The notes under the pieces were generated by a model. It did not search any database, was not told the DNA's origin, and saw only the letters and a list, made by a program, of their open reading frames with translations. Shown here piece after piece: positions 1 to 64,000 of a stretch of DNA of 64,000 nucleotides; position 1 is the first letter of the stretch, and every line of letters begins with the position of its first letter. The translations under genes and the position numbers were made by a program. Source of the DNA: Pseudonocardia acidicola (GTDB taxonomy: Bacteria > Actinomycetota > Actinomycetes > Mycobacteriales > Pseudonocardiaceae); assembly GCF_012911935.1 (NCBI RefSeq), contig NZ_JAAXLA010000010.1:1-64000 (forward strand), in the 5' to 3' direction.

Positions 1-22
1 GCCCCCGCCCGTCGCGGGCCCG

Positions 23-592
23 GTGCTGCGCGGGCTGCCGCCCGGCGCGTCCGCGATCGACCCGGTGCTCGACCGGCTGCTCGCCGAACGCATCGTCTTC
101 CTCGGCGGCGAAGTCGACGACGACGTCGCCTACCGGATCACCGCGCAACTGCTGTTGCTCGCCGCGCAGGACCCGGACACCGACATCACCTTCTACATCG
201 ACTGCCCCGGCGGCACGGTCACCGCGGCCATGGCCGTCTACGACACCATGCAGCTGATCAGGCCGGACGTGGCGACCTGGGCCGTCGGCGTCGCGGCGTC
301 GGCCGGGCAGTTCCTGCTCTCGGCCGGCGCGCCCGGCAAGCGGCACGCGCTGGCGCACGCGCGGATCCTCACGCACTCCCCGTCGGCCGGGGCGGGCGGC
401 ACGGCCACCGAGATCGCGGTCCGGGCCGGGGTGTTCGGCGAGCTGAAGCGGCAGATCGCCGAGCTCACCGCGCGGCACACCGGGCAGTCCGTCGCGACCG
501 TCACCGCCGACACCGACGCCGACCGCTGGTTCACCGCGGAGCAGGCGCGCGACTACGGCCTGATCGACCACGTGGTGGGCGCGACCGGCTGA
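23..592 (+). CDS. ClpP-family serine protease subunit
   Basis: This encodes a ClpP-fold peptidase (S14 family), the proteolytic barrel subunit that normally degrades proteins unfolded by a Clp ATPase in the cytosol. The serine triad is visible: Ser in GVAASAG, His in ILTHSPS (most ClpPs have HQP here) and Asp in DTDADRWF, followed by the family-typical YGLID ending. Length (189 residues) fits a mature ClpP. The first start in the window is GTG at 23, but the frame stays open to the window edge, so the true start may lie upstream. No clpX, clpC or second clpP is next to it, so its partner ATPase is unknown. It may be a divergent, secondary ClpP. Confidence 0.85.
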   Translation: MLRGLPPGASAIDPVLDRLLAERIVFLGGEVDDDVAYRITAQLLLLAAQDPDTDITFYIDCPGGTVTAAMAVYDTMQLIRPDVATWAVGVAASAGQFLLSAGAPGKRHALAHARILTHSPSAGAGGTATEIAVRAGVFGELKRQIAELTARHTGQSVATVTADTDADRWFTAEQARDYGLIDHVVGATG

Positions 593-629
593 CCGGTTTG
601 CCGGTTCCGGCGGCCGGGAACCCGCGGGC

Positions 630-1973
630 GTGCCCGAGAGCCCGCGGCGCCTGCCGCTGCAGCTTCTGCTCGCCGTGCTCGCGGCGTTGCCAGGCGCCTA
701 CCTCGGGGCCGCCGGCTACCTGGACCTGCCACATCCCGAGCTCGCGCCCGCCGGCGGTGCGCTGCTCTACGGGATAGCGATCATCGGCGCCGCGTTCGTG
801 CTGTCCTGGGCCGCGGAGGCCGCGCAGGTGGACATCAGCGCCGGGCTCGCGCTGGCGGTGCTGGCCCTGCTCGCCGTGCTGCCCGAGTACGCGGTCGACT
901 TCGTCTTCAGCTTCCACGCCGGGCGGACCTACGCCGAGACCGGCGAGTGCCTGCCCGGCCCGGACGGGGCGGACCCGTGCGCGCTGGCGCTGGCCAACAT
1001 GACCGGGGCCAACCGGGTGCTGGTCGGCGTCGGCTGGCCGGTCGTCGTGCTGGTCGCGACGATCGCGGTGCTGCGTGCCCGCCGCCGCGGCGGGCACGAC
1101 AGCGCGACGACCCACGAGTGGTGTGTGCAGATGCCGCGCACCTTGACCCCCGAGGTCGTGTTCCTGGGCATCGCGACGCTGTACTCGCTGACCCTGCCGC
1201 TGCGGCACACGCTGACCCTGGCCGACGCCGCCGTACTGGTCTCGATCTTCGCGGCCTACGCGTGGCGGCTGGCCAAGGCCCCGCCGGAGGAACCCGACCT
1301 GATCGGCACCGCGGCGTGGGTCGGCGGGATGCACCGGACCCGGCGCCGCTGGACCGTCGGGCTGCTGTTCGGGTTCGCCGGGCTCGTCATCCTCACCACC
1401 GCCGAGCATTTCGCCGAGGGCCTGGTCGGCACCGGCCGCGAACTCGGCGTCAACCAGTTCATCCTCGTGCAGTGGGTGGCCCCGCTGGCCAGCGAATCCC
1501 CCGAGCTGATCGTCGCCTGCCTGTACGCGTGGCGACTCAAGGCGGGCGACTCGCTGGGCACCCTGCTGTCCAGCAAGGTCAACCAGTGGACGCTGCTGGT
1601 GGGCACGATCCCGATCGTGTTCGCGCTGGCCGCCGGGACCACCGCCGGTCTCCCGCTCGACGGCCAGCAGCGCTTCGAACTGCTGCTGACCGCGGCGCAG
1701 TCCCTGTTCGCGGTGAGCATCCTGATGGACCTTGCGCTGACCGTGTGGGGTGCCGCGGCGTTGTTCGGGCTGTTCATGGTGCAGTTCGTCGCGAGCATCA
1801 CGCTGTCGGCCGCGGCCGACCGCCTCGTCATCATCGTGCTGTCCGGGGTCTACGGCGTGCTCGCGCTGCTGCAGTTCGTCCGGCACCGCGGCGACGTCGT
1901 CCGGACCACCCGTGACGGGCTCGCCACGCCGTTCGCCGAACTCGAGAAGGTGGACCGGGCCGCAGCCGGCTGA
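630..1973 (+). CDS. CaCA-superfamily sodium/calcium (cation/proton) exchanger
   Basis: This is a polytopic inner-membrane antiporter of 447 residues with about ten hydrophobic segments. The two inverted alpha-repeats that form the ion path in this superfamily are recognisable: LLAVLPEYAVDFVFS with ALANMTGANRVLVG in the first half, and APLASESPELIVACLYAW with GTLLSSKVNQWTLLVG in the second. The Glu/Asp and Asn/Ser residues in these motifs normally bind Ca2+ or Na+. The GTG start at 630 lies 37 bases after the ClpP-like gene, on the same strand. Whether calcium or another cation is exported cannot be told from the sequence. Confidence 0.82.
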   Translation: MPESPRRLPLQLLLAVLAALPGAYLGAAGYLDLPHPELAPAGGALLYGIAIIGAAFVLSWAAEAAQVDISAGLALAVLALLAVLPEYAVDFVFSFHAGRTYAETGECLPGPDGADPCALALANMTGANRVLVGVGWPVVVLVATIAVLRARRRGGHDSATTHEWCVQMPRTLTPEVVFLGIATLYSLTLPLRHTLTLADAAVLVSIFAAYAWRLAKAPPEEPDLIGTAAWVGGMHRTRRRWTVGLLFGFAGLVILTTAEHFAEGLVGTGRELGVNQFILVQWVAPLASESPELIVACLYAWRLKAGDSLGTLLSSKVNQWTLLVGTIPIVFALAAGTTAGLPLDGQQRFELLLTAAQSLFAVSILMDLALTVWGAAALFGLFMVQFVASITLSAAADRLVIIVLSGVYGVLALLQFVRHRGDVVRTTRDGLATPFAELEKVDRAAAG

Positions 1974-2230
1974 GCCGCGCAGAACGCGGGACCTTCGCCG
2001 GTACTCCCCCGGCGGCGCGTGGTGCTGCAATCCGGCTTCGCGGAACCGGTGGGAGGAGCGATGCGCGGTCGCGCAGACCGATCCGGAGTCCGGCCTCCGG
2101 AATTCGCCGGTAGCGCGACCTGACCATTCGCAGAACCTCCCCGGCGCGGTGCTCCCGGGCTCGCTAGCGTTGAGAGCGAAGGTTTCTGCATCGATGCACG
2201 AGACGTTCCGAGAGGGAAGAGGGCAGCCTC

Positions 2231-3256
2231 ATGCGTGTTGGCGTGCTCACCGGGGGTGGCGACTGTCCCGGCCTGAACGCGGTCATCCGGGCCATCGTCC
2301 GCAAAGGCATCCCCGAATACGGGTTCTCGTTCCTCGGCTTCCGCGACGGCTGGCGCGGCCCGCTCGACGGGCTCACCAGACCGCTCGACATCCCGGCGGT
2401 GCGCGGCCTGCTCCCCCGCGGCGGCACGATCCTGGGCTCGTCGCGGACCAACCCGTTCGCGATCGAGGACGGGGTCGACCGGATCCGCACCAACCTGATG
2501 AACTTCGGCGTCGAGGCCCTCATCGCCATCGGCGGGGAGGACACCCTCGGGGTGGCCGCGAAGCTGCACGAGGTCGGTGTCAACGTCGTCGGGGTGCCCA
2601 AGACGATCGACAACGACCTGTCCGGCACCGACTACACCTTCGGCTTCGACACCGCGGTCAACATCGCGATGGAGGCCATCGACCGGCTGCACACCACGGC
2701 CGAATCGCACCACCGGGCGCTGATCGTGGAGGTGATGGGCCGGCACGCCGGGTGGATCGCCCTGCACTCCGGGATGGCCGCCGGCGCGAACGCGATCCTG
2801 ATCCCCGAGGTGCGGTTCGACATCGCTCAGGTCTGCAAGTGGGTCGAGAGCCGGTTCCGGCTCGACTACGCGCCGATCATCGTCGTGGCCGAGGGCGCCA
2901 GGCCCAAGGACGGCGACGAGGTGCTCCTCACGGGGGAGAAGGACGCCTTCGGGCACGTCCGGCTCGGCGGGATCGGTGACTACCTGGCCCGCGAGATCGA
3001 GGCGCGGACCGGCAAGGAGGCCCGGACCACGGTGCTCGGCCACGTGCAACGCGGCGGCACCCCGACCGCGTTCGACCGCTGGCTCGCGACCCGCTTCGGG
3101 CTGCACGCCATCGACGCGGTACACCAGGGCACGTGGGGCATGATGACCGCCCTGCGCGGGACCGACATCGTGACGGTGCCGCTGCTCGAGGCGACGAAGG
3201 AGCCCAAGCTCGTCGACCCGGCGCTGTACGCCGAGGCCGAGGTGTTCTTCGGGTAG
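2231..3256 (+). CDS. pfkA: 6-phosphofructokinase, probably pyrophosphate-dependent
   Basis: The enzyme phosphorylates fructose 6-phosphate to fructose 1,6-bisphosphate in glycolysis. At 341 residues it has the short bacterial PFK fold: the GGGDCPGLN loop at the start, PKTIDND (residues 123-129) with the catalytic Asp, and MGRHAGW. Residue 104 is Asp (in GGEDT) and residue 124 is Lys. In the PFK literature Gly104/Gly124 marks ATP enzymes and Asp104/Lys124 marks PPi enzymes, so I infer that PPi is the phosphoryl donor and that the step is reversible, as in the Amycolatopsis enzyme. The start is ATG at 2231 after a purine-rich GAGAGGGAAGAGGG stretch. The 257 bases upstream hold no gene. Confidence 0.9.
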   Translation: MRVGVLTGGGDCPGLNAVIRAIVRKGIPEYGFSFLGFRDGWRGPLDGLTRPLDIPAVRGLLPRGGTILGSSRTNPFAIEDGVDRIRTNLMNFGVEALIAIGGEDTLGVAAKLHEVGVNVVGVPKTIDNDLSGTDYTFGFDTAVNIAMEAIDRLHTTAESHHRALIVEVMGRHAGWIALHSGMAAGANAILIPEVRFDIAQVCKWVESRFRLDYAPIIVVAEGARPKDGDEVLLTGEKDAFGHVRLGGIGDYLAREIEARTGKEARTTVLGHVQRGGTPTAFDRWLATRFGLHAIDAVHQGTWGMMTALRGTDIVTVPLLEATKEPKLVDPALYAEAEVFFG

Positions 3257-3280
3257 GGCCGGCTCCGGCAGACTGACGGC

Positions 3281-4048
3281 GTGCCGGAGCCCGCCGCCCT
3301 GCTGCTCGCCCACATCAGCGACCTGCACATCGACGGCAGCGAGCGGGCCGTGCGGCGCGCCGCGCGGGTGCTGCGGCAGCTCGGTGAGCTGGCCGTCGCG
3401 CCCGATGCGCTGATCGTCAGCGGCGACCTCGCCGACCACGGCGGCGAGGAGGAGTACCGACTGGTCACCGGGCTGCTGGCCGACAGCCCGTCGCCGGTGC
3501 TGATCTGTCCGGGCAACCACGACGCCCGGGCTGCGCTGCGGGCGACGGTGCTCGGCGAGCCGGTGCTCGGCACGCCGGACGACCACCGGCCGGTGAACCG
3601 GACGGGCCGGGTCGGTGAGCTGACCGTGCTGCTGGCCGACTCGACCATCCCGGGCCGCCCCGAGGGGCACCTGGACGACCCGACGCTGGAGTGGCTGGAC
3701 GCCGAACTCGCCGAGGCCGGGGAGGGCCCGGTACTGCTCGTCATGCACCACCCGCCCGCGGCGCTGCACCATCCCGCGCTCGACGACGTCCGCCAGCACG
3801 GCGAGCACCGCCTCGCCGAGCTGCTGTCCCGGCACCCGCCAGTGGCCGGGCTGCTGTGCGGGCACGCGCACACGGCCGCCGCGGGCGTTTTCGCCGGCGC
3901 ACCGCTGCGGGTCGCGCCCGGCGTGACCTCCACGTTGGTGCTGCCCTGGGAGCGACCGGGGGCGGTGTTCGACACCGACGCCCCGCCCGGAGTGGCCTAC
4001 CACGTGTGGTCCGCCGACCGGCTCACCACGCACTTCCGCGTCGTCTGA
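3281..4048 (+). CDS. calcineurin-like metallophosphoesterase (CpdA type)
   Basis: This 255-residue cytosolic phosphoesterase carries all the metal-site blocks of the calcineurin fold in order: SDLH near residue 12, SGDLADHG, CPGNHDAR, VMHHPP and GHAHTA. The layout is that of 3',5'-cyclic-nucleotide phosphodiesterases of the CpdA/Rv0805 group, so cAMP or another phosphodiester is a likely substrate, but specificity cannot be read directly. The GTG start at 3281 lies 24 bases after pfkA, so the two may be cotranscribed; no functional link is evident. Confidence 0.83.
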   Translation: MPEPAALLLAHISDLHIDGSERAVRRAARVLRQLGELAVAPDALIVSGDLADHGGEEEYRLVTGLLADSPSPVLICPGNHDARAALRATVLGEPVLGTPDDHRPVNRTGRVGELTVLLADSTIPGRPEGHLDDPTLEWLDAELAEAGEGPVLLVMHHPPAALHHPALDDVRQHGEHRLAELLSRHPPVAGLLCGHAHTAAAGVFAGAPLRVAPGVTSTLVLPWERPGAVFDTDAPPGVAYHVWSADRLTTHFRVV

Positions 4049-4153
4049 TCGGCATCCGGTTCACGAGCACGCAACACGACCGCAACAGCGGCGTGCCGCG
4101 GTGGATCTACAACGGAGGCAGCGCCCTGCCCGCAGCATTCCGGAGGCCGTTCC

Positions 4154-4558
4154 GTGTCGCGATCCGCCGAGTTCGCCCCGCCCACCCAGCTCACCTGCCG
4201 CGTCTGGTGCCGCCCGGCGCCCGCGCTGCGGGCGCACCACGATCAGCTGCTGCGCGTGGAGCGCGACACCGACGCGATGCTCGATCTGTTCGAGCTGGCG
4301 GTCACGTGGGCGGAGCTGGAGTATCCGGCCGAGACGACGATCGCGCCGTCCGACTGGGTCGGCTTCGCCGAACTGCACCGCTGGCAGAACCCGCAGCGGG
4401 TACTGCGGATCTTCAGCCTGGCCACCGACGTGGCGCTGTCCGGACCCGCCCTGCGCAAGCGGGTCGGCACCCCGGCGGCCGGGCTGGGCCTGGCCGCCGG
4501 GTCCGGGCTGTGCCCGGCGCTGCTCAGCCCGCCGCAGCGGCGCGCGGCAGGCCGGTGA
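4154..4558 (+). CDS. small protein of unknown function
   Basis: I do not recognise this 134-residue protein. The GTG start at 4154 is preceded by a good GGAGG ribosome-binding site, and codon use is normal for the window, which supports a real gene. It has no signal peptide or membrane segment. The middle is rich in acidic and aromatic residues (DLFELAVTWAELEYPAE, DWVGFAELHRWQNP), which suggests a compact soluble helical domain. Its 3' end overlaps the convergent AIR-synthase-like gene by 35 bases. Confidence 0.5.
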   Translation: MSRSAEFAPPTQLTCRVWCRPAPALRAHHDQLLRVERDTDAMLDLFELAVTWAELEYPAETTIAPSDWVGFAELHRWQNPQRVLRIFSLATDVALSGPALRKRVGTPAAGLGLAAGSGLCPALLSPPQRRAAGR

Positions 4559-5498
4559 CCCGGAACTCGTCGAGACGCAGCACCGTCGCCCGCTCCGCAC
4601 CGGCGCGCAGCGCGAGCTCCCCGGTGTCGTCGAGCCGGCCGACGACGGCCGCCGCGAGGTCCCGCTCGGCGAACGCGGCGAGGCACTCGTCCTCACGGCC
4701 CGCAGGCACGCACAGCAGGAAGCCGAAGCTCGGGAAGCAGTTGAACCACTTCGTCAGCGGCACGCCGGACGGTGCCGGGACGGCGTCGACGTCCACCGTC
4801 ACCCCGTGTCCGCCGGGCTCGAGCAGCATCGCCAGCGAGCCGACGAGCCCGGCCATGCTGATGTCCTTCGCCGCCACCACGATCCCGGCGCGGGCGAGCG
4901 TGCCCAGCAGCCGCACGTCACCCGCGCAGCGCTTGCCGCGCGAGGCGAACGCGGGGAAGTACGGGAAGTCCTGGCGCATCTCGCCGTCGAGCGCAGCGGC
5001 CACGACCAGCGACTGACCGGCCGCGGCATGGGTGACCGACAGCGGCGCCGGGGTGCTGCCCACCCCGAACGCCGAGAGCGCGGGCGGGCCGTCGTGGATC
5101 GTCAGGTGCCCGCCGATGATCGGCACGTCGAACAGCTCGGACGCCTCGCGCATACCGGCCAGCGCGAGCCGGGCCACATCCTCGGTGGCCACCACGGTGT
5201 CGACGATGCCGAGCGGCTCCGCCCCCATCGCAGCGAGGTCGTTGACGTTGGTCAGCACCGCGGCGAACCCGGCGCCGCGTGGATCGGCCGCCACGAACGG
5301 CGGGAACAGCGCCTCCCCGCACGCGACGACCCCGGCTCCCTCGGCCGAGACGACGGCGCCGTCGTCACCGGGTCCGCCGAGCCAGTCCGTTCCGCCGAGC
5401 ACGTCACCGACGAGGCCGATCTCGGCCTTCGCCCGCAGCCCTGGATTGGCCAGCACGGAGTCGACGATCTCGCCGAGCGAGTTGGCCACCTGCGTCAT
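4524..5498 (-). CDS. AIR-synthase-related (PurM/HypE-fold) protein, Nit1C-type
   Basis: This 324-residue protein belongs to the PurM/ThiL/SelD/HypE fold, whose members bind ATP and activate a carbonyl, amide or selenide group. The N-terminal half has the GGPGDDGAVV loop and a Leu/Ala-rich dimer strand; a conserved GGH follows, and the C-terminal half has FPSFGFLL. It resembles the sll0787-type AIR-synthase-related proteins found in Nit1C (cyanide/nitrile) clusters rather than PurM itself. The start is ATG at 5498 with AGGAA upstream, 23 bases after the XRE-cupin gene, so the two form an operon. A radical SAM gene of the same cluster type lies about 4 kb away. Substrate unknown. Confidence 0.72.
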   Translation of the reverse strand: MTQVANSLGEIVDSVLANPGLRAKAEIGLVGDVLGGTDWLGGPGDDGAVVSAEGAGVVACGEALFPPFVAADPRGAGFAAVLTNVNDLAAMGAEPLGIVDTVVATEDVARLALAGMREASELFDVPIIGGHLTIHDGPPALSAFGVGSTPAPLSVTHAAAGQSLVVAAALDGEMRQDFPYFPAFASRGKRCAGDVRLLGTLARAGIVVAAKDISMAGLVGSLAMLLEPGGHGVTVDVDAVPAPSGVPLTKWFNCFPSFGFLLCVPAGREDECLAAFAERDLAAAVVGRLDDTGELALRAGAERATVLRLDEFRVTGLPRAAAAG

Positions 5499-5520
5499 TG
5501 AATTCCTCGTATTTCCCGCA

Positions 5521-6147
5521 TCAACTGCGCAACATCCACCACACGACGCGTGCCGGCTCCGGGCCGGGGTTGCGCCACTCGTGCGGCCGGTCCGTCGGAT
5601 AGTGCAGGGTGTCGCCGGCCCGGACGAGATACCGCTCGCCGGCCACCTCCACCTGCAACGCACCCTCCAGCACCAACATCAATTCCTCGCCCGCCCGCAG
5701 CGGGCGGGTGTCCCCACTCTTCCCGCCGGGTTCGACGACCGCGAACACGGCCCCACCGCGCAGCCGCTCGCCGGGGGCGGCGATCGTGGCGGCGTCGACC
5801 CCGTCGGCGCCGCGCGCCCATTCCGGCGGCGGTCCGGGCCGCTCGTCGGCCCGCACGTGCACCGCCACCGGCGCGGTGTGCCCCGCATCGTCGACGAAGT
5901 AGCCGATCGGCCGCCCGAGTGCGCCGGCGAGCTTCAGCAGCGTGGTGATGGTGGGCACCATGTCACCGCGCTCCACCTTGTGGATCGCCGCGGCGGACAC
6001 CTCGGAGCGGGCTGCGAGCTGCTGCAGGGAGAGCCCCAGCCGCTGCCGGACCTCGCGCACCTTCGGTCCGATCGCGCCGACGATCGGCTCCCAACCGGCC
6101 GGGTCCCGGTTCGGTCCGCGGTCGGTTGTGGAGTCGGGCACCGTCAT
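5521..6147 (-). CDS. XRE-family regulator with C-terminal cupin domain
   Basis: This is a 208-residue DNA-binding regulator. Residues about 25-80 form an XRE helix-turn-helix (LGLSLQQLAARSEVS, IHKVERGDMVPTI), and the C-terminal half is a small cupin barrel (LRAGEELMLVLEG, LVRAGDTLHYPTDRPHEW) that probably senses a small ligand. The start is set at ATG 6147, which has GAGG just upstream; an upstream in-frame extension is less likely. It probably controls the AIR-synthase-like gene that follows after 23 bases, and itself. Ligand unknown. Confidence 0.8.
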   Translation of the reverse strand: MTVPDSTTDRGPNRDPAGWEPIVGAIGPKVREVRQRLGLSLQQLAARSEVSAAAIHKVERGDMVPTITTLLKLAGALGRPIGYFVDDAGHTAPVAVHVRADERPGPPPEWARGADGVDAATIAAPGERLRGGAVFAVVEPGGKSGDTRPLRAGEELMLVLEGALQVEVAGERYLVRAGDTLHYPTDRPHEWRNPGPEPARVVWWMLRS

Positions 6148-6185
6148 GGCGCGACCTCCTCGGTGTATCCGCCGCCATTCCAAAC

Positions 6186-6225
6186 GTTCATCATCATAAA
6201 CGCCGTCTTTTATCGTGGAGGCCAT
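6186..6225 (-). promoter_or_regulatory. possible promoter of the XRE-cupin/AIR-synthase operon
   Basis: A locally AT-rich patch precedes the XRE-cupin gene on the minus strand. It contains a good -10 match, TATGAT, at 6198-6193, about 45 bases before the chosen start codon. No convincing -35 box stands 16-18 bases further up. Assignment is by position and base composition only. Confidence 0.25.
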
Positions 6226-6298
6226 TTGTCATGGATCGCACCGGGCCCGCGGACGCGGCCGGCGTACCGCGAGGCCGGTGCGCCCTCCGCGGGACCGC

Positions 6299-7008
6299 TC
6301 AGTTCAGCAAGCCGTGCGGATCGAGGACGAACTTCTGCGCGACCGCCCGGGTCACCTCCATGATCGAGTTGAGCACCGTGGCGGGCGCCTCCTGGGCGTC
6401 CGCGCCGTGCCCGCGGGCCTCGAAGCCGGCCGCGTCGATCGCCGCGCCGACGTCCGGCACGCCGGGAAGATGTCCGACCGCATCGTCAGGTCGCGGATCT
6501 TCTCCATCGCCTGGTCGCGGTCGGGGAACTTCAGCAGGTTCCAGTCCGCGTACGGGACCATCACGCACTCGGCCTGGCCGCCGACCCAGCCACCCATGTC
6601 GACGTAGCCGTAGGCCGATCCGGGCCGGTCCGGGTTCACGTTCAGGCACACCCCGGTGTGCCCCTCCTCGCACATCCGGCAACGCCCGCACGCGATGGTG
6701 AACGGCACCGAGCACAGGTCGCCGACCTTGATGAACTCGACCTCGCGACCGGTCTCGACGACCTCACCGGTGATCTCGTGGCCGAGCACCAGCCCCGCCG
6801 GTGCGGTGGTGCGGCCGCGCACCATGTGCTGGCCGGAGCCGCAGATGTCGGTCGAGACGACCTCGAGGATCACGCCGTGCTCGCATGTGCGGCCCACGTT
6901 GGCCGGATTCACCCCGGGACCGTCCTTGAGCACCAGTTCCGGATGGTCGATGGTCTGCACCTCGACCTTGCCCGGCTCGATGCAGGCGACCGCTCTGTTG
7001 CCTGTCAT
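6299..7008 (-). pseudogene. fdhA: decayed glutathione-independent formaldehyde dehydrogenase
   Basis: The N-terminal half reads clearly as an FdhA-type zinc alcohol dehydrogenase: the catalytic-zinc Cys in STDICGSGQH, LGHEITGEV, and a structural zinc block CGRCRMCEEGHTGVC. After IRDLTM the reading frame changes and most of the NAD-binding domain is missing. A second frame then continues with AAGFEARGHG and EAPATVLNSIMEVTRA and jumps directly to KFVLDPHGLL, the normal C-terminus. Thus one out-of-frame and one in-frame deletion have removed roughly 490 bases from a gene expected to be about 1.2 kb. The start at 7008 is intact, but the product cannot bind NAD. Confidence 0.8.
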
Positions 7009-7101
7009 GTCCGATCCACCCGATGCACGGTGTTTCCCGCATGGGTGTCCTACCCGCCGGGCCGGGCCGGCCAATCCCGCCGGCCGCATCGGGCGCGCCG
7101 G

Positions 7102-7812
7102 TCAGACCATGCCCTGCCGGGTCGCGGTGTAGACGATCTCCGTGCGACGCCGGACCTCGAGCTTGTCGCGCAGGTTGCGGACGTGGAACTTCACGGTGGC
7201 CTCGGAGATCAGCAGGCGGCGGCCGATCTCCCGGTTGCTCATCCCGACCGCGAGCAGTTTGAGCACCTGGTTCTCCCGCTCGGTGAGCATCTGCGCGCGG
7301 GGACGTTCGCCCCGGTCCCCGTCGCGCGGCACGTCCATCACCACCGAGCCGGAGCGCGAGTCGAAGACGCTCTCACCACGCAGCACCGCCCGCACCGCCC
7401 GCACGATGTCCGCGGTGTCGGCCCCCTTGCGCAGGTAGCCGTGCACGCCGAGCCGGACGGTGCGCAGCATGACCTCGCGGTCGCGGCAGCTGGTGAGCAC
7501 CAGTACCCGCACGCCACGGCGACGCTCCAGCAGGGCCCGCGCGACCTCGACACCGACGGTGTCGCCGCGACCCAGGTCGACGTCCAGGACCACCACGTCG
7601 GGGGCGCTGCGGTCGGCGATCAGCAGCGCGTCCCGCGCCGTGGCCGCCTCGCCCACCACGGTCAGGTCGATCTCGCCGGCCAGCAGCTGCCGCAGCCCGA
7701 AACGGACGATGGCCTCCGCATCGACCAGCAGCACCCGCGCGGTCCGGCGGACGATCTCAGGTTCCGGGCCTGCACCGAACCGGCGCTGGTCCAGCACGGC
7801 GTCGACGGTCAT
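7102..7812 (-). CDS. NarL/FixJ-family response regulator (orphan)
   Basis: This is a 236-residue two-component response regulator. A receiver domain (residues about 25-145) carries the phospho-acceptor Asp in PDVVVLDVDL and the Lys in YLRKGAD. A LuxR-type helix-turn-helix follows at the C-terminus (LTERENQVLKLLAVGMSNRE, SEATVKFHVRNLRDKL). The ATG at 7812 has GGAGAGGA upstream. No histidine kinase is adjacent. It is transcribed divergently from a GAF regulator across a 171-base region holding repeated GTTGC/GCAAC boxes, and it faces the broken fdhA, which may once have been its target. Confidence 0.88.
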   Translation of the reverse strand: MTVDAVLDQRRFGAGPEPEIVRRTARVLLVDAEAIVRFGLRQLLAGEIDLTVVGEAATARDALLIADRSAPDVVVLDVDLGRGDTVGVEVARALLERRRGVRVLVLTSCRDREVMLRTVRLGVHGYLRKGADTADIVRAVRAVLRGESVFDSRSGSVVMDVPRDGDRGERPRAQMLTERENQVLKLLAVGMSNREIGRRLLISEATVKFHVRNLRDKLEVRRRTEIVYTATRQGMV

Positions 7813-7854
7813 GTCAGGTCCTCTCCCTGCGTTGGGCGGTGGGGAGGAACGTAG

Positions 7855-7880
7855 GCAACGCCACGTTGCGCGTTCGTTGC
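7855..7880. promoter_or_regulatory. palindrome plus extra half-site between divergent regulators
   Basis: GCAACG (7855-7860), CCA, CGTTGC (7864-7869) is a perfect inverted repeat, and a third copy, CGTTGC, follows at 7875-7880, one helical turn (11 bases) after the second. It lies between the response-regulator and GAF-regulator genes and is a plausible binding site for one of them. Confidence 0.4.
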
Positions 7881-7983
7881 ACTGTCCATCAGGTGAGGTG
7901 GAGCCCGGTTTGCCGGCACTCGTCCGGCTGGGTGATGATTTCCCGGGGCCAGCCCGCTGGTCGCCCAGCGATCATGCTCGGGG

Positions 7984-9471
7984 GTGCTGTTGTCGATCGA
8001 GTCCGACCCTGTCGCGCACGCTCGTGTGCTGTCCGACCTCTTCGACGCGGTGATGGGCGGCGAGGAGGTCCGTCAGGCACCCCGGCCGATCGTCTCGGAA
8101 TCCTGGCAGCGCAGCCTGGCCGCGCAGATCGACCCGGAGAACCGCACCCCGCCCGTCGTCTACCGGCCGGACGACCTGCCCGGCATCCGGGAGTCGCACC
8201 CGCTCAACGCGGTCATGCCGCTGCTGCGTGACACGCTCGTGAGCATCGCCGACGCGGCCATGCACGTCATGCTGGTGACCGACGCCGAGGGGCACATCCT
8301 GTGGCGCGACGGCGCCACCCGGCTGCTCGTCGACGCCGACCGCGTCGGCCTGTTCCCCGGCACGCACTGGAGCGAGGACGCGATCGGCACCAATGCCATG
8401 GGCACCACGCTCGCCGTGGACGCTCCGGTGCAGATCCACTCCGCCGAGCACCTGGTCCGGGCCTACCACGCCTGGACGTGCGTGGCGGCCCCCGTGCACG
8501 ATCCCGACACCGGCGCGATCCTCGGCGCGATCGACATCAGCGGGCCGCTGCACACCGCGCACCCGGCACTGGTGCAGCTGGTCTCGGCCACCGCCCAGCT
8601 GGCGGAGAACCAGCTGCGGGTCCGGCTGGCCATCGCCGACGAGCGGCTGCGGGTGCGCAACATGCCGCACCTGGCCAGCCTGCGCGGCGCGGCCGGCGCG
8701 CTGGTCACCCCGACCGGGCGGATCCTCGCCGGCGAGCCCTACGGGTGGTGGCCGGAGCGGATCACGCTCGAGGAGGGCTCGGACCGGGTGATGCTCGCCA
8801 ACGGCCGGGAGATGCTGGTCGAGCCGCTCGCCGAGGGGTACCTGCTGCGCACACCGGGCCCGGGCTCGTCCTCGACGCCGGTCGAACGGCCGAGCACTGC
8901 GCTGTCGCTGCGGTTCATGGGCGACGGTGCGCCGAGCGTGCTGCTCAACGGCCGCCCGATCCCGCTGACGTTGCGCCCCGCGGAGATCCTCACCGCGCTC
9001 GCGCTGCATCCCGAGGGCCTGACCGCGGAGCAGCTCGCACTGCTGCTCTACGGCGACGACGGGAACCAGACCACGGTGCGCGGAGAGATCCACCGGCTGC
9101 GCGCGCTGATCGGGGCCGACGTGCTGCGGACCCGCCCGTACCGGCTCGCGGCCACTGTGGACAGCGATTTCGGGGCGGTCCGGCAGGCGCTGAAGGCCGG
9201 GCGGGCGGAGGCGGCGCTGCGGGCCTGCAGCGGGTCGCTGCTGCCACGCTCGGACGCGCCGGAGATCCGCGAGGTGCGCGACGAGATCGTGGCCGGGCTG
9301 CGCCGGGCGGTGCTCGACGCCGATGACCCGGTGCTGCTGCACACCTTCGCCGGACATCCGCTGGGGCTGACCGATCTGGAGGTACACGACCGGCTCGTCG
9401 AACTGCTGCCGGCCGGTGACCCGCGGCGGCCGGTCGTCGTCTCCCGCTGGGCCCGGCTGCTCGCCGAGTAG
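7984..9471 (+). CDS. GAF-domain transcriptional regulator (AcoR-like N-terminus)
   Basis: This 495-residue protein has an AcoR-type sensory N-terminus: SESWQRSLAAQIDPEN, then a GAF domain with LVTDAEGHILWRDG, GTNAMGTTLAVDAPVQIHSA and GAILGAIDISG. AcoR proteins proper carry a sigma-54 AAA+ domain; here it is absent. The C-terminus is instead a winged-helix/BTAD-like region (LRPAEILTALALHPEGLTAE, VRGEIHRLRALIGADVLRTR). Actinobacterial proteins of this layout often sit near aldehyde or alcohol dehydrogenase genes, which fits the adjacent fdhA remnant. The start is uncertain: GTG at 7984 lacks a clear ribosome-binding site and TTG at 7990 is possible. Confidence 0.75.
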   Translation: MLLSIESDPVAHARVLSDLFDAVMGGEEVRQAPRPIVSESWQRSLAAQIDPENRTPPVVYRPDDLPGIRESHPLNAVMPLLRDTLVSIADAAMHVMLVTDAEGHILWRDGATRLLVDADRVGLFPGTHWSEDAIGTNAMGTTLAVDAPVQIHSAEHLVRAYHAWTCVAAPVHDPDTGAILGAIDISGPLHTAHPALVQLVSATAQLAENQLRVRLAIADERLRVRNMPHLASLRGAAGALVTPTGRILAGEPYGWWPERITLEEGSDRVMLANGREMLVEPLAEGYLLRTPGPGSSSTPVERPSTALSLRFMGDGAPSVLLNGRPIPLTLRPAEILTALALHPEGLTAEQLALLLYGDDGNQTTVRGEIHRLRALIGADVLRTRPYRLAATVDSDFGAVRQALKAGRAEAALRACSGSLLPRSDAPEIREVRDEIVAGLRRAVLDADDPVLLHTFAGHPLGLTDLEVHDRLVELLPAGDPRRPVVVSRWARLLAE

Positions 9472-9508
9472 CGCATACGTGCCGTAAGCCTCAGTTGCGG
9501 CTCATCGG

Positions 9509-9540
9509 TTGACATCCCGACTGCGCAGGTTTCCTATAAG
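9509..9540 (+). promoter_or_regulatory. possible promoter of the radical SAM gene
   Basis: A consensus -35 box TTGACA stands at 9509-9514. The best -10-like stretch is CCTATAAG, with TATAAG at 9535-9540. Spacing is 19-20 bases, longer than ideal, so this is only a candidate. The radical SAM start follows about 48 bases downstream. Confidence 0.35.
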
Positions 9541-9587
9541 ACACGCTCAGTTACTCAAGTGAACGTCGTGTCGGGAGTGGATGAACA

Positions 9588-10775
9588 ATGACCGCAGTCG
9601 ACGAGAGCCGGTCAACGGGCACAGGTGCTGCTTCGGAGGCGGTGGCCGCCTTGATCATGGAGCTGCAGGCGGTCGGGCTGCGGATCGAAACCGAACTGGA
9701 GACCTCCCGCAAGGGCGGCGCCGGCCCCTCCGACTCCGGCATGCTCTGGATCGAAGGCGTCCCGGTCACCGTGCCCCCCAGCAGCGAGTCCCCCTACTCA
9801 CTGCGCGCCGAGGACGACGGCCAGGGCATCTACCGCGACGGCACCAAGATCGCCTCCGTCTCGGGCACCGCCCGCCCCCGCTTCTACGACCTCACCACCG
9901 CCGACGGCATCCCCTACCACCAGATCGCCCTGCTCCACCTGGACTCCCTCGCCTCCACCGTCGTCCAGGCCTGCAACTACTGGGGCAACTCCGACCAATG
10001 CGGCTTCTGCGGCATCGGCCTGTCCCTCGCCGCCGGCACCACCATCGCCAAAAAAACCCCCGAAATGCTCGCCGAGGTCGCCACCGCCGCCCGCGACCTC
10101 GACGGCGCCGTCGACGCCACCCTCACCACCGGCTCCTCCGTCGCCCCCGACCGCGGCGCCCTCTACGTCGCCCGCTGCGGCCACGCCGTCAAACAAGCCG
10201 CCGGCCTGCCCGTCGAAGTCCAGTTCGAACCCCCCCGCGACCTCGACACCATCAACCAGGTCCACGACCTGGGCATCGACGCCCTCGGCATCCACATCGA
10301 ATCCTTCGACCCCGCCGTCCTCGCCCGCGTCGCCCCCGGCAAACACCGCACCGGCATCGACACCTACTTCCGCACCTGGGAACACGCCGTCAAACTCTTC
10401 GGCGAAGGCCGCGTCTCCACCTACGTCATCCTCGGCATGGGCGAAGACCCCGACCTCACCGTCGCCATGTGCAAACGCGCCATCGACATCGGCGTCTACC
10501 CCTTCGTCGTCCCCCTACGCCCCGTCGCCGGCTCCCTCATGGAAAACATCCCCGCCCCCGCACGCGACTACACCGAACCCATCTACCGCAAGGTCGCCGG
10601 CTTCCTCGCCGAACGCGGCCTCGGCGCCGACACCGCCGTCGCCGGCTGCGCCCGCTGCCAAGCCTGCTCGTCACTGAACCTCATCCAGCACGCCGGCACC
10701 GCCCCACCCTGCAGCTCCACCACCACCGGAACCCCCGCCCCCCTGCTGCAGATCGGCAAACGCCCCGGCGCCTGA
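9588..10775 (+). CDS. radical SAM protein, MSMEG_0568/NitD-like
   Basis: This 395-residue protein resembles the MSMEG_0568 family of radical SAM enzymes, known from Nit1C-type clusters with a nitrilase, an acetyltransferase and an AIR-synthase relative. It has AGPSDSGMLWIEGVPVTVP near the start. The probable iron-sulfur ligands are Cys129, Cys138 and Cys141, a Cx8CxxC arrangement instead of the usual CxxxCxxC. A second cysteine group, GCARCQAC, near the C-terminus could hold another cluster. The reaction is unknown. Third codon positions are overwhelmingly C (CTC, GTC, ATC, GCC), unlike the G/C mix of its neighbours, suggesting separate origin or strong codon selection. The start is ATG at 9588 with GGGAG upstream. 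Confidence 0.83.
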   Translation: MTAVDESRSTGTGAASEAVAALIMELQAVGLRIETELETSRKGGAGPSDSGMLWIEGVPVTVPPSSESPYSLRAEDDGQGIYRDGTKIASVSGTARPRFYDLTTADGIPYHQIALLHLDSLASTVVQACNYWGNSDQCGFCGIGLSLAAGTTIAKKTPEMLAEVATAARDLDGAVDATLTTGSSVAPDRGALYVARCGHAVKQAAGLPVEVQFEPPRDLDTINQVHDLGIDALGIHIESFDPAVLARVAPGKHRTGIDTYFRTWEHAVKLFGEGRVSTYVILGMGEDPDLTVAMCKRAIDIGVYPFVVPLRPVAGSLMENIPAPARDYTEPIYRKVAGFLAERGLGADTAVAGCARCQACSSLNLIQHAGTAPPCSSTTTGTPAPLLQIGKRPGA

Positions 10776-10792
10776 GGCACACGATCAACGAA

Positions 10793-10832
10793 TCAGGGGC
10801 ATGAGCGTCACCCATGACGCTCATGCCCCTGA
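10793..10832. terminator. bidirectional hairpin terminator
   Basis: A perfect 18-base stem (10793-10810 with 10815-10832) and a four-base CCCA loop lie between the convergent radical SAM and glmS genes. There is no long T-run, as is usual in high-GC actinobacteria. It can serve both directions. Confidence 0.75.
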
Positions 10833-10854
10833 AGCACCGATCATGCTCGGACCG

Positions 10855-12690
10855 CTACTCCACGGTGACGGACTTGGCGAGGTTGCGGGGGCGGTCCACG
10901 TCGCGGCCCAGCGCCAGGGCGGCGTGGTAGGCCAGCAGCTGCAGCGGCACGGACAGCAGGATCGGGTCGAGCTCCGGCTCGTTCCTCGGGATCACCAGCG
11001 TGCGGTCGGCCAGGTCGGCCGGCAGCTCGCGGTGCGCCAGCGCGACGACCGGGCCCCGACGAGCCCGGATCTCGGCCAGGGTGGACGTGTTCTTGTCCAG
11101 CAGATCGTCGTCGGGCACGACGGCGACCGTGGGCAGCTCCGGACTGACCAGCGCCAGCGGGCCGTGCTTGAGCTCCGCCGACGGGTAGGCCTCCGCGTGC
11201 ACGTAGGAGACCTCCTTGAGCTTCTGCGCACCCTCCCGGGCGACCGGCCAGCCGCGTCGCCGCCCGACGAACAGCACGCTGCGCCGCTGCGCCAGCTCGG
11301 CGGCCACCTCGGCGATCGCGCCCGTGCGCCGCTCCTCGTCGAGGATCTCCGCGATCTGGGCGGGCAGCGCGTTCAGCCCGTCGATGATCCGGCGTCCCTC
11401 GGTGGGCGAGAGGTCCCGGATACGCCCGAGGTGCAGGGCGAGCAGCGCGAACGCCGCCAGCGTGGAGGTGAACGACTTGGTCGCGGCCACCGACATCTCC
11501 GGGCCCGCGTGGATGTAGATGCCGCCGTCGCACTGCCGGGCGATCGTCGAGCCGACGACGTTGACCACGCCGATCACCCGGCCGCCCTTGCGCTGCAGCT
11601 CCTGGACCGCGGCCAGGGTGTCGACGGTCTCGCCGGACTGGCTGACCGCGACGTAGAGGGTGTCCGGCTCGACGACCGGGTTGCGGTAGCGGAACTCCGA
11701 CGCCGCCTCCGCGCCGGCCGGCACCCGGGCCAGGTCCTCGATGAGCTGGGCGCCGAGCTCACCGGCGTAGGCCGCCGACCCGCACCCGAGGATCTTCACC
11801 CGGCGGAACTCACGGGCCTCCCGGATCGACAGGTTGAGCCCACCGAGGTGCGCGGTCTGGAACCGCTCGTCCAGCCGCCCCCGCAGGGTCCGCTCCAGGG
11901 TGCGCGGCTGCTCCTCGATCTCCTTGACCAGGTAGTGCGCGTGGTCACCGATCTCGGCGCCGACGACGTCCCAGTCGATGGTGGACGGGCTCTTGGCCGT
12001 CGCGTGGTCGTCGATGGTGAAGGTGCGGTAGCCGCCCGCGGTGAGGGTGGCCAGCTCGCCGTCGTCGAGGTAGACGACCTGCCGGGTGTGCCCGACCAGC
12101 GCGGCGACGTCGGAGGCGACGAACATCTCCTTCTCGCCGATCCCGAGCAGCACCGGGCTGCCGTTGCGGGCGACGACGATGCGGTCCGGGCGCTCGGCGT
12201 CGATGACCGCGAGCCCGTAGGCGCCGACGACCTGACGGAGCGCCTGCCGAACGGCCTGCTCGAGGTCGCCGGCGCCGGCGGCGTAGGCGGCGGCGATGAG
12301 GTGCGCGACGATCTCGGTGTCGGTCTGCGAGGCGAACTGGACACCCTCTGCGGCCAGCTTGGCCCGCAGCTCGTCGGCGTTCTCGATGATCCCGTTGTGC
12401 ACCACCGCGATCCGGCCGCTCATGTCGGTGTGCGGGTGCGCGTTCTCGACGCTGGGCTCCCCGTGGGTGGCCCAGCGGGTGTGCCCGATCCCCGGGCTGC
12501 CCTTGAACCGGGCGGGCAGGTCGGCGGCGAGGTCGGCCACCCGGCCGCTGACCTTGCGGATCTTCAGCGCGCCCCGGGAGGCGACGGCCAGTCCCGCCGA
12601 GTCGTAGCCGCGGTACTCCAGCCGCCCCAGGCCTTCCAACAGGATCGGGGCGGCGTCCTGCGCCCCGACGTATCCGACGATCCCGCACAT
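10855..12690 (-). CDS. glmS: glutamine-fructose-6-phosphate aminotransferase (isomerizing)
   Basis: GlmS makes glucosamine 6-phosphate from fructose 6-phosphate and glutamine, the first committed step toward peptidoglycan amino sugars. The 611-residue length matches the family. The N-terminal class II glutaminase starts directly with the catalytic Cys (MCGIVGYVG) and includes GIGHTRWATHG and HNGII. Two SIS isomerase domains follow (GCGSAAYAG, VSQSGETVDT, FVGRRRGWPVAREGA), and the C-terminus DRPRNLAKSVTVE is typical. The start is ATG at 12690 with AAGGAA upstream. No glmM or glmU is adjacent. Confidence 0.96.
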   Translation of the reverse strand: MCGIVGYVGAQDAAPILLEGLGRLEYRGYDSAGLAVASRGALKIRKVSGRVADLAADLPARFKGSPGIGHTRWATHGEPSVENAHPHTDMSGRIAVVHNGIIENADELRAKLAAEGVQFASQTDTEIVAHLIAAAYAAGAGDLEQAVRQALRQVVGAYGLAVIDAERPDRIVVARNGSPVLLGIGEKEMFVASDVAALVGHTRQVVYLDDGELATLTAGGYRTFTIDDHATAKSPSTIDWDVVGAEIGDHAHYLVKEIEEQPRTLERTLRGRLDERFQTAHLGGLNLSIREAREFRRVKILGCGSAAYAGELGAQLIEDLARVPAGAEAASEFRYRNPVVEPDTLYVAVSQSGETVDTLAAVQELQRKGGRVIGVVNVVGSTIARQCDGGIYIHAGPEMSVAATKSFTSTLAAFALLALHLGRIRDLSPTEGRRIIDGLNALPAQIAEILDEERRTGAIAEVAAELAQRRSVLFVGRRRGWPVAREGAQKLKEVSYVHAEAYPSAELKHGPLALVSPELPTVAVVPDDDLLDKNTSTLAEIRARRGPVVALAHRELPADLADRTLVIPRNEPELDPILLSVPLQLLAYHAALALGRDVDRPRNLAKSVTVE

Positions 12691-12716
12691 GAGCGATTCC
12701 TTCCGGGTGGCTGGGT

Positions 12717-13043
12717 TCAGCCGTAGACGATGCGCCGGAGCTGGCGGGCGGACAGCGACGGCGGCGCGACCCGTCGCGCCGCCAGTTCCGCGCCCACCTG
12801 CTCGAAGATCCGGTTGTTGGTGAGCCCACGACTCTGGAGCTCGGCATGCCGGCGGCGCACGAAGTCCTCGACCGGCTCTCCGAAGTAACCGAGGACCTCG
12901 GCCACCACGCGGGCCGCTTCGTTCGCACTGAGCGGGGTGCTGCGAACCAGGTGGGTGATCAGGTCGTCGTGAGGTCCACGCACTCGGCTGATCGTGCCCG
13001 AACGACCCGGCGAAAGCCAATAATCCTGCCCGAAATCAGGCAA
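12717..13043 (-). CDS. small conserved protein of unknown function
   Basis: This 108-residue protein is not one I can name. It has an N-terminal helical region (DDLITHLVRSTPLSANEAARVV) and a basic C-terminal half (FVRRRHAELQSRGLTNNRIF, LSARQLRRIVYG) of a pattern that recurs in short bacterial proteins. The basic, helical character would fit nucleic-acid binding, but this is inference. The listed start is a TTG; an in-frame GTG at 12983 just before the conserved part is an alternative. It ends 26 bases before glmS on the same strand. Confidence 0.6.
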   Translation of the reverse strand: MPDFGQDYWLSPGRSGTISRVRGPHDDLITHLVRSTPLSANEAARVVAEVLGYFGEPVEDFVRRRHAELQSRGLTNNRIFEQVGAELAARRVAPPSLSARQLRRIVYG

Positions 13044-13072
13044 GATCGACCCCGCGAACGGGTGTGCGGGCG

Positions 13073-16000
13073 TCAGGCCGACCGGGCTGCGGAGTACGAC
13101 GCGTCGTCGTCGCCCGAGTCGGCTGTCGGCTCCAGCTCACCGGCCCGCCACAGCGCCGCGTACCGCCCACCGGCCGCGAGGAGTTCCGCGTGCGGTCCCT
13201 GCTCGACGATTCGCCCGCCGTCGAGCACCACCACCCGGTCCGACCGCGCGGCGGTGGCCAGCCGGTGGGCGACGACGAACGCGGTCCGCCGCGAGGTGAG
13301 CCGGTCCCCGGCCGCCAGCACCGCGGCCTCTGTGGCCGGGTCGAGCGCCGCGGTGGCCTCGTCGAAGATCAGCAGGTCGGGGTCGACGAGCTCGGCGCGG
13401 GCCAGCGCGACGAGCTGGCGCTGCCCCGCGGACAGGCCCTGGCCGCGCTCCCCGACCGGATGGCGGAACCCACCGGGCAGGGCGCGCACCAGCTCCAGCG
13501 CACCGACCGCCCGGGCCGCCCGCTCGATCTGCGCCGGGGTCGCGTCCGGCCGCCCGTAGGCGATGTTCGCCGCGACGTCGCCGGTGAACAGGTGCGCTTC
13601 CTGCGGGACGACGCCGAGCCGGTGCCGGTAGTCGGCCAGCGGGAACCGGCGCAGGTCGACCCCGTCGACCAGGACCGCACCGGAGTTCACGTCGTAGAAC
13701 CGGGCCAGCAGCTTGATCAGCGTCGACTTGCCGGCCCCGGTCGCCCCGACCAGCGCCACGGTCTCCCCCGCCGCCACCCGCAGCGACACCCGGTCCAGCG
13801 CGGGCGCGTCGGCACCCGCGTAGCGGAAGGTCACCTCGCGCAGTTCCACCTCCCCGTCCAACCGGGCGGGCACGGTGACGGCCTCCCCGGCCGGGGTGGC
13901 CGGGACCGAGGTCGGGGTGCGCAGCAGCTCGGAGATCCGCAGCAGCCCGATCCGGGCCTGCTGGTAGCCGTCGAACACCTGGGAGAGCTGCTGCACCGGG
14001 GCGAAGAACAGGCCCAGGTAGAGCAGGAACGCGGTGAGGATGCCGGGGGTCAGGTCGCCGTGTGCCACCCGGGCGGCGCCGACGCCGAGCACCGCCGCCT
14101 GCGCGATGTCCGACAGCAGCGCGACGAACGGGAAGTAGGTGGCGATGTAGCGCTGCGCCCGCAGCCGGGAGTTGCGGTACGCGGCGCTGCGCCGGCTGAA
14201 CCGGTCGGCGCTGTGCTCCTCGCGGACGAAGGCCTGCGCGACCCGGACCCCGGAGACGTTCTCCTGCATGTCCGCGTTGACCACGCTGACCCGTTCCCGC
14301 GCCTCCGCATAGGCCGTCGACGACAGCCGCCGGAAGATCACCGTGGCGACGATCAGGACGGGCAGCACCGCCAGCGCGACCAGCGCGAGCTGGGCATCGG
14401 TGATCAGTAGCGCCACCGCCACGCCGAACACGGTGAGCAGGCTGACCACCGCCTGGGCCAGCCCGGTCTGCAGGAACGTCGACAGCGCGTCGACGTCGGT
14501 GGTCATCCGGGTCATGATGCGGCCGGCCAGCTCGCGCTCGTAGTAGTCGAGGCCCAGCCGCTGCAGGTGCGCGTAGCTGCGGATGCGCAGCAGGTAGAGC
14601 AGGCTCTCCCCGGCCCGTGAGGTCGTCACGGTCTGGGCGGCGACGACGAGCGCATCGGCCGCGACCAGGCCCAGCCCGATCAGCGTCGCGACGACCAGCG
14701 CCGACCCCGAACCTGCCGTGATCCCGTGGTCCACCGCGTACCGGGCCACCGACGGGAAGGCCAGTGTGGCGAGCGCGTCGGCGGCCACCAGCGTCATCGC
14801 GAGCACCAGCAGGCCGCGCACCGGCCGCAGCAGCCTGCCCAGCCGGAAGCCGGGGTCGGGTGCGGTCGGGTCGAGCCCGCCGAGCCGCGGGCGCTCGGTC
14901 GCCGGGCGCAACGCGTCGACCGCGGCGAGCAGCTCGGGGGTGGCCGGGATGCCGCCGACCACCGACGCCATCCCCCCGCCGCCCCGGCCGCCCTGCATCG
15001 CCGAGGCCGCCGCGGCGCGGACCGCCAGGTCGGAGGACCCGGCGGCCACGGCGCCGGCCGGGTCGGGCCAGAGCTCCGGGGTGACGCCGGCGCCGGACCC
15101 GTTCGTGCCTGAACCACCGGCTGCCGCGTCGTCGGCGGGGACCGCGCTGTTCGCGCCGGGCCCGGTGTGCGCACCGGACCCGCTCGTCTCGGGACCGCCG
15201 GCCGGGGCCGTGGCGCCGGCACCGCCGGCCGGGGTCGTGGCGCCGGCACCGCCGGCCATCCCGTCGTCCGCCGCGCCGGCCGGGGCCGCGGCCAGCAGCT
15301 GCCGGAACAGCGGGCTGCGCGCCGCGAGCTCGGCCTGGGTGCCGACGTCCACGACCCGGCCGCGGTCGAGCACGGCGATCCGATCGGCCAGCGCCAGGGT
15401 GGACCGGCGGTGCGCGACCAGCAGCGTGGTGCGCCCGGCCATCAGGGTGCGCAGCGTTGCGTGGATCGCGGCCTCGGTCGCGGTGTCGACCGCGGACGTC
15501 GCGTCGTCGAGCACCAGCACGCGCGGGTCGGTGAGCATCGCCCGGGCCAGGGCGATCCGCTGCCGCTGCCCCCCGGACAGGGTCAGCCCGCGCTCACCGA
15601 CCTCGGTGTCGTAGCCGTCGGGAAGCGACTCCACGAACGCGGCGATCTGGGCCGCCTCCGCGGCCGCGCGCACCTCCTCGTCGGTCGCGTCGGGACGGCC
15701 GTAGGCGATGTTGGCCCGGATGGAGTCGGAGAACAGGAACGCCTCCTCGAACACCACCCCGAGCTCCGAACGCAGGTCGGCGAGCCGCAGCCGGGGCAGC
15801 TCGACCCCGCCCAGGCGCAGCGCCCCGGCCTGCGGGTCGTAGAACCGCGGCAACAACAGCGCGACCGTGGACTTGCCGGATCCGGCGGTACCGATCAGCG
15901 CCATCGTCTCGCCGGGCTCGACGCGCAGCGACAGCCCGTCGAGCACCGGTTCGCGCCGGGTGTAGCCGAAGCGGACGCCGTCGAGCTCGACCGACAGCGG

Positions 16001-17032
16001 CCCGTCCGGCAGCGTCTGCGGGTGCTCCGGGTCGACCACCTCGGGCTGGGAGTCGACCAGGTCGTACACCCGCTCGACCCCCGCCCGGGCCAGCTGCGCG
16101 CTGACGATCAGCGAGCCGACCAGCCGGGCCGGCCCGACGAGCTGGGCGACGTAGGTGGTGAAGGCGAGGAAGGTGCCGAGGGTGATCGCGCCGTTCAGCG
16201 CGAGCGCACCGCCGAGCCCGATCACCCCGACCTGCCCCAGCGACGGCAGCGCGAGCAGCGCGGGGTTGAGCTTGGCGGTCATCCGGGCGGCCCGCATCCG
16301 CTCGGCGAAGAGCTTCCCGGCCAGCCGTTCCAGCTTCGAGACCTCGCGGGCCTCCTGTCCGAAGCCCTTCACCACCCGGACCCCGGTGACCGTCTCCTCG
16401 ACCTGCTGGGCCACGTCGGCGGCCCGCTGCTGGGCCGACCAGGTCGCCGGGAACAGCGACCGCCGGGACCGGCTCGTGACCCACCCCGCGGCCGGCAGCA
16501 GGATCAGCGCGATCAGGGTGAGCAGCGGCGACAGCCACAGCATCGCGGCCACCGAGACCACCACCAGGACCACGGTGCCGGCGGCCAGCGGCACCATGGA
16601 CAGCAGCGACTGCACCAGTTGCAGGTCGGTGATCGCGCGGGAGACCACCTGCCCGGTGCGCAGCGCGTCCTGCCGCTCCCCGTCCAGGCGCTGCACCGCG
16701 GCGAACACCTGGCGGCGCAGGTCGTGCTGCACGTCCAGGGCCATCCGCCCGGCCAGATAGCGCCGCATGAACGACGCACCGAACCGGATCAGCGCCAACC
16801 CGACGATCGCCGCGACCACCGCGCCCAGCACCGCGGTCACCCCGGCCACCGCGTCGTCGACCGCAACCCTGGTCAGCAACGGGCCGGCGGCCTCCAGGCT
16901 GACCCCGAACACCGACGCCAGCAGCGCACCGAGAGTGACGGCACGGTGCTTCATGCAGGCGCCGACCAGTCTCCGGATCCACCCCCGCCGATCGGTTCCG
17001 GCGACGTCACCGGCAGGGATGGAAATCACCAC
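13073..17032 (-). CDS. fused two-module ABC exporter
   Basis: This 1319-residue inner-membrane protein fuses two complete exporter half-units (TMD-NBD-TMD-NBD), of the multidrug/lipid type. NBD1 has Walker A GTAGSGKST (381-389), signature LSGGQ and Walker B VLVLDD (505-510), in which the catalytic Glu is Asp; its Q-loop Gln is Glu (VVFEEAF). NBD2 has Walker A GATGAGKST, VVPQEAHLF, the variant signature LSAGQ and a normal LLIFDEAT. It therefore has one degenerate and one working ATP site, as in heterodimeric exporters. A Gly/Ala/Pro-rich linker of more than 100 residues joins the halves. Substrate unknown. The GTG at 17032 directly follows another GTG-rich stretch, so the start may shift slightly. 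Confidence 0.92.
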   Translation of the reverse strand: MVISIPAGDVAGTDRRGWIRRLVGACMKHRAVTLGALLASVFGVSLEAAGPLLTRVAVDDAVAGVTAVLGAVVAAIVGLALIRFGASFMRRYLAGRMALDVQHDLRRQVFAAVQRLDGERQDALRTGQVVSRAITDLQLVQSLLSMVPLAAGTVVLVVVSVAAMLWLSPLLTLIALILLPAAGWVTSRSRRSLFPATWSAQQRAADVAQQVEETVTGVRVVKGFGQEAREVSKLERLAGKLFAERMRAARMTAKLNPALLALPSLGQVGVIGLGGALALNGAITLGTFLAFTTYVAQLVGPARLVGSLIVSAQLARAGVERVYDLVDSQPEVVDPEHPQTLPDGPLSVELDGVRFGYTRREPVLDGLSLRVEPGETMALIGTAGSGKSTVALLLPRFYDPQAGALRLGGVELPRLRLADLRSELGVVFEEAFLFSDSIRANIAYGRPDATDEEVRAAAEAAQIAAFVESLPDGYDTEVGERGLTLSGGQRQRIALARAMLTDPRVLVLDDATSAVDTATEAAIHATLRTLMAGRTTLLVAHRRSTLALADRIAVLDRGRVVDVGTQAELAARSPLFRQLLAAAPAGAADDGMAGGAGATTPAGGAGATAPAGGPETSGSGAHTGPGANSAVPADDAAAGGSGTNGSGAGVTPELWPDPAGAVAAGSSDLAVRAAAASAMQGGRGGGGMASVVGGIPATPELLAAVDALRPATERPRLGGLDPTAPDPGFRLGRLLRPVRGLLVLAMTLVAADALATLAFPSVARYAVDHGITAGSGSALVVATLIGLGLVAADALVVAAQTVTTSRAGESLLYLLRIRSYAHLQRLGLDYYERELAGRIMTRMTTDVDALSTFLQTGLAQAVVSLLTVFGVAVALLITDAQLALVALAVLPVLIVATVIFRRLSSTAYAEARERVSVVNADMQENVSGVRVAQAFVREEHSADRFSRRSAAYRNSRLRAQRYIATYFPFVALLSDIAQAAVLGVGAARVAHGDLTPGILTAFLLYLGLFFAPVQQLSQVFDGYQQARIGLLRISELLRTPTSVPATPAGEAVTVPARLDGEVELREVTFRYAGADAPALDRVSLRVAAGETVALVGATGAGKSTLIKLLARFYDVNSGAVLVDGVDLRRFPLADYRHRLGVVPQEAHLFTGDVAANIAYGRPDATPAQIERAARAVGALELVRALPGGFRHPVGERGQGLSAGQRQLVALARAELVDPDLLIFDEATAALDPATEAAVLAAGDRLTSRRTAFVVAHRLATAARSDRVVVLDGGRIVEQGPHAELLAAGGRYAALWRAGELEPTADSGDDDASYSAARSA

Positions 17033-17126
17033 CCGGTGAGGTTATGCCGCGACCGGAACGGGTGCTGGCGATGAGACCCGCGCAACACCGGGGAAGATCG
17101 GCGACTCCGGGCCGGTTGCACCCGGC

Positions 17127-17954
17127 GTGACCAACGTACCGAGCATCACGCTGAACAACGGTGTCGAGATCCCGCAGCTGGGCTTCGGAGTGTTCCTGGT
17201 CCCGGTCGGTGAGACCGAGGCCCCGGTCGCGACCGCGCTGGAGACCGGCTACCGGCACATCGACACGGCGCGGATCTACGACAACGAGCAGGAGGTCGGC
17301 GCGGCCATCGCCACGTCCGGCATCGCGCGCGACGACCTGTTCGTCGCCACCAAGGTCTGGAACGACGACCAGGGCCGCGATGCCACGCTCGCCGCGTTCG
17401 ACGCCAGCCTGTCCCGGCTCGGGCTCGACCACGTCGACCTGTACCTCATCCACTGGCCGGTGCCGAGCGCGGACCGCTACGTGGAGACCTGGAAGGCGCT
17501 GCAGGAGATCAACGCCTCCGGCCGGGCCCGCGCCGTCGGCGTCTCGAACTTCCAGATCAGCCACCTGCGCCGGCTGATCGACGAGACCGGCTTCGTTCCG
17601 GCGATCAACCAGGTCGAGCTGCACCCGAACCTCACCCAGGAGCCGCTGCGCGCGTTCCACGCCGAGCACGGCATCGTCACCGAGGCGTGGAGCCCGCTGG
17701 CCCGCGGCGCTCTGCTCGAGGACCCGGCCGTCGGGAAGCTCGCGGCCAAGCACGGCAAGTCCCCGGCCCAGGTGATCCTGCGCTGGCACCTGCAGCTGGG
17801 CAACGTCGTGATCCCGAAGTCGGTGACGCCGGCGCGGATCGCGGAGAACTTCGACGTGTTCGGCTTCGAACTCGACGCCGACGACATGGCGGCGCTCAGC
17901 GCCCTCGACAACGGCACCCGCATCGGCCCGAACCCGGACGAGTTCGGCGCCTGA
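17127..17954 (+). CDS. aldo-keto reductase (2,5-diketogluconate reductase type)
   Basis: This is a 275-residue NADPH-dependent carbonyl reductase with an (alpha/beta)8 barrel. The catalytic tetrad is visible: Asp and Tyr in HIDTARIYDNE, Lys in VATKVW and His in YLIHWP. The cofactor-binding end has VVIPKSVTPARIAEN, which favours NADPH. Length and motifs place it in the AKR5 group used for general aldehyde/ketone detoxification; the physiological substrate cannot be told. The start is GTG at 17127. It is divergent from the ABC exporter and convergent with the esterase gene. Confidence 0.9.
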   Translation: MTNVPSITLNNGVEIPQLGFGVFLVPVGETEAPVATALETGYRHIDTARIYDNEQEVGAAIATSGIARDDLFVATKVWNDDQGRDATLAAFDASLSRLGLDHVDLYLIHWPVPSADRYVETWKALQEINASGRARAVGVSNFQISHLRRLIDETGFVPAINQVELHPNLTQEPLRAFHAEHGIVTEAWSPLARGALLEDPAVGKLAAKHGKSPAQVILRWHLQLGNVVIPKSVTPARIAENFDVFGFELDADDMAALSALDNGTRIGPNPDEFGA

Positions 17955-17965
17955 GCCCACGGTCC

Positions 17966-18033
17966 CCGTCGGCGCGTGACCCGCGCCGACGGCCCCGGCG
18001 GCCGCCGATCACCTACCGGTGACGGCGGCCGCC
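17966..18033. terminator. tandem hairpins between convergent genes
   Basis: Two consecutive hairpins separate the aldo-keto reductase and esterase genes. The first has an 11-base stem (17966-17976 with 17982-17992). The second pairs 17997-18007 with 18023-18033 and adds a four-base inner stem (TCAC/GTGA) after a bulged A. Each could serve one direction. Confidence 0.65.
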
Positions 18034-18052
18034 GCTGTTCGCGCCCCGCCCG

Positions 18053-18982
18053 TCAGCTCCCGAACGCCGCCCGCAGGTGCGCGCCCGCCTGGTCGTAGAC
18101 GCCGCGGGTGTGCTCGATCGCGCCGAGCATCCAGAAGAAGCCGTGGATCATCGTCGGGTTCTCCAGGTGCTCGACGGTGACGCCCGCGTCGGCGAGCGCC
18201 GCGGCGTAGGCGTTGCCCTCGTCGCGCAGCGGGTCGTAGCCGGCGGTGATCACGGTGGCCGGCGGCAGCCCGGACAGGTCACCGCGGATCGGCGAGACGC
18301 GCGGCTCCTCGGCCTGGTTCGGGTTCTCCAGGTAGTGGCCGTAGAACCAGTCCATGGCGCCCTTGGTCAGCAGATAGCCCTCGCCGTTCTCGACCCGCGA
18401 CGGGTACTCGCCGCCGGCGTCGACCGCCGGGTAGATCAGCAGCTGGTAGACCAGCGCCGGCCCGCCGTTCTGCTTCGCCATCTGCGCGACGACGGCGGCG
18501 AGGTTGCCGCCGGCGCTGTCCCCCGCCACCGCGACGCGGGACGCGTCGAGGCCCAGCTCACCGGCGTTCTCGGCCACCCACTTCGTCGCCGCGTAGCAGT
18601 CCTCCGGCGCGGCCGGGTACGTGTGCTCGGGGGCCTTGCGGTAGCCGACGGACACCACGGCGCAGTTCGCGACGTTGGACAGGGTCCGGCACGGCTTGTC
18701 GGCGACCTCGATGTCGCCGATCACCCAGCCGCCGCCGTGGAAGTAGACGATCACCGGGTGCGGGCCGGCGCCGGCCGGCTTGTAGACCCGGACCGGGATC
18801 TCGCCGGCCGGCCCGGGGACCGTGCGGTCGTACACCTCGGCGATGTCCTCGGGCTCGCCCTGCAGGCCGATGAAGGCCAGGCCTGCGTCCCGCGCCTCGG
18901 GCACGGTCATCTCGTCGAAGCCCTTCATCCCCTGGGCGGCCATCGCGTCCAGAAGGCCCTGCGCCTGTGCATCGAGCGCCAT
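18053..18982 (-). CDS. HSL-family alpha/beta-hydrolase (esterase)
   Basis: This is a 309-residue carboxylesterase of the hormone-sensitive-lipase family. The oxyanion motif HGGGW lies near residue 80, the nucleophile sits in GDSAGG, and the Asp (GYDPLRDEG) and His (TMIHGFFWM) complete the triad. It has no signal peptide, so it is cytosolic. It probably hydrolyses short-chain acyl esters. The start is ATG at 18982. It is divergent from an acyl-CoA ligase across about 206 bases containing a spaced palindrome, which suggests coordinated control: ester cleavage followed by acid activation. Confidence 0.9.
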   Translation of the reverse strand: MALDAQAQGLLDAMAAQGMKGFDEMTVPEARDAGLAFIGLQGEPEDIAEVYDRTVPGPAGEIPVRVYKPAGAGPHPVIVYFHGGGWVIGDIEVADKPCRTLSNVANCAVVSVGYRKAPEHTYPAAPEDCYAATKWVAENAGELGLDASRVAVAGDSAGGNLAAVVAQMAKQNGGPALVYQLLIYPAVDAGGEYPSRVENGEGYLLTKGAMDWFYGHYLENPNQAEEPRVSPIRGDLSGLPPATVITAGYDPLRDEGNAYAAALADAGVTVEHLENPTMIHGFFWMLGAIEHTRGVYDQAGAHLRAAFGS

Positions 18983-19062
18983 TGCTCAACTCCGTCCGAT
19001 CGGGTGGTTGCGGCACAGCAACGACCGAAAGCGTGGTTCGCCGCCGCCGCGTCGTCAATCCT

Positions 19063-19105
19063 CAAATCGGGCTCGAGGCCGCCCCGCGGCCATCGGTCCG
19101 ATTTG
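19063..19105. promoter_or_regulatory. spaced palindrome between esterase and acyl-CoA ligase
   Basis: CAAATCGG (19063-19070) is repeated in inverted form as CCGATTTG (19098-19105). The arms are perfect and their centres are 35 bases apart. The position between two divergent genes of related chemistry suggests an operator for both, but no regulator gene is adjacent. Confidence 0.4.
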
Positions 19106-19188
19106 CCTGATCAGCCGGGCTCCTGTGGTCGCTACGATCCGACGCGACCGCCGCCATGTGCCCCGTGCCACACCGTCAGGGAGCCCGC

Positions 19189-20751
19189 ATGACCCTCCAG
19201 CCCACCGATGTCACCGCGCTGTTGGCCCGCTGGGCGTCCGAACGGCCCGACGACGAGGCGCTGCGCTTCGGCGAGGTCAGGCACACCTGGGCCCAGCTCG
19301 CCGAGCGCGTGCACCGGGTGGCGGCCGCGCTGCGGGCCGACGGCCTGGTGCCCGGGGACCGGGTCGCGGTGCTCGACCTGAACCACCCGTCCTGCCTGGA
19401 GCTCACGCTGGCCTGCGCGCAGGTCGGCGCCGCCAATGCGGTCGTGAACTTCCGGCTCGCCCCGCCGGAGATCGTCTACGTCATCAACGACGCCCAGGCC
19501 CGGATCCTGTTCGTCGGGCCGGAGTTCGCGGGGGCGGTCGAGCAGGTGCGCGACACGTTGCCCACGGTCGAGCGGGTGGTCCACGTCGGCGGCGAGCGCG
19601 ACGAGTACGAGACCTGGCTGGCCGCCCGGCAACCCGACACCACGGTGCACCCCGCCCGTCCCGACGACTGCTTCGTCCAGCTCTACACGTCGGGCACCAC
19701 CGGCTTCCCCAAGGGCGCGATGCTCACCCACCGCGGGATGCTCGCGCACGCGGCGAACGTGGCCGAGGACTTCGAGCTGAGCGCCGCCGACGTCGTCCAG
19801 ATCGCGATGCCACTGTTCCACGTGGGCGGCACCAGCTACGCCCTGCTGGCGCTCTACGGCGGCGCGCGGCTGGTGATGCTGCGGGTGCCCGACCCGGCCG
19901 CCGTGCTCGACATGATCGAGCGGGAGCGGATCACGCACACGTTCCTGGTGCCCGCGCTGATGGCCGCGATGGCCCAGGTGCCCGGCGCCGCCGACCGGGA
20001 CTGCTCCTCGCTGCGCGCGCTGTCCTACGGGGCCTCGCCGATGCCGCTGCCGGTGATGCGGGCCTGCCTGAAGCTCTTCCCGGGGAAGATGCACCAGGTC
20101 TACGGGATGACCGAGGCCTGCGGCGTGGTCAGCTCGCTGGGCCCGGACGACCACTGCGACGACCCGGCCGCGGCGCACCGGCTCGTCTCCGCCGGCACCC
20201 CGATCCACGGCGTGCAGATCGAGATCCGCGACCCCGGCACCGGCGAGCCCGTGCCCACCGGCGAGCCCGGCGAGATCTGGGTGCGCACCGAGCAGCTCAT
20301 GGCCGGCTACTGGGGAAAGCCGGACGCGACCGCGTCGGCGATCACCCCGGACGGCTGGCTGCGGACCGGCGATGGCGGGCACCGGGACACCGACGGCTAC
20401 ATCTACGTCACCGACCGGATCAAGGACATGATCATCAGTGGTGGGGAGAACATCTACCCCGCCGAGATCGAGCGGGTGCTCGCCGAGCACCCGACCGTCG
20501 CAGACGTCGCCGTGATCGGCGTCCCGGACGAACGCTGGGGCGAGGCGCCGAAGGCGATCGTGGTGGCCGCCCCGGGGCAGACCGTGGACCCGGACACGCT
20601 GCTGGCCTACTGCCGGGAGAACCTGGCGTCGTTCAAGTGCCCGAAGTCGGTCGAGGTACTCGACGAGCTGCCCCGCAACCCCACCGGGAAGGTCCTGAAG
20701 AAGGACCTCCGCACGCCCTACTGGGAGGGCCGCGACCGCACCCTCGTCTAG
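19189..20751 (+). CDS. acyl-CoA synthetase (fatty-acid-CoA ligase type)
   Basis: This 520-residue ANL-family enzyme activates a carboxylic acid with ATP to an acyl-adenylate and then a CoA thioester. All core motifs are present: the P-loop YTSGTTGFPKG, the A5-type motif YGMTEACG, the hinge region WLRTGDGGHRDTDGYIYVTD, DRIKDMIISGGENIYPAEIE, and the catalytic Lys in NPTGKVLKK. It resembles long- or medium-chain FadD-type ligases; the acid used is not determinable. The start is ATG at 19189 with AGGGAG upstream; an in-frame ATG 33 bases earlier is less likely. Confidence 0.92.
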   Translation: MTLQPTDVTALLARWASERPDDEALRFGEVRHTWAQLAERVHRVAAALRADGLVPGDRVAVLDLNHPSCLELTLACAQVGAANAVVNFRLAPPEIVYVINDAQARILFVGPEFAGAVEQVRDTLPTVERVVHVGGERDEYETWLAARQPDTTVHPARPDDCFVQLYTSGTTGFPKGAMLTHRGMLAHAANVAEDFELSAADVVQIAMPLFHVGGTSYALLALYGGARLVMLRVPDPAAVLDMIERERITHTFLVPALMAAMAQVPGAADRDCSSLRALSYGASPMPLPVMRACLKLFPGKMHQVYGMTEACGVVSSLGPDDHCDDPAAAHRLVSAGTPIHGVQIEIRDPGTGEPVPTGEPGEIWVRTEQLMAGYWGKPDATASAITPDGWLRTGDGGHRDTDGYIYVTDRIKDMIISGGENIYPAEIERVLAEHPTVADVAVIGVPDERWGEAPKAIVVAAPGQTVDPDTLLAYCRENLASFKCPKSVEVLDELPRNPTGKVLKKDLRTPYWEGRDRTLV

Positions 20752-20781
20752 CCCGGCCTGCGGAGGCCCTGCGCTGAGCGG

Positions 20782-21402
20782 TCAGCCGCCCTGCGTCCGG
20801 CGTAACGCCCGGAACTCCTCCGGGCGCAGGTACCAGGGGTTCTCGAACAGCTGCCCGTGGATCATCATCCGCGGGTGGGTCTTGAGCAGGTCGATCACCA
20901 ATCCGCCGGTGCAGTCGTCCTGCTCGTACAGGCACAGGACCGCAACCGGCTGGGTGGCCGTGAAGGTGTTCAGCTCGGACTCGTAGTCGATCAGTGCCTC
21001 GTCTCCGGGGAGTTGCGGACCCCACCACGCGGCTTCGGCTCCCAAGCGGGCGAACTCGTAGCCCTCGGCTCTGGACCTGGCCACGATCCGGTCCCAGAAG
21101 GCGAGCATCTCGGGGATCGAGAACTCCTCCGGGGAGAACTGCGGCTCGTCCGCCCCGAGCACCTGCAGTTGCTGCGAGGCCAGGCATCCATCGACATCGG
21201 CCTGCATGTCCAGCGTCCGGACGAGCGACGACGCGCCCGACTCCTGAAGCCCGAACAGGCACTTGTGCCCGGCGCCGAGCCCGGCGCCGAGGAAGGGCCG
21301 CAGGACGGCGTCGCGCTCGGCCGGGCCGGAGTACACCGCGCAGATGTGGTCACCAGCTGCGATGTCGAGGTCGAGGACGGGTTGCCGAACCTGGGTGCTC
21401 AA
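20782..21402 (-). CDS. MEDS-domain sensory protein
   Basis: This 206-residue protein matches the MEDS (methanogen/methylotroph DcmR sensory) domain: GDHICAVYSGPAERD at the start, FLGAGLGAGHKCLF, then a segment ending in LCLYEQDDCTGGLVIDLLKTHP. MEDS domains are thought to bind hydrocarbon-derived ligands or to modulate anti-sigma and kinase signalling. No output domain is fused here. A TTG start at 21402 is chosen because GAGGAG stands at ideal distance and no ATG or GTG is better placed. It follows PAS and PucR genes on the same strand. Confidence 0.72.
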   Translation of the reverse strand: MSTQVRQPVLDLDIAAGDHICAVYSGPAERDAVLRPFLGAGLGAGHKCLFGLQESGASSLVRTLDMQADVDGCLASQQLQVLGADEPQFSPEEFSIPEMLAFWDRIVARSRAEGYEFARLGAEAAWWGPQLPGDEALIDYESELNTFTATQPVAVLCLYEQDDCTGGLVIDLLKTHPRMMIHGQLFENPWYLRPEEFRALRRTQGG

Positions 21403-21660
21403 TGTCGGCTCCTCTGCCGGCGGCCGCCCGACGGACGACCGGTTGTCGCTGCCGAGTGGGCCGCGTTGCTCAGCGGGCCCCCGCGACACCGGCCGTGCGC
21501 CGCGCGGACCGGTGGCCATGGACCGCCGTGTACCACCGCCTGCAGCCCTGAAACCGGCGATGCGTTCGCCGGTGTGCACGGCCCTGCGCCGCAGACAGGA
21601 CGATGGAGGTTCCCGCCGCTGGACGCAACGGGCAGGCCGACGCGGAGGAGGAACGATCCA

Positions 21661-21873
21661 CGTGTCACCGCACCACGACCCGGTCGGGACGGACCGGGGG
21701 CGCGCAGGGCCGGCGAGGGCGACATCGGCTCCTACCTCGCCGCCGACCCCGACACCATCGGCAAGGCCGTCGACGGCGCCGGCGACGGGGACGACCCGCT
21801 CAGCCTCTTCGACGTGCTCCCCACCGTCGACGACGCCTGCCGACTCGCGGCCTCGCCCCACATCCGCCACTGA
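21661..21873 (+). pseudogene. small gene apparently broken by a frameshift
   Basis: A strong GGAGGAGGAA ribosome-binding site precedes GTG at 21661, but that frame soon turns into low-complexity Pro/Thr/Ser codons. From about 21713 another frame reads like real protein (GDIGSYLAADPDTIG, DPLSLFDVLPTVDDACRLAA) and ends with TGA at 21871-21873, yet has no start of its own. A single-base change between 21675 and 21713 would join the two into a protein of about 70 residues. I do not recognise the family. Confidence 0.3.
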
Positions 21874-21913
21874 ATCCTCGGCAGGCACCCCGGCGGACAC
21901 CCCGTGACCGGAG

Positions 21914-22672
21914 CTAGCGCGCCGGCGACCGGTCCGTCACCTCCACGGTGATGCCGCGGATGCGTTCGGCTTCGCCGTCCGCGCCGGGGACGGGCCGCCC
22001 GGCGGTGTGCAGCCGGCGGACGCTGCCGTCGGGATGCCCGATGCGGAACTCGTCGCTGTAGGGCTGGCCCTCGGCCAGGCTCGCCCGCAGCTCGCGGTCG
22101 ACGCGGTGCCGGTCGACGGGAGCCACCCGCTGCAGGAACGCCTGGTAGTGCCAGGGCTCGCCGTCGGTGGCCGCGAAGACCTCGCGCAGCGCCTCGGACA
22201 CGGTGAACCGGTTGGACGACAGATCCCATTCCCAGGAGCCGACGACCACGGGGGCGTCGTCGTCCCGGACGCCGGTGAGGCCGACCGCGATGGTGTAGAG
22301 CAACTGCTCCTGCGGGATCGCCTTGGTGATCCACCGGGTCCGCCGGTAGCGGCCGTCGCGGCCGAGCATGCGCACCTCGTGGCCGATGCGCGCGCCGAGC
22401 ACACCGGCCATCAGGCGTTCGTTGGACTCGACCAGGGTGTGCCGGTCGTCGGGGTGGACCAACTCCCAGTAGGGCACGGACATCAGCTCGTCCGGGGACC
22501 ACCCGAGCAGTTCCTGGTACGCCGGGTTGACCAGGGTGAAGTACCCCTCGTAGTTCCCGACGCCCATCATCGCCAGTGAGAGGTCCCAGAACCGGGCGAG
22601 GTCCTGCGCACTCGGAGCGCTGTTGGCCCACGCGTGCGCGGCTCCGTCCGGACCGCCGTTACCAGTAGTCAT
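21914..22672 (-). CDS. tandem PAS-domain protein without output domain
   Basis: This is a 252-residue soluble protein with two PAS domains. The first (residues about 28-140) includes YFTLVNPAYQELLGWSPDEL and ELVHPDDRHTLVE; the second (about 150-248) includes WEWDLSSNRFTVSEALREVF and EFRIGHPDGSVRRLH with a closing PAC motif. No kinase, GGDEF, phosphatase or DNA-binding domain follows. It may be a signal adaptor working with the MEDS and PucR proteins encoded beside it. The start is ATG at 22672; a G-rich stretch lies very close upstream. Confidence 0.78.
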   Translation of the reverse strand: MTTGNGGPDGAAHAWANSAPSAQDLARFWDLSLAMMGVGNYEGYFTLVNPAYQELLGWSPDELMSVPYWELVHPDDRHTLVESNERLMAGVLGARIGHEVRMLGRDGRYRRTRWITKAIPQEQLLYTIAVGLTGVRDDDAPVVVGSWEWDLSSNRFTVSEALREVFAATDGEPWHYQAFLQRVAPVDRHRVDRELRASLAEGQPYSDEFRIGHPDGSVRRLHTAGRPVPGADGEAERIRGITVEVTDRSPAR

Positions 22673-22764
22673 CTCCACCCCCGGGAGGCCGAGCCGGGTT
22701 CCGTGCGGGGAGGCCGCCACCAGTGTGCCCCGCCCGGCTGCAGCCGGCACCCGTCCAGGCCATG

Positions 22765-23565
22765 TCAGGGCTCCTGCCAGCGGGACACGGCGAGGAGCTG
22801 CGATGCCCAGACCGCGACGCGGAGGGCCTGCCAGTCGCCGGGGTCGCGGATGTCGTGCCCGGTGAGCTCGCGGACCAGCTGCAGCCGGTAACGCAGCGTG
22901 CTGCGGTGGATGCTCAGCTCGTGCGCCGCCCCGAGGAGATCCCCGTCGTGCCCCAGATAGACCGACAGCGTCGCCAACAGGTCGGTGCCGTGTTCGGCGT
23001 CGTACTCGGGCACCGGAGCGATCCACCGCCGGACGAACGCGTCCGCCTCGGCGTTGCCGGCGGACTCCGGAAGGAGCAGTTCGATGCCCAGGTCCTCATA
23101 GGTGGTGACTCCGTTCGGCGTCGGGGATGCCCGCCGGATGGTCAGCGCACGCAACGCCTCGCGGGACGAACGGGGCGCCTCCACCGGTCGCGAGAAGGAG
23201 CCGCCGACCCCGATCGCCACTCCGCCCGCCAATGCGGGCAGGTTCCAGCCCACCTCCGTGTACAGCTCCGTCCACGGCCGGCGGTGGTCCGTCGTCGCCG
23301 GGGGCTGCGCGACGAGGAACACCGCCCCCGCGCGTCTGCTCAGCAGGCTCCCCATCTGCATGGCGTCGGCGGCCAGCTCGACGGCCCGGCCCAGGGCGGC
23401 GTCGGCCGCCCCGGATCCGTACTGGGCCGCCACGACCTGGTGGGGTCGTCCCAGGTCGTAGCCGAGCTCCCGGGCACGGGTGAGGGCCGAGCTGTCGTCC
23501 GTTCCGGTGACGAGATCGTCGACGAGGTTGCGACGCTCGCGACGCATACCCAGGCCGTTGTCCAT
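22765..23565 (-). CDS. PucR/CdaR-family regulator, short form
   Basis: The C-terminal half is a PucR-type helix-turn-helix (LGHDGDLLGAAHELSIHRST, LRYRLQLVRELTGHDIRDP), preceded by the GGDEF-like middle domain of the CdaR group. At 266 residues it starts at RRERRNLVDDLVTG, which in full-length relatives follows a sensory GAF or PucR domain; that sensor is absent. The ATG at 23565 has GGAG upstream, so the short form looks genuine rather than mis-started. It may take its signal from the co-oriented PAS or MEDS proteins. Targets unknown; the divergent LLM oxidoreductase is a candidate. Confidence 0.78.
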   Translation of the reverse strand: MDNGLGMRRERRNLVDDLVTGTDDSSALTRARELGYDLGRPHQVVAAQYGSGAADAALGRAVELAADAMQMGSLLSRRAGAVFLVAQPPATTDHRRPWTELYTEVGWNLPALAGGVAIGVGGSFSRPVEAPRSSREALRALTIRRASPTPNGVTTYEDLGIELLLPESAGNAEADAFVRRWIAPVPEYDAEHGTDLLATLSVYLGHDGDLLGAAHELSIHRSTLRYRLQLVRELTGHDIRDPGDWQALRVAVWASQLLAVSRWQEP

Positions 23566-23759
23566 CGCTGCTCCGTCTCGGATTCGAAGGAGCAACCGCA
23601 CCGTACCGCCGGGCGCCCCGCGGCAGACCGCACAGCAGACCGTCGCGATCGGGACGGGGCGCCCGCCGGAGACGTCGGCCGCGGTCACCGGCGCCGCGCC
23701 GGAACCGGCGGACGACGGGTGCGACGGCGCGCATGATGAGCGGGGACAGGCCCCGGCCG

Positions 23760-23780
23760 GTTACTTGACTGGCGAGTAAC
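23760..23780. promoter_or_regulatory. palindrome upstream of the LLM oxidoreductase
   Basis: GTTACT (23760-23765), nine bases, AGTAAC (23775-23780) is a perfect inverted repeat ending 21 bases before the LLM oxidoreductase start codon. It looks like a repressor site overlapping the promoter or leader. Confidence 0.45.
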
Positions 23781-23801
23781 TTCTGCGTTAGGACCACAGC
23801 C

Positions 23802-24833
<1,032 letters not shown>

Positions 24834-24847
24834 CCAAGAGGAGAGCT

Positions 24848-25303
24848 CTACTGCAGCGGTTGCACGGCCTCGCGCTCGGATGCCGGGCGCGGGCCGTGGA
24901 TCCGCCGCTGTGATTCGTCGATGCGCACATCGTTGATGCTCGCCTCGCGGCGGCGCATGTACCCCTCGTCGTCGAATTCCCACAACTCGTTGCCGTAGCT
25001 GCGCCACCACTGCCCGTCGACGTCGCGGCTCTCGTACTGGAACCGGACCGCGATGCGGTTGCCCTCGAAGGCCCACAGGTCCTTGCGCAGCGCGTAATCC
25101 AGCTCACGCGCCCACTTGCGGCGCAGCAGGTCGGCGATCTCGGCGCGGCCGGTGACGAACTCGTCACGGTTGCGCCACACGGAGTCCTCCGAGTACGCCT
25201 GGGCCACCTTCTCGGGGTCCCTGGTGTTCCACGCGTCCTCGGCGGCCTGCACTTTCCGGGCCGCCGTGGCTGCGTCGAACGGCGGAAGGGGCGGACGGGT
25301 CAT
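24848..25303 (-). CDS. DUF1348 (SnoaL/NTF2-like) protein
   Basis: This 151-residue protein belongs to DUF1348, a branch of the NTF2/SnoaL cone fold. Typical blocks are [50 protein letters not shown] and [17 protein letters not shown]. The biochemical role of the family is not established. The start is ATG at 25303 with GAGGACA upstream. It converges on the LLM gene with a 14-base gap. The 220 bases to kgd hold promoter sequence only, as far as I can see. Confidence 0.85.
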
Positions 25304-25523
25304 CGCTCACTGTCCTCTCGGGAGGCGGCCGCCGCCGGGGTGATCCGGAGCGGCTCGGCCCGCAGTGTGGCCCCGGATACCCGGCCCGGCCGGCCGGGCC
25401 CGGGCGACGTGCCCAACGCCACGAGGAATGCCGAGCCCGGTACCCGGCATTGTTGTCGGGGACTAACCTGACATCCGGTCACCGGCGAAGACGATCAGTA
25501 GGCGATTCAAGGCGGTTGAGAGC

Positions 25524-29321
<3,798 letters not shown>

Positions 29322-29324
29322 CCG

Positions 29325-29528
29325 ATGTACTTCACCGACCGCGGTATCGAGGAGCTCGTCGAACGCCGGGGCGAGGAGCAGGTCACCCTGGAATGGGTGG
29401 CCGACCGGCTCCGCGCGTTCGTCGACCTCAACCCGAGGTTCGAGGACGCCGTCGAGCGGCTGGCGAGCTTCCTCGCCCGCGACGACGCCGACATCGACGA
29501 GGCCCTCGACTACGCCGACGACGAGTAA
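29325..29528 (+). CDS. DUF6104 family small protein
   Basis: This is a 67-residue acidic, helical protein (MYFTDRGIEELVERRGEEQ, TLEWVADRLRAFVDLNPRF) of the DUF6104 family, which commonly follows kgd in actinobacteria. It begins three bases after the kgd stop, so it is surely cotranscribed. Function unknown; close linkage to kgd suggests a role with that enzyme or a shared promoter only. Confidence 0.85.
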   Translation: MYFTDRGIEELVERRGEEQVTLEWVADRLRAFVDLNPRFEDAVERLASFLARDDADIDEALDYADDE

Positions 29529-29546
29529 CCCCCTCCCCCTGAACCC

Positions 29547-29595
29547 CACGAACGGCACTTTCGTTCAAACCTATTGAACGAAAGTGCCGTTCGTG
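29547..29595. terminator. long hairpin terminator between convergent operons
   Basis: A perfect 22-base stem (29547-29568 with 29574-29595) and a five-base loop lie 18 bases after the DUF6104 stop and 34 bases before the end of the convergent FtsK-type operon. It is less GC-rich than the surroundings and well placed to stop both. Confidence 0.78.
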
Positions 29596-29629
29596 ACAAA
29601 GCGGAGGGGTTTCGGGGAGGGCGTGGGGG

Positions 29630-29989
29630 TCAGCGGCGGCGCAGGCCGAAGCCGCGGCGCCGGGTGGCGTCGCGCAGCTCGATGAACCGCTGTTCGACGG
29701 CCGCGTCGAGGGCGTCGATGTGCGCGGGATCGACCCGTTCGTCGGGCGCCGGCATGGGGCGCAGCGTCATCCACGACTCCGCCCACAGCGTCTCCAGCGC
29801 CGCCTCCCAGTGCAGGTGCACCCCGAGCCGGGTCAGCGCGGCCCGCTCCTCGGCCCGGACCATGGCGTCGTCGAGGCCGACGAGGTCGCGGGACAGCTCC
29901 ACGGCCCGCTCGCGGTCGCGTTCGCGCAGCTCGTCGGCCGCCGAGGTGATCCCGGCGATGATCGCCTTGTAGTCCCGCGCAGCGGTCAT
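29630..29989 (-). CDS. last gene of the FtsK-type operon, unknown function
   Basis: This 119-residue soluble protein is strongly charged and helical (SAADELRERDRERAVELSRDL, AMVRAEERAALTRLGVHLHWEAA), with an Arg-rich tail (TRRRGFGLRRR). I do not recognise a named family. ATG at 29989 directly follows an in-frame GTG, with GGAGG upstream. It starts 34 bases after the FtsK-like ATPase and is the fourth gene of that operon, so it is probably a partner or regulator of the ATPase. Confidence 0.65.
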   Translation of the reverse strand: MTAARDYKAIIAGITSAADELRERDRERAVELSRDLVGLDDAMVRAEERAALTRLGVHLHWEAALETLWAESWMTLRPMPAPDERVDPAHIDALDAAVEQRFIELRDATRRRGFGLRRR

Positions 29990-30023
29990 CACTGCACCTC
30001 CGCGGGAAAGAGCACGTCGGCGG

Positions 30024-32765
30024 TCACGGCACCTCCAGCTCCGGAACGATGACGACCTCCGGGCGCGCGTGCTGGGCCCGGTCGAAGAACAGCCCGCGGC
30101 CCGGGCGTGGCGACCAGGCCGGCAGCAGCCCCGGGGCCAGCGCGCCGAGCTCGGAGCCCTGCACGTCCAGCCCGACCCACGCGCCCAAGTCGTCCGCCGA
30201 TGCGCCCATCGTCAGCAGCGTCTTGAGCCGCTGCGCGCTGCGCCACCAGCCGAGCACGTGCACGTCGGTCTCCGGGCCGAACCGCAGCACCTGGCGCAGC
30301 GCCTCGGTGCCCGGGCGTTCCAGCACGGCGTCGGCGGCGTCGGCGGCGTAGAGCACGAGGAACGTCGGGCGGCGCTCCCCGCCCGCCAGCCGGGCGGTCA
30401 CGTCGGCGGCCAGTGCCTCGATGCGGGCGCGCATGCCGTCCAGAAGGACGGTCTGGACCGGGTGCCCGGCCAGGGTGTCGGCCAGCCACGCCGCGGGCCC
30501 GGCGGCCTCGGGTACCAGCGGGGCGAGCACGAAGTCGGCGCCGCCGGGCGGGAACTGCCCGGCCAGCGAGCCGGCCGCTGCCCCGAGCACCCGGACGGCC
30601 TCGCCCGCCCCGGCCCCGAGCACGCCGATGTTGCGGCCCGGCGCCGTGGGCAGCCGCACCGTCGCCGCGCTGCCCGCCACGTCGATGACCTGCCCGAGCA
30701 GCGCCCGCGGCGGACCGCCGTCACGCGGCAGGGAGGCCAGCAGGTCGGCGAACCGCGGTGCCCGGGCCCCGTCGAACAGCAGTGGTTCGGTGCGACCGGG
30801 GGCGTACGCCTCGTGCAGCGCGCGCTGCACCTCGTCGACGGAGCCCTTGCCGGTCGCGTCCGGGACCCGGAGGATCTCGTTGCCGTGCCGGATCCCTGAC
30901 TCGTGGTTGACGACGGCGTGCCAGCGCGGCAGGTCGAGCGCGGCGTCGTTGAGGTCGGCGAGCACCCGGCGGGCCCGGGGCAGCGCGATCCGCAGCACGA
31001 ACTGCTCGAAGATCGCCGGGCGGCCCCAGAACGCCTCGATGCCGGACACGTCCTGGCTGGCGAACACGAGGTGGATCCCCTGCGAGCGGCCGCGCCGGGC
31101 GACGTCCTCGAGCAACGTCGTCGCGGCCTTGGTGACGGCGTCGCGCTCGGCGAACAGGTACTGGAACTCGTCGATCACCGCGACGATCCGCGGCCAGCGA
31201 CCCTCGGGGTCGGCGGCGCGCAGCTCCTCGAGCTTGGTGACCTCGTGGGCCTTGGCCGCCTCGGCACGCCGGCGCATCTCGTCGGCCAGGAACTGCAGCA
31301 GCGCGAGCCCGAACTCCCGGTCGGTGTTGATGTTGACGCCGACGAGGCGGGCATGCGGCAGCCAGGTCCGGTCCCGGCGGCCGGGCGCGAACTGGGCGAA
31401 CGACACGCCCTCCTTGAAGTCGAGCAGGTACAGCTCGAGCTCGTCGGGGCCGTAGCGGACCGCCATCGAGCTGATCATGGTGAGCAGCAGGTTCGTCTTG
31501 CCCGAACCGCTCGGCCCGCCGATCAGCGCGTGCGGGGAGGCGTCGTCCAGCGCGATCTGCACCGGCAGCCCCTCGGCGAAGCCGACGGGCACGTGAATGC
31601 CGCTCACCGAGGTCGAGCGACCCCACTGCCCGGCCGCCGGGAGCAGGTCGGCGAACGAGCCGATCCGGCCGCGCCAGCGCTCGTGCTCGTCGGAGATCGT
31701 GTGACAGGCCCGGGTGACGGCCTCCCGCGGCAGCGGCGGGTCGGGGAGCACGGTCGCGTACGGGCCGGTCATCGAGGACACGGCGTAGGGCACGCCCGCC
31801 TCGGTCTCCTTCAGGCTCACCGTCTCGACCGGGGCGCTGACCGTCATCGGCACGTCGAGCATGACGAGCTGGATGCCGCACGCCAGCCCGCCCCGGGCCA
31901 CCCGCTGCAGCTGGCGGTGGTCCTCCTCCGGCAGCGCGGACCGGTTGCCGGCCAGCACCACGACGATCCACGGCTCGCTGCGCACCCCGGTGGCCTCGGC
32001 CAGCGCCTGCAGCGACGCGTGCCCGTCGACCAGCACCCGGGTGTGCACCCGGCGGATCCGGTCGGAGAGCTCCTCGAGCAGCTGCGGCAGCCTGCCGGGG
32101 TCGTGCACGGTGAGCAGCCCGGTCCGGGTCAGCGGGTAGAGCCCCGGCATCGCGCCGGTGAACTGCCCGACGTCCCACACGTGCACCGCGACCATGCCGG
32201 GCCGGAAGTAGGAGACCACGCGCATGAGCAGCGTCTCCACCAGCGCCTCGGCCTGGGTCCGGGTGCCCGGGGTGGACGTCACCTGCAGGTGGGACTCGTC
32301 GAGCAGCGGGACACCGACCGGGAAATCCTGTTCCCGCTGCCCGATCCGGGCCGCGCCGACGCGCCACAGCTGCGGCACCGGGCCGGTTCCGTCGATCTTG
32401 CCCGGTTGGCCCAGCCACTGTTCCGGCTCGCGGCCTGCGGCATCCGGTGCAGCCTGTTCCATCAGCGCCGCGAGCCGGCCGGGGCCCGTCGCCAGCCACG
32501 GTTCGAACGCCGCCGACCGGTCGGCGTCGACACGGGCGACCACGCCGGCCAGCGCCGGATTGGTCAGCCCGCCGCGCAGCCCGGGATCGACGTGGGCGGC
32601 GTCGAGGCCCTCGTTGCGCAGCCACATCTCGAACATCGCCTCGGCGTGCGCGCGCACCGCCGTGTTCCGTGCGCCGGCCGCCGCACCGAGCGCAGCGCCC
32701 ACCGCCCGGTGGAAGTCGTCGAAGGTCTCGGCGATCCGCTCGCGCCGCCCCGTCCGTCGTGCCAC
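30024..32765 (-). CDS. soluble FtsK/SpoIIIE (EccC-like) ATPase with three ATPase modules
   Basis: This 913-residue protein has an FtsK/SpoIIIE translocase core with Walker A GGPSGSGKT (416-424) and Walker B IVAVIDEF (527-534), followed by an arginine/sensor region (HLVFASQDVSGIEAFW). Residues about 130-310 and 660-880 look like two further, degenerate ATPase modules without a usable Walker A, the arrangement of type VII secretion motors (EccC/EssC). Unlike those, there is no membrane segment at the N-terminus and the active module is the middle one. Two tiny helical genes precede it and one follows, with no EccB, EccD, EccE or mycosin genes nearby. It may be a type VII-like or DNA-handling motor. 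The start is GTG at 32765. Confidence 0.85.
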   Translation of the reverse strand: MARRTGRRERIAETFDDFHRAVGAALGAAAGARNTAVRAHAEAMFEMWLRNEGLDAAHVDPGLRGGLTNPALAGVVARVDADRSAAFEPWLATGPGRLAALMEQAAPDAAGREPEQWLGQPGKIDGTGPVPQLWRVGAARIGQREQDFPVGVPLLDESHLQVTSTPGTRTQAEALVETLLMRVVSYFRPGMVAVHVWDVGQFTGAMPGLYPLTRTGLLTVHDPGRLPQLLEELSDRIRRVHTRVLVDGHASLQALAEATGVRSEPWIVVVLAGNRSALPEEDHRQLQRVARGGLACGIQLVMLDVPMTVSAPVETVSLKETEAGVPYAVSSMTGPYATVLPDPPLPREAVTRACHTISDEHERWRGRIGSFADLLPAAGQWGRSTSVSGIHVPVGFAEGLPVQIALDDASPHALIGGPSGSGKTNLLLTMISSMAVRYGPDELELYLLDFKEGVSFAQFAPGRRDRTWLPHARLVGVNINTDREFGLALLQFLADEMRRRAEAAKAHEVTKLEELRAADPEGRWPRIVAVIDEFQYLFAERDAVTKAATTLLEDVARRGRSQGIHLVFASQDVSGIEAFWGRPAIFEQFVLRIALPRARRVLADLNDAALDLPRWHAVVNHESGIRHGNEILRVPDATGKGSVDEVQRALHEAYAPGRTEPLLFDGARAPRFADLLASLPRDGGPPRALLGQVIDVAGSAATVRLPTAPGRNIGVLGAGAGEAVRVLGAAAGSLAGQFPPGGADFVLAPLVPEAAGPAAWLADTLAGHPVQTVLLDGMRARIEALAADVTARLAGGERRPTFLVLYAADAADAVLERPGTEALRQVLRFGPETDVHVLGWWRSAQRLKTLLTMGASADDLGAWVGLDVQGSELGALAPGLLPAWSPRPGRGLFFDRAQHARPEVVIVPELEVP

Positions 32766-32771
32766 GCGCGC

Positions 32772-33029
32772 CTACAGCCGGGCGTCGATGTCGGCCAGCA
32801 CGGTCGCAGCGGCGGCGATCAGGCGCAGGCTGTTGTCGAGCTCGGCCTCGGCCCGGCTCAGCTCCGGGGGCAGCAACGGCTCGGAGTGCTGCTCACCGAG
32901 CTCGGCGAGCACGGCCGCGGCGTCGGCGAGCCGGGAGCGCGCGACGCCGGCGTGCCGGTAGGCGCTGCGCGTCTGCTCGGCCGCGTCGGCCAGCACCGCC
33001 TTGATCTCACCGAACGAGGACACACTCAC
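32772..33029 (-). CDS. small helical partner of the FtsK-like ATPase (second gene)
   Basis: This 85-residue protein is predicted all-helical, with two Ala-rich heptad stretches (IKAVLADAAEQTRSAYRHAG, LRLIAAAATVLADIDARL). Size and helical hairpin character recall WXG100-type proteins, but there is no WXG motif (the middle reads LGEQHSEPLLPPE). It starts with GTG at 33029, overlapping the previous gene by four bases, and ends six bases before the ATPase gene. Translational coupling points to a fixed stoichiometric partner. Confidence 0.65.
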   Translation of the reverse strand: MSVSSFGEIKAVLADAAEQTRSAYRHAGVARSRLADAAAVLAELGEQHSEPLLPPELSRAEAELDNSLRLIAAAATVLADIDARL

Positions 33030-33286
33030 AGGCGGTTCGCGACGCCTTCCGAGGCCTGGATCGCAGCCGACACCGCCTGCTGCACGTCGGCGATGCTGCC
33101 GGCGGCCTGCGCGTAGAGGGCGTTCGCCTCGTCGACGTCGCCCTGGCCGCTGCCCTCGGTGACCTGCTGCAACGCAGCCTGCGCCTGTTCGATGCAGGTC
33201 TGCGCCTGCTGCAGCGCACCGATGCTCTCCGAGGCCTTGTCATTGGCCAGCGCAATCCCGGCCCGGACCTCTTCGATGCTCGCCAT
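33026..33286 (-). CDS. small helical protein, first gene of the FtsK-type operon
   Basis: This is an 86-residue, Gln/Ala-rich helical protein (ASIEEVRAGIALANDKASES, IGALQQAQTCIEQAQAALQQ) with a short GSGQGD turn near the middle, giving a helix-turn-helix hairpin like WXG100 or polymorphic-toxin leader proteins. No WXG motif is present. ATG at 33286 is chosen, with GGAGG about ten bases upstream; an in-frame GTG at 33304 is possible. It may be a substrate or scaffold for the FtsK-like ATPase. The 186 bases upstream, shared with the divergent Nramp-like gene, must hold both promoters. Confidence 0.65.
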   Translation of the reverse strand: MASIEEVRAGIALANDKASESIGALQQAQTCIEQAQAALQQVTEGSGQGDVDEANALYAQAAGSIADVQQAVSAAIQASEGVANRL

Positions 33287-33472
33287 GACGGGTGTGTCCT
33301 CCACGATCTCGTGCTCTGTGGGGTCAGTGGTGCAGGCGTGAAATCTAGCGTCCAGTTCATCTCACCCCTGCACCCGCCGCCATAGCACCTTCGCGCGCGT
33401 TGTCTGGTCCGTCCGTGTTCTGCCGGTTACGGTCGGATTCGGGAATCGGGACGGAACGGGCAGGGACACAGG

Positions 33473-34807
33473 ATGAGCGCACCGGATCAGGTGGCCGGAG
33501 TCGAAGCGCCCAGGGGCGTGGGCGCGAAGATCCGTCAGGTCGGCCCGGGACTGCTGGCCGCGGCCACCGGGGTCGGGGCGGGTGACCTCGTCGCGACGAT
33601 GGTCGCCGGTGCCCGTTTCGGCACCGTGCTGCTGTGGGCCGCGGTGCTGGGGACCGTGCTCAAGCTCGCGCTCGCCGAGGGCGTGGGCCGCTGGCACCTC
33701 GCCTCGGGCACCACGCTGCTCGACGGCTGGCGCCGGCTGGGCTACTGGGCCACCGCGTTCTTCGGCGTGTACATGGTCATCTGGGGCTTCGTGTACGGCG
33801 CCACCGCGATGTCAGCGGTCGGGCTCCCGCTCAACGCGCTGTTCGACGGCCTGTCCGTGCGCTACTGGGCGATGATCGCCGGAGTCGTCGCGTTGCTGCT
33901 GGTCTGGGCTCAGCGCTACGAGGTGTTCGAGAAGTTCATGACCGTACTGGTCGGCATCAAGTTCCTGTCGGTGGTCTCGGTGGCCGTGCTCGTCTCCCCC
34001 GACCTGGGCGCGCTCGCGACCGGTCTGGTGCCCCGGCTGCCGGCGGGGTCGATCATCTACGTGCTGGGCCTGATCGGCGGCGTCGGCGGCACCATCACGA
34101 TGGCCGCTTACGGCTACTGGATGTTCGCGAAGGGCTGGAAGGGCACCGGCTGGCTGTCGATGATGCGCTTGGACAACGCCGTCGGCTACGTCATGACCGG
34201 CGTGTTCGTCATCGCGATGCTGGTCGTCGGCGCGGAGATCCTGCTCGGCCAGGACCTGACCGAGAGTGATCGCGGCCTGCTCACCCTGGGCACCGAACTC
34301 GGCGGGCGGTACGGCGAGTGGGCCCGGATCCTGTTCCTCGTCGGATTCCTTGCGGTCACCGGTTCGTCGCTGCTCGGGGTGTGGAACGGTGTCAGCCTGC
34401 TGTTCACCGACTGGACGCGGGCGATCCGGCTGCCGCACGGCGCCAGGGCCGAGGCGGGCCCCGGGTCGCCGGGGAGCGGTGCGGCCGGCGTGGACACGCC
34501 GCCGGGCGAGGCCTACGAGGCGGAGGCCGCGGAGAGGCGCGTGCCCTTCCGCGGCTACCTGCTGTGGCTGACGTTCCCGCCGATGCTGCTGCTGTTCATC
34601 GACCGGCCCTTCGGGTTGACGCTGGTGTACGGGGTCCTCGGGGCCGCCTTCATGCCGTTCCTCGGGATCACCCTGCTGCTGTTGCTCAACTCCCGGCGGG
34701 TGGAGCGCGCCGGGCGATCGGGCTGGCTGTCGAACGTCCTGCTCGTCGCGGCATCGGCGCTGTTCGTGGTGCTCCTGGTGACCGAGGTGGCCACCCGGCT
34801 CTCCTGA
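33473..34807 (+). CDS. Nramp-superfamily transporter with altered metal-site motifs
   Basis: This 444-residue inner-membrane protein has about eleven membrane segments and the Nramp/APC layout, with PGLLAAATGVGAGDLVATMV in the first segment and GGVGGTITMAAYGYWMFAKGW in the sixth. Classical MntH proteins have DPGN and MPH in these two places to bind Mn2+ or Fe2+; here they read GAGD and MAAYGYW. It therefore belongs to a divergent branch whose substrate may be Mg2+, another cation or something else. A soluble Gly/Ala/Glu-rich loop of about 45 residues lies near residue 330. The start is ATG at 33473. Confidence 0.82.
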   Translation: MSAPDQVAGVEAPRGVGAKIRQVGPGLLAAATGVGAGDLVATMVAGARFGTVLLWAAVLGTVLKLALAEGVGRWHLASGTTLLDGWRRLGYWATAFFGVYMVIWGFVYGATAMSAVGLPLNALFDGLSVRYWAMIAGVVALLLVWAQRYEVFEKFMTVLVGIKFLSVVSVAVLVSPDLGALATGLVPRLPAGSIIYVLGLIGGVGGTITMAAYGYWMFAKGWKGTGWLSMMRLDNAVGYVMTGVFVIAMLVVGAEILLGQDLTESDRGLLTLGTELGGRYGEWARILFLVGFLAVTGSSLLGVWNGVSLLFTDWTRAIRLPHGARAEAGPGSPGSGAAGVDTPPGEAYEAEAAERRVPFRGYLLWLTFPPMLLLFIDRPFGLTLVYGVLGAAFMPFLGITLLLLLNSRRVERAGRSGWLSNVLLVAASALFVVLLVTEVATRLS

Positions 34808-34834
34808 CTCGGGCTCCTGCGACCGGGCCTGCGC

Positions 34835-35299
34835 TCAGACCATCCCGAGCAGCACGACCGCCATCGCGCCCGCCATGACCAGGTGCGCCGCCGCGGTGGC
34901 CTGCCCGACCCGCCCCCATCGGCCCCGCCGGCCGGCGTGGGCCCCGTGGCCCATGTGCCCCCCACCGGTCCCCGCAGCGTGCTGGTGCGCACCGGTGAAC
35001 AGCATGAACAGCATCGCCCCGGTGCCGATCACGTGGTGCCCGGCGTCGAGGGTGCTGAATCCGGAGCGCAGCGCCGGCGCCGCGAACCAGGCGGCGCAGA
35101 GCACGAAGACCGCGGTCCGCACCGGGGCCGGCACCGGGTCACCGAGCGGGGAGAACATGGCCGCCATCCCGAAGGCCATGGCCGCATGCGAGCCCTCGCC
35201 GACGACGTCGGTACGCAGCACCACCAGCCTGACCACGTGGAGCGCGCCGAGGATCGCACAGACGGCGGTGAGGACTGCGGACAACCACTCCACCTGCAC
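34835..35299 (-). CDS. DUF5134 membrane protein, His-rich loop
   Basis: This 154-residue protein has about five hydrophobic segments and the DUF5134 pattern (VRLVVLRTDVVGEGSHAAMA, FGMAAMFSP, GHHVIGTGAMLFMLFTGAHQ). A loop near the C-terminus is rich in His (GAHQHAAGTGGGHMGHGAHA) and could bind metal, but this is inference. GTG at 35299 is chosen because GAGGAGGA stands directly upstream; there is no ATG. It is divergent from the hydrogenase operon and converges on the Nramp-like gene. Confidence 0.75.
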   Translation of the reverse strand: MQVEWLSAVLTAVCAILGALHVVRLVVLRTDVVGEGSHAAMAFGMAAMFSPLGDPVPAPVRTAVFVLCAAWFAAPALRSGFSTLDAGHHVIGTGAMLFMLFTGAHQHAAGTGGGHMGHGAHAGRRGRWGRVGQATAAAHLVMAGAMAVVLLGMV

Positions 35300-35438
35300 C
35301 TGGTCCTCCTCCTCGCCGGGCCGGGGCCACGCACCGCGAAAACCGTAGATCGGTCGAACCGCCCAATTCCATACGGTGAGGGGGCAGTGACGGGCCGTGC
35401 AACCCGCTCGGCGCCGGGGAGCGGGGGCATCGAGCACA

Positions 35439-35465
35439 GTGCACGGAGCACCGACCGCCGTGCAC
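35439..35465. promoter_or_regulatory. palindrome in the hydrogenase promoter region
   Basis: GTGCACGG (35439-35446) is mirrored by CCGTGCAC (35458-35465) with 11 bases between. GTGCAC is itself a palindrome, so the site also reads as two repeated boxes. It lies about 120 bases before hhyS, in the 288-base region shared with the divergent DUF5134 gene, and is the clearest operator candidate for the hydrogenase operon. Confidence 0.4.
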
Positions 35466-35587
35466 CTATTCGCCCTCCGTTAGCTGGCGCGGTCACTTAC
35501 CCCGCCCCATGCAGGCCGATACAACGGTGATCTCCCACCAGCCGGCACGGCACTGTCTCCCATGGCAGGGCCACGAGGGGCGACACC

Positions 35588-36655
35588 ATGTCAGCACCGA
35601 CTGCGCAGCCAGCCAGTACCCAGCAGGAAGAGCCGGTCATCCACATCTTGTGGATCAATGCCGGGCTGAGCTGCGACGGAGACTCCGTGGCCCTCACCGC
35701 GGCCACCCAACCGACCATCGAGGAGATCGCCCTCGGTGCGCTACCGGGCCTGCCGAAGATCGCGGTGCACTGGCCGCTGATCGACTTCGAGTGCGGGCCG
35801 GACAAGGGTGCCGACACCTTCATCGAGTGGTTCTTCAAAGCCGACCGCGGCGAACTCGAGCCGTTCGTGCTGGTCATCGAGGGGTCGATCGCGAACGAAG
35901 CGATCAAGCCCGAGGGCTACTGGACCGGCTTCGGCAACAACCCCGAGACCGGCCAGCCCATCACCGTCAGCGAGTGGCTGGACCGGCTGGCGCCGAAGGC
36001 GCTCGCCGTCCTCGCGGCCGGCACGTGCGCGACCTACGGCGGCATCCACGCGATGCAGGGCAACCCGACCGGAGCCATGGGCGTTCCCGACTACCTGGGC
36101 TGGAGCTGGAAGTCCAAGGCCGGCATCCCGATCGTGTGTGTGCCCGGTTGCCCGACCCATCCGGACAACCTGTCCGAAACCATCCTCTACCTGCTCTACC
36201 AGGCCGCCGGATCCGCGCCGATGATCCCGCTGGACGAGGCACTGCGCCCGAAGTGGCTGTTCGGCGCCACCGTGCACGAGGGCTGCGACCGCGGCGGCTA
36301 CTACGAGGAGGGGCAGTTCGCCACGGACTACGGCCAGCCCGAATGCCTGGTGAAGCTCGGCTGCTGGGGGCCGGTCGTCAAGTGCAACGTCCCCAAGCGG
36401 GGCTGGATCAACGGCGTGGGCGGCTGCCCGAACGTCGGCGGGATCTGCATCGGCTGCACAATGCCCGGTTTCCCGGACAAGTTCATGCCGTTCATGGACG
36501 CTCCGCCCGGGAGCTTGGTGTCGGGCACCGCGAGCAGCGCCTACGGCGGCATCATCCGCCGCCTGCGCCGCATCACCGAGACCAAGCTCGACCAAGAACC
36601 GAAGTGGCGGCGCAAGGGCCGCGAGCTCGCCACCGGATACGCGAAGTCCTGGTAA
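35588..36655 (+). CDS. hhyS: group 1h [NiFe]-hydrogenase small subunit
   Basis: This is the electron-transfer subunit of a high-affinity H2-oxidising hydrogenase (355 residues). Iron-sulfur ligands are visible: the N-terminal INAGLSCDGDS has Cys29, but Asp32 stands where the second Cys of the usual CxxC would be. This is the three-Cys/one-Asp proximal cluster known from the Ralstonia actinobacterial-type hydrogenase. Further ligands lie in AGTCATYGG, VPGCPTHPDN, HEGCDRGGYY, CLVKLGCWG and GGCPNVGGICIGC. There is no Tat signal and no C-terminal membrane anchor, so it is cytoplasmic or peripherally attached. The start is ATG at 35588 with GAGGGG upstream, first gene of the operon. Confidence 0.95.
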   Translation: MSAPTAQPASTQQEEPVIHILWINAGLSCDGDSVALTAATQPTIEEIALGALPGLPKIAVHWPLIDFECGPDKGADTFIEWFFKADRGELEPFVLVIEGSIANEAIKPEGYWTGFGNNPETGQPITVSEWLDRLAPKALAVLAAGTCATYGGIHAMQGNPTGAMGVPDYLGWSWKSKAGIPIVCVPGCPTHPDNLSETILYLLYQAAGSAPMIPLDEALRPKWLFGATVHEGCDRGGYYEEGQFATDYGQPECLVKLGCWGPVVKCNVPKRGWINGVGGCPNVGGICIGCTMPGFPDKFMPFMDAPPGSLVSGTASSAYGGIIRRLRRITETKLDQEPKWRRKGRELATGYAKSW

Positions 36656-36669
36656 GGAGCCCCCACGCC

Positions 36670-38478
36670 ATGACCACCACCCAGCCGAAGACCGCACCGA
36701 CGACCAAGGACGAGACCGGTCTCGTCGAGATGGCGTGGGACCCGATCACCCGGATCGTCGGTAGCCTCGGCATCTACGCAAAGATCGACTTCTCGAACAA
36801 GCGCGTGGCCGAGTGCCACAGCACGTCGTCGGTCTTCCGCGGTTACTCGATCTTCATGAAGGGCAAGGACCCGCGCGACGCGCACTTCATCACCAGCCGC
36901 ATCTGCGGGATCTGCGGGGACAACCACGCGACCTGCTCGGTCTACAACCAGAACATGGCCTACGGCGTCCGCCCGCCGCACCTCGGCGAGTGGATCATCA
37001 ACCTCGGTGAGGCCGCCGAGTACATGTTCGACCACAACATCTTCCAGGAGAACCTGGTCGGGGTGGACTACTGCGAGAAGATGATCTCGGAGACCAACCC
37101 CGGGGTGATGGAGCGGGCGAACTCCACCGAGGCGCCGCACGCCCGCGACCACGGCTACAAGACCGTCGGCGACATCATGCGGGCGCTCAACCCGTTCACC
37201 GGCGAGTTCTACCGGGAGGCGCTGCAGGTCAGCCGCTACACCCGCGAGATGTTCTGCCTGATGGAGGGCCGCCACGTGCACCCCTCCACGCTGTATCCGG
37301 GCGGTGTCGGGACGCACGCGACGATCCAGCTCTTCACCGACTACTACGCGCGGCTGATGCGCTACGTGGAATTCATGAAGCGCGTCGTCCCGATGCACGA
37401 CGACCTGTTCGACTTCATGTACGACGCGCTGCCCGGTTACGAGGAGGTCGGCCGCCGGCGGGTGCTGCTGGGCTGCTGGGGCGCGCTCAACGACCCGGCC
37501 TTCTGCGACTTCGACTACCGGCACATGACCGACTGGGGCCGGAAGATGTTCGTCTCCCCCGGCGTGGTGGTCGACGGCAAGCTGGTCACCAACGACCTCG
37601 TCCAGATCAACCTGGGCATCCGGATCCTGCTCGGCAGCTCGTACTACCGGGACTGGCAGGACCAGGAGACGTTCGTGACGCACGACCCGCTGGGCAACCC
37701 GGTGGACAAGCGGCACCCGTGGAACCAGCACACGATCCCGGCACCGCAGAAGCGCGACTTCGACGACAAGTACAGCTGGACGATGTCACCGCGCTGGTTC
37801 GACGGCACCGACCACCTGCCGCTCGACACCGGTGGCGGCCCGCTGGCCCGGCTCTGGGCCACGGCCCTGGGCGGCCTGGTCGACTGCGGGTACGTGAAGG
37901 CCACGGGCCACTCGGTGCAGATCAACCTGCCGAAGAGCGCGCTGCTGCCCGAGGTCAGCTTCGAGTGGAAGCCGCCGGCCGACAAGCAGGGACGCCCGCT
38001 GTCCAACGCGATCGAGCGCAACCGGGCCCGGACCTACTTCCAGGCCTACTCCGCGGCCGTCGCGCTGCACTTCATGGACTCCGCACTCGCCGAGGTCCGC
38101 GGCGGCAACACCAAGACCTGGGAGCGGTTCAGCGTCCCGGACGAGGCGATCAGCTGCGGGTTCACCGAGGCCGTGCGGGGTGTCCTGAGCCACCACATGG
38201 TCATCCGCGGCGGCAAGATCGCGAACTACCATCCGTACCCGCCGACGCCGTGGAACGGCAGCGTGCGCGACTCCTTCGGCACGCCCGGCCCGTACGAGGA
38301 CGCGGTGCAGAACACGCCGATCTTCGAGGAGAACAAGCCGGAGAACTTCAAGGGCATCGACATCATGCGTGCGGTCCGCAGCTTCGACCCGTGCCTGCCC
38401 TGTGGCGTGCACATGTACCTGGGCAACGGCAAACCGCTGCACAAGATGCACTCGCCCGGCTCGCTGAACATCATCTGA
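36670..38478 (+). CDS. hhyL: group 1h [NiFe]-hydrogenase large subunit
   Basis: This is the catalytic subunit (602 residues) that splits H2 at the Ni-Fe(CN)2CO site. The L1 motif RICGICGDNHATCS gives Cys79 and Cys82; the L2 motif DPCLPCGVH gives Cys575 and Cys578. Cleavage after His581 would release a 21-residue C-terminal peptide, the job of the endopeptidase encoded downstream. The N-terminus LVEMAWDPITRIVGSLGIY and EGRHVHPSTLYPGGVG are typical of group 1h (formerly group 5), enzymes that scavenge atmospheric H2 during starvation. It starts 14 bases after hhyS. Confidence 0.96.
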   Translation: MTTTQPKTAPTTKDETGLVEMAWDPITRIVGSLGIYAKIDFSNKRVAECHSTSSVFRGYSIFMKGKDPRDAHFITSRICGICGDNHATCSVYNQNMAYGVRPPHLGEWIINLGEAAEYMFDHNIFQENLVGVDYCEKMISETNPGVMERANSTEAPHARDHGYKTVGDIMRALNPFTGEFYREALQVSRYTREMFCLMEGRHVHPSTLYPGGVGTHATIQLFTDYYARLMRYVEFMKRVVPMHDDLFDFMYDALPGYEEVGRRRVLLGCWGALNDPAFCDFDYRHMTDWGRKMFVSPGVVVDGKLVTNDLVQINLGIRILLGSSYYRDWQDQETFVTHDPLGNPVDKRHPWNQHTIPAPQKRDFDDKYSWTMSPRWFDGTDHLPLDTGGGPLARLWATALGGLVDCGYVKATGHSVQINLPKSALLPEVSFEWKPPADKQGRPLSNAIERNRARTYFQAYSAAVALHFMDSALAEVRGGNTKTWERFSVPDEAISCGFTEAVRGVLSHHMVIRGGKIANYHPYPPTPWNGSVRDSFGTPGPYEDAVQNTPIFEENKPENFKGIDIMRAVRSFDPCLPCGVHMYLGNGKPLHKMHSPGSLNII

Positions 38479-38479
38479 G

Positions 38480-38992
38480 ATGGGTGATCAACTGGACCCG
38501 CAGGACGTCGCGCAGCGCATCGACGCGGTGCTCGACGAGCTGGAGGCCGCTGGAGGGGCACGGCAGGCCGGTGAAGAGCTGGTCCGCTTGCTGATGCGGT
38601 TCTACGGCGCCGGCCTGGAGCGGATCGTCACGATCACCCGGGCCGGAGCCGGGGACGCGATGGTCCATCGGCTGGCGTCCGATCCCCTGGTCGGCGGGCT
38701 GCTCGCGCTGCACGAGCTGCACCCGGTGGATCTGCGCACCCGGGTCGAGAGTGCGATGGAGGTGGCGCGGCGCAAGCTCGGCTCGCACGCCTCGGAGGCG
38801 CAGCTGCTGGGCCTGGATCCCGACGGCACGGTCCGGGTACAGCTGTCGGCGAGTGGTTGTGGCGCGGAAACGGTCCGCCAGATCGTCGAGGAGTCGGTGG
38901 CCGCGGTCGCGCCGGACACCGCCGGCGTCGCCTTCGTCGAGGCCGAGCGCGGCCCGACGCTGCTCCAGATCGGCCTGCCCGGTGCCCGGTGA
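38480..38992 (+). CDS. NifU-like hydrogenase accessory protein lacking the CxxC
   Basis: This 170-residue protein has a helical N-terminal part and a C-terminal domain (residues about 85-170) resembling the NifU/NfuA scaffold, including GTVRVQLSASGCGAETVRQI. NifU domains bind a [4Fe-4S] cluster through CxxC; here only Cys127 remains and position 130 is Glu, and no other Cys exists in the protein. It may have become a non-cluster binding module or may share a cluster across a dimer. It begins one base after the hhyL stop, so it is tightly coupled to the structural genes. Similar genes accompany other group 1h operons. Confidence 0.75.
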   Translation: MGDQLDPQDVAQRIDAVLDELEAAGGARQAGEELVRLLMRFYGAGLERIVTITRAGAGDAMVHRLASDPLVGGLLALHELHPVDLRTRVESAMEVARRKLGSHASEAQLLGLDPDGTVRVQLSASGCGAETVRQIVEESVAAVAPDTAGVAFVEAERGPTLLQIGLPGAR

Positions 38993-39018
38993 CCGCATCC
39001 GGCAGCCGGGGAGACGTC

Positions 39019-39657
39019 GTGGCTAGCGGGTTACGGCGGTTCCTGGTCACCTCCGCCGAGCCGGCGCCGCAACGCTGCGACATGTGCGCCACCCCGGTGC
39101 CGCCGGAGCACCCGCACCTGGTGCAGGTGGCCGAGCGCCGGATGATGTGCGTCTGTGGCCCCTGCGGGTTCCTGTTCGACAACCCGGGCGCCGGCGGTGG
39201 CAGCTACCGGCGGGTCCCCGACCGCTACCTGGCCGACCCCGGTTTCACGCTGCCCGACGCACAGTGGGACGAGCTGCAGATCCCGGTCGGGATGGCGTTC
39301 TTCCTGCACAACTCCGCGCAGGGCAGCGTGGTCGCCTGCTATCCGAGCCCGGCCGGGGCCACCGAGAGCGAGCTGACCCTCGATGCGTGGAGCACCGGGC
39401 TCGGGGCGAGCCGGCTGGCCGCCGAGCTCGAGCCGGACGTGGAGGCGCTGCTGGTGCGCCGCGACCGCCCGGGCGGCGGGTCCGGGGGCGGCGAGTGCCT
39501 GCTGGTCCCGATCGACGCCTGCTACCGGCTCGTCGGCCTGGTCAAGCTGCACTGGCGCGGCTTCGACGGCGGGGCGGAGGCCTGGCGGGCGATCGACGGC
39601 TTGTTCACCGAGCTGGGCGACCGGGCCCGGGTGCTCGACCCCGAGGGGCGGGGGTAG
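39019..39657 (+). CDS. DUF5947 hydrogenase-associated protein with Cys-rich motif
   Basis: This 212-residue protein has the DUF5947 pattern: CDMC (Cys20, Cys23), RMMCVCGPC (Cys44, Cys46, Cys49), then a conserved FLFDNPGAGGGSYRRVPDRY. The cysteines look like a zinc-ribbon or rubredoxin-like metal site. The C-terminal two thirds (WDELQIPVGMAFFLHNSAQG, CLLVPIDACYRLVGLVKLHW) are mixed alpha/beta. GTG at 39019 is chosen because GGGGAG lies just upstream; GTG at 38989, overlapping the NifU-like stop codon, is an alternative. Function unknown; possibly an electron-transfer or assembly partner. Confidence 0.75.
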   Translation: MASGLRRFLVTSAEPAPQRCDMCATPVPPEHPHLVQVAERRMMCVCGPCGFLFDNPGAGGGSYRRVPDRYLADPGFTLPDAQWDELQIPVGMAFFLHNSAQGSVVACYPSPAGATESELTLDAWSTGLGASRLAAELEPDVEALLVRRDRPGGGSGGGECLLVPIDACYRLVGLVKLHWRGFDGGAEAWRAIDGLFTELGDRARVLDPEGRG

Positions 39658-39659
39658 CC

Positions 39660-40286
39660 GTGCTGCGCTTCGCCTGCACCGGTTCACGCGCCGAGCCCTA
39701 CGCCGCCGGACCCGGCCTGGAGCTGGACCTGCAGGTCGACGAGGGCAGCGGGCGGAAGGTGCACGCCGTCGCGCTGCGCTGCCAGATCCGCATCGACCCG
39801 CGCAAGCGCCGCTACTCGGCCGAGGAGACCGCCCGGCTCGGCGACCTGTTCGGTGAGCCGTCGCGCTGGGGCGAGACGCTCAACCTGCTGCAGCTGGCCA
39901 CGGTGTCGGTGATGCTGCCGCCGTTCACCGGCCGGACGACCGTGCCGGTCTCCGTGCCGCTGACCTACGACCTCGACATCGCGACGACCAAGTACTTCCA
40001 CGGCCTGTCCGACGGCGAGGTCCCGCTGTTGCTGTTGTTCTCCGGGACGATGTTCTACGCCGGTGACGCCGGCGTGCAGGTCGGCCTGGTGTCCTGGAAC
40101 GAGGAGGCCGAGCACCGGCTGCCCGTCGCGGTGTGGCGGGCCACGATGGACGAGCACTTCCCCGGCTCGACCTGGATCCGGGTCCGCCGCGAGACGGTCG
40201 ATGCGCTGGCCGCGTACCGCTCCGCGCGCACCATCACGAGCTGGGACGACACGATCGAACAGCTGCTCGAGGAGGCCCGGGGATGA
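39660..40286 (+). CDS. DUF6084 hydrogenase-associated protein
   Basis: This 208-residue soluble protein matches DUF6084: RFACTGSRAEPYAAGPGLEL at the start, then CQIRIDPRKRRYSAEETARL, LFGEPSRWGETLNLLQLATV and VPLTYDLDIATTKYFHGL. Much of it appears to be beta-sandwich. Its only Cys residues are one near the start and one in CQIRID, so a cluster role is unlikely. The GTG start at 39660 follows the DUF5947 stop by two bases, and the end overlaps the next gene by four. Function unknown; conserved with group 1h hydrogenases. Confidence 0.75.
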   Translation: MLRFACTGSRAEPYAAGPGLELDLQVDEGSGRKVHAVALRCQIRIDPRKRRYSAEETARLGDLFGEPSRWGETLNLLQLATVSVMLPPFTGRTTVPVSVPLTYDLDIATTKYFHGLSDGEVPLLLLFSGTMFYAGDAGVQVGLVSWNEEAEHRLPVAVWRATMDEHFPGSTWIRVRRETVDALAAYRSARTITSWDDTIEQLLEEARG

Positions 40287-41692
40287 GCGCCGGCGGCGGG
40301 AGCTGGGCCGAGGCGCTCGACGAGGTCGCGGCGCTCGCCGACGCCGTGCTGTTCGAGGGCTACCTGCTCTACCCCTACCGGGCGTCGGCACAGAAGAACC
40401 GGTTGCGCTGGCAGTGGGGCGTGCTCACGCCGGAGGGCTTCGGCACGGAGAACAACGAGCCGTCCTCGTCCCGCACGGAGTGCCTGCTCGAACCCCGGCC
40501 CGGCGCCGAGCTGCACGTGCGCGTGCGGTTCCTGCAGGTGCAGGACCGCACCGTGCTCGACGCGGCCGGCCGCGAGGTCGACGAGCTGACCGTCGGCGAC
40601 GCCCGGCACCTGCGCTTCGAGGAGGGCATCCCGCGGCAGGTGGACTTCACGGTCGCCGTGTCCGATCTGGCCGTCGGCGTCACCGTCCCGATCCGGATGC
40701 CGGCGTCGGAGAGCACCGAGGAGATCGTCGACGGCGCGGGGGCGGGGTCCGGGCGGCTGGTGCGGCGCTGCCGGCCGCTGACCGGGCGGATCGTGCTGGG
40801 CACCACCGAGCTGCCCGGACCGTACGGCGCGCTGCGGCTGCGCCTGGACGTGCACAACGACGCCGAGCCTTCCGCCGGGGTGCCGCGGGAGGAGGCGCTG
40901 CGCACCTCACTGATCGGGACGCACAGCGTGCTGGCCGTGTCGGCCGGCGCGTTCCTGTCGCTCACCGACCCGCCCGAGTGGGCCCGCCCGGCCGCGGCGG
41001 AGTGCGTCAACACGGGCAGCTGGCCGGTGCTGGCCGGGCCGCCGGAGCGCGTCGATCTGCTGCTGGCCTCCCCGATCATCCTCTCCGACCACCCGCAGCT
41101 CGCGCCGGAGAGCACGATCAACCTGTTCGACGGCACCGAGAACGACGAGATCCTGACCCTGCGCACCATGGTGCTGACCGACGCGGAGAAGGCCGAGGCC
41201 CGGGCCACCGACCCACGGGCCGCGGCCGTGATCGACGCGGTCGACGCGCTACCGCCGGAGATCCTGGAACGGCTGCACGGCGCGATCCGGTCGATGGGCC
41301 CGGCCGCCCCCGGGCCGACGATCATCAGCGGCGCCGGGTTCGGTGCGGACAGCCCGGCCGAGCAGCCGCCGGACCGCGTCCCGTGGTGGGACCCGGCCGC
41401 CGACGCGTCGGTCGACCCGGAGACCGACTCGGTGCTGGTCGGCGGCGTGCCGGTGGCCAAGGGCAGCGCAGTGGTGCTGCGGCCCGGGCCCGGCGGCGAC
41501 GCGCAGGACCTGTTCCTGGCCGGGATGCGCGCAACCGTGCAGGCCGTCGTGCACGATGTGGACGGCGGCGTGCACGTCGCCGTCTCGGTCGCCGACGCCG
41601 ACAGCCCCGACGCAGACCTCGAGGCCGACCTGCAGCTCGCGCACGGCCGGTTCCGCTACTTCCGCCCCGACGAGCTGGAGGTGGCACCGTGA
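40283..41692 (+). CDS. 469-residue hydrogenase-operon protein of unknown function
   Basis: I do not know a function for this protein, but relatives occur in group 1h hydrogenase operons. The first part (DAVLFEGYLLYPYRASAQKN, RLRWQWGVLTPEGFG) is the most recognisable. The middle contains SLIGTHSVLAVSAGAFLSL and PIILSDHPQLAPES. The C-terminal part includes KGSAVVLRPGPGGDAQDLFL. It has few Cys, no signal peptide and no membrane segments. Both ends overlap neighbours by four bases (ATGA/GTGA), so it is translated with DUF6084 and the endopeptidase. Confidence 0.75.
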   Translation: MSAGGGSWAEALDEVAALADAVLFEGYLLYPYRASAQKNRLRWQWGVLTPEGFGTENNEPSSSRTECLLEPRPGAELHVRVRFLQVQDRTVLDAAGREVDELTVGDARHLRFEEGIPRQVDFTVAVSDLAVGVTVPIRMPASESTEEIVDGAGAGSGRLVRRCRPLTGRIVLGTTELPGPYGALRLRLDVHNDAEPSAGVPREEALRTSLIGTHSVLAVSAGAFLSLTDPPEWARPAAAECVNTGSWPVLAGPPERVDLLLASPIILSDHPQLAPESTINLFDGTENDEILTLRTMVLTDAEKAEARATDPRAAAVIDAVDALPPEILERLHGAIRSMGPAAPGPTIISGAGFGADSPAEQPPDRVPWWDPAADASVDPETDSVLVGGVPVAKGSAVVLRPGPGGDAQDLFLAGMRATVQAVVHDVDGGVHVAVSVADADSPDADLEADLQLAHGRFRYFRPDELEVAP

Positions 41693-42204
41693 ACCCGCGC
41701 GTGCTGGTCGCCGGCGTGGGCAACGTGTTCCTGTCCGACGACGGCTTCGGTGTCGAGGTGGTGCGGCGGCTGCTGGCCCGCGGCGGCGTGCCCGACGGCG
41801 TCGAGGTGGCCGACATCGGCATCCGCGGGGTGCACCTGGCCTATCAGTTGCTGGACGGCTACGACGGCCTGCTGCTCGTCGACACCCATCGGCGCGGCGG
41901 CGCCCCGGGCACGGTGTACCGGCTGGAGCACGACCTGACCGCACCGGTGGATTCCGGCGCCGCTCTCGACGGCCACGGGATGGATCCCGGCACGGTGCTG
42001 GCGCTGCTCGCCGAGCTCGCCGCGGCGACGGGGGTCGTCCGGCCCGTCGGCCGGGTGCTCGTCGTCGGCTGCGAACCCGCCGTGCTCGACGAGGGCATCG
42101 GCCTGTCCGGACCGGTGGCCGCGGCCGTCGAACCCGCGCTGCACGCGGTCGACGAGCTCATCACCCTTCTGCTCGAGAACTCTCCGGAAGGAGTCAGGCG
42201 ATGA
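41689..42204 (+). CDS. hydrogenase maturation endopeptidase (HyaD/HybD family, M52)
   Basis: This 171-residue protease removes the C-terminal peptide of HhyL after nickel insertion. The HybD-type nickel-sensing residues map to Asp18 (in SDDGFG, where HybD has Glu), Asp65 (LLLVDTHRRG) and His96 (DGHGMDPG). The GVGNVFLSDDGFGVEV start and the GCEPAVLDEGIGLS block are typical. It overlaps its neighbours on both sides by four bases, and is the only endopeptidase seen here, so HhyL is its evident substrate. Confidence 0.9.
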   Translation: MNPRVLVAGVGNVFLSDDGFGVEVVRRLLARGGVPDGVEVADIGIRGVHLAYQLLDGYDGLLLVDTHRRGGAPGTVYRLEHDLTAPVDSGAALDGHGMDPGTVLALLAELAAATGVVRPVGRVLVVGCEPAVLDEGIGLSGPVAAAVEPALHAVDELITLLLENSPEGVRR

Positions 42205-42314
42205 TCCGCAAATTCATGCTGCTCGTACTGCTCGCGGGGCTGGCCGGCATCGCGGTGCTGGCCGTGCAGTCCCGAGACGAGATCGAGCGCTACCTCAAGC
42301 TCAGCCGGATGTAG
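42201..42314 (+). CDS. 37-residue membrane microprotein (DUF6893)
   Basis: This very small protein (MIRKFMLLVLLAGLAGIAVL then AVQSRDEIERYLKLSRM) has one membrane helix of about 18 residues with a short basic N-terminus and a charged C-terminal tail. It matches the DUF6893 type seen in hydrogenase operons. GGAAGGAG precedes the ATG, which overlaps the endopeptidase stop codon. The hydrogenase subunits lack membrane anchors, so this peptide could tether the complex or an accessory protein to the membrane; that is inference. Confidence 0.7.
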   Translation: MIRKFMLLVLLAGLAGIAVLAVQSRDEIERYLKLSRM

Positions 42315-42322
42315 GAGAAGCC

Positions 42323-42604
42323 ATGTGCCTGGGCATTCCCGGAGAAGTGATCGAGCTGATGGCCGAGCACGAGGACCTGGCCATGGTCAGCGTCGAGGGG
42401 GTCAGGCGGGCGGTGAACATCGGCCTGCTCCGCGAGGACGGCGTGCTCGATCTACAGCCCGGTGACTGGATCCTGATCCATGTCGGCTTCGCCCTCTCCA
42501 CGATCGACGAGGCCGAGGCCACGGCGTCGCTGGAGTGGCTGACCGGGGTCGGCGACGCCTACACCGACGAGCTGGAAGCGCTCGCCGCGTCCGACATCAC
42601 GTGA
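42323..42604 (+). CDS. hypC: hydrogenase maturation chaperone HypC
   Basis: HypC (93 residues) carries the Fe(CN)2CO precursor with HypD and delivers it to the large subunit. The essential N-terminal Cys is present (MCLGIPGEVIEL), followed by the OB-fold core (VNIGLLREDG, DWILIHVGFALSTIDEAEA). It starts eight bases after the microprotein gene and is followed by hypD. A second, divergent HypC-like gene lies in the minus-strand arm. Confidence 0.95.
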   Translation: MCLGIPGEVIELMAEHEDLAMVSVEGVRRAVNIGLLREDGVLDLQPGDWILIHVGFALSTIDEAEATASLEWLTGVGDAYTDELEALAASDIT

Positions 42605-42624
42605 GGCTGAGGAGCGGTTCTCCC

Positions 42625-43752
42625 ATGAAGTTCGTCGACGAGTTCCGTGACGCCACCACCGCCCGCGCGCTGGCCACCAGGATCGCCGCGCTGTGCGAAC
42701 CGGGCCGGCGCTACACGTTCATGGAGGTGTGCGGCGGGCACACCCACACGATCTACAAGCACGGGCTGGAGGACTACCTGCCCGAGACCGTCACTCTCGT
42801 GCACGGCCCCGGGTGCCCGGTGTGCGTGATCCCGATGGGCCGGGTCGACGACGCCATCGCACTCGCCGAACAGGACGACGTGATCATGGCGTCGTTCGGC
42901 GACATGATGCGGGTGCCCGGCGGGCGCGGGTCGTTCTTCGACTCCAAGGCCGCCGGCGCCGACATCCGGATGGTCTACTCCCCGCTGGACGCGCTGAAGA
43001 TCGCCCGGAAGAACCCGGACAAGCGCGTCATCTTCATGGCGATCGGCTTCGAGACCACCGCGCCGTCGACGGCGATGACGGTGCTGCGCGCGGCCGCCGA
43101 GAAGCTCGACAACTTCGCCGTCTTCTGCAACCACGTCACGATCATCCCGGCGATCAAGGCGATCCTCGACTCGCCCGACCTGCGGCTCGACGGCTTCATC
43201 GGTCCCGGCCACGTCTCCACGGTGATCGGCTGCCGGCCGTACGAGTTCATCGCACGTGATCACGGCAAACCGCTGGTGTGTTCCGGGTTCGAGCCGCTGG
43301 ACATCCTGCAGTCGGTCTACCGGTTGCTGTTGCAGTTGCAGGAGGGCCGCAGCGAGGTCGAGAACCAGTACGCGCGGGTGGTGCCCTGGAACGGCAACCC
43401 GAAGGCGCTGCAGGTGATCGGCGAGGTGATGGAGCTGCGGCCGCACTTCGAATGGCGTGGGCTCGGGTTCATCTCGCACTCCGCGCTACGGATCCGCGAG
43501 TCCTACGCCGCGTTCGATGCGGAGCGCATCTACGGCGTGCCCGGCGTCCGGGTGGCCGACCCGAAGGCGTGCCAGTGCGGCGAGGTGCTCAAGGGCGTGC
43601 TCAAACCGTGGGAGTGCAAGGTCTTCGGCACCGCGTGCACCCCGGAGACCCCGATCGGGACGTGCATGGTGTCCAGCGAGGGCGCGTGCGCGGCGTACTA
43701 CAACTTCGGCCGGTTCAGCCGGGACCGCGTCAAGGAGGCGACGCGGTCATGA
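42625..43752 (+). CDS. hypD: hydrogenase maturation protein HypD
   Basis: HypD (375 residues) is the [4Fe-4S] scaffold on which cyanide and CO are attached to iron. Key motifs are visible: MEVCGGHTHTIYKHG, HGPGCPVCVIP, GFETTAPS, the GPGHVSTVIG block, and the C-terminal cluster ligands in PKACQCGEVLKGVLKPWECK and FGTACTPETPIGTC. The start is ATG at 42625 with GAGGAG upstream. It overlaps hypE by four bases. Confidence 0.96.
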   Translation: MKFVDEFRDATTARALATRIAALCEPGRRYTFMEVCGGHTHTIYKHGLEDYLPETVTLVHGPGCPVCVIPMGRVDDAIALAEQDDVIMASFGDMMRVPGGRGSFFDSKAAGADIRMVYSPLDALKIARKNPDKRVIFMAIGFETTAPSTAMTVLRAAAEKLDNFAVFCNHVTIIPAIKAILDSPDLRLDGFIGPGHVSTVIGCRPYEFIARDHGKPLVCSGFEPLDILQSVYRLLLQLQEGRSEVENQYARVVPWNGNPKALQVIGEVMELRPHFEWRGLGFISHSALRIRESYAAFDAERIYGVPGVRVADPKACQCGEVLKGVLKPWECKVFGTACTPETPIGTCMVSSEGACAAYYNFGRFSRDRVKEATRS

Positions 43753-44909
43753 CCACACACGACCTCGGCCCGAGCATCCCGGCGCGGGCGAACTGGGCCG
43801 AGGAGGCGGTGGCCGCGCACGCCGGCGCCGAGCACCTCACCCGCGAGGAACAGGTCCTCGAACGGATCGCGAGGGCCCGCGCTCGCAAGGCGAAGATCAA
43901 GGAGCAGCGGATCACGCTGTCCCACGGCGCCGGCGGCAAGGCCACGCACACCCTGATCGAGGCGGTCTTCCTGGAGGCGTTCCGCAATCCGGTGCTCGAG
44001 CGGCTGGAGGACGGGGCCTGCCTCGCCACCGATGCGGGCCGGTTCGCGTTCACCACCGATTCCTTCGTCGTCTCGCCGCTGTTCTTCCCGGGCGGGGACA
44101 TCGGCGACCTCGCCGTCAACGGCACCGTCAACGACCTCGCGATGTGCGGCGCCCGCCCGCTGCACCTGTCCGCAGGGTTCATCCTCGAGGAGGGTTTCCC
44201 GGTCGCCGACCTGCAGCGGATCGTCGCCTCGATGGCCGCCGCGGCGCAGGCCGCGGGCGTGCAGATCGTCACCGGTGACACCAAGGTCGTGCAGCGCGGC
44301 AAGGCCGACGGCTGCTACATCACCACCGCCGGCGTGGGGCTGCTCGACCGGCCGCTGACGCTGTCCGCCGCCGCAGCCCGGCCCGGTGACGTCGTGCTCG
44401 TCTCCGGCCCGATCGGCGACCACGGGATCACCGTGATGCTGGCCCGCGGCGAGCTCGACATCGAAGCGGACATCGAGTCCGACACCGCGCCGCTGCACGA
44501 GATCACCGCGGGTCTGCTCGACGCGGTGGGCGACGGGGTGCGGCTGCTGCGTGACGCCACCCGCGGCGGGGTGGCCACGATCTGCAACGAGGTGGCCGTC
44601 TCCTCCCAGGTCGCGGTGGTGCTCGACGAGAACGCCGTACCGGTGCGGCCGGTGGTCAACGGGGCGTCGGAGCTGCTGGGCATCGACCCGCTCTACGTCG
44701 CCTGCGAGGGCCGGCTCGTCGCGGTCGTCGCACCCGATCGGGCCGACGCGGCGCTGGCCGCGCTGCACGCGCACCCGCTCGGCGAGGGCGCCGCGGTGAT
44801 CGGCACGGTGAAGGACGACCCACCCGGGCTGGTGCTGCTGCGGACCGGGTTCGGCGGCACCCGGATCGTGGACCTGCTGGTGGGTGACCCCTTGCCCCGG
44901 ATCTGCTGA
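43749..44909 (+). CDS. hypE: hydrogenase maturation protein HypE
   Basis: HypE (386 residues, PurM fold) dehydrates the thiocarbamate on its C-terminal Cys to thiocyanate, the cyanide donor. The C-terminus PLPRIC carries the essential Cys, and LSHGAGGKATHTLIEAVF and GDIGDLAVNGTVNDLAMCGA mark the fold. There is an N-terminal extension of about 55 residues before the core, longer than usual; ATG at 43749 overlaps the hypD stop, but a shorter internal start cannot be excluded. Confidence 0.95.
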   Translation: MTTHDLGPSIPARANWAEEAVAAHAGAEHLTREEQVLERIARARARKAKIKEQRITLSHGAGGKATHTLIEAVFLEAFRNPVLERLEDGACLATDAGRFAFTTDSFVVSPLFFPGGDIGDLAVNGTVNDLAMCGARPLHLSAGFILEEGFPVADLQRIVASMAAAAQAAGVQIVTGDTKVVQRGKADGCYITTAGVGLLDRPLTLSAAAARPGDVVLVSGPIGDHGITVMLARGELDIEADIESDTAPLHEITAGLLDAVGDGVRLLRDATRGGVATICNEVAVSSQVAVVLDENAVPVRPVVNGASELLGIDPLYVACEGRLVAVVAPDRADAALAALHAHPLGEGAAVIGTVKDDPPGLVLLRTGFGGTRIVDLLVGDPLPRIC

Positions 44910-45283
44910 TGCACGAGCTGTCGATCACCCAGAGCGTCGTCGCCGCGGTCACGCAGCGGATGCGCGACGCCCCGGTGCGCCGGATCCGGCTGGAGATCGG
45001 CCGGCTCTCCGGCATCGTGCCGGGCTCGGTGCGGTTCTGCTTCGAGTTGGTCGCGGCCGGGACCACCTGCGAGGGCGCCGAACTGGAGATCGACGAACCG
45101 GCGGGCCGGGCGCACTGCCGGACGTGCGGCGCCGATTTCGACACCGCCGAGGTGCTGGCGCTGTGCGACTGCGGCAGCGCCGACGTGGAGGTACTGGGCG
45201 GCACCGAGTTGCGGATCCGAGAGGTGGAGGTGGGCTCATGTGCGCGACCTGCGGATGCTCCGGCGGGCCCGGCGTCCGGGTGA
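44909..45283 (+). CDS. hypA: hydrogenase nickel chaperone HypA
   Basis: HypA (124 residues) delivers nickel to the large subunit. The nickel-binding N-terminus MHELSIT with His2 is intact. The zinc loop has CRTC followed by CDCG: the second half is C-x-C instead of the usual C-x-x-C, one residue short. The ATG overlaps the hypE stop (TGATG). The 3' end overlaps hypB by 46 bases. Confidence 0.93.
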   Translation: MHELSITQSVVAAVTQRMRDAPVRRIRLEIGRLSGIVPGSVRFCFELVAAGTTCEGAELEIDEPAGRAHCRTCGADFDTAEVLALCDCGSADVEVLGGTELRIREVEVGSCARPADAPAGPASG

Positions 45284-45984
45284 TCGACCCCGGTCGCCCG
45301 CAGCGGCACGACCACCCGCACGACCATGACCACGACCACTCGCACACCGTCGCGCTCGAGGTCGACCTGCTGGCCAAGAACGACGATCTCGCCGGCCGCA
45401 ACCGCATCTGGCTCGCCGAACGCGGCATCGCCGCGGTCAACCTGATGAGCTCCCCCGGCGCCGGGAAGACCACGTTGCTCGAGCGCACCATCCGCGACCT
45501 CGGCACCGACGTGCCGTGCGCGGTGCTGGAGGGCGACCAGGAGACGCTGCTCGACGCCGAGCGGGTCGGCTCGGCGGGGGCCCGCGTCATCCAGATCAAC
45601 ACCGGTGCGGGCTGCCACCTCGACGCCGGCATGGTCGCCGACGGGCTGCGCATGCTCGCCCCCGAGCCGGGTTGCCTGCTGTTCGTGGAGAACGTGGGCA
45701 ACCTGGTCTGCCCGGCGCTGTTCGACCTGGGCGAGGCGGCCCGCGTGGTGATCATGTCGGTGACCGAGGGCGCGGACAAGCCGCTGAAGTACCCGCACAT
45801 GTTCCGCACCGCCGACCTGATGCTGCTCAACAAGATCGACCTGCTGCCCTACGTCGACGTCGACGTGGACCGCTGCGTCGAGTACGCGCGCCGGGCGAAA
45901 CCCGGGGTCGAGGTGCTCGAGGTCTCCGCGACCCGCGGCGACGGCCTGGACGCCTGGTACACCTGGCTGCGTCACCGTCGCTGA
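45238..45984 (+). CDS. hypB: hydrogenase nickel-insertion GTPase HypB
   Basis: HypB (248 residues) is the GTPase that works with HypA to load nickel. The N-terminus MCATCGCSGG has three Cys (2, 5, 7) forming a high-affinity metal site, followed by a His-rich tract with His at nearly every second residue between 24 and 36, which may store nickel. The G domain has SSPGAGKTTL, the switch region EGDQETLLDAERV, and NKIDLLPY. The start is ATG at 45238, inside hypA; it ends the plus-strand maturation arm. Confidence 0.95.
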   Translation: MCATCGCSGGPGVRVIDPGRPQRHDHPHDHDHDHSHTVALEVDLLAKNDDLAGRNRIWLAERGIAAVNLMSSPGAGKTTLLERTIRDLGTDVPCAVLEGDQETLLDAERVGSAGARVIQINTGAGCHLDAGMVADGLRMLAPEPGCLLFVENVGNLVCPALFDLGEAARVVIMSVTEGADKPLKYPHMFRTADLMLLNKIDLLPYVDVDVDRCVEYARRAKPGVEVLEVSATRGDGLDAWYTWLRHRR

Positions 45985-46151
45985 CGCGCGCGCCCGCCCC
46001 CGCGCGCTGAACCGGGGTGCGCCCCTGGCCGCCGAACGTGCCCCGGCGGTGGGGCCGGTCAGGCCGGCGGGTAGTTCTGGAGCCGACAAGGACCGCTCCG
46101 CCGCGTGGGTCGCCGCGGGCCGGTCCGCTCGGCTGCGCGGAGGGATCGGGC

Positions 46152-47564
46152 ATGGGCCAGTTCAGCTGGAAGGTCGTGCACGGCGGGAAGGCGCCGCCGC
46201 CGGGTGAGGTGGTCGCCCCCGGGGAACGGCTCTCCTGGACACGCACGATCGGGCTCGGCGGCCAGCACGTCGTCGCCATGTTCGGCGCCACGTTCGTCTT
46301 CCCCGTACTCATGGGCCTCAACCCGAACATCGCGATCATGATGAGCGGGGTCGCCACCGCGCTGTTCCTGCTCGTCGTGAAGGGGCGGATTCCCAGCTAT
46401 CTCGGCAGCTCCGCGTCGTTCGTCGGGATCGTCGCCGCGATCCGGGCCCAGGGCGGCGACAGTGCGCACGTCACCGGCGCGTTCCTGGTCTGCGGGCTGG
46501 TGCTGGCCGCCGTCGGCGTGCTGGTGCACTACGTCGGCGCGCGGGTCGTCAACAAGGTCCTCCCACCCGCGGTGACCGGTGCCGTCGTGATGCTCATCGG
46601 GTTCAACCTGGCCCCGGTCGCCGCGACGACCTACTGGCCCCAGGATCAGTGGGTCGCCCTGGCGACGATGGTGTTCGTCATCGGTGCCACGGTGCTGCTG
46701 CCCGGCTTCTGGGGCCGCATCGGCGTCCTGCTCGGCGTGGTCTTCGGGTTCGGGCTGTCCTGGCTGCTCGACGTGACGGCCGGCCCGGTCACCTCCCCGA
46801 ACGCCGCCGGCGTGGTCAGCACCCGGCCGCGGGTCGACCTCTCCGCGGTCGGCGCAGCGGACTGGATCGGACTCCCGCCCCGCACGATGACGCTGCCCAA
46901 CGGCACGGAGATCGCCGGCTTCCACCCGCCGGCGTTCTCCATCGCGTTCATCCTGCTCGCGCTGCCCGCGGTGGTCGCGCTCATCGCGGAGAACACCGGG
47001 CACGTCAAGGCCGTCGCGGAGATGACCGGCGACGACCTCGACCCCCTGCTCGGGCGCGCGCTGATCGGCGACGGGGTCGGCACGGTGGTCTCGTCGTCGG
47101 TCGGCGGGCCGCCCACCACCACCTACGCGGAGAACATCGGCGTGATGGCCGCGACCCGCGTCTACTCGACCGCGGCGTACTGGGTGGCGGCCGCCGTCGC
47201 GGTGCTGCTGGGCTTCTGCCCGAAGTTCGGAGCCGTCATCGTCGCCGTGCCCGGCGGAGTGCTCGGCGGGCTGACCGTGGTGCTCTACGGGATGATCGGC
47301 CTGCTCGGAGCGAAGATCTGGGTGCAGAACCGGGTCGATCTCGGCGACCCGGTCAATCTCGTCCCGCTCGCGGCCGGGTTGATCATCGGCATCGGGAACG
47401 TCACGTTGCGCATCACCGACTCCTTCGCGCTGTCCGGGATCGCGCTGGGCACGATCGTGGCCGTGCTCGGCTACCACGCGGTCCGGGCGCTGGCCCCGGC
47501 CCGCCTGCGGGAGGCGGCGAGCCCCGCGGGCAACGACGACCCGGCACCGCGCCTCACGACCTAG
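46152..47564 (+). CDS. NCS2-family nucleobase (uracil/xanthine) permease
   Basis: This is a 470-residue inner-membrane proton symporter for nucleobases. It has about twelve to fourteen hydrophobic segments and the UraA-like blocks GGQHVVAMFGATFVFPVLMG, LALPAVVALIAENTGHVKAV and SSVGGPPTTTYAENIGVMA. The TTTYAENIG pattern is typical of the uracil-permease branch rather than purine carriers. The start is ATG at 46152, 167 bases after hypB, so it probably has its own promoter. No link to hydrogenase function is evident. Confidence 0.9.
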   Translation: MGQFSWKVVHGGKAPPPGEVVAPGERLSWTRTIGLGGQHVVAMFGATFVFPVLMGLNPNIAIMMSGVATALFLLVVKGRIPSYLGSSASFVGIVAAIRAQGGDSAHVTGAFLVCGLVLAAVGVLVHYVGARVVNKVLPPAVTGAVVMLIGFNLAPVAATTYWPQDQWVALATMVFVIGATVLLPGFWGRIGVLLGVVFGFGLSWLLDVTAGPVTSPNAAGVVSTRPRVDLSAVGAADWIGLPPRTMTLPNGTEIAGFHPPAFSIAFILLALPAVVALIAENTGHVKAVAEMTGDDLDPLLGRALIGDGVGTVVSSSVGGPPTTTYAENIGVMAATRVYSTAAYWVAAAVAVLLGFCPKFGAVIVAVPGGVLGGLTVVLYGMIGLLGAKIWVQNRVDLGDPVNLVPLAAGLIIGIGNVTLRITDSFALSGIALGTIVAVLGYHAVRALAPARLREAASPAGNDDPAPRLTT

Positions 47565-47692
47565 TGCGATCGCCGGATCGGGGACGCCGGCCGCACATGT
47601 ACGGCCCCTGCCCCACTCCTGCCGATCTTGGCCGGTCGAGGTTCGTGTGCACCGCACAAGTCGGACCCCTTGCAGAGCGGCGAACCGCATTC

Positions 47693-47709
47693 CTGACAGT
47701 ACGTGTCAG
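47693..47709. promoter_or_regulatory. palindrome upstream of the SDR gene
   Basis: CTGACA, five bases (GTACG), TGTCAG is a perfect inverted repeat centred about 33 bases before the SDR start codon. Position and size fit a TetR- or MarR-type operator; no regulator gene is adjacent. Confidence 0.4.
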
Positions 47710-47733
47710 TCGTCGCCCGGCATCATCGATCAC

Positions 47734-48660
47734 ATGCAGTCGACACAGGAACGGCCGCTGGCGGGGACGGTGGCCCTGGTGGCCGGGGCGACCCGCGGCG
47801 CCGGGCGCGGCATCGCGGTCCAACTGGGCGCGGCCGGCGCCACCGTGTACGCGACCGGGCGCACGACCCGGGAGCAGCGATCGGAGTACGACCGGCCGGA
47901 GACCATCGAGGAGACCGCCGAACTCGTGACCGCGGCCGGCGGCAAGGGCATCGCAGTCCAGGTCGATCATCTGGTCCCCGCTCAGGTCGCGGCGCTCGTC
48001 GAGCGGATCGACGCCGAGCAGGGCCGGCTCGACGTGCTCGTCAACGACGTCTGGGGCGGGGAGTTCCTCTTCGAGTGGGACACGCCGGTCTGGGAGCACT
48101 CGCTCGACGACGGGCTGCGCCTGCTGCGGCTGGCCATCGACACCCACCTCGTGACCAGCCGGTATGCGCTGCCGCTGCTCATCCGCCGGCCCGGCGGCCT
48201 GGTCGTCGAGATGACCGACGGCACCGCCGACTACAACGCCGGGCACTACCGCATCAACGTCTACTACGACCTGGCGAAGGTGGCGCCGATCCGGCTGGCC
48301 CGGAGCTGGGCGCACGAGGTGACGCCGCACGGCGGGACCGCGGTCGCACTCACCCCGGGCTGGCTGCGCTCGGAGATCATGCTCGATCGCTTCGGGGTGA
48401 CCGAGCAGAACTGGCGCGACGCGTGCGCACGGGTACCGCATTTCGTCATCTCCGAGACGCCGCATTTCGTCGGCCGGGCCGTCGCGGCGCTGGCCGCCGA
48501 CCCGGAGCGGGCGCGGTGGACGGGCGCGTCGCTGTCCTCCGGCGGGCTGGCGCAGGTCTACGGCTTCACCGACCTCGACGGGTCCGCGCCGGACGCGTGG
48601 CGCTACCTCGTCGAGGTGCAGGACCCCGGCAAACCGGCCGATGCCACGGGTTATCGCTGA
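47734..48660 (+). CDS. short-chain dehydrogenase/reductase
   Basis: This is a 308-residue NAD(P)-dependent SDR. The cofactor loop reads VAGATRGAGRGIAVQLGAAG, and the catalytic Tyr/Lys pair is in VYYDLAKVA. The usual Ser region is altered (VEMTDGTADYN). A tail of about 60 residues (FTDLDGSAPDAWRYLVEV) extends beyond the core. The substrate is unknown. The start is ATG at 47734, after a palindrome. The preceding permease ends 169 bases upstream. Confidence 0.85.
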   Translation: MQSTQERPLAGTVALVAGATRGAGRGIAVQLGAAGATVYATGRTTREQRSEYDRPETIEETAELVTAAGGKGIAVQVDHLVPAQVAALVERIDAEQGRLDVLVNDVWGGEFLFEWDTPVWEHSLDDGLRLLRLAIDTHLVTSRYALPLLIRRPGGLVVEMTDGTADYNAGHYRINVYYDLAKVAPIRLARSWAHEVTPHGGTAVALTPGWLRSEIMLDRFGVTEQNWRDACARVPHFVISETPHFVGRAVAALAADPERARWTGASLSSGGLAQVYGFTDLDGSAPDAWRYLVEVQDPGKPADATGYR

Positions 48661-49299
48661 CCGCGGCTCCGCAGGCGGTCCGTCATCGTCAATCCTTGGT
48701 AAAGGGAGATTCAAACACGCCTCTGGCTCATCAGGAAGATGTCCGATTCGGCGGCCATGCTCCCGCCCGCTCCGTCCGGCGACCGAGGAGTTCATTGGGA
48801 GAAATGTCCCATATCGTCCGAGCGGTTCCCGCACAAGCCCTACGGACAATCGGGACCAGGGGGCGTTGATGAGACATAGCGGACCACATGACCCGTCCGA
48901 GATGCCACACTCGGCGGCACCGTGAGTACTGGTCGAGCCACCCCTACCTCGACAAAGTCTCCGTAAAGTAGATACAAAGATTTGCAATATCGGACGTCTT
49001 GGACAAGACTGGAGCAGCCCGGCGAAACGCCGCGAAAGGGTTGCCTCGAAGCTCGATATCGCCCCTGGTGGCCGCGACGTTAGCCCCTATCACCCCTATG
49101 ATTTGAATTATCGGGATTTCCCCGAAATCCCCTAGCGGAACGGGGGCCCGGATCCGCCAACACGGCGGCGGCGGACTGTGCATGATCCCCGATTCCCGTG
49201 GCCCGCTCCGGCCATAACGTTCCGCCTCGAACACCGGCCCACCTCGGGCACCTCGACTGCCGGCCTCACCGGTCGGCCCCCCATACACGGGAGATCACG
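48661..49299. other. 640-base intergenic region, less GC-rich than its surroundings
   Basis: No gene with convincing codon use was found on either strand. The stretch 48690-49110 is visibly richer in A and T than the rest of the window (for example, around 48960-49000). Only very short frames exist; one of 20 codons after GGGAGA near 48804 is not convincing. A TATGAT box at 49097-49102 and the palindrome at 49113-49131 lie in its right part and probably belong to the IniB-like gene. Confidence 0.5.
49113..49131. promoter_or_regulatory. palindrome upstream of the IniB-like gene
   Basis: GGGATTTC (49113-49120), CCC, GAAATCCC (49124-49131) is a perfect 8-3-8 inverted repeat, about 170 bases before the start codon. 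It could be an operator or a small leader hairpin. The AT-rich setting suggests promoter DNA. Confidence 0.4.
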
Positions 49300-50229
49300 A
49301 TGAGCGCCTCCGTCTCGCTGCTGGACTGGCTGATGAACCTGCTCAAGGACCCGGCCGCCAAGGCCGCCTTCACCCAGGACCCGCAGGGCTACCTGCAGAG
49401 CTGCGGACTCGAGCACCTGTCCGCCGAGGACGTGCACGACGCGATCGTGCTGGCCGGCGACCACCAGTCCGCCGACTTCAGCCGGCACTACGACCACACC
49501 GCGCCCACGCACCTGGCCCCGCCGCCGCCGGTCCACCCGGCCCCCGGTGAGGACGCCCACGAGGCCGCCGTGCGGTACCTGAACACCTACATCACCAACA
49601 ACTACATCGACCAGCACGACACGATCGTCGACAACTCGGTCAACCAGCAGATCGACAACCGTGGCGGGCACTTCGACCAGACCATCGACAACCACCCCGT
49701 CGTCGCCTCCGGCGCCGGTGCCGTGGCCGCCGGCGGCGACATCGACCACAGCACCGTCACCACCGGCCACGACAACGTCGTCGGCAACGACAACAACGTG
49801 GTGCACGGCGACCACGACACCACCGCCTTCGGCAGCGGCTCCGCGGCGAACCTGTCCAACGTCAACGTCGACCACGGCGGCGCCGTGGCGGTCGGCGGCA
49901 ACGCCGCCGGCAACAGCCAGGACAGCCACAACGAGCTGAACAACTTCGGCAAGGGCTCGATCAACACCGCCGACCACGGCAGCACCGCGTCCCAGGCGGT
50001 CAGCGCCACCCACACCGACAGCCACAACGACTCCAGCACCCACGTGGACAACCACAGCACCACGGACAACCACAGCGTCGTCGACACGAACTCGCACAAC
50101 GACACCGACACGACGACCACGCTGGACTCGCACAACGACACCCACACCGAGCTGGCCTCGCACAACACCAGCAGCGTCGACTCGCACGACACCAGCCACG
50201 TGCTCGCCGACAACCACTTCCACGCCTGA
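49300..50229 (+). CDS. IniB-N-terminal-domain protein with His/Asp/Asn-rich tail
   Basis: Residues 1-90 of this 309-residue protein resemble the IniB N-terminal domain (SLLDWLMNLLKDPAAKAAF, GYLQSCGLEHLSAEDVHDAI). The rest is low complexity: NNYIDQHDTIVDNSVNQQID, a Gly/Ala stretch, then about 165 residues of repeated SHND, DNHS, THTD-like units with some 20 His, many Asp/Asn/Thr and almost no Lys. Mycobacterial IniB belongs to the cell-envelope-stress ini operon, but no iniA/iniC dynamin genes are here. It sits between the two hydrogenase arms. Metal binding by the tail is possible but unproven. The start is ATG at 49300 with GGGAG upstream. Confidence 0.75.
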   Translation: MSASVSLLDWLMNLLKDPAAKAAFTQDPQGYLQSCGLEHLSAEDVHDAIVLAGDHQSADFSRHYDHTAPTHLAPPPPVHPAPGEDAHEAAVRYLNTYITNNYIDQHDTIVDNSVNQQIDNRGGHFDQTIDNHPVVASGAGAVAAGGDIDHSTVTTGHDNVVGNDNNVVHGDHDTTAFGSGSAANLSNVNVDHGGAVAVGGNAAGNSQDSHNELNNFGKGSINTADHGSTASQAVSATHTDSHNDSSTHVDNHSTTDNHSVVDTNSHNDTDTTTTLDSHNDTHTELASHNTSSVDSHDTSHVLADNHFHA

Positions 50230-50250
50230 GACCAGGCCAGCACGACCGAA

Positions 50251-50279
50251 CGCCCGGCCCGCGCACCGCGGGCCGGGCG
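50251..50279. terminator. GC hairpin after the IniB-like gene
   Basis: A perfect 13-base GC stem (50251-50263 with 50267-50279) and a three-base loop lie 22 bases after the IniB-like stop and 39 bases before the end of the convergent hypF, and could serve both. Confidence 0.72.
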
Positions 50280-50317
50280 CTCGCCGTATCAGCAGGCCCG
50301 CAGACGGTGGCGCGCCC

Positions 50318-52747
50318 TCACCCCGTGCCCGTGATCGCACCTGCGACGGCGACCTGCCCCAGGCTGATGCCCCCGTCGTTGCACGGCACCCGGGAATGGG
50401 CCAGCACCCGCAGCCCGGCGCCCTCCAGGCCGGCGGTGACCCGTTCCAGCAGCAACAGGTTCTGGAAGACCCCGCCGGACAACGCCACCGTGTCGTGCCC
50501 GAGGTCGGCGCACGCGTCGGCGGCGGCGGCCACCAGGACTGCGGCGAGTCCGTTGTGGAAACGGGCCGAGATCACACGTATGTCTACTGTGGATACCAGG
50601 TCGGCGACGACGCCGCGGACGAGGTCGCTGCCCCGGATCAGCTCTCCGTCCCGGCCCGCCGGGTAGCCCCCGCACACACTCGCGTCGGCGGCCTGCTCCA
50701 GCTCGATCGCCGCCTGCCCCTCGTAGTTGACCCGGTCGCGCACCCCGATGAGCGCGGCGACCGCGTCGAACAGCCGGCCCGCGCTCGTGGTGATCGGGAC
50801 GCCGACCCCGGACGAGAGCAGCCGCTGCACCGCCCCCCACTGCGCGCTGTTGCGCCGGGCCACATCGAGACCGGAGGCGTCGACCCCGGCCGCGCGCAGC
50901 CACGACACCGCCGTCCGCCACGGCTGCCGGATCGCCGTCGTCCCACCGGGCAGCGCGACCGGCTCCAGGTACGCGAGCCGCCGGAAGCCGGTCAGCGACA
51001 CCTCCATCACCTCGCCGCCCCACAGCACCCCGTCGGTGCCGTAGCCCAGCCCGTCACAGGCGATCCCGACCACCGGCCCCGTCTCACCGTGCTCGGCCAG
51101 GCACGCGGCGAGGTGCGCATGGTGGTGCTGCACCCCGACGAGCTCGACGCGCTCGTCCCGCTCGGCCACCCCGAGCGCGAACTTCGTGGACAGGTACTCC
51201 GGGTGCAGGTCGTGCGCGAGCAGCACCGGGTCGACGTCCAGCAGCCGGCCCAGGTGCGCGATGCCGTCGGTGTAGGCCCGCAGGGTCTGCGCGTTCTCCA
51301 GGTCGCCGATGTGATGCGAGCAGAACGCGTCGGCCCCGCGCAGCAGGCAGAACGTGTTCTTCAGCTCGGCGCCGCAGCCCAGCACGGGCTGTGACGCCGA
51401 CAGCATGAGCCGCAGCGGCTCCGGGGTGTAGCCGCGCGATCGCCGGATCGGGTACGTCCGCCCACGCACCACCCGCAGCACCGAGTCGTCGGCGCGGGTG
51501 CGGATCGGCCGGTCGTGGGTGAGGTAGGCGTCGGCGATCCCGGCGAGCCGGACGGCGGCGTCGTCGTCGAGGTGGGCAATCGGCTCGTCGGAGACGTTCC
51601 CGCTGGTCAGCACGATGGGCGCGCGCAGGTCGTCGAGCAGCAGATGGTGTATCGGGGTGTAGGGCAGCAGCAGCCCGAGGTGCGCGTTGCCCGGCGCCAC
51701 CGACGGCGCGACCCCGTCCACCGGGCGCCGGCGCAGCAGCACGATCGGCGCCCGCCGCGCCGTCAGCTCGGCCTCCTCGACCGGGCCGGTCACGCACAAC
51801 GCGCGCACCGCCGCCAGATCCGGTGCGAGGACGGCGAACGGTTTGTCCTCGCGGTGCTTGCGCGCCCGCAACGCCGCGACGGCCGTCTCGTCGGTGGCCA
51901 GTACGGCCAGGTGGTAGCCACCCAGTCCCTTGATCGCGACGACCGCCCCGGCCCGCAACGCCGCCGCGGCCGCCGTGATCGGGTCCGGACCAGCCGCGGT
52001 GTCGATTACGCGGCCCGCCGCGGTGCCCACCTCGCGGCCCGCCGCGGTGCCCACCTCGCGGCCCGCCGCGGTGCCGACCTCGCGGCCCGCCGCGGTGCCA
52101 ACCTCGCGGCCCGCCGCGGTGAACCGCAGCGTCGGGCCGCAGTCCGGGCAGCACACCGGTTGCGCGTGGAACCGGCGGTCCGACGGGTCGTGGTACTCCG
52201 CCGCGCAGGCGGCGCACATCGGGAAGCCGGCCATCGTGGTGACCGCCCGGTCGTAGGGCACGTCGGTGACGATCGTGAACCGCGGACCGCAGTTCGTGCA
52301 GTTGACGAACGGGTGCCGGTAGCGGCGGTCGGCCGGGTCACGCAGCTCGGCCAGGCAGTCGGCGCACGTCGCGGTGTCCGGAGAGATCAGCGTCGCGCGC
52401 CGGCCGTTCGACGCGCTGGCCGCGATGGCGAACGTGCTGTCGCCACACACCGCGATCCCGGTCGCGCTCACCCCGGTCACCAGAGCCAGCGCCGGCGGCC
52501 GTTCGCGCAGTGCCACCAGCAGCGCGTCCAGCGTGGCGCCGCAGCCCTCGGCCTCGATGACCACACCCGACTCGTCGTTGCCCACGAAACCGGTCAGTCC
52601 CAGCTCGCGGGCCAGGGTGTGCACGAACGGCCGGAACCCGACGCCCTGCACGATCCCGCTCACCCGCACCCGCCACCGCTGCACCCCCAGCGGGCTCGTC
52701 GCGGTGTCCGGGCCGGCGGAATCGCGATGAGGCTGCCGAACGCTCAT
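50318..52747 (-). CDS. hypF: carbamoyltransferase HypF
   Basis: HypF (809 residues) makes thiocarbamate on HypE from carbamoyl phosphate and ATP, the source of the CN ligands. Domains in order are: acylphosphatase (VSGIVQGVGFRPFVHTLARE), two zinc fingers (CADCLAELRD, NCTNCGPRF, CAACAAEY, VCCPDCGPTL), a YrdC-like domain (AGAVVAIKGLGGYHLAVLAT) and a Kae1-like domain (HHHAHLAACLAEHG, VALSGGVFQN). Between zinc finger and YrdC a repeated TAAGREVG segment (residues about 209-246) is inserted. The start is ATG at 52747, overlapping the SIS gene by four bases. It is the last gene of the minus-strand arm. Confidence 0.95.
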   Translation of the reverse strand: MSVRQPHRDSAGPDTATSPLGVQRWRVRVSGIVQGVGFRPFVHTLARELGLTGFVGNDESGVVIEAEGCGATLDALLVALRERPPALALVTGVSATGIAVCGDSTFAIAASASNGRRATLISPDTATCADCLAELRDPADRRYRHPFVNCTNCGPRFTIVTDVPYDRAVTTMAGFPMCAACAAEYHDPSDRRFHAQPVCCPDCGPTLRFTAAGREVGTAAGREVGTAAGREVGTAAGREVGTAAGRVIDTAAGPDPITAAAAALRAGAVVAIKGLGGYHLAVLATDETAVAALRARKHREDKPFAVLAPDLAAVRALCVTGPVEEAELTARRAPIVLLRRRPVDGVAPSVAPGNAHLGLLLPYTPIHHLLLDDLRAPIVLTSGNVSDEPIAHLDDDAAVRLAGIADAYLTHDRPIRTRADDSVLRVVRGRTYPIRRSRGYTPEPLRLMLSASQPVLGCGAELKNTFCLLRGADAFCSHHIGDLENAQTLRAYTDGIAHLGRLLDVDPVLLAHDLHPEYLSTKFALGVAERDERVELVGVQHHHAHLAACLAEHGETGPVVGIACDGLGYGTDGVLWGGEVMEVSLTGFRRLAYLEPVALPGGTTAIRQPWRTAVSWLRAAGVDASGLDVARRNSAQWGAVQRLLSSGVGVPITTSAGRLFDAVAALIGVRDRVNYEGQAAIELEQAADASVCGGYPAGRDGELIRGSDLVRGVVADLVSTVDIRVISARFHNGLAAVLVAAAADACADLGHDTVALSGGVFQNLLLLERVTAGLEGAGLRVLAHSRVPCNDGGISLGQVAVAGAITGTG
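52010..52121. repeat. 24-base in-frame tandem repeat inside hypF
   Basis: About 4.7 copies of a 24-base unit beginning GCGGCCCGCCGCGGTGCC stand head to tail (52010, 52034, 52058, 52082, 52106). Copies differ by only one or two bases. On the coding strand each gives eight residues (TAAGREVG). A degenerate half-unit lies just to the left. Unit length is a multiple of three, so changes in copy number keep hypF in frame. Confidence 0.92.
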
Positions 52748-53397
52748 GGGCTGCCGAGCGCGCGCTGCACGAGCTCCCAGAGGACCTGGTAGACGGTCGT
52801 CTGCGCTTCCTGGATCCGGTGCACCGACACCGACGGCATGACGAACAGATGATCGATCTCGCCGCGCTCGGCGGCATCCGCCATCGCCCCGCCGGAGTAG
52901 CCGGCCAGCCCCACGGTCAGCATCCCGCGCTCGCGCGCCGTGGCCAGTCCGCGCAGCACGTTCGCCGATCCACCGCTGGTGGACAGCCCGAACGCGATGT
53001 CCGCCTGCCGACCGGCGGCGGCCAGCGGGCGGGCGAACACGACGTCGAAGCCGATGTCGTTGGCCAGCGCGGTGAGCGTCGCGACGTCGGACGGCAGGGC
53101 CATCGCGGGCAGCGGCCGCTGGCCCGGGCCGGGGTCGGCGTACAGCGCCGCGACGGCCATCGCATCCGTGCTCGACCCACCATTGCCGAACGCGTACAAC
53201 CGACCGCCACGGGTGAACCGTGCCGCCATCGCCGACGCGCACGCCGCGAGCGCGTCGGCCTCGGCGGCCAGCACCTCCTCGCGCAGCCGCCCGATCTCGG
53301 CGACCTTCTCCCGGGTGGAGCGGGCGACGTCGGCGAGCAGTTCGGCCCGGTCCGCCGAGCCCGCGTGCAGGAACGGGTAGAGCGATTCGGTGCTCAC
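52744..53397 (-). CDS. GmhA-like SIS-domain protein, hydrogenase-linked
   Basis: This 217-residue protein has a SIS fold like sedoheptulose-7-phosphate isomerase (GmhA): a helical N-terminus, the phosphosugar loop FGNGGSSTDA (residues 70-79), and GLSTSGGSANVLRGLATARE. Both loops keep the Ser residues that bind sugar phosphate. No other heptose genes are nearby; instead it is locked by four-base overlaps between hypF and the second hypC-like gene, as in other group 1h loci. Its part in hydrogenase biogenesis or regulation is unknown. The start is GTG at 53397. Confidence 0.85.
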   Translation of the reverse strand: MSTESLYPFLHAGSADRAELLADVARSTREKVAEIGRLREEVLAAEADALAACASAMAARFTRGGRLYAFGNGGSSTDAMAVAALYADPGPGQRPLPAMALPSDVATLTALANDIGFDVVFARPLAAAGRQADIAFGLSTSGGSANVLRGLATARERGMLTVGLAGYSGGAMADAAERGEIDHLFVMPSVSVHRIQEAQTTVYQVLWELVQRALGSP

Positions 53398-53624
53398 GAC
53401 TGCGGCGCCACCCTCCCGATCGCTTCCCCGGCGTGCACGAGCACCACGTCACCGACCCCCGCGTCGACCAGCGCGATGCTCACCTCCTCCTCCGTTCCCG
53501 CCCCGGCGCCGGTGTCGACGAGCGCGAGACCGTCGCCGAGCAACCGGGTCACCGTCACCGCGACGGCGGTGTCGGAGCAGGTGATGCAGGTCGGGCCGGG
53601 GCACTGCTCCGGCGGAGCGTTCAT
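53394..53624 (-). CDS. divergent HypC/HupF-like protein
   Basis: This 76-residue OB-fold protein (AVAVTVTRLLGDGLALVDTG, GVGDVVLVHAGEAIGRV) is HypC-like in size and fold, but the start reads MNAPPEQCPGPTCITCSD. The essential Cys2 of true HypC is missing, and three Cys (8, 13, 16) form a different, possibly metal-binding, N-terminal group. It overlaps both SIS genes by four bases. Since a normal HypC is encoded at 42323, this copy probably has another role, perhaps binding a SIS partner or another hydrogenase subunit. Confidence 0.8.
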   Translation of the reverse strand: MNAPPEQCPGPTCITCSDTAVAVTVTRLLGDGLALVDTGAGAGTEEEVSIALVDAGVGDVVLVHAGEAIGRVAPQS

Positions 53625-54190
53625 CCGAGCACCTCCGGCGCGTCGAGGAAGACGTGCACCAGTTCCCAGAGCACGTGGTAGGCCGTCACCTGGGCCTCCC
53701 GGACCACCCGCGGGTCGTCCGACGGGGTCACGATCACGTGGTCGAGGCCCGGCACCCGCGCGACCGCACCGCCGTCACCACCGAGAAGCGCGACGGTGAG
53801 CAACCCGCGCCGGGCCGCCGCCGCCATCGCCTCGACCAGCACCGGCGCGCCGCCGTCCGCGGAGAAGGCGAGCGCGATGTCCTCCGGCTCGCCGAACAGC
53901 TCGACGGCGGCCGCGGACCCACCGCCGGGAAGGGCCAGCGCCGGCAGCGCCCGCTTGCCCACGATCACCGGGTGCACGAACTCGACGACGACGTGCGCGA
54001 CGTCGGCCGCCGCGGGCCCGGTCCCCAAGGCCAGCAACCGGCCGCCCCGGTGAAACCGGCGCGCCATCGCATGGCAAGCCGCGGCGAGCGCGTCGGCGTC
54101 AGTGCCCAACGCGACGATCGGCGCGCTGCGTCGCGCGAACGCCGTCGCCACGTGTCCGGCCGTCAGTTCGGTCAAGTCGACGCTGGTCAT
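53621..54190 (-). CDS. degenerate SIS-domain protein, hydrogenase-linked
   Basis: This 189-residue paralogue of the neighbouring SIS protein has lost key loop residues: GNGGSS is replaced by GTGPAA (residues 56-61), and STSGGS by SADGGA. The fold signature (VVVEFVHPVIVGKRALPALA, AMAAAARRGLLTVALLGGDG, EAQVTAYHVLWELVHVFLD) is intact. It is probably catalytically inactive and may form a heteromer with the intact SIS protein or act as a sensor. ATG at 54190 lies inside the padR gene; the two overlap by 92 bases. Confidence 0.82.
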   Translation of the reverse strand: MTSVDLTELTAGHVATAFARRSAPIVALGTDADALAAACHAMARRFHRGGRLLALGTGPAAADVAHVVVEFVHPVIVGKRALPALALPGGGSAAAVELFGEPEDIALAFSADGGAPVLVEAMAAAARRGLLTVALLGGDGGAVARVPGLDHVIVTPSDDPRVVREAQVTAYHVLWELVHVFLDAPEVLG

Positions 54191-54554
54191 CGGCCACCCC
54201 CTCGTGTCCCAGCAGCCGGTCGGCCGCGACCACGCGGGCATAGCGCTCCAGGAAGACGTGCAGCACCTCGTGGATGTGCTCGAGGCCGTGGGCCTGCGCG
54301 TCCAGGCAGGCCAGCCCGTCCGGGGTCACGTGATACGTCCGCCGGGCCGGCCCCACGTCGGAGGTATGCCACTCCGACCGGACCAGTCCCTGCCGTTCCA
54401 GACCGCGCAGCGCGCGGTAGACGCCACCGGCGTCGCCGTCGCCGTCGTGCATCGGCCGCAACCGGGCCGCGAGTTCGTACCCGTGGTCCGCTTGCTCCCG
54501 AAGGAGCAGCAGCAGACATGGCTGCAGGAAATTCCTGGGCTCGAGTTCGGCCAT
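54099..54554 (-). CDS. PadR-family regulator of the hydrogenase accessory arm
   Basis: This 151-residue regulator has the PadR winged helix (NFLQPCLLLLLREQADHGYE, GVYRALRGLERQGLVRSEWH, RTYHVTPDGL) and a C-terminal dimer helix. The last 30 residues, rich in Arg and Asp, are encoded where the next gene overlaps and may be accessory. It heads the minus-strand arm and probably autoregulates through the palindrome at 54613-54626. ATG at 54554 matches the usual PadR start; no strong ribosome-binding site is visible. It may control both arms. Confidence 0.82.
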   Translation of the reverse strand: MAELEPRNFLQPCLLLLLREQADHGYELAARLRPMHDGDGDAGGVYRALRGLERQGLVRSEWHTSDVGPARRTYHVTPDGLACLDAQAHGLEHIHEVLHVFLERYARVVAADRLLGHEGVADDQRRLDRTDGRTRGDGVRATQRADRRVGH

Positions 54555-54612
54555 CGGTGTAGGCCCCCGGGTCGGCGGTGGTGGACGCCTGACCGCCCGA
54601 TGCTCCCACCAG

Positions 54613-54626
54613 GTGACACATATCAC
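54613..54626. promoter_or_regulatory. candidate PadR operator
   Basis: GTGACACATATCAC is an imperfect palindrome (GTGAYA-N2-TRTCAC) about 60 bases before the padR start codon. PadR proteins often bind such sites in their own promoters. Confidence 0.45.
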
Positions 54627-54674
54627 AAGGTAGCTGGCCCCATCCGTCAGCCGAGCGTCCTCAACGCCGCGCCC

Positions 54675-55490
54675 TCACCGCAGAACGACCTCGTCGCCCT
54701 CCCGGATCGTGCCACCGTCGATCACCTCGAGGTAGACCCCGGCGCAGGGCAGCACCCCGAAGCCGGGCACCTCGACACGGTTGCCGCCGAGCAGCGGCCG
54801 CAGCGCCTGTGGTTCCCGGGGCAGGCCGCCGTGCTCCAGCGTCGGCACCGAGCAGCGCGGCGTGGGCAGCGAGCCGCGCGCCCGCACCTCGCCGATCCGC
54901 AACTCGCGGCCGACCCACTCGTTCTCGGCGAATGCGGGACAGCCCGCGTGAGTCGCGACGACGACGTTGGGCCGGTACCGGATGGCCTCGACGCCGATCC
55001 GGTCCAGCGTCGCGGTGGTGATCAGATGCAGCGGCGCGTAGTCGACGAACGTCGCACCCGGTGCACCCTGCGAGATCTCCAGGATCTCGAAGTCGACCTC
55101 GGCGTCGACGCCGTGCTCCAGCACGTCCTCCGGCGCGGGCCGCTCGACCTGCGCCCCCGGCGGCCGCTCGGCGGCCAGCCGCACCGCACGGCCGAGCAGC
55201 CCGGACAGCAGGTCGTCGATGCCGTCGTCGCCTGCCGCCACGGTGCGCCCGTCGGGCAGTGTGATGCGCACCGCGCCCGGGCCGCCGGACGCGGCGTACG
55301 ACAGCAGCGAGCGCCACAACCGCGGGTGCTTGGCCGTCGCGACCCGGCCGGTCTCGACGTCGAGCAGGGCGAGCCGGCGATCCCCGTCGACCCCCCGCTC
55401 GTCGACCTCGACGCTGCCGACGTCCTCGCCGAGCATCGACTTGACCGGGTAGCGGCGCAGCGCGGACACCGCGCCGATCACGTCGGTCAC
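54675..55490 (-). CDS. MOSC-domain protein
   Basis: This 271-residue protein has an N-terminal MOSC beta-barrel (VSALRRYPVKSMLGEDVGSV, ERGVDGDRRLALLD) and the MOSC core (YRPNVVVATHAGCPAFAENE, ELRIGEVRARGSLPTPRCSV). Family members bind molybdenum cofactor through a conserved Cys, here probably Cys in TPRCSVPT, and reduce N-hydroxylated compounds or transfer sulfur. The GTG at 55490 overlaps the transporter binding-protein stop by four bases, so it is the last gene of that operon, an unusual partnership. Confidence 0.85.
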   Translation of the reverse strand: MTDVIGAVSALRRYPVKSMLGEDVGSVEVDERGVDGDRRLALLDVETGRVATAKHPRLWRSLLSYAASGGPGAVRITLPDGRTVAAGDDGIDDLLSGLLGRAVRLAAERPPGAQVERPAPEDVLEHGVDAEVDFEILEISQGAPGATFVDYAPLHLITTATLDRIGVEAIRYRPNVVVATHAGCPAFAENEWVGRELRIGEVRARGSLPTPRCSVPTLEHGGLPREPQALRPLLGGNRVEVPGFGVLPCAGVYLEVIDGGTIREGDEVVLR

Positions 55491-56419
55491 GCCAGCCCGT
55501 TCTGGCTCAGCCAGTTCTTGGCCACGGTCGCGACGGGCGGCTTCTGGTCGCTGGCGGCCTCGGCGTTGAGCTTGGTCAGCTCGGCGGTCGTGAGCTTGGC
55601 CGAGATGCCGTTGAGCACCTGCTTGACGGTGTCGCTGGCCTTGGCCTTGTTGATCAGTGGCACGACGTTCTGCGCGGCGAAGTTGCTCTTCGGGTCGTCG
55701 AGCACGACGAAGTCGTTGGCCACGATCGAGGGGTCGGTGGTGAACAGGTCGGCGGCCTGGACGTCACCGTTCTTCAGCGCCGAGACCGTGAGCGGGCCTC
55801 CGGCGTCGAGCGCGCGGTACTCCTTGAACGTGCAGTTGTAGGTCTTCTGGATGCCGGGGATGCCGTCGGGCCGGGTCTGGAACTCCGGCGGGCCGCCGAA
55901 GACCAGCTGGCCGCAGTTCGGCGCGAGGTCGGCGATGGACCTGGCGCCCAGCCGGGTCGCGGTCTCCCGGGTGACGACGACGGCGTCCTTGTCCTCGGCC
56001 GCCGACTTGTCGAGCACGGTGAGGTTCTGCGGCAGCGCGCTCTGCAGCGCGGTGTAGACGGCGTCGGGCGCGGTCTCGGTGGCGTTCTTGTTCAGGTACT
56101 GCAGCAGCACACCGGTGTACTCCGGGATCAGGTCGATCGATCCGTCCTGCAGGCCCGGGAAGTAGGTCTCCCGGCTGCCGATGTTCAGCTTCTTCTCCAC
56201 CTGGACGCCCTTGGCCTCCAGCGCCTGCGCGTAGATCTCGCCCAGGATCTGGCTCTCGGTGAAGTTCGCCGAGCCGACGATGATCTTGTCGGCCGACGCG
56301 CTGCCGGAGCTGCCCGAACCGCTGTTCGCGAGCGGGTTGCCGCCCCCGCCGCAGGCGGTGAGGGCCAGAGCGGCGATGGCGGTCAGGGCGGCCGTCCGCG
56401 CGATCAGGGAGCGTCTCAT
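55487..56419 (-). CDS. compatible-solute ABC transporter, substrate-binding lipoprotein
   Basis: This 310-residue protein is an OpuBC/ProX-type binding protein. The N-terminus MRRSLIARTAALTAIAALA with the lipobox LTAC marks a lipoprotein, anchored outside the membrane. IIVGSANFTESQILGEIYAQ and DLIPEYTGVLLQYL are family blocks; glycine betaine, choline or another quaternary amine is the likely ligand. The start is ATG at 56419 with GGAGG upstream, 23 bases after the permease gene. Confidence 0.9.
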   Translation of the reverse strand: MRRSLIARTAALTAIAALALTACGGGGNPLANSGSGSSGSASADKIIVGSANFTESQILGEIYAQALEAKGVQVEKKLNIGSRETYFPGLQDGSIDLIPEYTGVLLQYLNKNATETAPDAVYTALQSALPQNLTVLDKSAAEDKDAVVVTRETATRLGARSIADLAPNCGQLVFGGPPEFQTRPDGIPGIQKTYNCTFKEYRALDAGGPLTVSALKNGDVQAADLFTTDPSIVANDFVVLDDPKSNFAAQNVVPLINKAKASDTVKQVLNGISAKLTTAELTKLNAEAASDQKPPVATVAKNWLSQNGLA

Positions 56420-56442
56420 GTCTGGTCCTCCGTGGTCGGTGG

Positions 56443-57162
56443 TCACGCCGCGGGTGCGGCGTCGGCGGTCTTGGGGGTGCGGACGGCTCGCAGCCGTCCC
56501 CGGCCGGCCGGGACCACCTGCAGTCCCGGTGAGACGAGCAGCTTCTGCAGCCCGGCGAGCAGCAGGTCGCACGCGATCGCGAGCGCGGCGACGAGCACCG
56601 AACCGGCGATCATCTTGGGGTAGTCGCGGACGGACAGACCGTCGATGATGAACCGGCCCAGGCCGCCGAGACCGACGTAGGCGGCGATCGTGGCGGTGGC
56701 GATGACCTGCAGGACCGAGCTGCGCACGCCGCCGATGATCAGCGGCAGGGCGTTGGGCAGCTCAACCTTCCACAGGATGTCGCGCCCACGCATCCCCATG
56801 CCGCGCGCCGCGTCGACCACGGCGGCGTCGACGTTGCGCACTCCGGCGTACGCGCCGGCCAGGATCGGCGGCACAGCCAGGACGAGCAGCGCGACGAGCG
56901 GGCCGGTCAGACCCAGACCGACCAGGCCCACCACCAGGACCAGCAGCCCCAGCGTGGGCAGCGCGCGCAGCCCGTTCGCGAGACCGACGATGACGAACCC
57001 GCCCCGGCCGGTGTGCCCGATCCAGGCGCCGACGGGGATGGCGAACCCCAGCGCGATCAGCATGGTGAGGGCCATGTAGCCGAGGTGCTCGACCAGCCGC
57101 TGCGGGACGCCGTCCACCCCGGTCCAGTGCGCGGGGTCGAACAGCCAGCTGAAGTAGTTCAT
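56443..57162 (-). CDS. compatible-solute ABC transporter, permease 1
   Basis: This 239-residue inner-membrane permease of the OpuBB/ProW type has about six membrane segments and the ATPase-contact loop DAARGMGMRGRDILWKVELP. ATG at 57162 overlaps permease 2 by four bases. It pairs with the second permease, the ATPase and the lipoprotein to form an osmoprotectant importer. Confidence 0.9.
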   Translation of the reverse strand: MNYFSWLFDPAHWTGVDGVPQRLVEHLGYMALTMLIALGFAIPVGAWIGHTGRGGFVIVGLANGLRALPTLGLLVLVVGLVGLGLTGPLVALLVLAVPPILAGAYAGVRNVDAAVVDAARGMGMRGRDILWKVELPNALPLIIGGVRSSVLQVIATATIAAYVGLGGLGRFIIDGLSVRDYPKMIAGSVLVAALAIACDLLLAGLQKLLVSPGLQVVPAGRGRLRAVRTPKTADAAPAA

Positions 57163-57815
57163 GTCGCCCTTCCCGCGGCCTGGCCGATGCGGTCCCACGG
57201 GGTGAGCGCCCGGCCGAGCAGCAGGATCAGTCCGTCGACCACCAGTGCCATGATCAGCACGAGCAGGATTCCGGCGATGATCTCCTGCGGGATGTCACGC
57301 TGGAAACCGTCGGTGAACATCTTGCCCAGCCCGCCGAACCCGATCACCGAGCCGACCGTGACCAGGCTGATGCTCGACACCGCGGCGACGCGAAGACCCG
57401 CCAGGATGACCGGGATCGCCATCGGCAGTTCGACGGCGACGAACCGCCGCGCCGGGGTGTAGCCCATCGCCGTGGCCGCGTTGACGATGACCGGCGGGAC
57501 GGCACTGAGCGCGTCCGCCACCGTGCGCACCAGCAGTGCCACGGTGTAGACGGTCAGCGCGACGATCACGTTGAGCGGGTCGAGGATCTGGGTCCCGAGC
57601 ACGAGCGGCAGCATCACGAACAGCGCCAGCGACGGGACGGTGTACATCAACCCGGCCAGATTGATCGTGATCGTGCGTCCGGCGCCGGTGCGGTTGGCCA
57701 GCCAGCCCAGCGGGATCGCGATGACCAGCCCGAGCACGACCGGGAGCAGCGCGAACCACAGGTGCTCGACAGTGAGGTCCCTGATCATCTCCAGGTTGCC
57801 CAGTACCCAGGTCAC
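57159..57815 (-). CDS. compatible-solute ABC transporter, permease 2
   Basis: This 218-residue inner-membrane permease is the paralogue of the preceding one (OpuBD type), with five to six membrane segments and the EAA-type loop NAATAMGYTPARRFVAVELP. It starts at ATG 57815, 13 bases after the ATPase gene, and overlaps permease 1. Confidence 0.9.
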   Translation of the reverse strand: MTWVLGNLEMIRDLTVEHLWFALLPVVLGLVIAIPLGWLANRTGAGRTITINLAGLMYTVPSLALFVMLPLVLGTQILDPLNVIVALTVYTVALLVRTVADALSAVPPVIVNAATAMGYTPARRFVAVELPMAIPVILAGLRVAAVSSISLVTVGSVIGFGGLGKMFTDGFQRDIPQEIIAGILLVLIMALVVDGLILLLGRALTPWDRIGQAAGRAT

Positions 57816-57828
57816 GCCGCGACCTCGA

Positions 57829-58938
57829 TCACGCCGCCGCCCCGTCCCGGCGGGCGTCGGCCAGTGCCCGCAGCACGTCGTCGGCGCCGACGGAGCCGAC
57901 CACGCGGCCGTCGCCGTCCACCGCGACGCCCCGTCCGGACGGCGAGGACAACGCGGCGTCCAGCGCGCTGCGCAGCGAACCGGAGTCGGAGTCGTAGAGC
58001 GAGCCGCCCGGGATGAGCAGGTCGGCGGTCAGCACGCCGTCGGTGCCGGGCAGCTCGGTGCCGTGCAACCAGCCCTGTGGGCGCCGCTCGCCGTCGACGA
58101 CGAGGGACCAGCCCTCGCGCACGCCCGCCTGCCGCAGCGAGCTGCCCAGCTCGACGGTGCGCAGCTCGCCGATGGGCAGCCCGTCGGAGGACAGGAAACC
58201 CAGGCCGCGGTAGCCGCGGTCGCGGCCGACGAAGGTGTCGACGAAGTCGTCGGCGGGGCGGGCGAGCAGCACCCCCGGCTCGTCGTACTGGGCCAGCACG
58301 CCGCCGGTCCGGAACACCGCGACCTTGTCGCCCAGCTTGATGGCCTCGTCGATGTCGTGGGTGACGAACACGATCGTCTTGCCCAGCTCCGACTGCAGCC
58401 GCAGCAGTTCGTCCTGCAGACTCTCCCGGACCACCGGGTCGACGGCGCTGAACGGCTCGTCCATCAGCAACACCGGCGGGTCGGCGGCGAGCGCGCGAGC
58501 CACCCCGACGCGCTGCTGCTGGCCGCCGGACAGCTGCGCCGGATAGCGCTTGGCCATCTCCGGGGCCAGGCCGACGAGCTCCATCAGCTCGGCGGCACGC
58601 TCCCGGGCCTGCTTCTTGTTCCAGCCGAGCAGCAGCGGCACGGTGGCGACGTTGTCCAGGACCGTGCGGTGCGGGAAGAGTCCCGCCTGCTGGATCACGT
58701 AGCCGATGCCGCGGCGCAGCTCCGCCGGGTCACCGGCCATGATGTCCTCGCCGCCCACCAGGATCGTGCCCGAAGTCGGCTCGATCATCCGGTTCACCAT
58801 GCGCAGTGACGTGGTCTTGCCGCACCCGGACGGACCGACGAACACCGTGATGTGACCGGCCTCGGCCACCAGGTCCAGGTCGTCCACCGCGGTCGTGCCG
58901 TCGGGGAACTGCTTGGTGACGCCCCGGAACTCGATCAT
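57829..58938 (-). CDS. compatible-solute ABC transporter, ATPase with CBS domains
   Basis: This 369-residue OpuCA/ProV-type ATPase has Walker A GPSGCGKTT, signature LSGGQQQRVGVARAL, Walker B VLLMDEPFSAVD and the switch His in VFVTHDIDEA. The C-terminal 110 residues are a CBS pair, the element that gates related osmoprotectant transporters by ionic strength or nucleotides. It heads the four-gene transporter operon plus the MOSC gene. The start is ATG at 58938. Confidence 0.93.
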   Translation of the reverse strand: MIEFRGVTKQFPDGTTAVDDLDLVAEAGHITVFVGPSGCGKTTSLRMVNRMIEPTSGTILVGGEDIMAGDPAELRRGIGYVIQQAGLFPHRTVLDNVATVPLLLGWNKKQARERAAELMELVGLAPEMAKRYPAQLSGGQQQRVGVARALAADPPVLLMDEPFSAVDPVVRESLQDELLRLQSELGKTIVFVTHDIDEAIKLGDKVAVFRTGGVLAQYDEPGVLLARPADDFVDTFVGRDRGYRGLGFLSSDGLPIGELRTVELGSSLRQAGVREGWSLVVDGERRPQGWLHGTELPGTDGVLTADLLIPGGSLYDSDSGSLRSALDAALSSPSGRGVAVDGDGRVVGSVGADDVLRALADARRDGAAA

Positions 58939-59093
58939 CCGGGCGACCTCCGTCTTCGCCGCCGGCCCCTTGCAGGCCGTCTCGTTCGGCAGAGGCTAAC
59001 CCGATCGGACGGTACCTGCGAGCGCTGTGACCTGACCGCGACCAGGCCCGTTCGGCTCGGCCACCGGCCGTGGGGTGCCGTTCCGGGGCGGCC

Positions 59094-61907
59094 TCAGGCG
59101 CCGATCGCCGCAGCCGGCGTCGGCAGCCGGCCCCCCTCGAGCAACCGGCGCATCGCGTCCGCAGCCAGCGACTTCGAGAACAACCATCCCTGGTAGGCGT
59201 CGACCCCGATGCCGCGCAGGACGTGGAACTGCTCGGCCGTCTCGACGCCCTCGGCGACCGTCGTCCGCCCCATCGCGCGGGCCATGTCCACCACCGCGCG
59301 GGCCACCGCGAAGTCGGCAGGGTCACTCCCGACGCCGGTGACGAACGCCCTGTCGACCTTGACGGTCTGGGCCGGCAGTTCCTTGAGCCGGGCCAGCGAC
59401 GAGTAGCCGGTGCCGAAATCGTCGACCGCGAACCGGACCCCGCGGCCGACCAGCCCGTCCATCGCCGCGAGCGCGTGCGGCGGCAGTGCGACGAGGCTCG
59501 TCTCCACCAGTTCCAGCACGAGCTGGTCCCAGGACAGCCCGCTCGCCTCGACGGTCGCCGTCACCACGGCCAGGAAGTCGGAGTCACCGGGCAGCAACCC
59601 GGCCAGGTTCACCGCCACCGCGATCCGCCGGCCGCGGTGGACCGGCCAGCCCGCCGCCTCCCGGGCCGCCGTGCGCAGCACCCACATGTCCAGGTCGCGC
59701 AGCAGCCCGCCGCGCTGCGCCACCGGCAGGAAGTCGGCCGGGGAGATCATCCCGCGCTCCGGGTGCGGCCAGCGGACGAGCGCCTCGGCGCTGAGCACGG
59801 TGCCGTCCGGGGCGACCACCGGCTGGTACTCCAGGACCAGCCGGTCGTCGGCGATCGCGGCCCGCAGCTCGGCCTCCAGTTCCAGCTGCCGGGTGGCCGA
59901 GTGGACGACGCCGTCGGTCGCCACCCCGATCCCGCCGCGGGACCGCCGCTTCGCGTCGTGCATCGCGACCTCGGCGAAGCGCAGCAGGTCCGCAGCGCGC
60001 ACGTCGCCGGTCGTCGCGGGCATCGCCAGTCCGACCGACGCGGTCAGGTGCACCGGCCGCCCGTACACGGTGACCGTGGTCCGCAGCAGATCAGCGACCG
60101 TGCGGGCCAGCGCGTCGGGGCCACCGGCCTCACCGTGATCCGAGCAGATCACCACGAACTCGTCGCCGGACAACCGGGCCGCCGTGCAGCCGAACGGCAG
60201 CTCGCGCTGCAGCCGCCCGGCGAGCGTGACGAGCAGGTCGTCGCCGGCCTCGTGGCCGAGGGAGGAGTTCACCCGGGCGAAGTCGTCGAGGTCGCCGCAG
60301 ACCAGCGCGACCTTGTCGCGCCCGGGGCCGGCCAGCAGCCGGTCGACCAGTTCCAGTGCGGCGGCGCGGTTCGGCAGCCGGGTGAGCTCGTCGATCGTTC
60401 CCGCGCTGCGCAGCAACTCCGCCGCGCGCCGGCGCTCGCCGATGTCGGTGCAGACCAGCAGCCAGAACTCGCCGCCGTCGTCGGACAGCGACACCGAGAC
60501 GCCGACCTCGCACCAGACGCGGGTGCCGTCGCCGCGCAGCAGCGGCAGCGCGTCGATCCGGTAGCCGTGCCGGGAACCGGGCGGCACCCGGCGCAGCCAG
60601 CCGGGCAGGCCGTCGGCGTCGGCCGGGTCGGGCTCGGCCGACAGCACCGTCGCCGGGGTGCCGCGCAGCCGCTCCAGCGGCACGTCGAGCAGCGCGCACA
60701 ACGCCGGGTTGGCGTCCACCAGCCTGCCCGCCGGGTCGAGCAGCCCGACACCGGCGGGGACCAGCGACATCAGGTCCTCGAAGCGCTGCACGGAGTGCCG
60801 GACCCGGCCCTCCGCCAGCCGCTGCGCGCTGACGTCGCGGACCACGCCGACCAGCCGGACCGGGGAACCGTCGTCGGCCCGCTCGACCTCGGCACGGCAG
60901 CTCAGCATCCGATCACCGGGCAGCCGCAGCTCGACGTGGTGGTCGAAGGTGCGGGCGCCGGAGCGCAGCGACTGGCACAGCAGCGCCACCTGCTCGCTCT
61001 CGACCGGCCCCGACCGCGAGCCGGGCACACCCTCCGGGTCGATGCCGACCGACCGGTAGAGCTCCTGCAGGGTCTCGCTGCGCCGCAGCGTCGCCGTGGC
61101 CAGCTCGTAGCTCCAGGTGCCGACGCGGGCCATCCGCTCCAGCTCGGTCGTCCACCGCCGTTCGGCCTCGCGGACCCGGTCGGAGGCGGTCGCCTCGCCC
61201 AGCTCGACGAGCAGCACCGCGTGCAGCCCGCCCGACAGCTCCCAGCGGATCACCCGGACCCGGACCAACTCGCCGTCGCCGCGCACCACGCGGGCGTCGG
61301 CATCCGGGCCGACCACCAGCTGGGGCAGGCGCCGGCCCAGTGGACCGGCCTCCGCATCCTCCAACCGGCGGCCGGTGAGCCGGACGAACGCGGGGTTGAC
61401 CCGCAGGATCCGCTCCGAGCCGTCGCACACCAGCGCGGGCGCGGTCGGGAGCGGCACGGCCTCGATGCCGCCGGGACCGGCCGGCGCCGGCACCGGCCGC
61501 CCGAACGCGGCGTCGCGCAGCGCCGGGTGCACCCGCGGGCCCGGGCTCGGCGCGGTCGGCCTGACCGGCTCCGGTTCCGGGCCGGCGGGCGGCGCCTCCA
61601 CCAGCCGGACGGCGCGGGGATCGGTGACGGGTTCCCCCGCGTTGACGCGCTGGTCGGCGTTCTCCAGCGCGGTCGCACCGGCGGCCGCCTGCGGATCGGA
61701 GATGGCCCGGGCCAGCTGGCTGGCGAACCGGGCCGCCTCCGGTCGCACTCCTCGGCCGAAGACCGCCTGCCGGGAGCGTCGCAGGTCGGCCCGGGCCACC
61801 GGGTCCGCCGGGAGCCGTCCGTCGCCGGCCGGGCCGGCCGGGCTGTCGCCCTGACCCGGCTCGCCGACGTCGGAGCCCTCACCGAAGCGATGTCCGAGCT
61901 CGCTCAC
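59094..61907 (-). CDS. multi-PAS GGDEF-EAL cyclic-di-GMP protein
   Basis: This is a 937-residue soluble signalling protein. About three PAS domains (to residue 500) precede a GGDEF domain, with RLSGDEFVVI near residue 580, and an EAL domain beginning EALVRW near residue 707. EAL metal and catalytic residues look intact (AVNLAG, LELVETSL, VDDFGTGYSS, VKVDRAFV, VAEGVET); the GGDEF loop is SGDEF, which can still be active, and no RxxD inhibitory site precedes it. It may make, degrade or switch c-di-GMP. GTG at 61907 is chosen because GGGGGGAA stands upstream; ATG starts 33 and 42 bases earlier are alternatives. Confidence 0.9.
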   Translation of the reverse strand: MSELGHRFGEGSDVGEPGQGDSPAGPAGDGRLPADPVARADLRRSRQAVFGRGVRPEAARFASQLARAISDPQAAAGATALENADQRVNAGEPVTDPRAVRLVEAPPAGPEPEPVRPTAPSPGPRVHPALRDAAFGRPVPAPAGPGGIEAVPLPTAPALVCDGSERILRVNPAFVRLTGRRLEDAEAGPLGRRLPQLVVGPDADARVVRGDGELVRVRVIRWELSGGLHAVLLVELGEATASDRVREAERRWTTELERMARVGTWSYELATATLRRSETLQELYRSVGIDPEGVPGSRSGPVESEQVALLCQSLRSGARTFDHHVELRLPGDRMLSCRAEVERADDGSPVRLVGVVRDVSAQRLAEGRVRHSVQRFEDLMSLVPAGVGLLDPAGRLVDANPALCALLDVPLERLRGTPATVLSAEPDPADADGLPGWLRRVPPGSRHGYRIDALPLLRGDGTRVWCEVGVSVSLSDDGGEFWLLVCTDIGERRRAAELLRSAGTIDELTRLPNRAAALELVDRLLAGPGRDKVALVCGDLDDFARVNSSLGHEAGDDLLVTLAGRLQRELPFGCTAARLSGDEFVVICSDHGEAGGPDALARTVADLLRTTVTVYGRPVHLTASVGLAMPATTGDVRAADLLRFAEVAMHDAKRRSRGGIGVATDGVVHSATRQLELEAELRAAIADDRLVLEYQPVVAPDGTVLSAEALVRWPHPERGMISPADFLPVAQRGGLLRDLDMWVLRTAAREAAGWPVHRGRRIAVAVNLAGLLPGDSDFLAVVTATVEASGLSWDQLVLELVETSLVALPPHALAAMDGLVGRGVRFAVDDFGTGYSSLARLKELPAQTVKVDRAFVTGVGSDPADFAVARAVVDMARAMGRTTVAEGVETAEQFHVLRGIGVDAYQGWLFSKSLAADAMRRLLEGGRLPTPAAAIGA

Positions 61908-62089
61908 GGGCGTTCCCCCCAGGCTGTGCCGACCGGTCATCCGGCACAACGACCAAGTCGCCCAATCGATCCGGCTACTTCCCTCTTTCGCAGTACGTCG
62001 CCACGAGTGAGTTACCCCATCTATCCGAACTGAGCGTGATGACTAGTGCCATCCGGAGGAATACCCACAGGTAAGGCCCACGTGAGTGA

Positions 62090-63259
62090 TTACTCTGCGT
62101 CAACAGCGGCCGCCACGGCCGCGGCGACAGCCGGCGCCACCCGCGGGTCGAACGGGCTCGGCACGATCCGGTCCGCGGCCAGATCGTCGCGGGCCACCGA
62201 GAAGATCGCGTCCGCGGCGGCGAGCTTCATCCGCTCGGTGATCCGCCGCGCGCCCGCGTCGAGCGCGCCGCGGAACACGCCCGGGAACGCGAGCACGTTG
62301 TTGATCTGGTTCGGGAAGTCGCTGCGGCCCGTCGCGACGATCGAGGCGTACCGGGCGGCCACCTCGGGGTGCACCTCGGGGTCCGGGTTGGACAGTGCGA
62401 ACACCATGCCCCGGGGCGCCATCGAGGCCAGCAGCTCCTCCGGGAGCGTCGCGCTCGACAGGCCGACGAACACGTCCGCGCCGGCGAGGGCCTCGGCGAC
62501 ACCACCCGCGACGCGGCGCGGGTTCGTGATCTCGGCGAGCTCGGCCTTGATACCGCCGCGCTCCGGCGTGAGGATGCCCCGCGAGTCGAGCACGACGACG
62601 TCCCGGGCACCCGCCGCGAGCAGGATCTTCGCGCAGGCGACCCCGGCCGCACCGGCCCCCGAGATGACGATCTTCAGCGAGGAGAGCTCGCGGCCGTCGA
62701 CCGCGCAGGCCCCGCGCAGTGCGGCGAGCAGCACGATCGCGGTGCCGTGCTGGTCGTCGTGCATCACCGGGCAGTCCAGCGCCTCGATCAGCTTCGCCTC
62801 GAGCTCGAAGCAGCGCGGCGCCGAGATGTCCTCCAGGTTGACCGCACCGAAGCTCGGGCGCAGCCGCACCAGCGTCTCGACGATCTCGTCGACGTCGGTG
62901 GTGTCCAGCACGATCGGGATCGAGTCGAGCCCGCCGAAGGTCTTGAACAGCGCCGACTTGCCTTCCATCACGGGCAGCGCGGCACGCGGGCCGATGTCAC
63001 CGAGACCCAGCACCGCGGTGCCGTCGCTGACCACCGCGACCAGCCGGTCGGTCCAGGTGTACCGCGCCACCAGTGCCGGGTCGGTGGCGATCGCGCGGCT
63101 GACGTCGGCGACGCCGGGGGTGTAGGCGATGGCCAGATCGCGCGCGTCGCTCAGCGAGGCGGTGAGACCGGTCGAGAGCTTGCCGCCGCGGTGGGCGTCG
63201 AAGATCTCGTCGCGGGTCGGGATCGAGGCAGCGGTGAGCTGCTCGGGAACAATGGTCAT
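62090..63259 (-). CDS. NAD(P)-dependent malic enzyme
   Basis: This 389-residue cytosolic enzyme decarboxylates malate to pyruvate. It is the short bacterial form: AYTPGVADVSRAIATDP, GDIGPRAALPVMEGKSALFK with the catalytic Lys, LEDISAPRCFELE and HDDQHGTAIV with metal ligands, and the dinucleotide loop SGAGAAGVACAKIL. LSNPDPEVHPEVA and FPNQINNVLAFPGVFRGALD are also typical. No phosphotransacetylase tail is present. The start is ATG at 63259. Coenzyme preference is not readable with certainty. Confidence 0.95.
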   Translation of the reverse strand: MTIVPEQLTAASIPTRDEIFDAHRGGKLSTGLTASLSDARDLAIAYTPGVADVSRAIATDPALVARYTWTDRLVAVVSDGTAVLGLGDIGPRAALPVMEGKSALFKTFGGLDSIPIVLDTTDVDEIVETLVRLRPSFGAVNLEDISAPRCFELEAKLIEALDCPVMHDDQHGTAIVLLAALRGACAVDGRELSSLKIVISGAGAAGVACAKILLAAGARDVVVLDSRGILTPERGGIKAELAEITNPRRVAGGVAEALAGADVFVGLSSATLPEELLASMAPRGMVFALSNPDPEVHPEVAARYASIVATGRSDFPNQINNVLAFPGVFRGALDAGARRITERMKLAAADAIFSVARDDLAADRIVPSPFDPRVAPAVAAAVAAAVDAE

Positions 63260-63474
63260 CAGAAGGCCTTTCCTCGGGTGCGGTGTCGTCGCGGCGCGAC
63301 CGGCGCGCCCACTCGCCGTGCACCGGAGGTCGCGGGTATCGGCCCATTCGCGGTGCCGGACGGCCCCTTCCGCAACCGCCGCAGGATGACGCGGTGGCGG
63401 CCGAAGGTTCGGCTGTCGGGTACGCGGTGGATGCTACCCGTTGCCGCCCGGGCCCGGCGGTAGCCTTCGTCACC

Positions 63475-64000
63475 GTGCAGGTGACCGAGTTGGAGATTGC
63501 CGGCGCGTGGGTGTTCGAACCCCAGGTCTTCCCCGACGCGCGCGGGCTGTTCGCCGCGCCGTTCCAGTCCGCGGCCTTCCGTGCCGCGCTCGGCTTCGAT
63601 CTGACCGTCGCGCAGACCAACCACAGCGTGTCGGCGCGCGGCGTGATCCGCGGCGTGCACTTCGCGGACACCCCGCCCGGCCAGGCCAAGTACGTCTACT
63701 GCCCGCGCGGGGCGTTGCTCGACGTGATCGTCGACGTCCGGGTCGGCTCGCCGACGTTCGGACAGCATCTCGCCGTGGAGCTCGACGCGTCGTCGTGCCG
63801 CGCGGTGTACCTGGCCGAGGGACTCGGGCACGCGTTCGTGGCGCTGACCGACGACACCGTGATGTCCTACCTGTGCTCGACGCCGTACAACCCGGCCGGG
63901 GAACACGGGATCTCCCCGCTCGACCCCGAGCTCGGTCTGCCGTGGCCGTCCGATGTGGAGCCGCTCCTGTCCGAGAAGGACTCCACGGCGCCGGGGCTGG
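63475..64000 (+). CDS. RmlC-type dTDP-sugar epimerase (partial, runs off the window)
   Basis: The visible 175 residues match dTDP-4-dehydrorhamnose 3,5-epimerase and relatives: WVFEPQVFPDARGLFAAPFQ, the catalytic His in RGVIRGVHF, Lys in GQAKYVYCPRG, and EGLGHAFVALTDDTVMSYL with the catalytic-site Tyr region STPYNPAGEHG. The cupin-fold protein is usually about 200 residues, so the stop lies just beyond the edge. GTG at 63475 or GTG at 63481 is the start. It probably supplies a deoxysugar for a cell-wall or secondary glycan. Confidence 0.9.
   Translation, partial: MQVTELEIAGAWVFEPQVFPDARGLFAAPFQSAAFRAALGFDLTVAQTNHSVSARGVIRGVHFADTPPGQAKYVYCPRGALLDVIVDVRVGSPTFGQHLAVELDASSCRAVYLAEGLGHAFVALTDDTVMSYLCSTPYNPAGEHGISPLDPELGLPWPSDVEPLLSEKDSTAPGL

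Follow-up and report, generated by a model that had tools for sequence, protein, structure and literature searches.

SIS genes beside hyp genes point to an undescribed step in the making of [NiFe] hydrogenases

One lineage of hyp operons has SIS genes as a conserved component, and the presence of a sugar-phosphate-type SIS enzyme beside the hyp genes points to an undescribed step in the making of [NiFe] hydrogenases. Our favoured explanation, which we consider probable, is that their product is an enzyme of the GmhA fold dedicated to hydrogenase maturation, duplicated and with its active site divided in the branch to which our window belongs (the window being the whole 64-kb stretch of DNA analysed), and tied to HypC/HypD by a HypC-like protein, HypC2. 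A search of open-licence papers found no described function for SIS proteins in hydrogenase maturation, though one could exist in subscription journals. Atmospheric hydrogen oxidation has been called globally significant (PMC10017518), and a SIS gene that keeps its place between hypC and hypD in several phyla suggests that, for this lineage, a step or an input of cofactor assembly may have been overlooked.

The SIS cassette and its hydrogenase neighbourhood

In the 64-kb window the cassette has the genes of a group 1h-like hydrogenase and the hypCDEAB genes in its neighbourhood:

54099..54554, minus strand: PadR-family regulator (Pfam PadR, 58 bits), a local accessory
53621..54190, minus strand: SISa (SIS_2, PF13580, 43 bits, cut-off 27)
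53394..53624, minus strand: HypC2, HupF/HypC family (HupF_HypC, PF01455, 38 bits, cut-off 28.5)
52744..53397, minus strand: SISb, N-terminus LYPFL (SIS_2, PF13580, 67 bits, cut-off 27)
50318..52747, minus strand: HypF carbamoyltransferase (TIGR00143, 725 bits, cut-off 466; five Pfam domains over cut-off)
42323..42604, plus strand: HypC1, canonical HypC starting Met-Cys-Leu-Gly-Ile-Pro (PF01455, 79 bits)
42625..43752, plus strand: HypD (PF01924), placed by the tree in the SIS-associated HypD branch
43749..44909, plus strand: HypE, C-terminal PRIC
44909..45283, plus strand: HypA, named by sequence and synteny
45238..45984, plus strand: HypB, named by sequence and synteny
35588..36655, plus strand: hydrogenase small subunit, HhyS-like, named by sequence and synteny
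36670..38478, plus strand: group 1h-like hydrogenase large subunit, HhyL-like, with RICGIC and DPCLPC motifs

The assignment of the large subunit to group 1h follows from its C-terminal features rather than from HydDB. The sequence-only reading, which this analysis followed up, had described padR, SISa, HypC2, SISb and hypF as overlapping on the minus strand; all five open reading frames were found, each with a Pfam match. PadR and SISa overlap by 92 bp, and the SISa/HypC2, HypC2/SISb and SISb/HypF junctions are 4-bp stop/start overlaps. The inclusion of padR held for the window, where it is present and overlaps SISa, but PadR is ruled out as a core part, with a match in only 6 of 180 scanned loci, a count that includes the window; each of these 6 loci has two SIS genes.

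SIS genes within one lineage of hyp operons

Among named relatives, of which there are at least 574, the best 80 were scored: the first scored gene upstream of hypD, on the same strand and with gaps of 0-649 bp, was a SIS gene in 80/80 loci, and hypC was also present in 79 of the same 80. This bears out the proposal that operons for [NiFe]-hydrogenase maturation include the SIS module, and it rules out a heptose locus as the home of these genes. The trio was not found as a feature of heptose loci lacking hydrogenases: besides the adjacency to hypD in these best 80 loci, 45 of 46 two-SIS clusters had hyp or hydrogenase genes in the sequence retrieved around them, the exception (L043) having no hyp gene in 20 kb. 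Most of these hyp operons carry a single SIS gene, whose product has the two phosphate loops and all the metal ligands of GmhA; two SIS genes occur in Actinobacteria, Thermus and Sulfobacillus, often fused together or to HypC2.

The suggested link to group 1h hydrogenases stood in part. By best large-subunit reference, 20 of the best 80 loci of at least 574 named relatives were 1h, but 26 were 2a, 7 were 2b and 1 was 1d, with none scored in 26, so that a strict association with group 1h is ruled out. Two group 1h-like clusters (L185 and L188) have neither SIS nor HypX, and thus the SIS step is not universal.

Among 80 HypD-positive actinobacterial genomes, hyp-SIS (a match at E 1e-55 or better with the N-terminus covered) was present in 27: in 23 it shared a contig with HypD, at a distance of up to ~16 kb, and in 4, all drafts, it was on other contigs; three unlinked weaker matches (G206, G385 and G436, 165-170 bits) were left uncounted. 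In the HypD tree the SIS-linked HypD proteins form one clade with the window HypD inside it, and HypX was found with other HypD branches (in this set L201, L243 and L249 were relabelled, and L203 was dropped, being a fragment with its SIS genes on a different contig). An aerobe-only association is not clean: there was no COX1 match in 6 of the 27 SIS genomes (COX1 presence being a match at E <1e-50, found in 43/80 genomes, with 47/80 matching at 0.001), and in A. ferrooxidans the GmhA encoded in the hup cluster is reported as raised in anaerobic growth (PMC7735108).

A proposed composite active site divided between SISa and SISb

Both SISa and SISb belong to the SIS superfamily: each has a SIS_2 match above the gathering score, and their AlphaFold2 monomer models have GmhA and DiaA as nearest folds for SISa (pLDDT 90.8) and GmhA for SISb (pLDDT 91.7). 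The zinc of GmhA is held by H61, E65 and H183 from one monomer and Q175 from its neighbour (PMC5387315), with all four ligands conserved and needed, at a site that sits between three chains (PMC5705639).

Window SISa, whose motif is VEFVHPVIVGKRAL, retains the GmhA metal ligands His64, Glu68 and His183, has Arg for Gln175, and has lost the phosphate-loop residues (GTGPAA, SADGGA). SISb retains the phosphate loops (GNGGSS, STSGGS) and Gln175, and has Ala, Leu and Gln at the GmhA positions His64, Glu68 and His183. Read across the four zinc-ligand positions H64/E68/Q175/H183, SISa is H,E,R,H and SISb is A,L,Q,Q; neither has all four. The loops had been read correctly from sequence alone, but the description of SISb as an intact GmhA-like SIS was mistaken at the metal site, where it is without His64, Glu68 and His183. 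That the two copies are a pair is upheld by their complementarity; the pairing proposed, of enzyme with pseudoenzyme, is not, and a composite heteromeric active site fits better because each copy is without the residues that its partner retains.

The same partition recurs in a census of 46 two-SIS clusters (L068 being excluded from the 46 SISa-SISb pairs), in which SISa always comes first. SISa has H64 and E68 in 46/46 and H183 in 45/45 scorable cases, with GNGGS or STSG in 0/46; GNGG of the first loop, the serine absent, is found in 13/46, and a Gln at the Q175 place is also retained in 12/46. SISb has Q175 in 46/46 and GNGGS with STSG in 45/46, and H64 and E68 in none, while His183 is retained in 30/46. 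The recurrence of both gene order and residue split, in 46 clusters, goes far beyond what chance would give. Every one of 92 single SIS domains has all metal ligands and both phosphate loops (88 lie in hyp clusters; 4, L060-L062 and L074, are GmhA-like without hyp neighbours).

Since GmhA zinc takes H/E/H from one chain and Q from a neighbour, we read SISa and SISb as an obligate heteromer. Of the four metal ligands, SISa would give His, Glu and His, while the Gln and the phosphate-binding loops would come from SISb, so that the complete site would exist only in the SISa-SISb heteromer. Also in favour of this reading, one lineage (L186) that is without SISb has lost the metal motifs of SISa as well, but has kept HypC2. 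One branch of hyp operons would use a single protein for the same task; in the window's branch, gene duplication would have been followed by division of the active site. If this holds, it would show clearly how, in nature, an enzyme encoded by one gene can turn into an obligate pair. A phosphosugar metalloenzyme dedicated to the HypC-HypD step is the most likely identity; as to what it acts on, one would naturally guess a phosphorylated sugar or carbonyl compound.

HypC2, made beside SISa or fused to it, may link this enzyme to the HypC/HypD scaffold where Fe(CN)2CO is built. It was correctly described as HypC-like without Cys2, and additionally carries a C-x4-C-I-T-C-S-D motif and a VHAGEAI motif; an HypC-type MC start precedes CxTC[SG]D in 0/18 aligned HypC2 sequences (some rows are start-trimmed, and one begins MCLEH inside the SISa tail). 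The N-terminal Met-Cys2 is given as essential in HypC (PMC12134894). SISa and SISb share one stop-free ORF in 16 of the 46 two-SIS clusters, and HypC2 follows SISa in one stop-free ORF in 17. HypC2 is missing from 9/46 two-SIS clusters and stands without SIS at L197, so the trio is not indivisible.

It is possible, though rather improbable, that the SIS pair is instead a carbon-status sensor, binding a sugar phosphate, in the way of the SIS domains of regulators, and gating maturation or the HypC/HypD scaffold without catalysis. Structure searches also return SIS regulators and DiaA, and in stationary-phase M. smegmatis a published table lists gmhA among the genes up-regulated together with those of the hydrogenase (PMC5445863). 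However, a sensor needs the phosphate loops and not a His-Glu-His-Gln metal site, and that site is present in every single SIS scored and is partitioned without ligand loss in the pairs; PadR, a possible output, is in few loci, and carbon control of M. smegmatis Huc is placed at expression level with GylR as the upstream sensor (PMC13098282).

A doubtful alternative is that the composite His/Glu/His/Gln site is a metal chaperone, carrying Fe(II) or another metal to HypC/HypD with HypC2, by its CxTCSD motif, accepting the metal or serving as redox partner. Singles and pairs alike conserve the ligand set, the SIS gene is placed between hypC and hypD, HypC2 keeps the CxTC motif and is fused to SISa in the 17 clusters above, and the source of cofactor iron is under study (PMC10847431); but metal carriage gives no reason for phosphate loops to be retained in 45/46 SISb proteins, and HypC2 occurs in 0/86 single-SIS operons. 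That the pair is a structural scaffold or an operon passenger with decayed activity is very unlikely: loop residues are lost in every SISa, and SIS decay is tolerated in the L186 lineage, but the losses are complementary and not random, and each partner keeps its own ligands unchanged from phylum to phylum.

The CO ligand and comparison with known systems

One extension of the dedicated-enzyme explanation, which we put forward as speculative and doubt, is that the hyp-SIS complex supplies the [NiFe] cofactor with its CO (or one-carbon) ligand independently of HypX. As in GmhA, a sugar-phosphate enediol would form on the metal; a two-His-one-Glu site would then cleave it, perhaps with O2 in the manner of nickel acireductone dioxygenase, and the CO would be released beside HypC/HypD. 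Were this true, bacteria of several phyla with this hyp lineage would make hydrogenase CO from sugar phosphates.

SIS and HypX were not found together in any locus among those examined, and since the SIS-linked HypD proteins are one clade this operon-level exclusion may be ancestry. In the 80 HypD-positive actinobacterial genomes, 27 have SIS, 6 have HypX (full length, E 1e-120 or better; shorter matches bring the count to 60/80 at E 0.001) and 1 has both; the 43 that are COX1-positive include 21 with SIS and 5 with HypX, without overlap, all five HypX genomes being of one genus. In 249 Proteobacteria, HypX is in 15 and hyp-SIS in 3 (one the centre genome), with an overlap of 0, as chance would give too. 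HypX is in 5/45 named SIS genomes against 12/76 HypD-positive Proteobacteria. As proof of function, mutual exclusion is thus weak at genome level. HypX is called necessary for CO synthesis under oxic conditions in a source that lists the anoxic CO source as open (PMC12134894), and the 40/45 SIS genomes without HypX are a further case beside that question.

GmhA is the closest of the known systems: the AlphaFold2 models match it with TM about 0.7-0.8 by query length, and single hyp-SIS shares its H/E/Q/H ligands and phosphate loops. Hyp-SIS differs in falling below the TIGR00441 GmhA equivalog cut-off of 209 bits (SISb 116, SISa 54, three single hyp-SIS 148-155; E. coli lpcA control 280), in its LYPFL and VEFxHP motifs, which the aligned E. 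coli GmhA does not have, in its place next to hypD in all of the best 80 loci of at least 574 named relatives and, in the window, in a site split over two proteins; in the tree SISa, SISb and single SIS are one clade each, together apart from 4 GmhA rows. These differences make it scarcely credible that hyp-SIS is a true heptose-biosynthesis gene situated by chance in hyp operons, for all that single hyp-SIS has every GmhA ligand and is annotated as gmhA or phosphoheptose isomerase in papers on M. smegmatis (PMC5445863), A. ferrooxidans (PMC7735108) and S. erythraea. As to geometry, if the H/E/H chain of GmhA also lends the phosphate loops, a SISa/SISb split would not rebuild the phosphate-binding site.

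DiaA, which works with DnaA, has the same fold and is a structural neighbour of both AlphaFold2 models, but hyp-SIS retains the whole GmhA set of metal ligands and sits in hyp operons. HypC2 resembles the HypC/HybG/HupF chaperones in matching PF01455 above cut-off, and differs from them in having no Met-Cys2, in its CxTC[SG]D motif, in scoring below the NCBIfam hypC cut-off (17 bits for the window protein, cut-off 48) and in its fusion to SISa in 17 of 46 clusters. HypX, like hyp-SIS, is an extra enzyme beyond hypA-F in some hyp operons, and plasmid pHG1 of C. necator H16 has one operon of each type, the SIS gene beside hypD being H16_RS31885. It differs in its formyltransferase and enoyl-CoA hydratase-like domains, with chemistry from formyl-THF (PMC12134894), in its association with other HypD branches, and in the position of its gene, which in C. 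necator and two Bradyrhizobium genomes lies after hypE and not between hypC and hypD.

The paired SIS locus and its relatives

The sequence-only reading had claimed an overlapping five-gene cassette on the minus strand (padR, SISa, HypC2, SISb and hypF, where SISa and SISb are SIS-domain proteins and HypC2 is a second HypC-family protein), and we confirmed all five genes and their overlaps in the sequence. That observation stands, and is larger in extent than was then thought. Pfam matches back all five identifications, as well as that of the canonical HypC1; at E 0.001 or better the genome holds two HypC-family matches, HypC1 (78 bits) and HypC2 (39 bits). Opposite the five genes lies a plus-strand block of hydrogenase subunit and hyp (NiFe-hydrogenase maturation) genes:

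35588-38478, plus strand: hydrogenase small and large subunit genes
42323-45984, plus strand: hypC1, hypD, hypE, hypA and hypB

Within hypF there is an in-frame tandem repeat, AAGREVGT (51986-52117, minus strand; four exact copies and partial ones), separating the zinc-finger part of HypF from the YrdC-like part, and the open reading frame adjoining the hypF end (49198-50229, plus strand) has a long low-complexity tail rich in His, Asn, Asp, Ser and Thr.

SISa was searched for in 200 genomes of the order, and 30 of the resulting loci (L033-L062) were taken with flanks. Paired SIS domains occur in 27 of these 30 (L033-L059), always with SISa preceding SISb (27/27), and further hyp or hydrogenase genes accompany the pair in all 27 except L043, over the 3-20 kb taken. 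In the paired loci HypC2 either sits between SISa and SISb or forms a fusion with SISa, and is absent from L040, L043 and L044; L060-L062 each carry a single gene like GmhA, the zinc-dependent sedoheptulose-7-phosphate isomerase with SIS fold, without hyp neighbours. The L043 pair, whose SISb loops are degenerate (ANGVS, CTGG) and which is without a hyp gene over 20 kb, is possibly a relic or moved copy. In Thermus (L064:12617-12877) and Sulfobacillus (L068:10619-10846) a small glutaredoxin-like gene separates the SIS gene from hypF.

In the Proteobacteria examined, hyp-SIS (the SIS protein of hyp operons) is encoded by one gene. A plasmid search found this gene flanked by hypC and hypD in Cupriavidus necator H16, Mesorhizobium, Bradyrhizobium, Afipia and Sphingopyxis; in Methylocystis it stands between hypF and hypD. 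Named genomes were then scanned with a profile built from single SIS and SISa, keeping the best 80 of at least 574 relatives, chosen without regard to neighbouring genes. In all of these best 80 the SIS gene is followed on its own strand by hypD as the next gene scored (80/80; gaps 0-649 bp), with hypC in 79, hypE in 76 and hypF in 76. Paraburkholderia, Bradyrhizobium, Methylocystis, Nitrospira moscoviensis and Halomonas are among them, as are contigs assigned to Myxococcales, Pyrinomonadaceae and Schlesneria. Hyp-SIS is best read as a dedicated metalloenzyme of phosphosugar type, belonging to one hyp lineage.

In the open-licence papers searched, hydrogenase-linked SIS figures solely as a neighbour left without explanation, and we found no function for it there. 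The SIS domain is conserved cluster 37 near hydrogenases, with 68 genes (PMC12727194); gmhA MSMEG_2706 is tabulated among induced hydrogenase genes (PMC5445863); the A. ferrooxidans hup cluster has GmhA among its named maturation proteins (PMC7735108); and an industrial Saccharopolyspora strain has two gmhA frameshifts and a hypD nonsense mutation (PMC3359211).

Relation to HypX

A link of hyp-SIS to the CO ligand, for which HypX is the CO-forming enzyme of cofactor assembly, is a possibility. Among 80 HypD-positive actinobacterial genomes, selected out of 203 that a phylum sample of 396 yielded, hyp-SIS occurs in 27 and full-length HypX in 6, with both in 1 and neither in 48; COX1, called at E below 1e-50, was matched in 43 of the 80 genomes, among them 21 of the 27 with SIS. 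SIS-bearing genomes without a COX1 match include those of loci L236, L237, L246 and L248 (family f32: G325, G272, G293, G389). HypX was absent from the flanks of the best 80 of at least 574 relatives (0/80; at most 10 kb per side, complete on both sides in 44), and is encoded in 5 of the 45 named SIS genomes drawn from them. Two Bradyrhizobium genomes carry it in a separate operon of its own, hypABFCDEX, and no hyp gene lay beside HypX in the short stretches taken from three Methylocystis genomes and G282. On the C. necator plasmid pHG1 one hyp operon is of the SIS type and one of the HypX type.

The 165 loci with usable HypD divide into 124 with SIS, 16 with HypX, 25 with neither and none with both (three relabelled for a SIS or HypX slightly more than 12 kb away, one fragment dropped), counts that are not frequencies because loci were picked for SIS, HypX or HypD. 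In a HypD tree of 91 representatives all 59 SIS rows fall within one 64-row branch (support 98), and HypX rows fall in two other parts, among rows without SIS or HypX. Thus the operon-level non-overlap, real in these loci, may only reflect ancestry. Five SIS-less rows are nested in the SIS branch; the large subunits are group 3d-like in L194 and L197, weak matches in L196 and L198, and group 2a in L186. Loci L185 and L188 are group 1h-like clusters with hyp sets, from genomes without a hyp-SIS or full-length HypX match, and high-affinity H2 oxidisers do not always carry hypX, according to a Streptomyces paper (PMC4767420); neither SIS nor HypX is therefore strictly needed.

Divided active-site residues and their probable origin

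The zinc ligands of GmhA are H64, E68, Q175 and H183 in B. pseudomallei numbering (PMC5705639), and in the gonococcal structure one monomer supplies H61, E65 and H183 and the neighbouring one Q175 (PMC5387315). We aligned all SIS domains from the retrieved loci to a single profile. All 92 single domains, 88 of them in hyp clusters and four (L060-L062, L074) GmhA-like genes without hyp neighbours, keep the four ligands with GNGGS and STSG (TTSG once, L061). The two-SIS clusters number 46, leaving out Sulfobacillus L068 (a fused gene with a frameshift), and divide these residues as follows.

Ligand and loop residues in 46 two-SIS clusters
SISa: H64 and E68 46/46; H183 45/45 scorable (L045 broken by frameshift); Gln at 175 in 12 (Thermus type and kin); GNGGS 0/46 (GNGG kept in 13); STSG 0/46
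SISb: H64 0/46; E68 0/46; Q175 46/46; position 183 His in 30, Tyr in 15, Gln in the window; GNGGS and STSG 45/46 (exception L043, degenerate)

Every GmhA-type ligand is therefore present in each scorable pair, and neither partner alone has all ligands and loops. We infer that in the window's branch SISa and SISb are an obligate heteromer whose site is a composite of the two.

A tree of 57 domains, made by a quick method with a small outgroup, resolves SISa, SISb and single hyp-SIS as one clade each (SH-aLRT 99, 95 and 98), and the three together stand apart from four GmhA rows (SH-aLRT 99); SISa and SISb join with an SH-aLRT of only 76. Judged from sequence, a hyp-specific SIS that duplicated and then underwent complementary loss would fit. 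L186 (7044-7718) is a single case in the direction expected from this: a decayed SISa, its metal motifs also gone, forms a fusion with an intact HypC2, and the genome (G074, family f8) has a group 2a-like hydrogenase and no hyp-SIS match at hypD.

Fusions, HypC2 and predicted structure

SISa and SISb share one stop-free reading frame in 16 of the 46 two-SIS clusters, Thermus thermophilus among them (one annotated 392-aa SIS protein), and HypC2 lies behind SISa in a shared stop-free frame in 17, a fused gene on a Mycobacterium intracellulare plasmid being annotated HypC. These fusions argue that SISa, HypC2 and SISb work in contact. HypC2 is present in 37 of the 46 two-SIS clusters, in none of 86 single-SIS clusters and in none of 16 HypX clusters; once it occurs without SIS, between hypC and hypD (L197:9294-9473), the genome there having no hyp-SIS match at all. 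Common to 18 aligned HypC2 are C-x-T-C-[SG]-D and a VHA..AI-type end, and none of the 18 has the HypC-type Met-Cys start. HypC2 could be a docking or redox partner.

AlphaFold2 models of the window's SISa and SISb, from alignments including single-SIS relatives, have pLDDT 90.8 and 91.7, respectively. As modelled, SISa retains the fold despite its altered loops, since it matches GmhA, which is the best structural match of both models, with DiaA among the neighbours.
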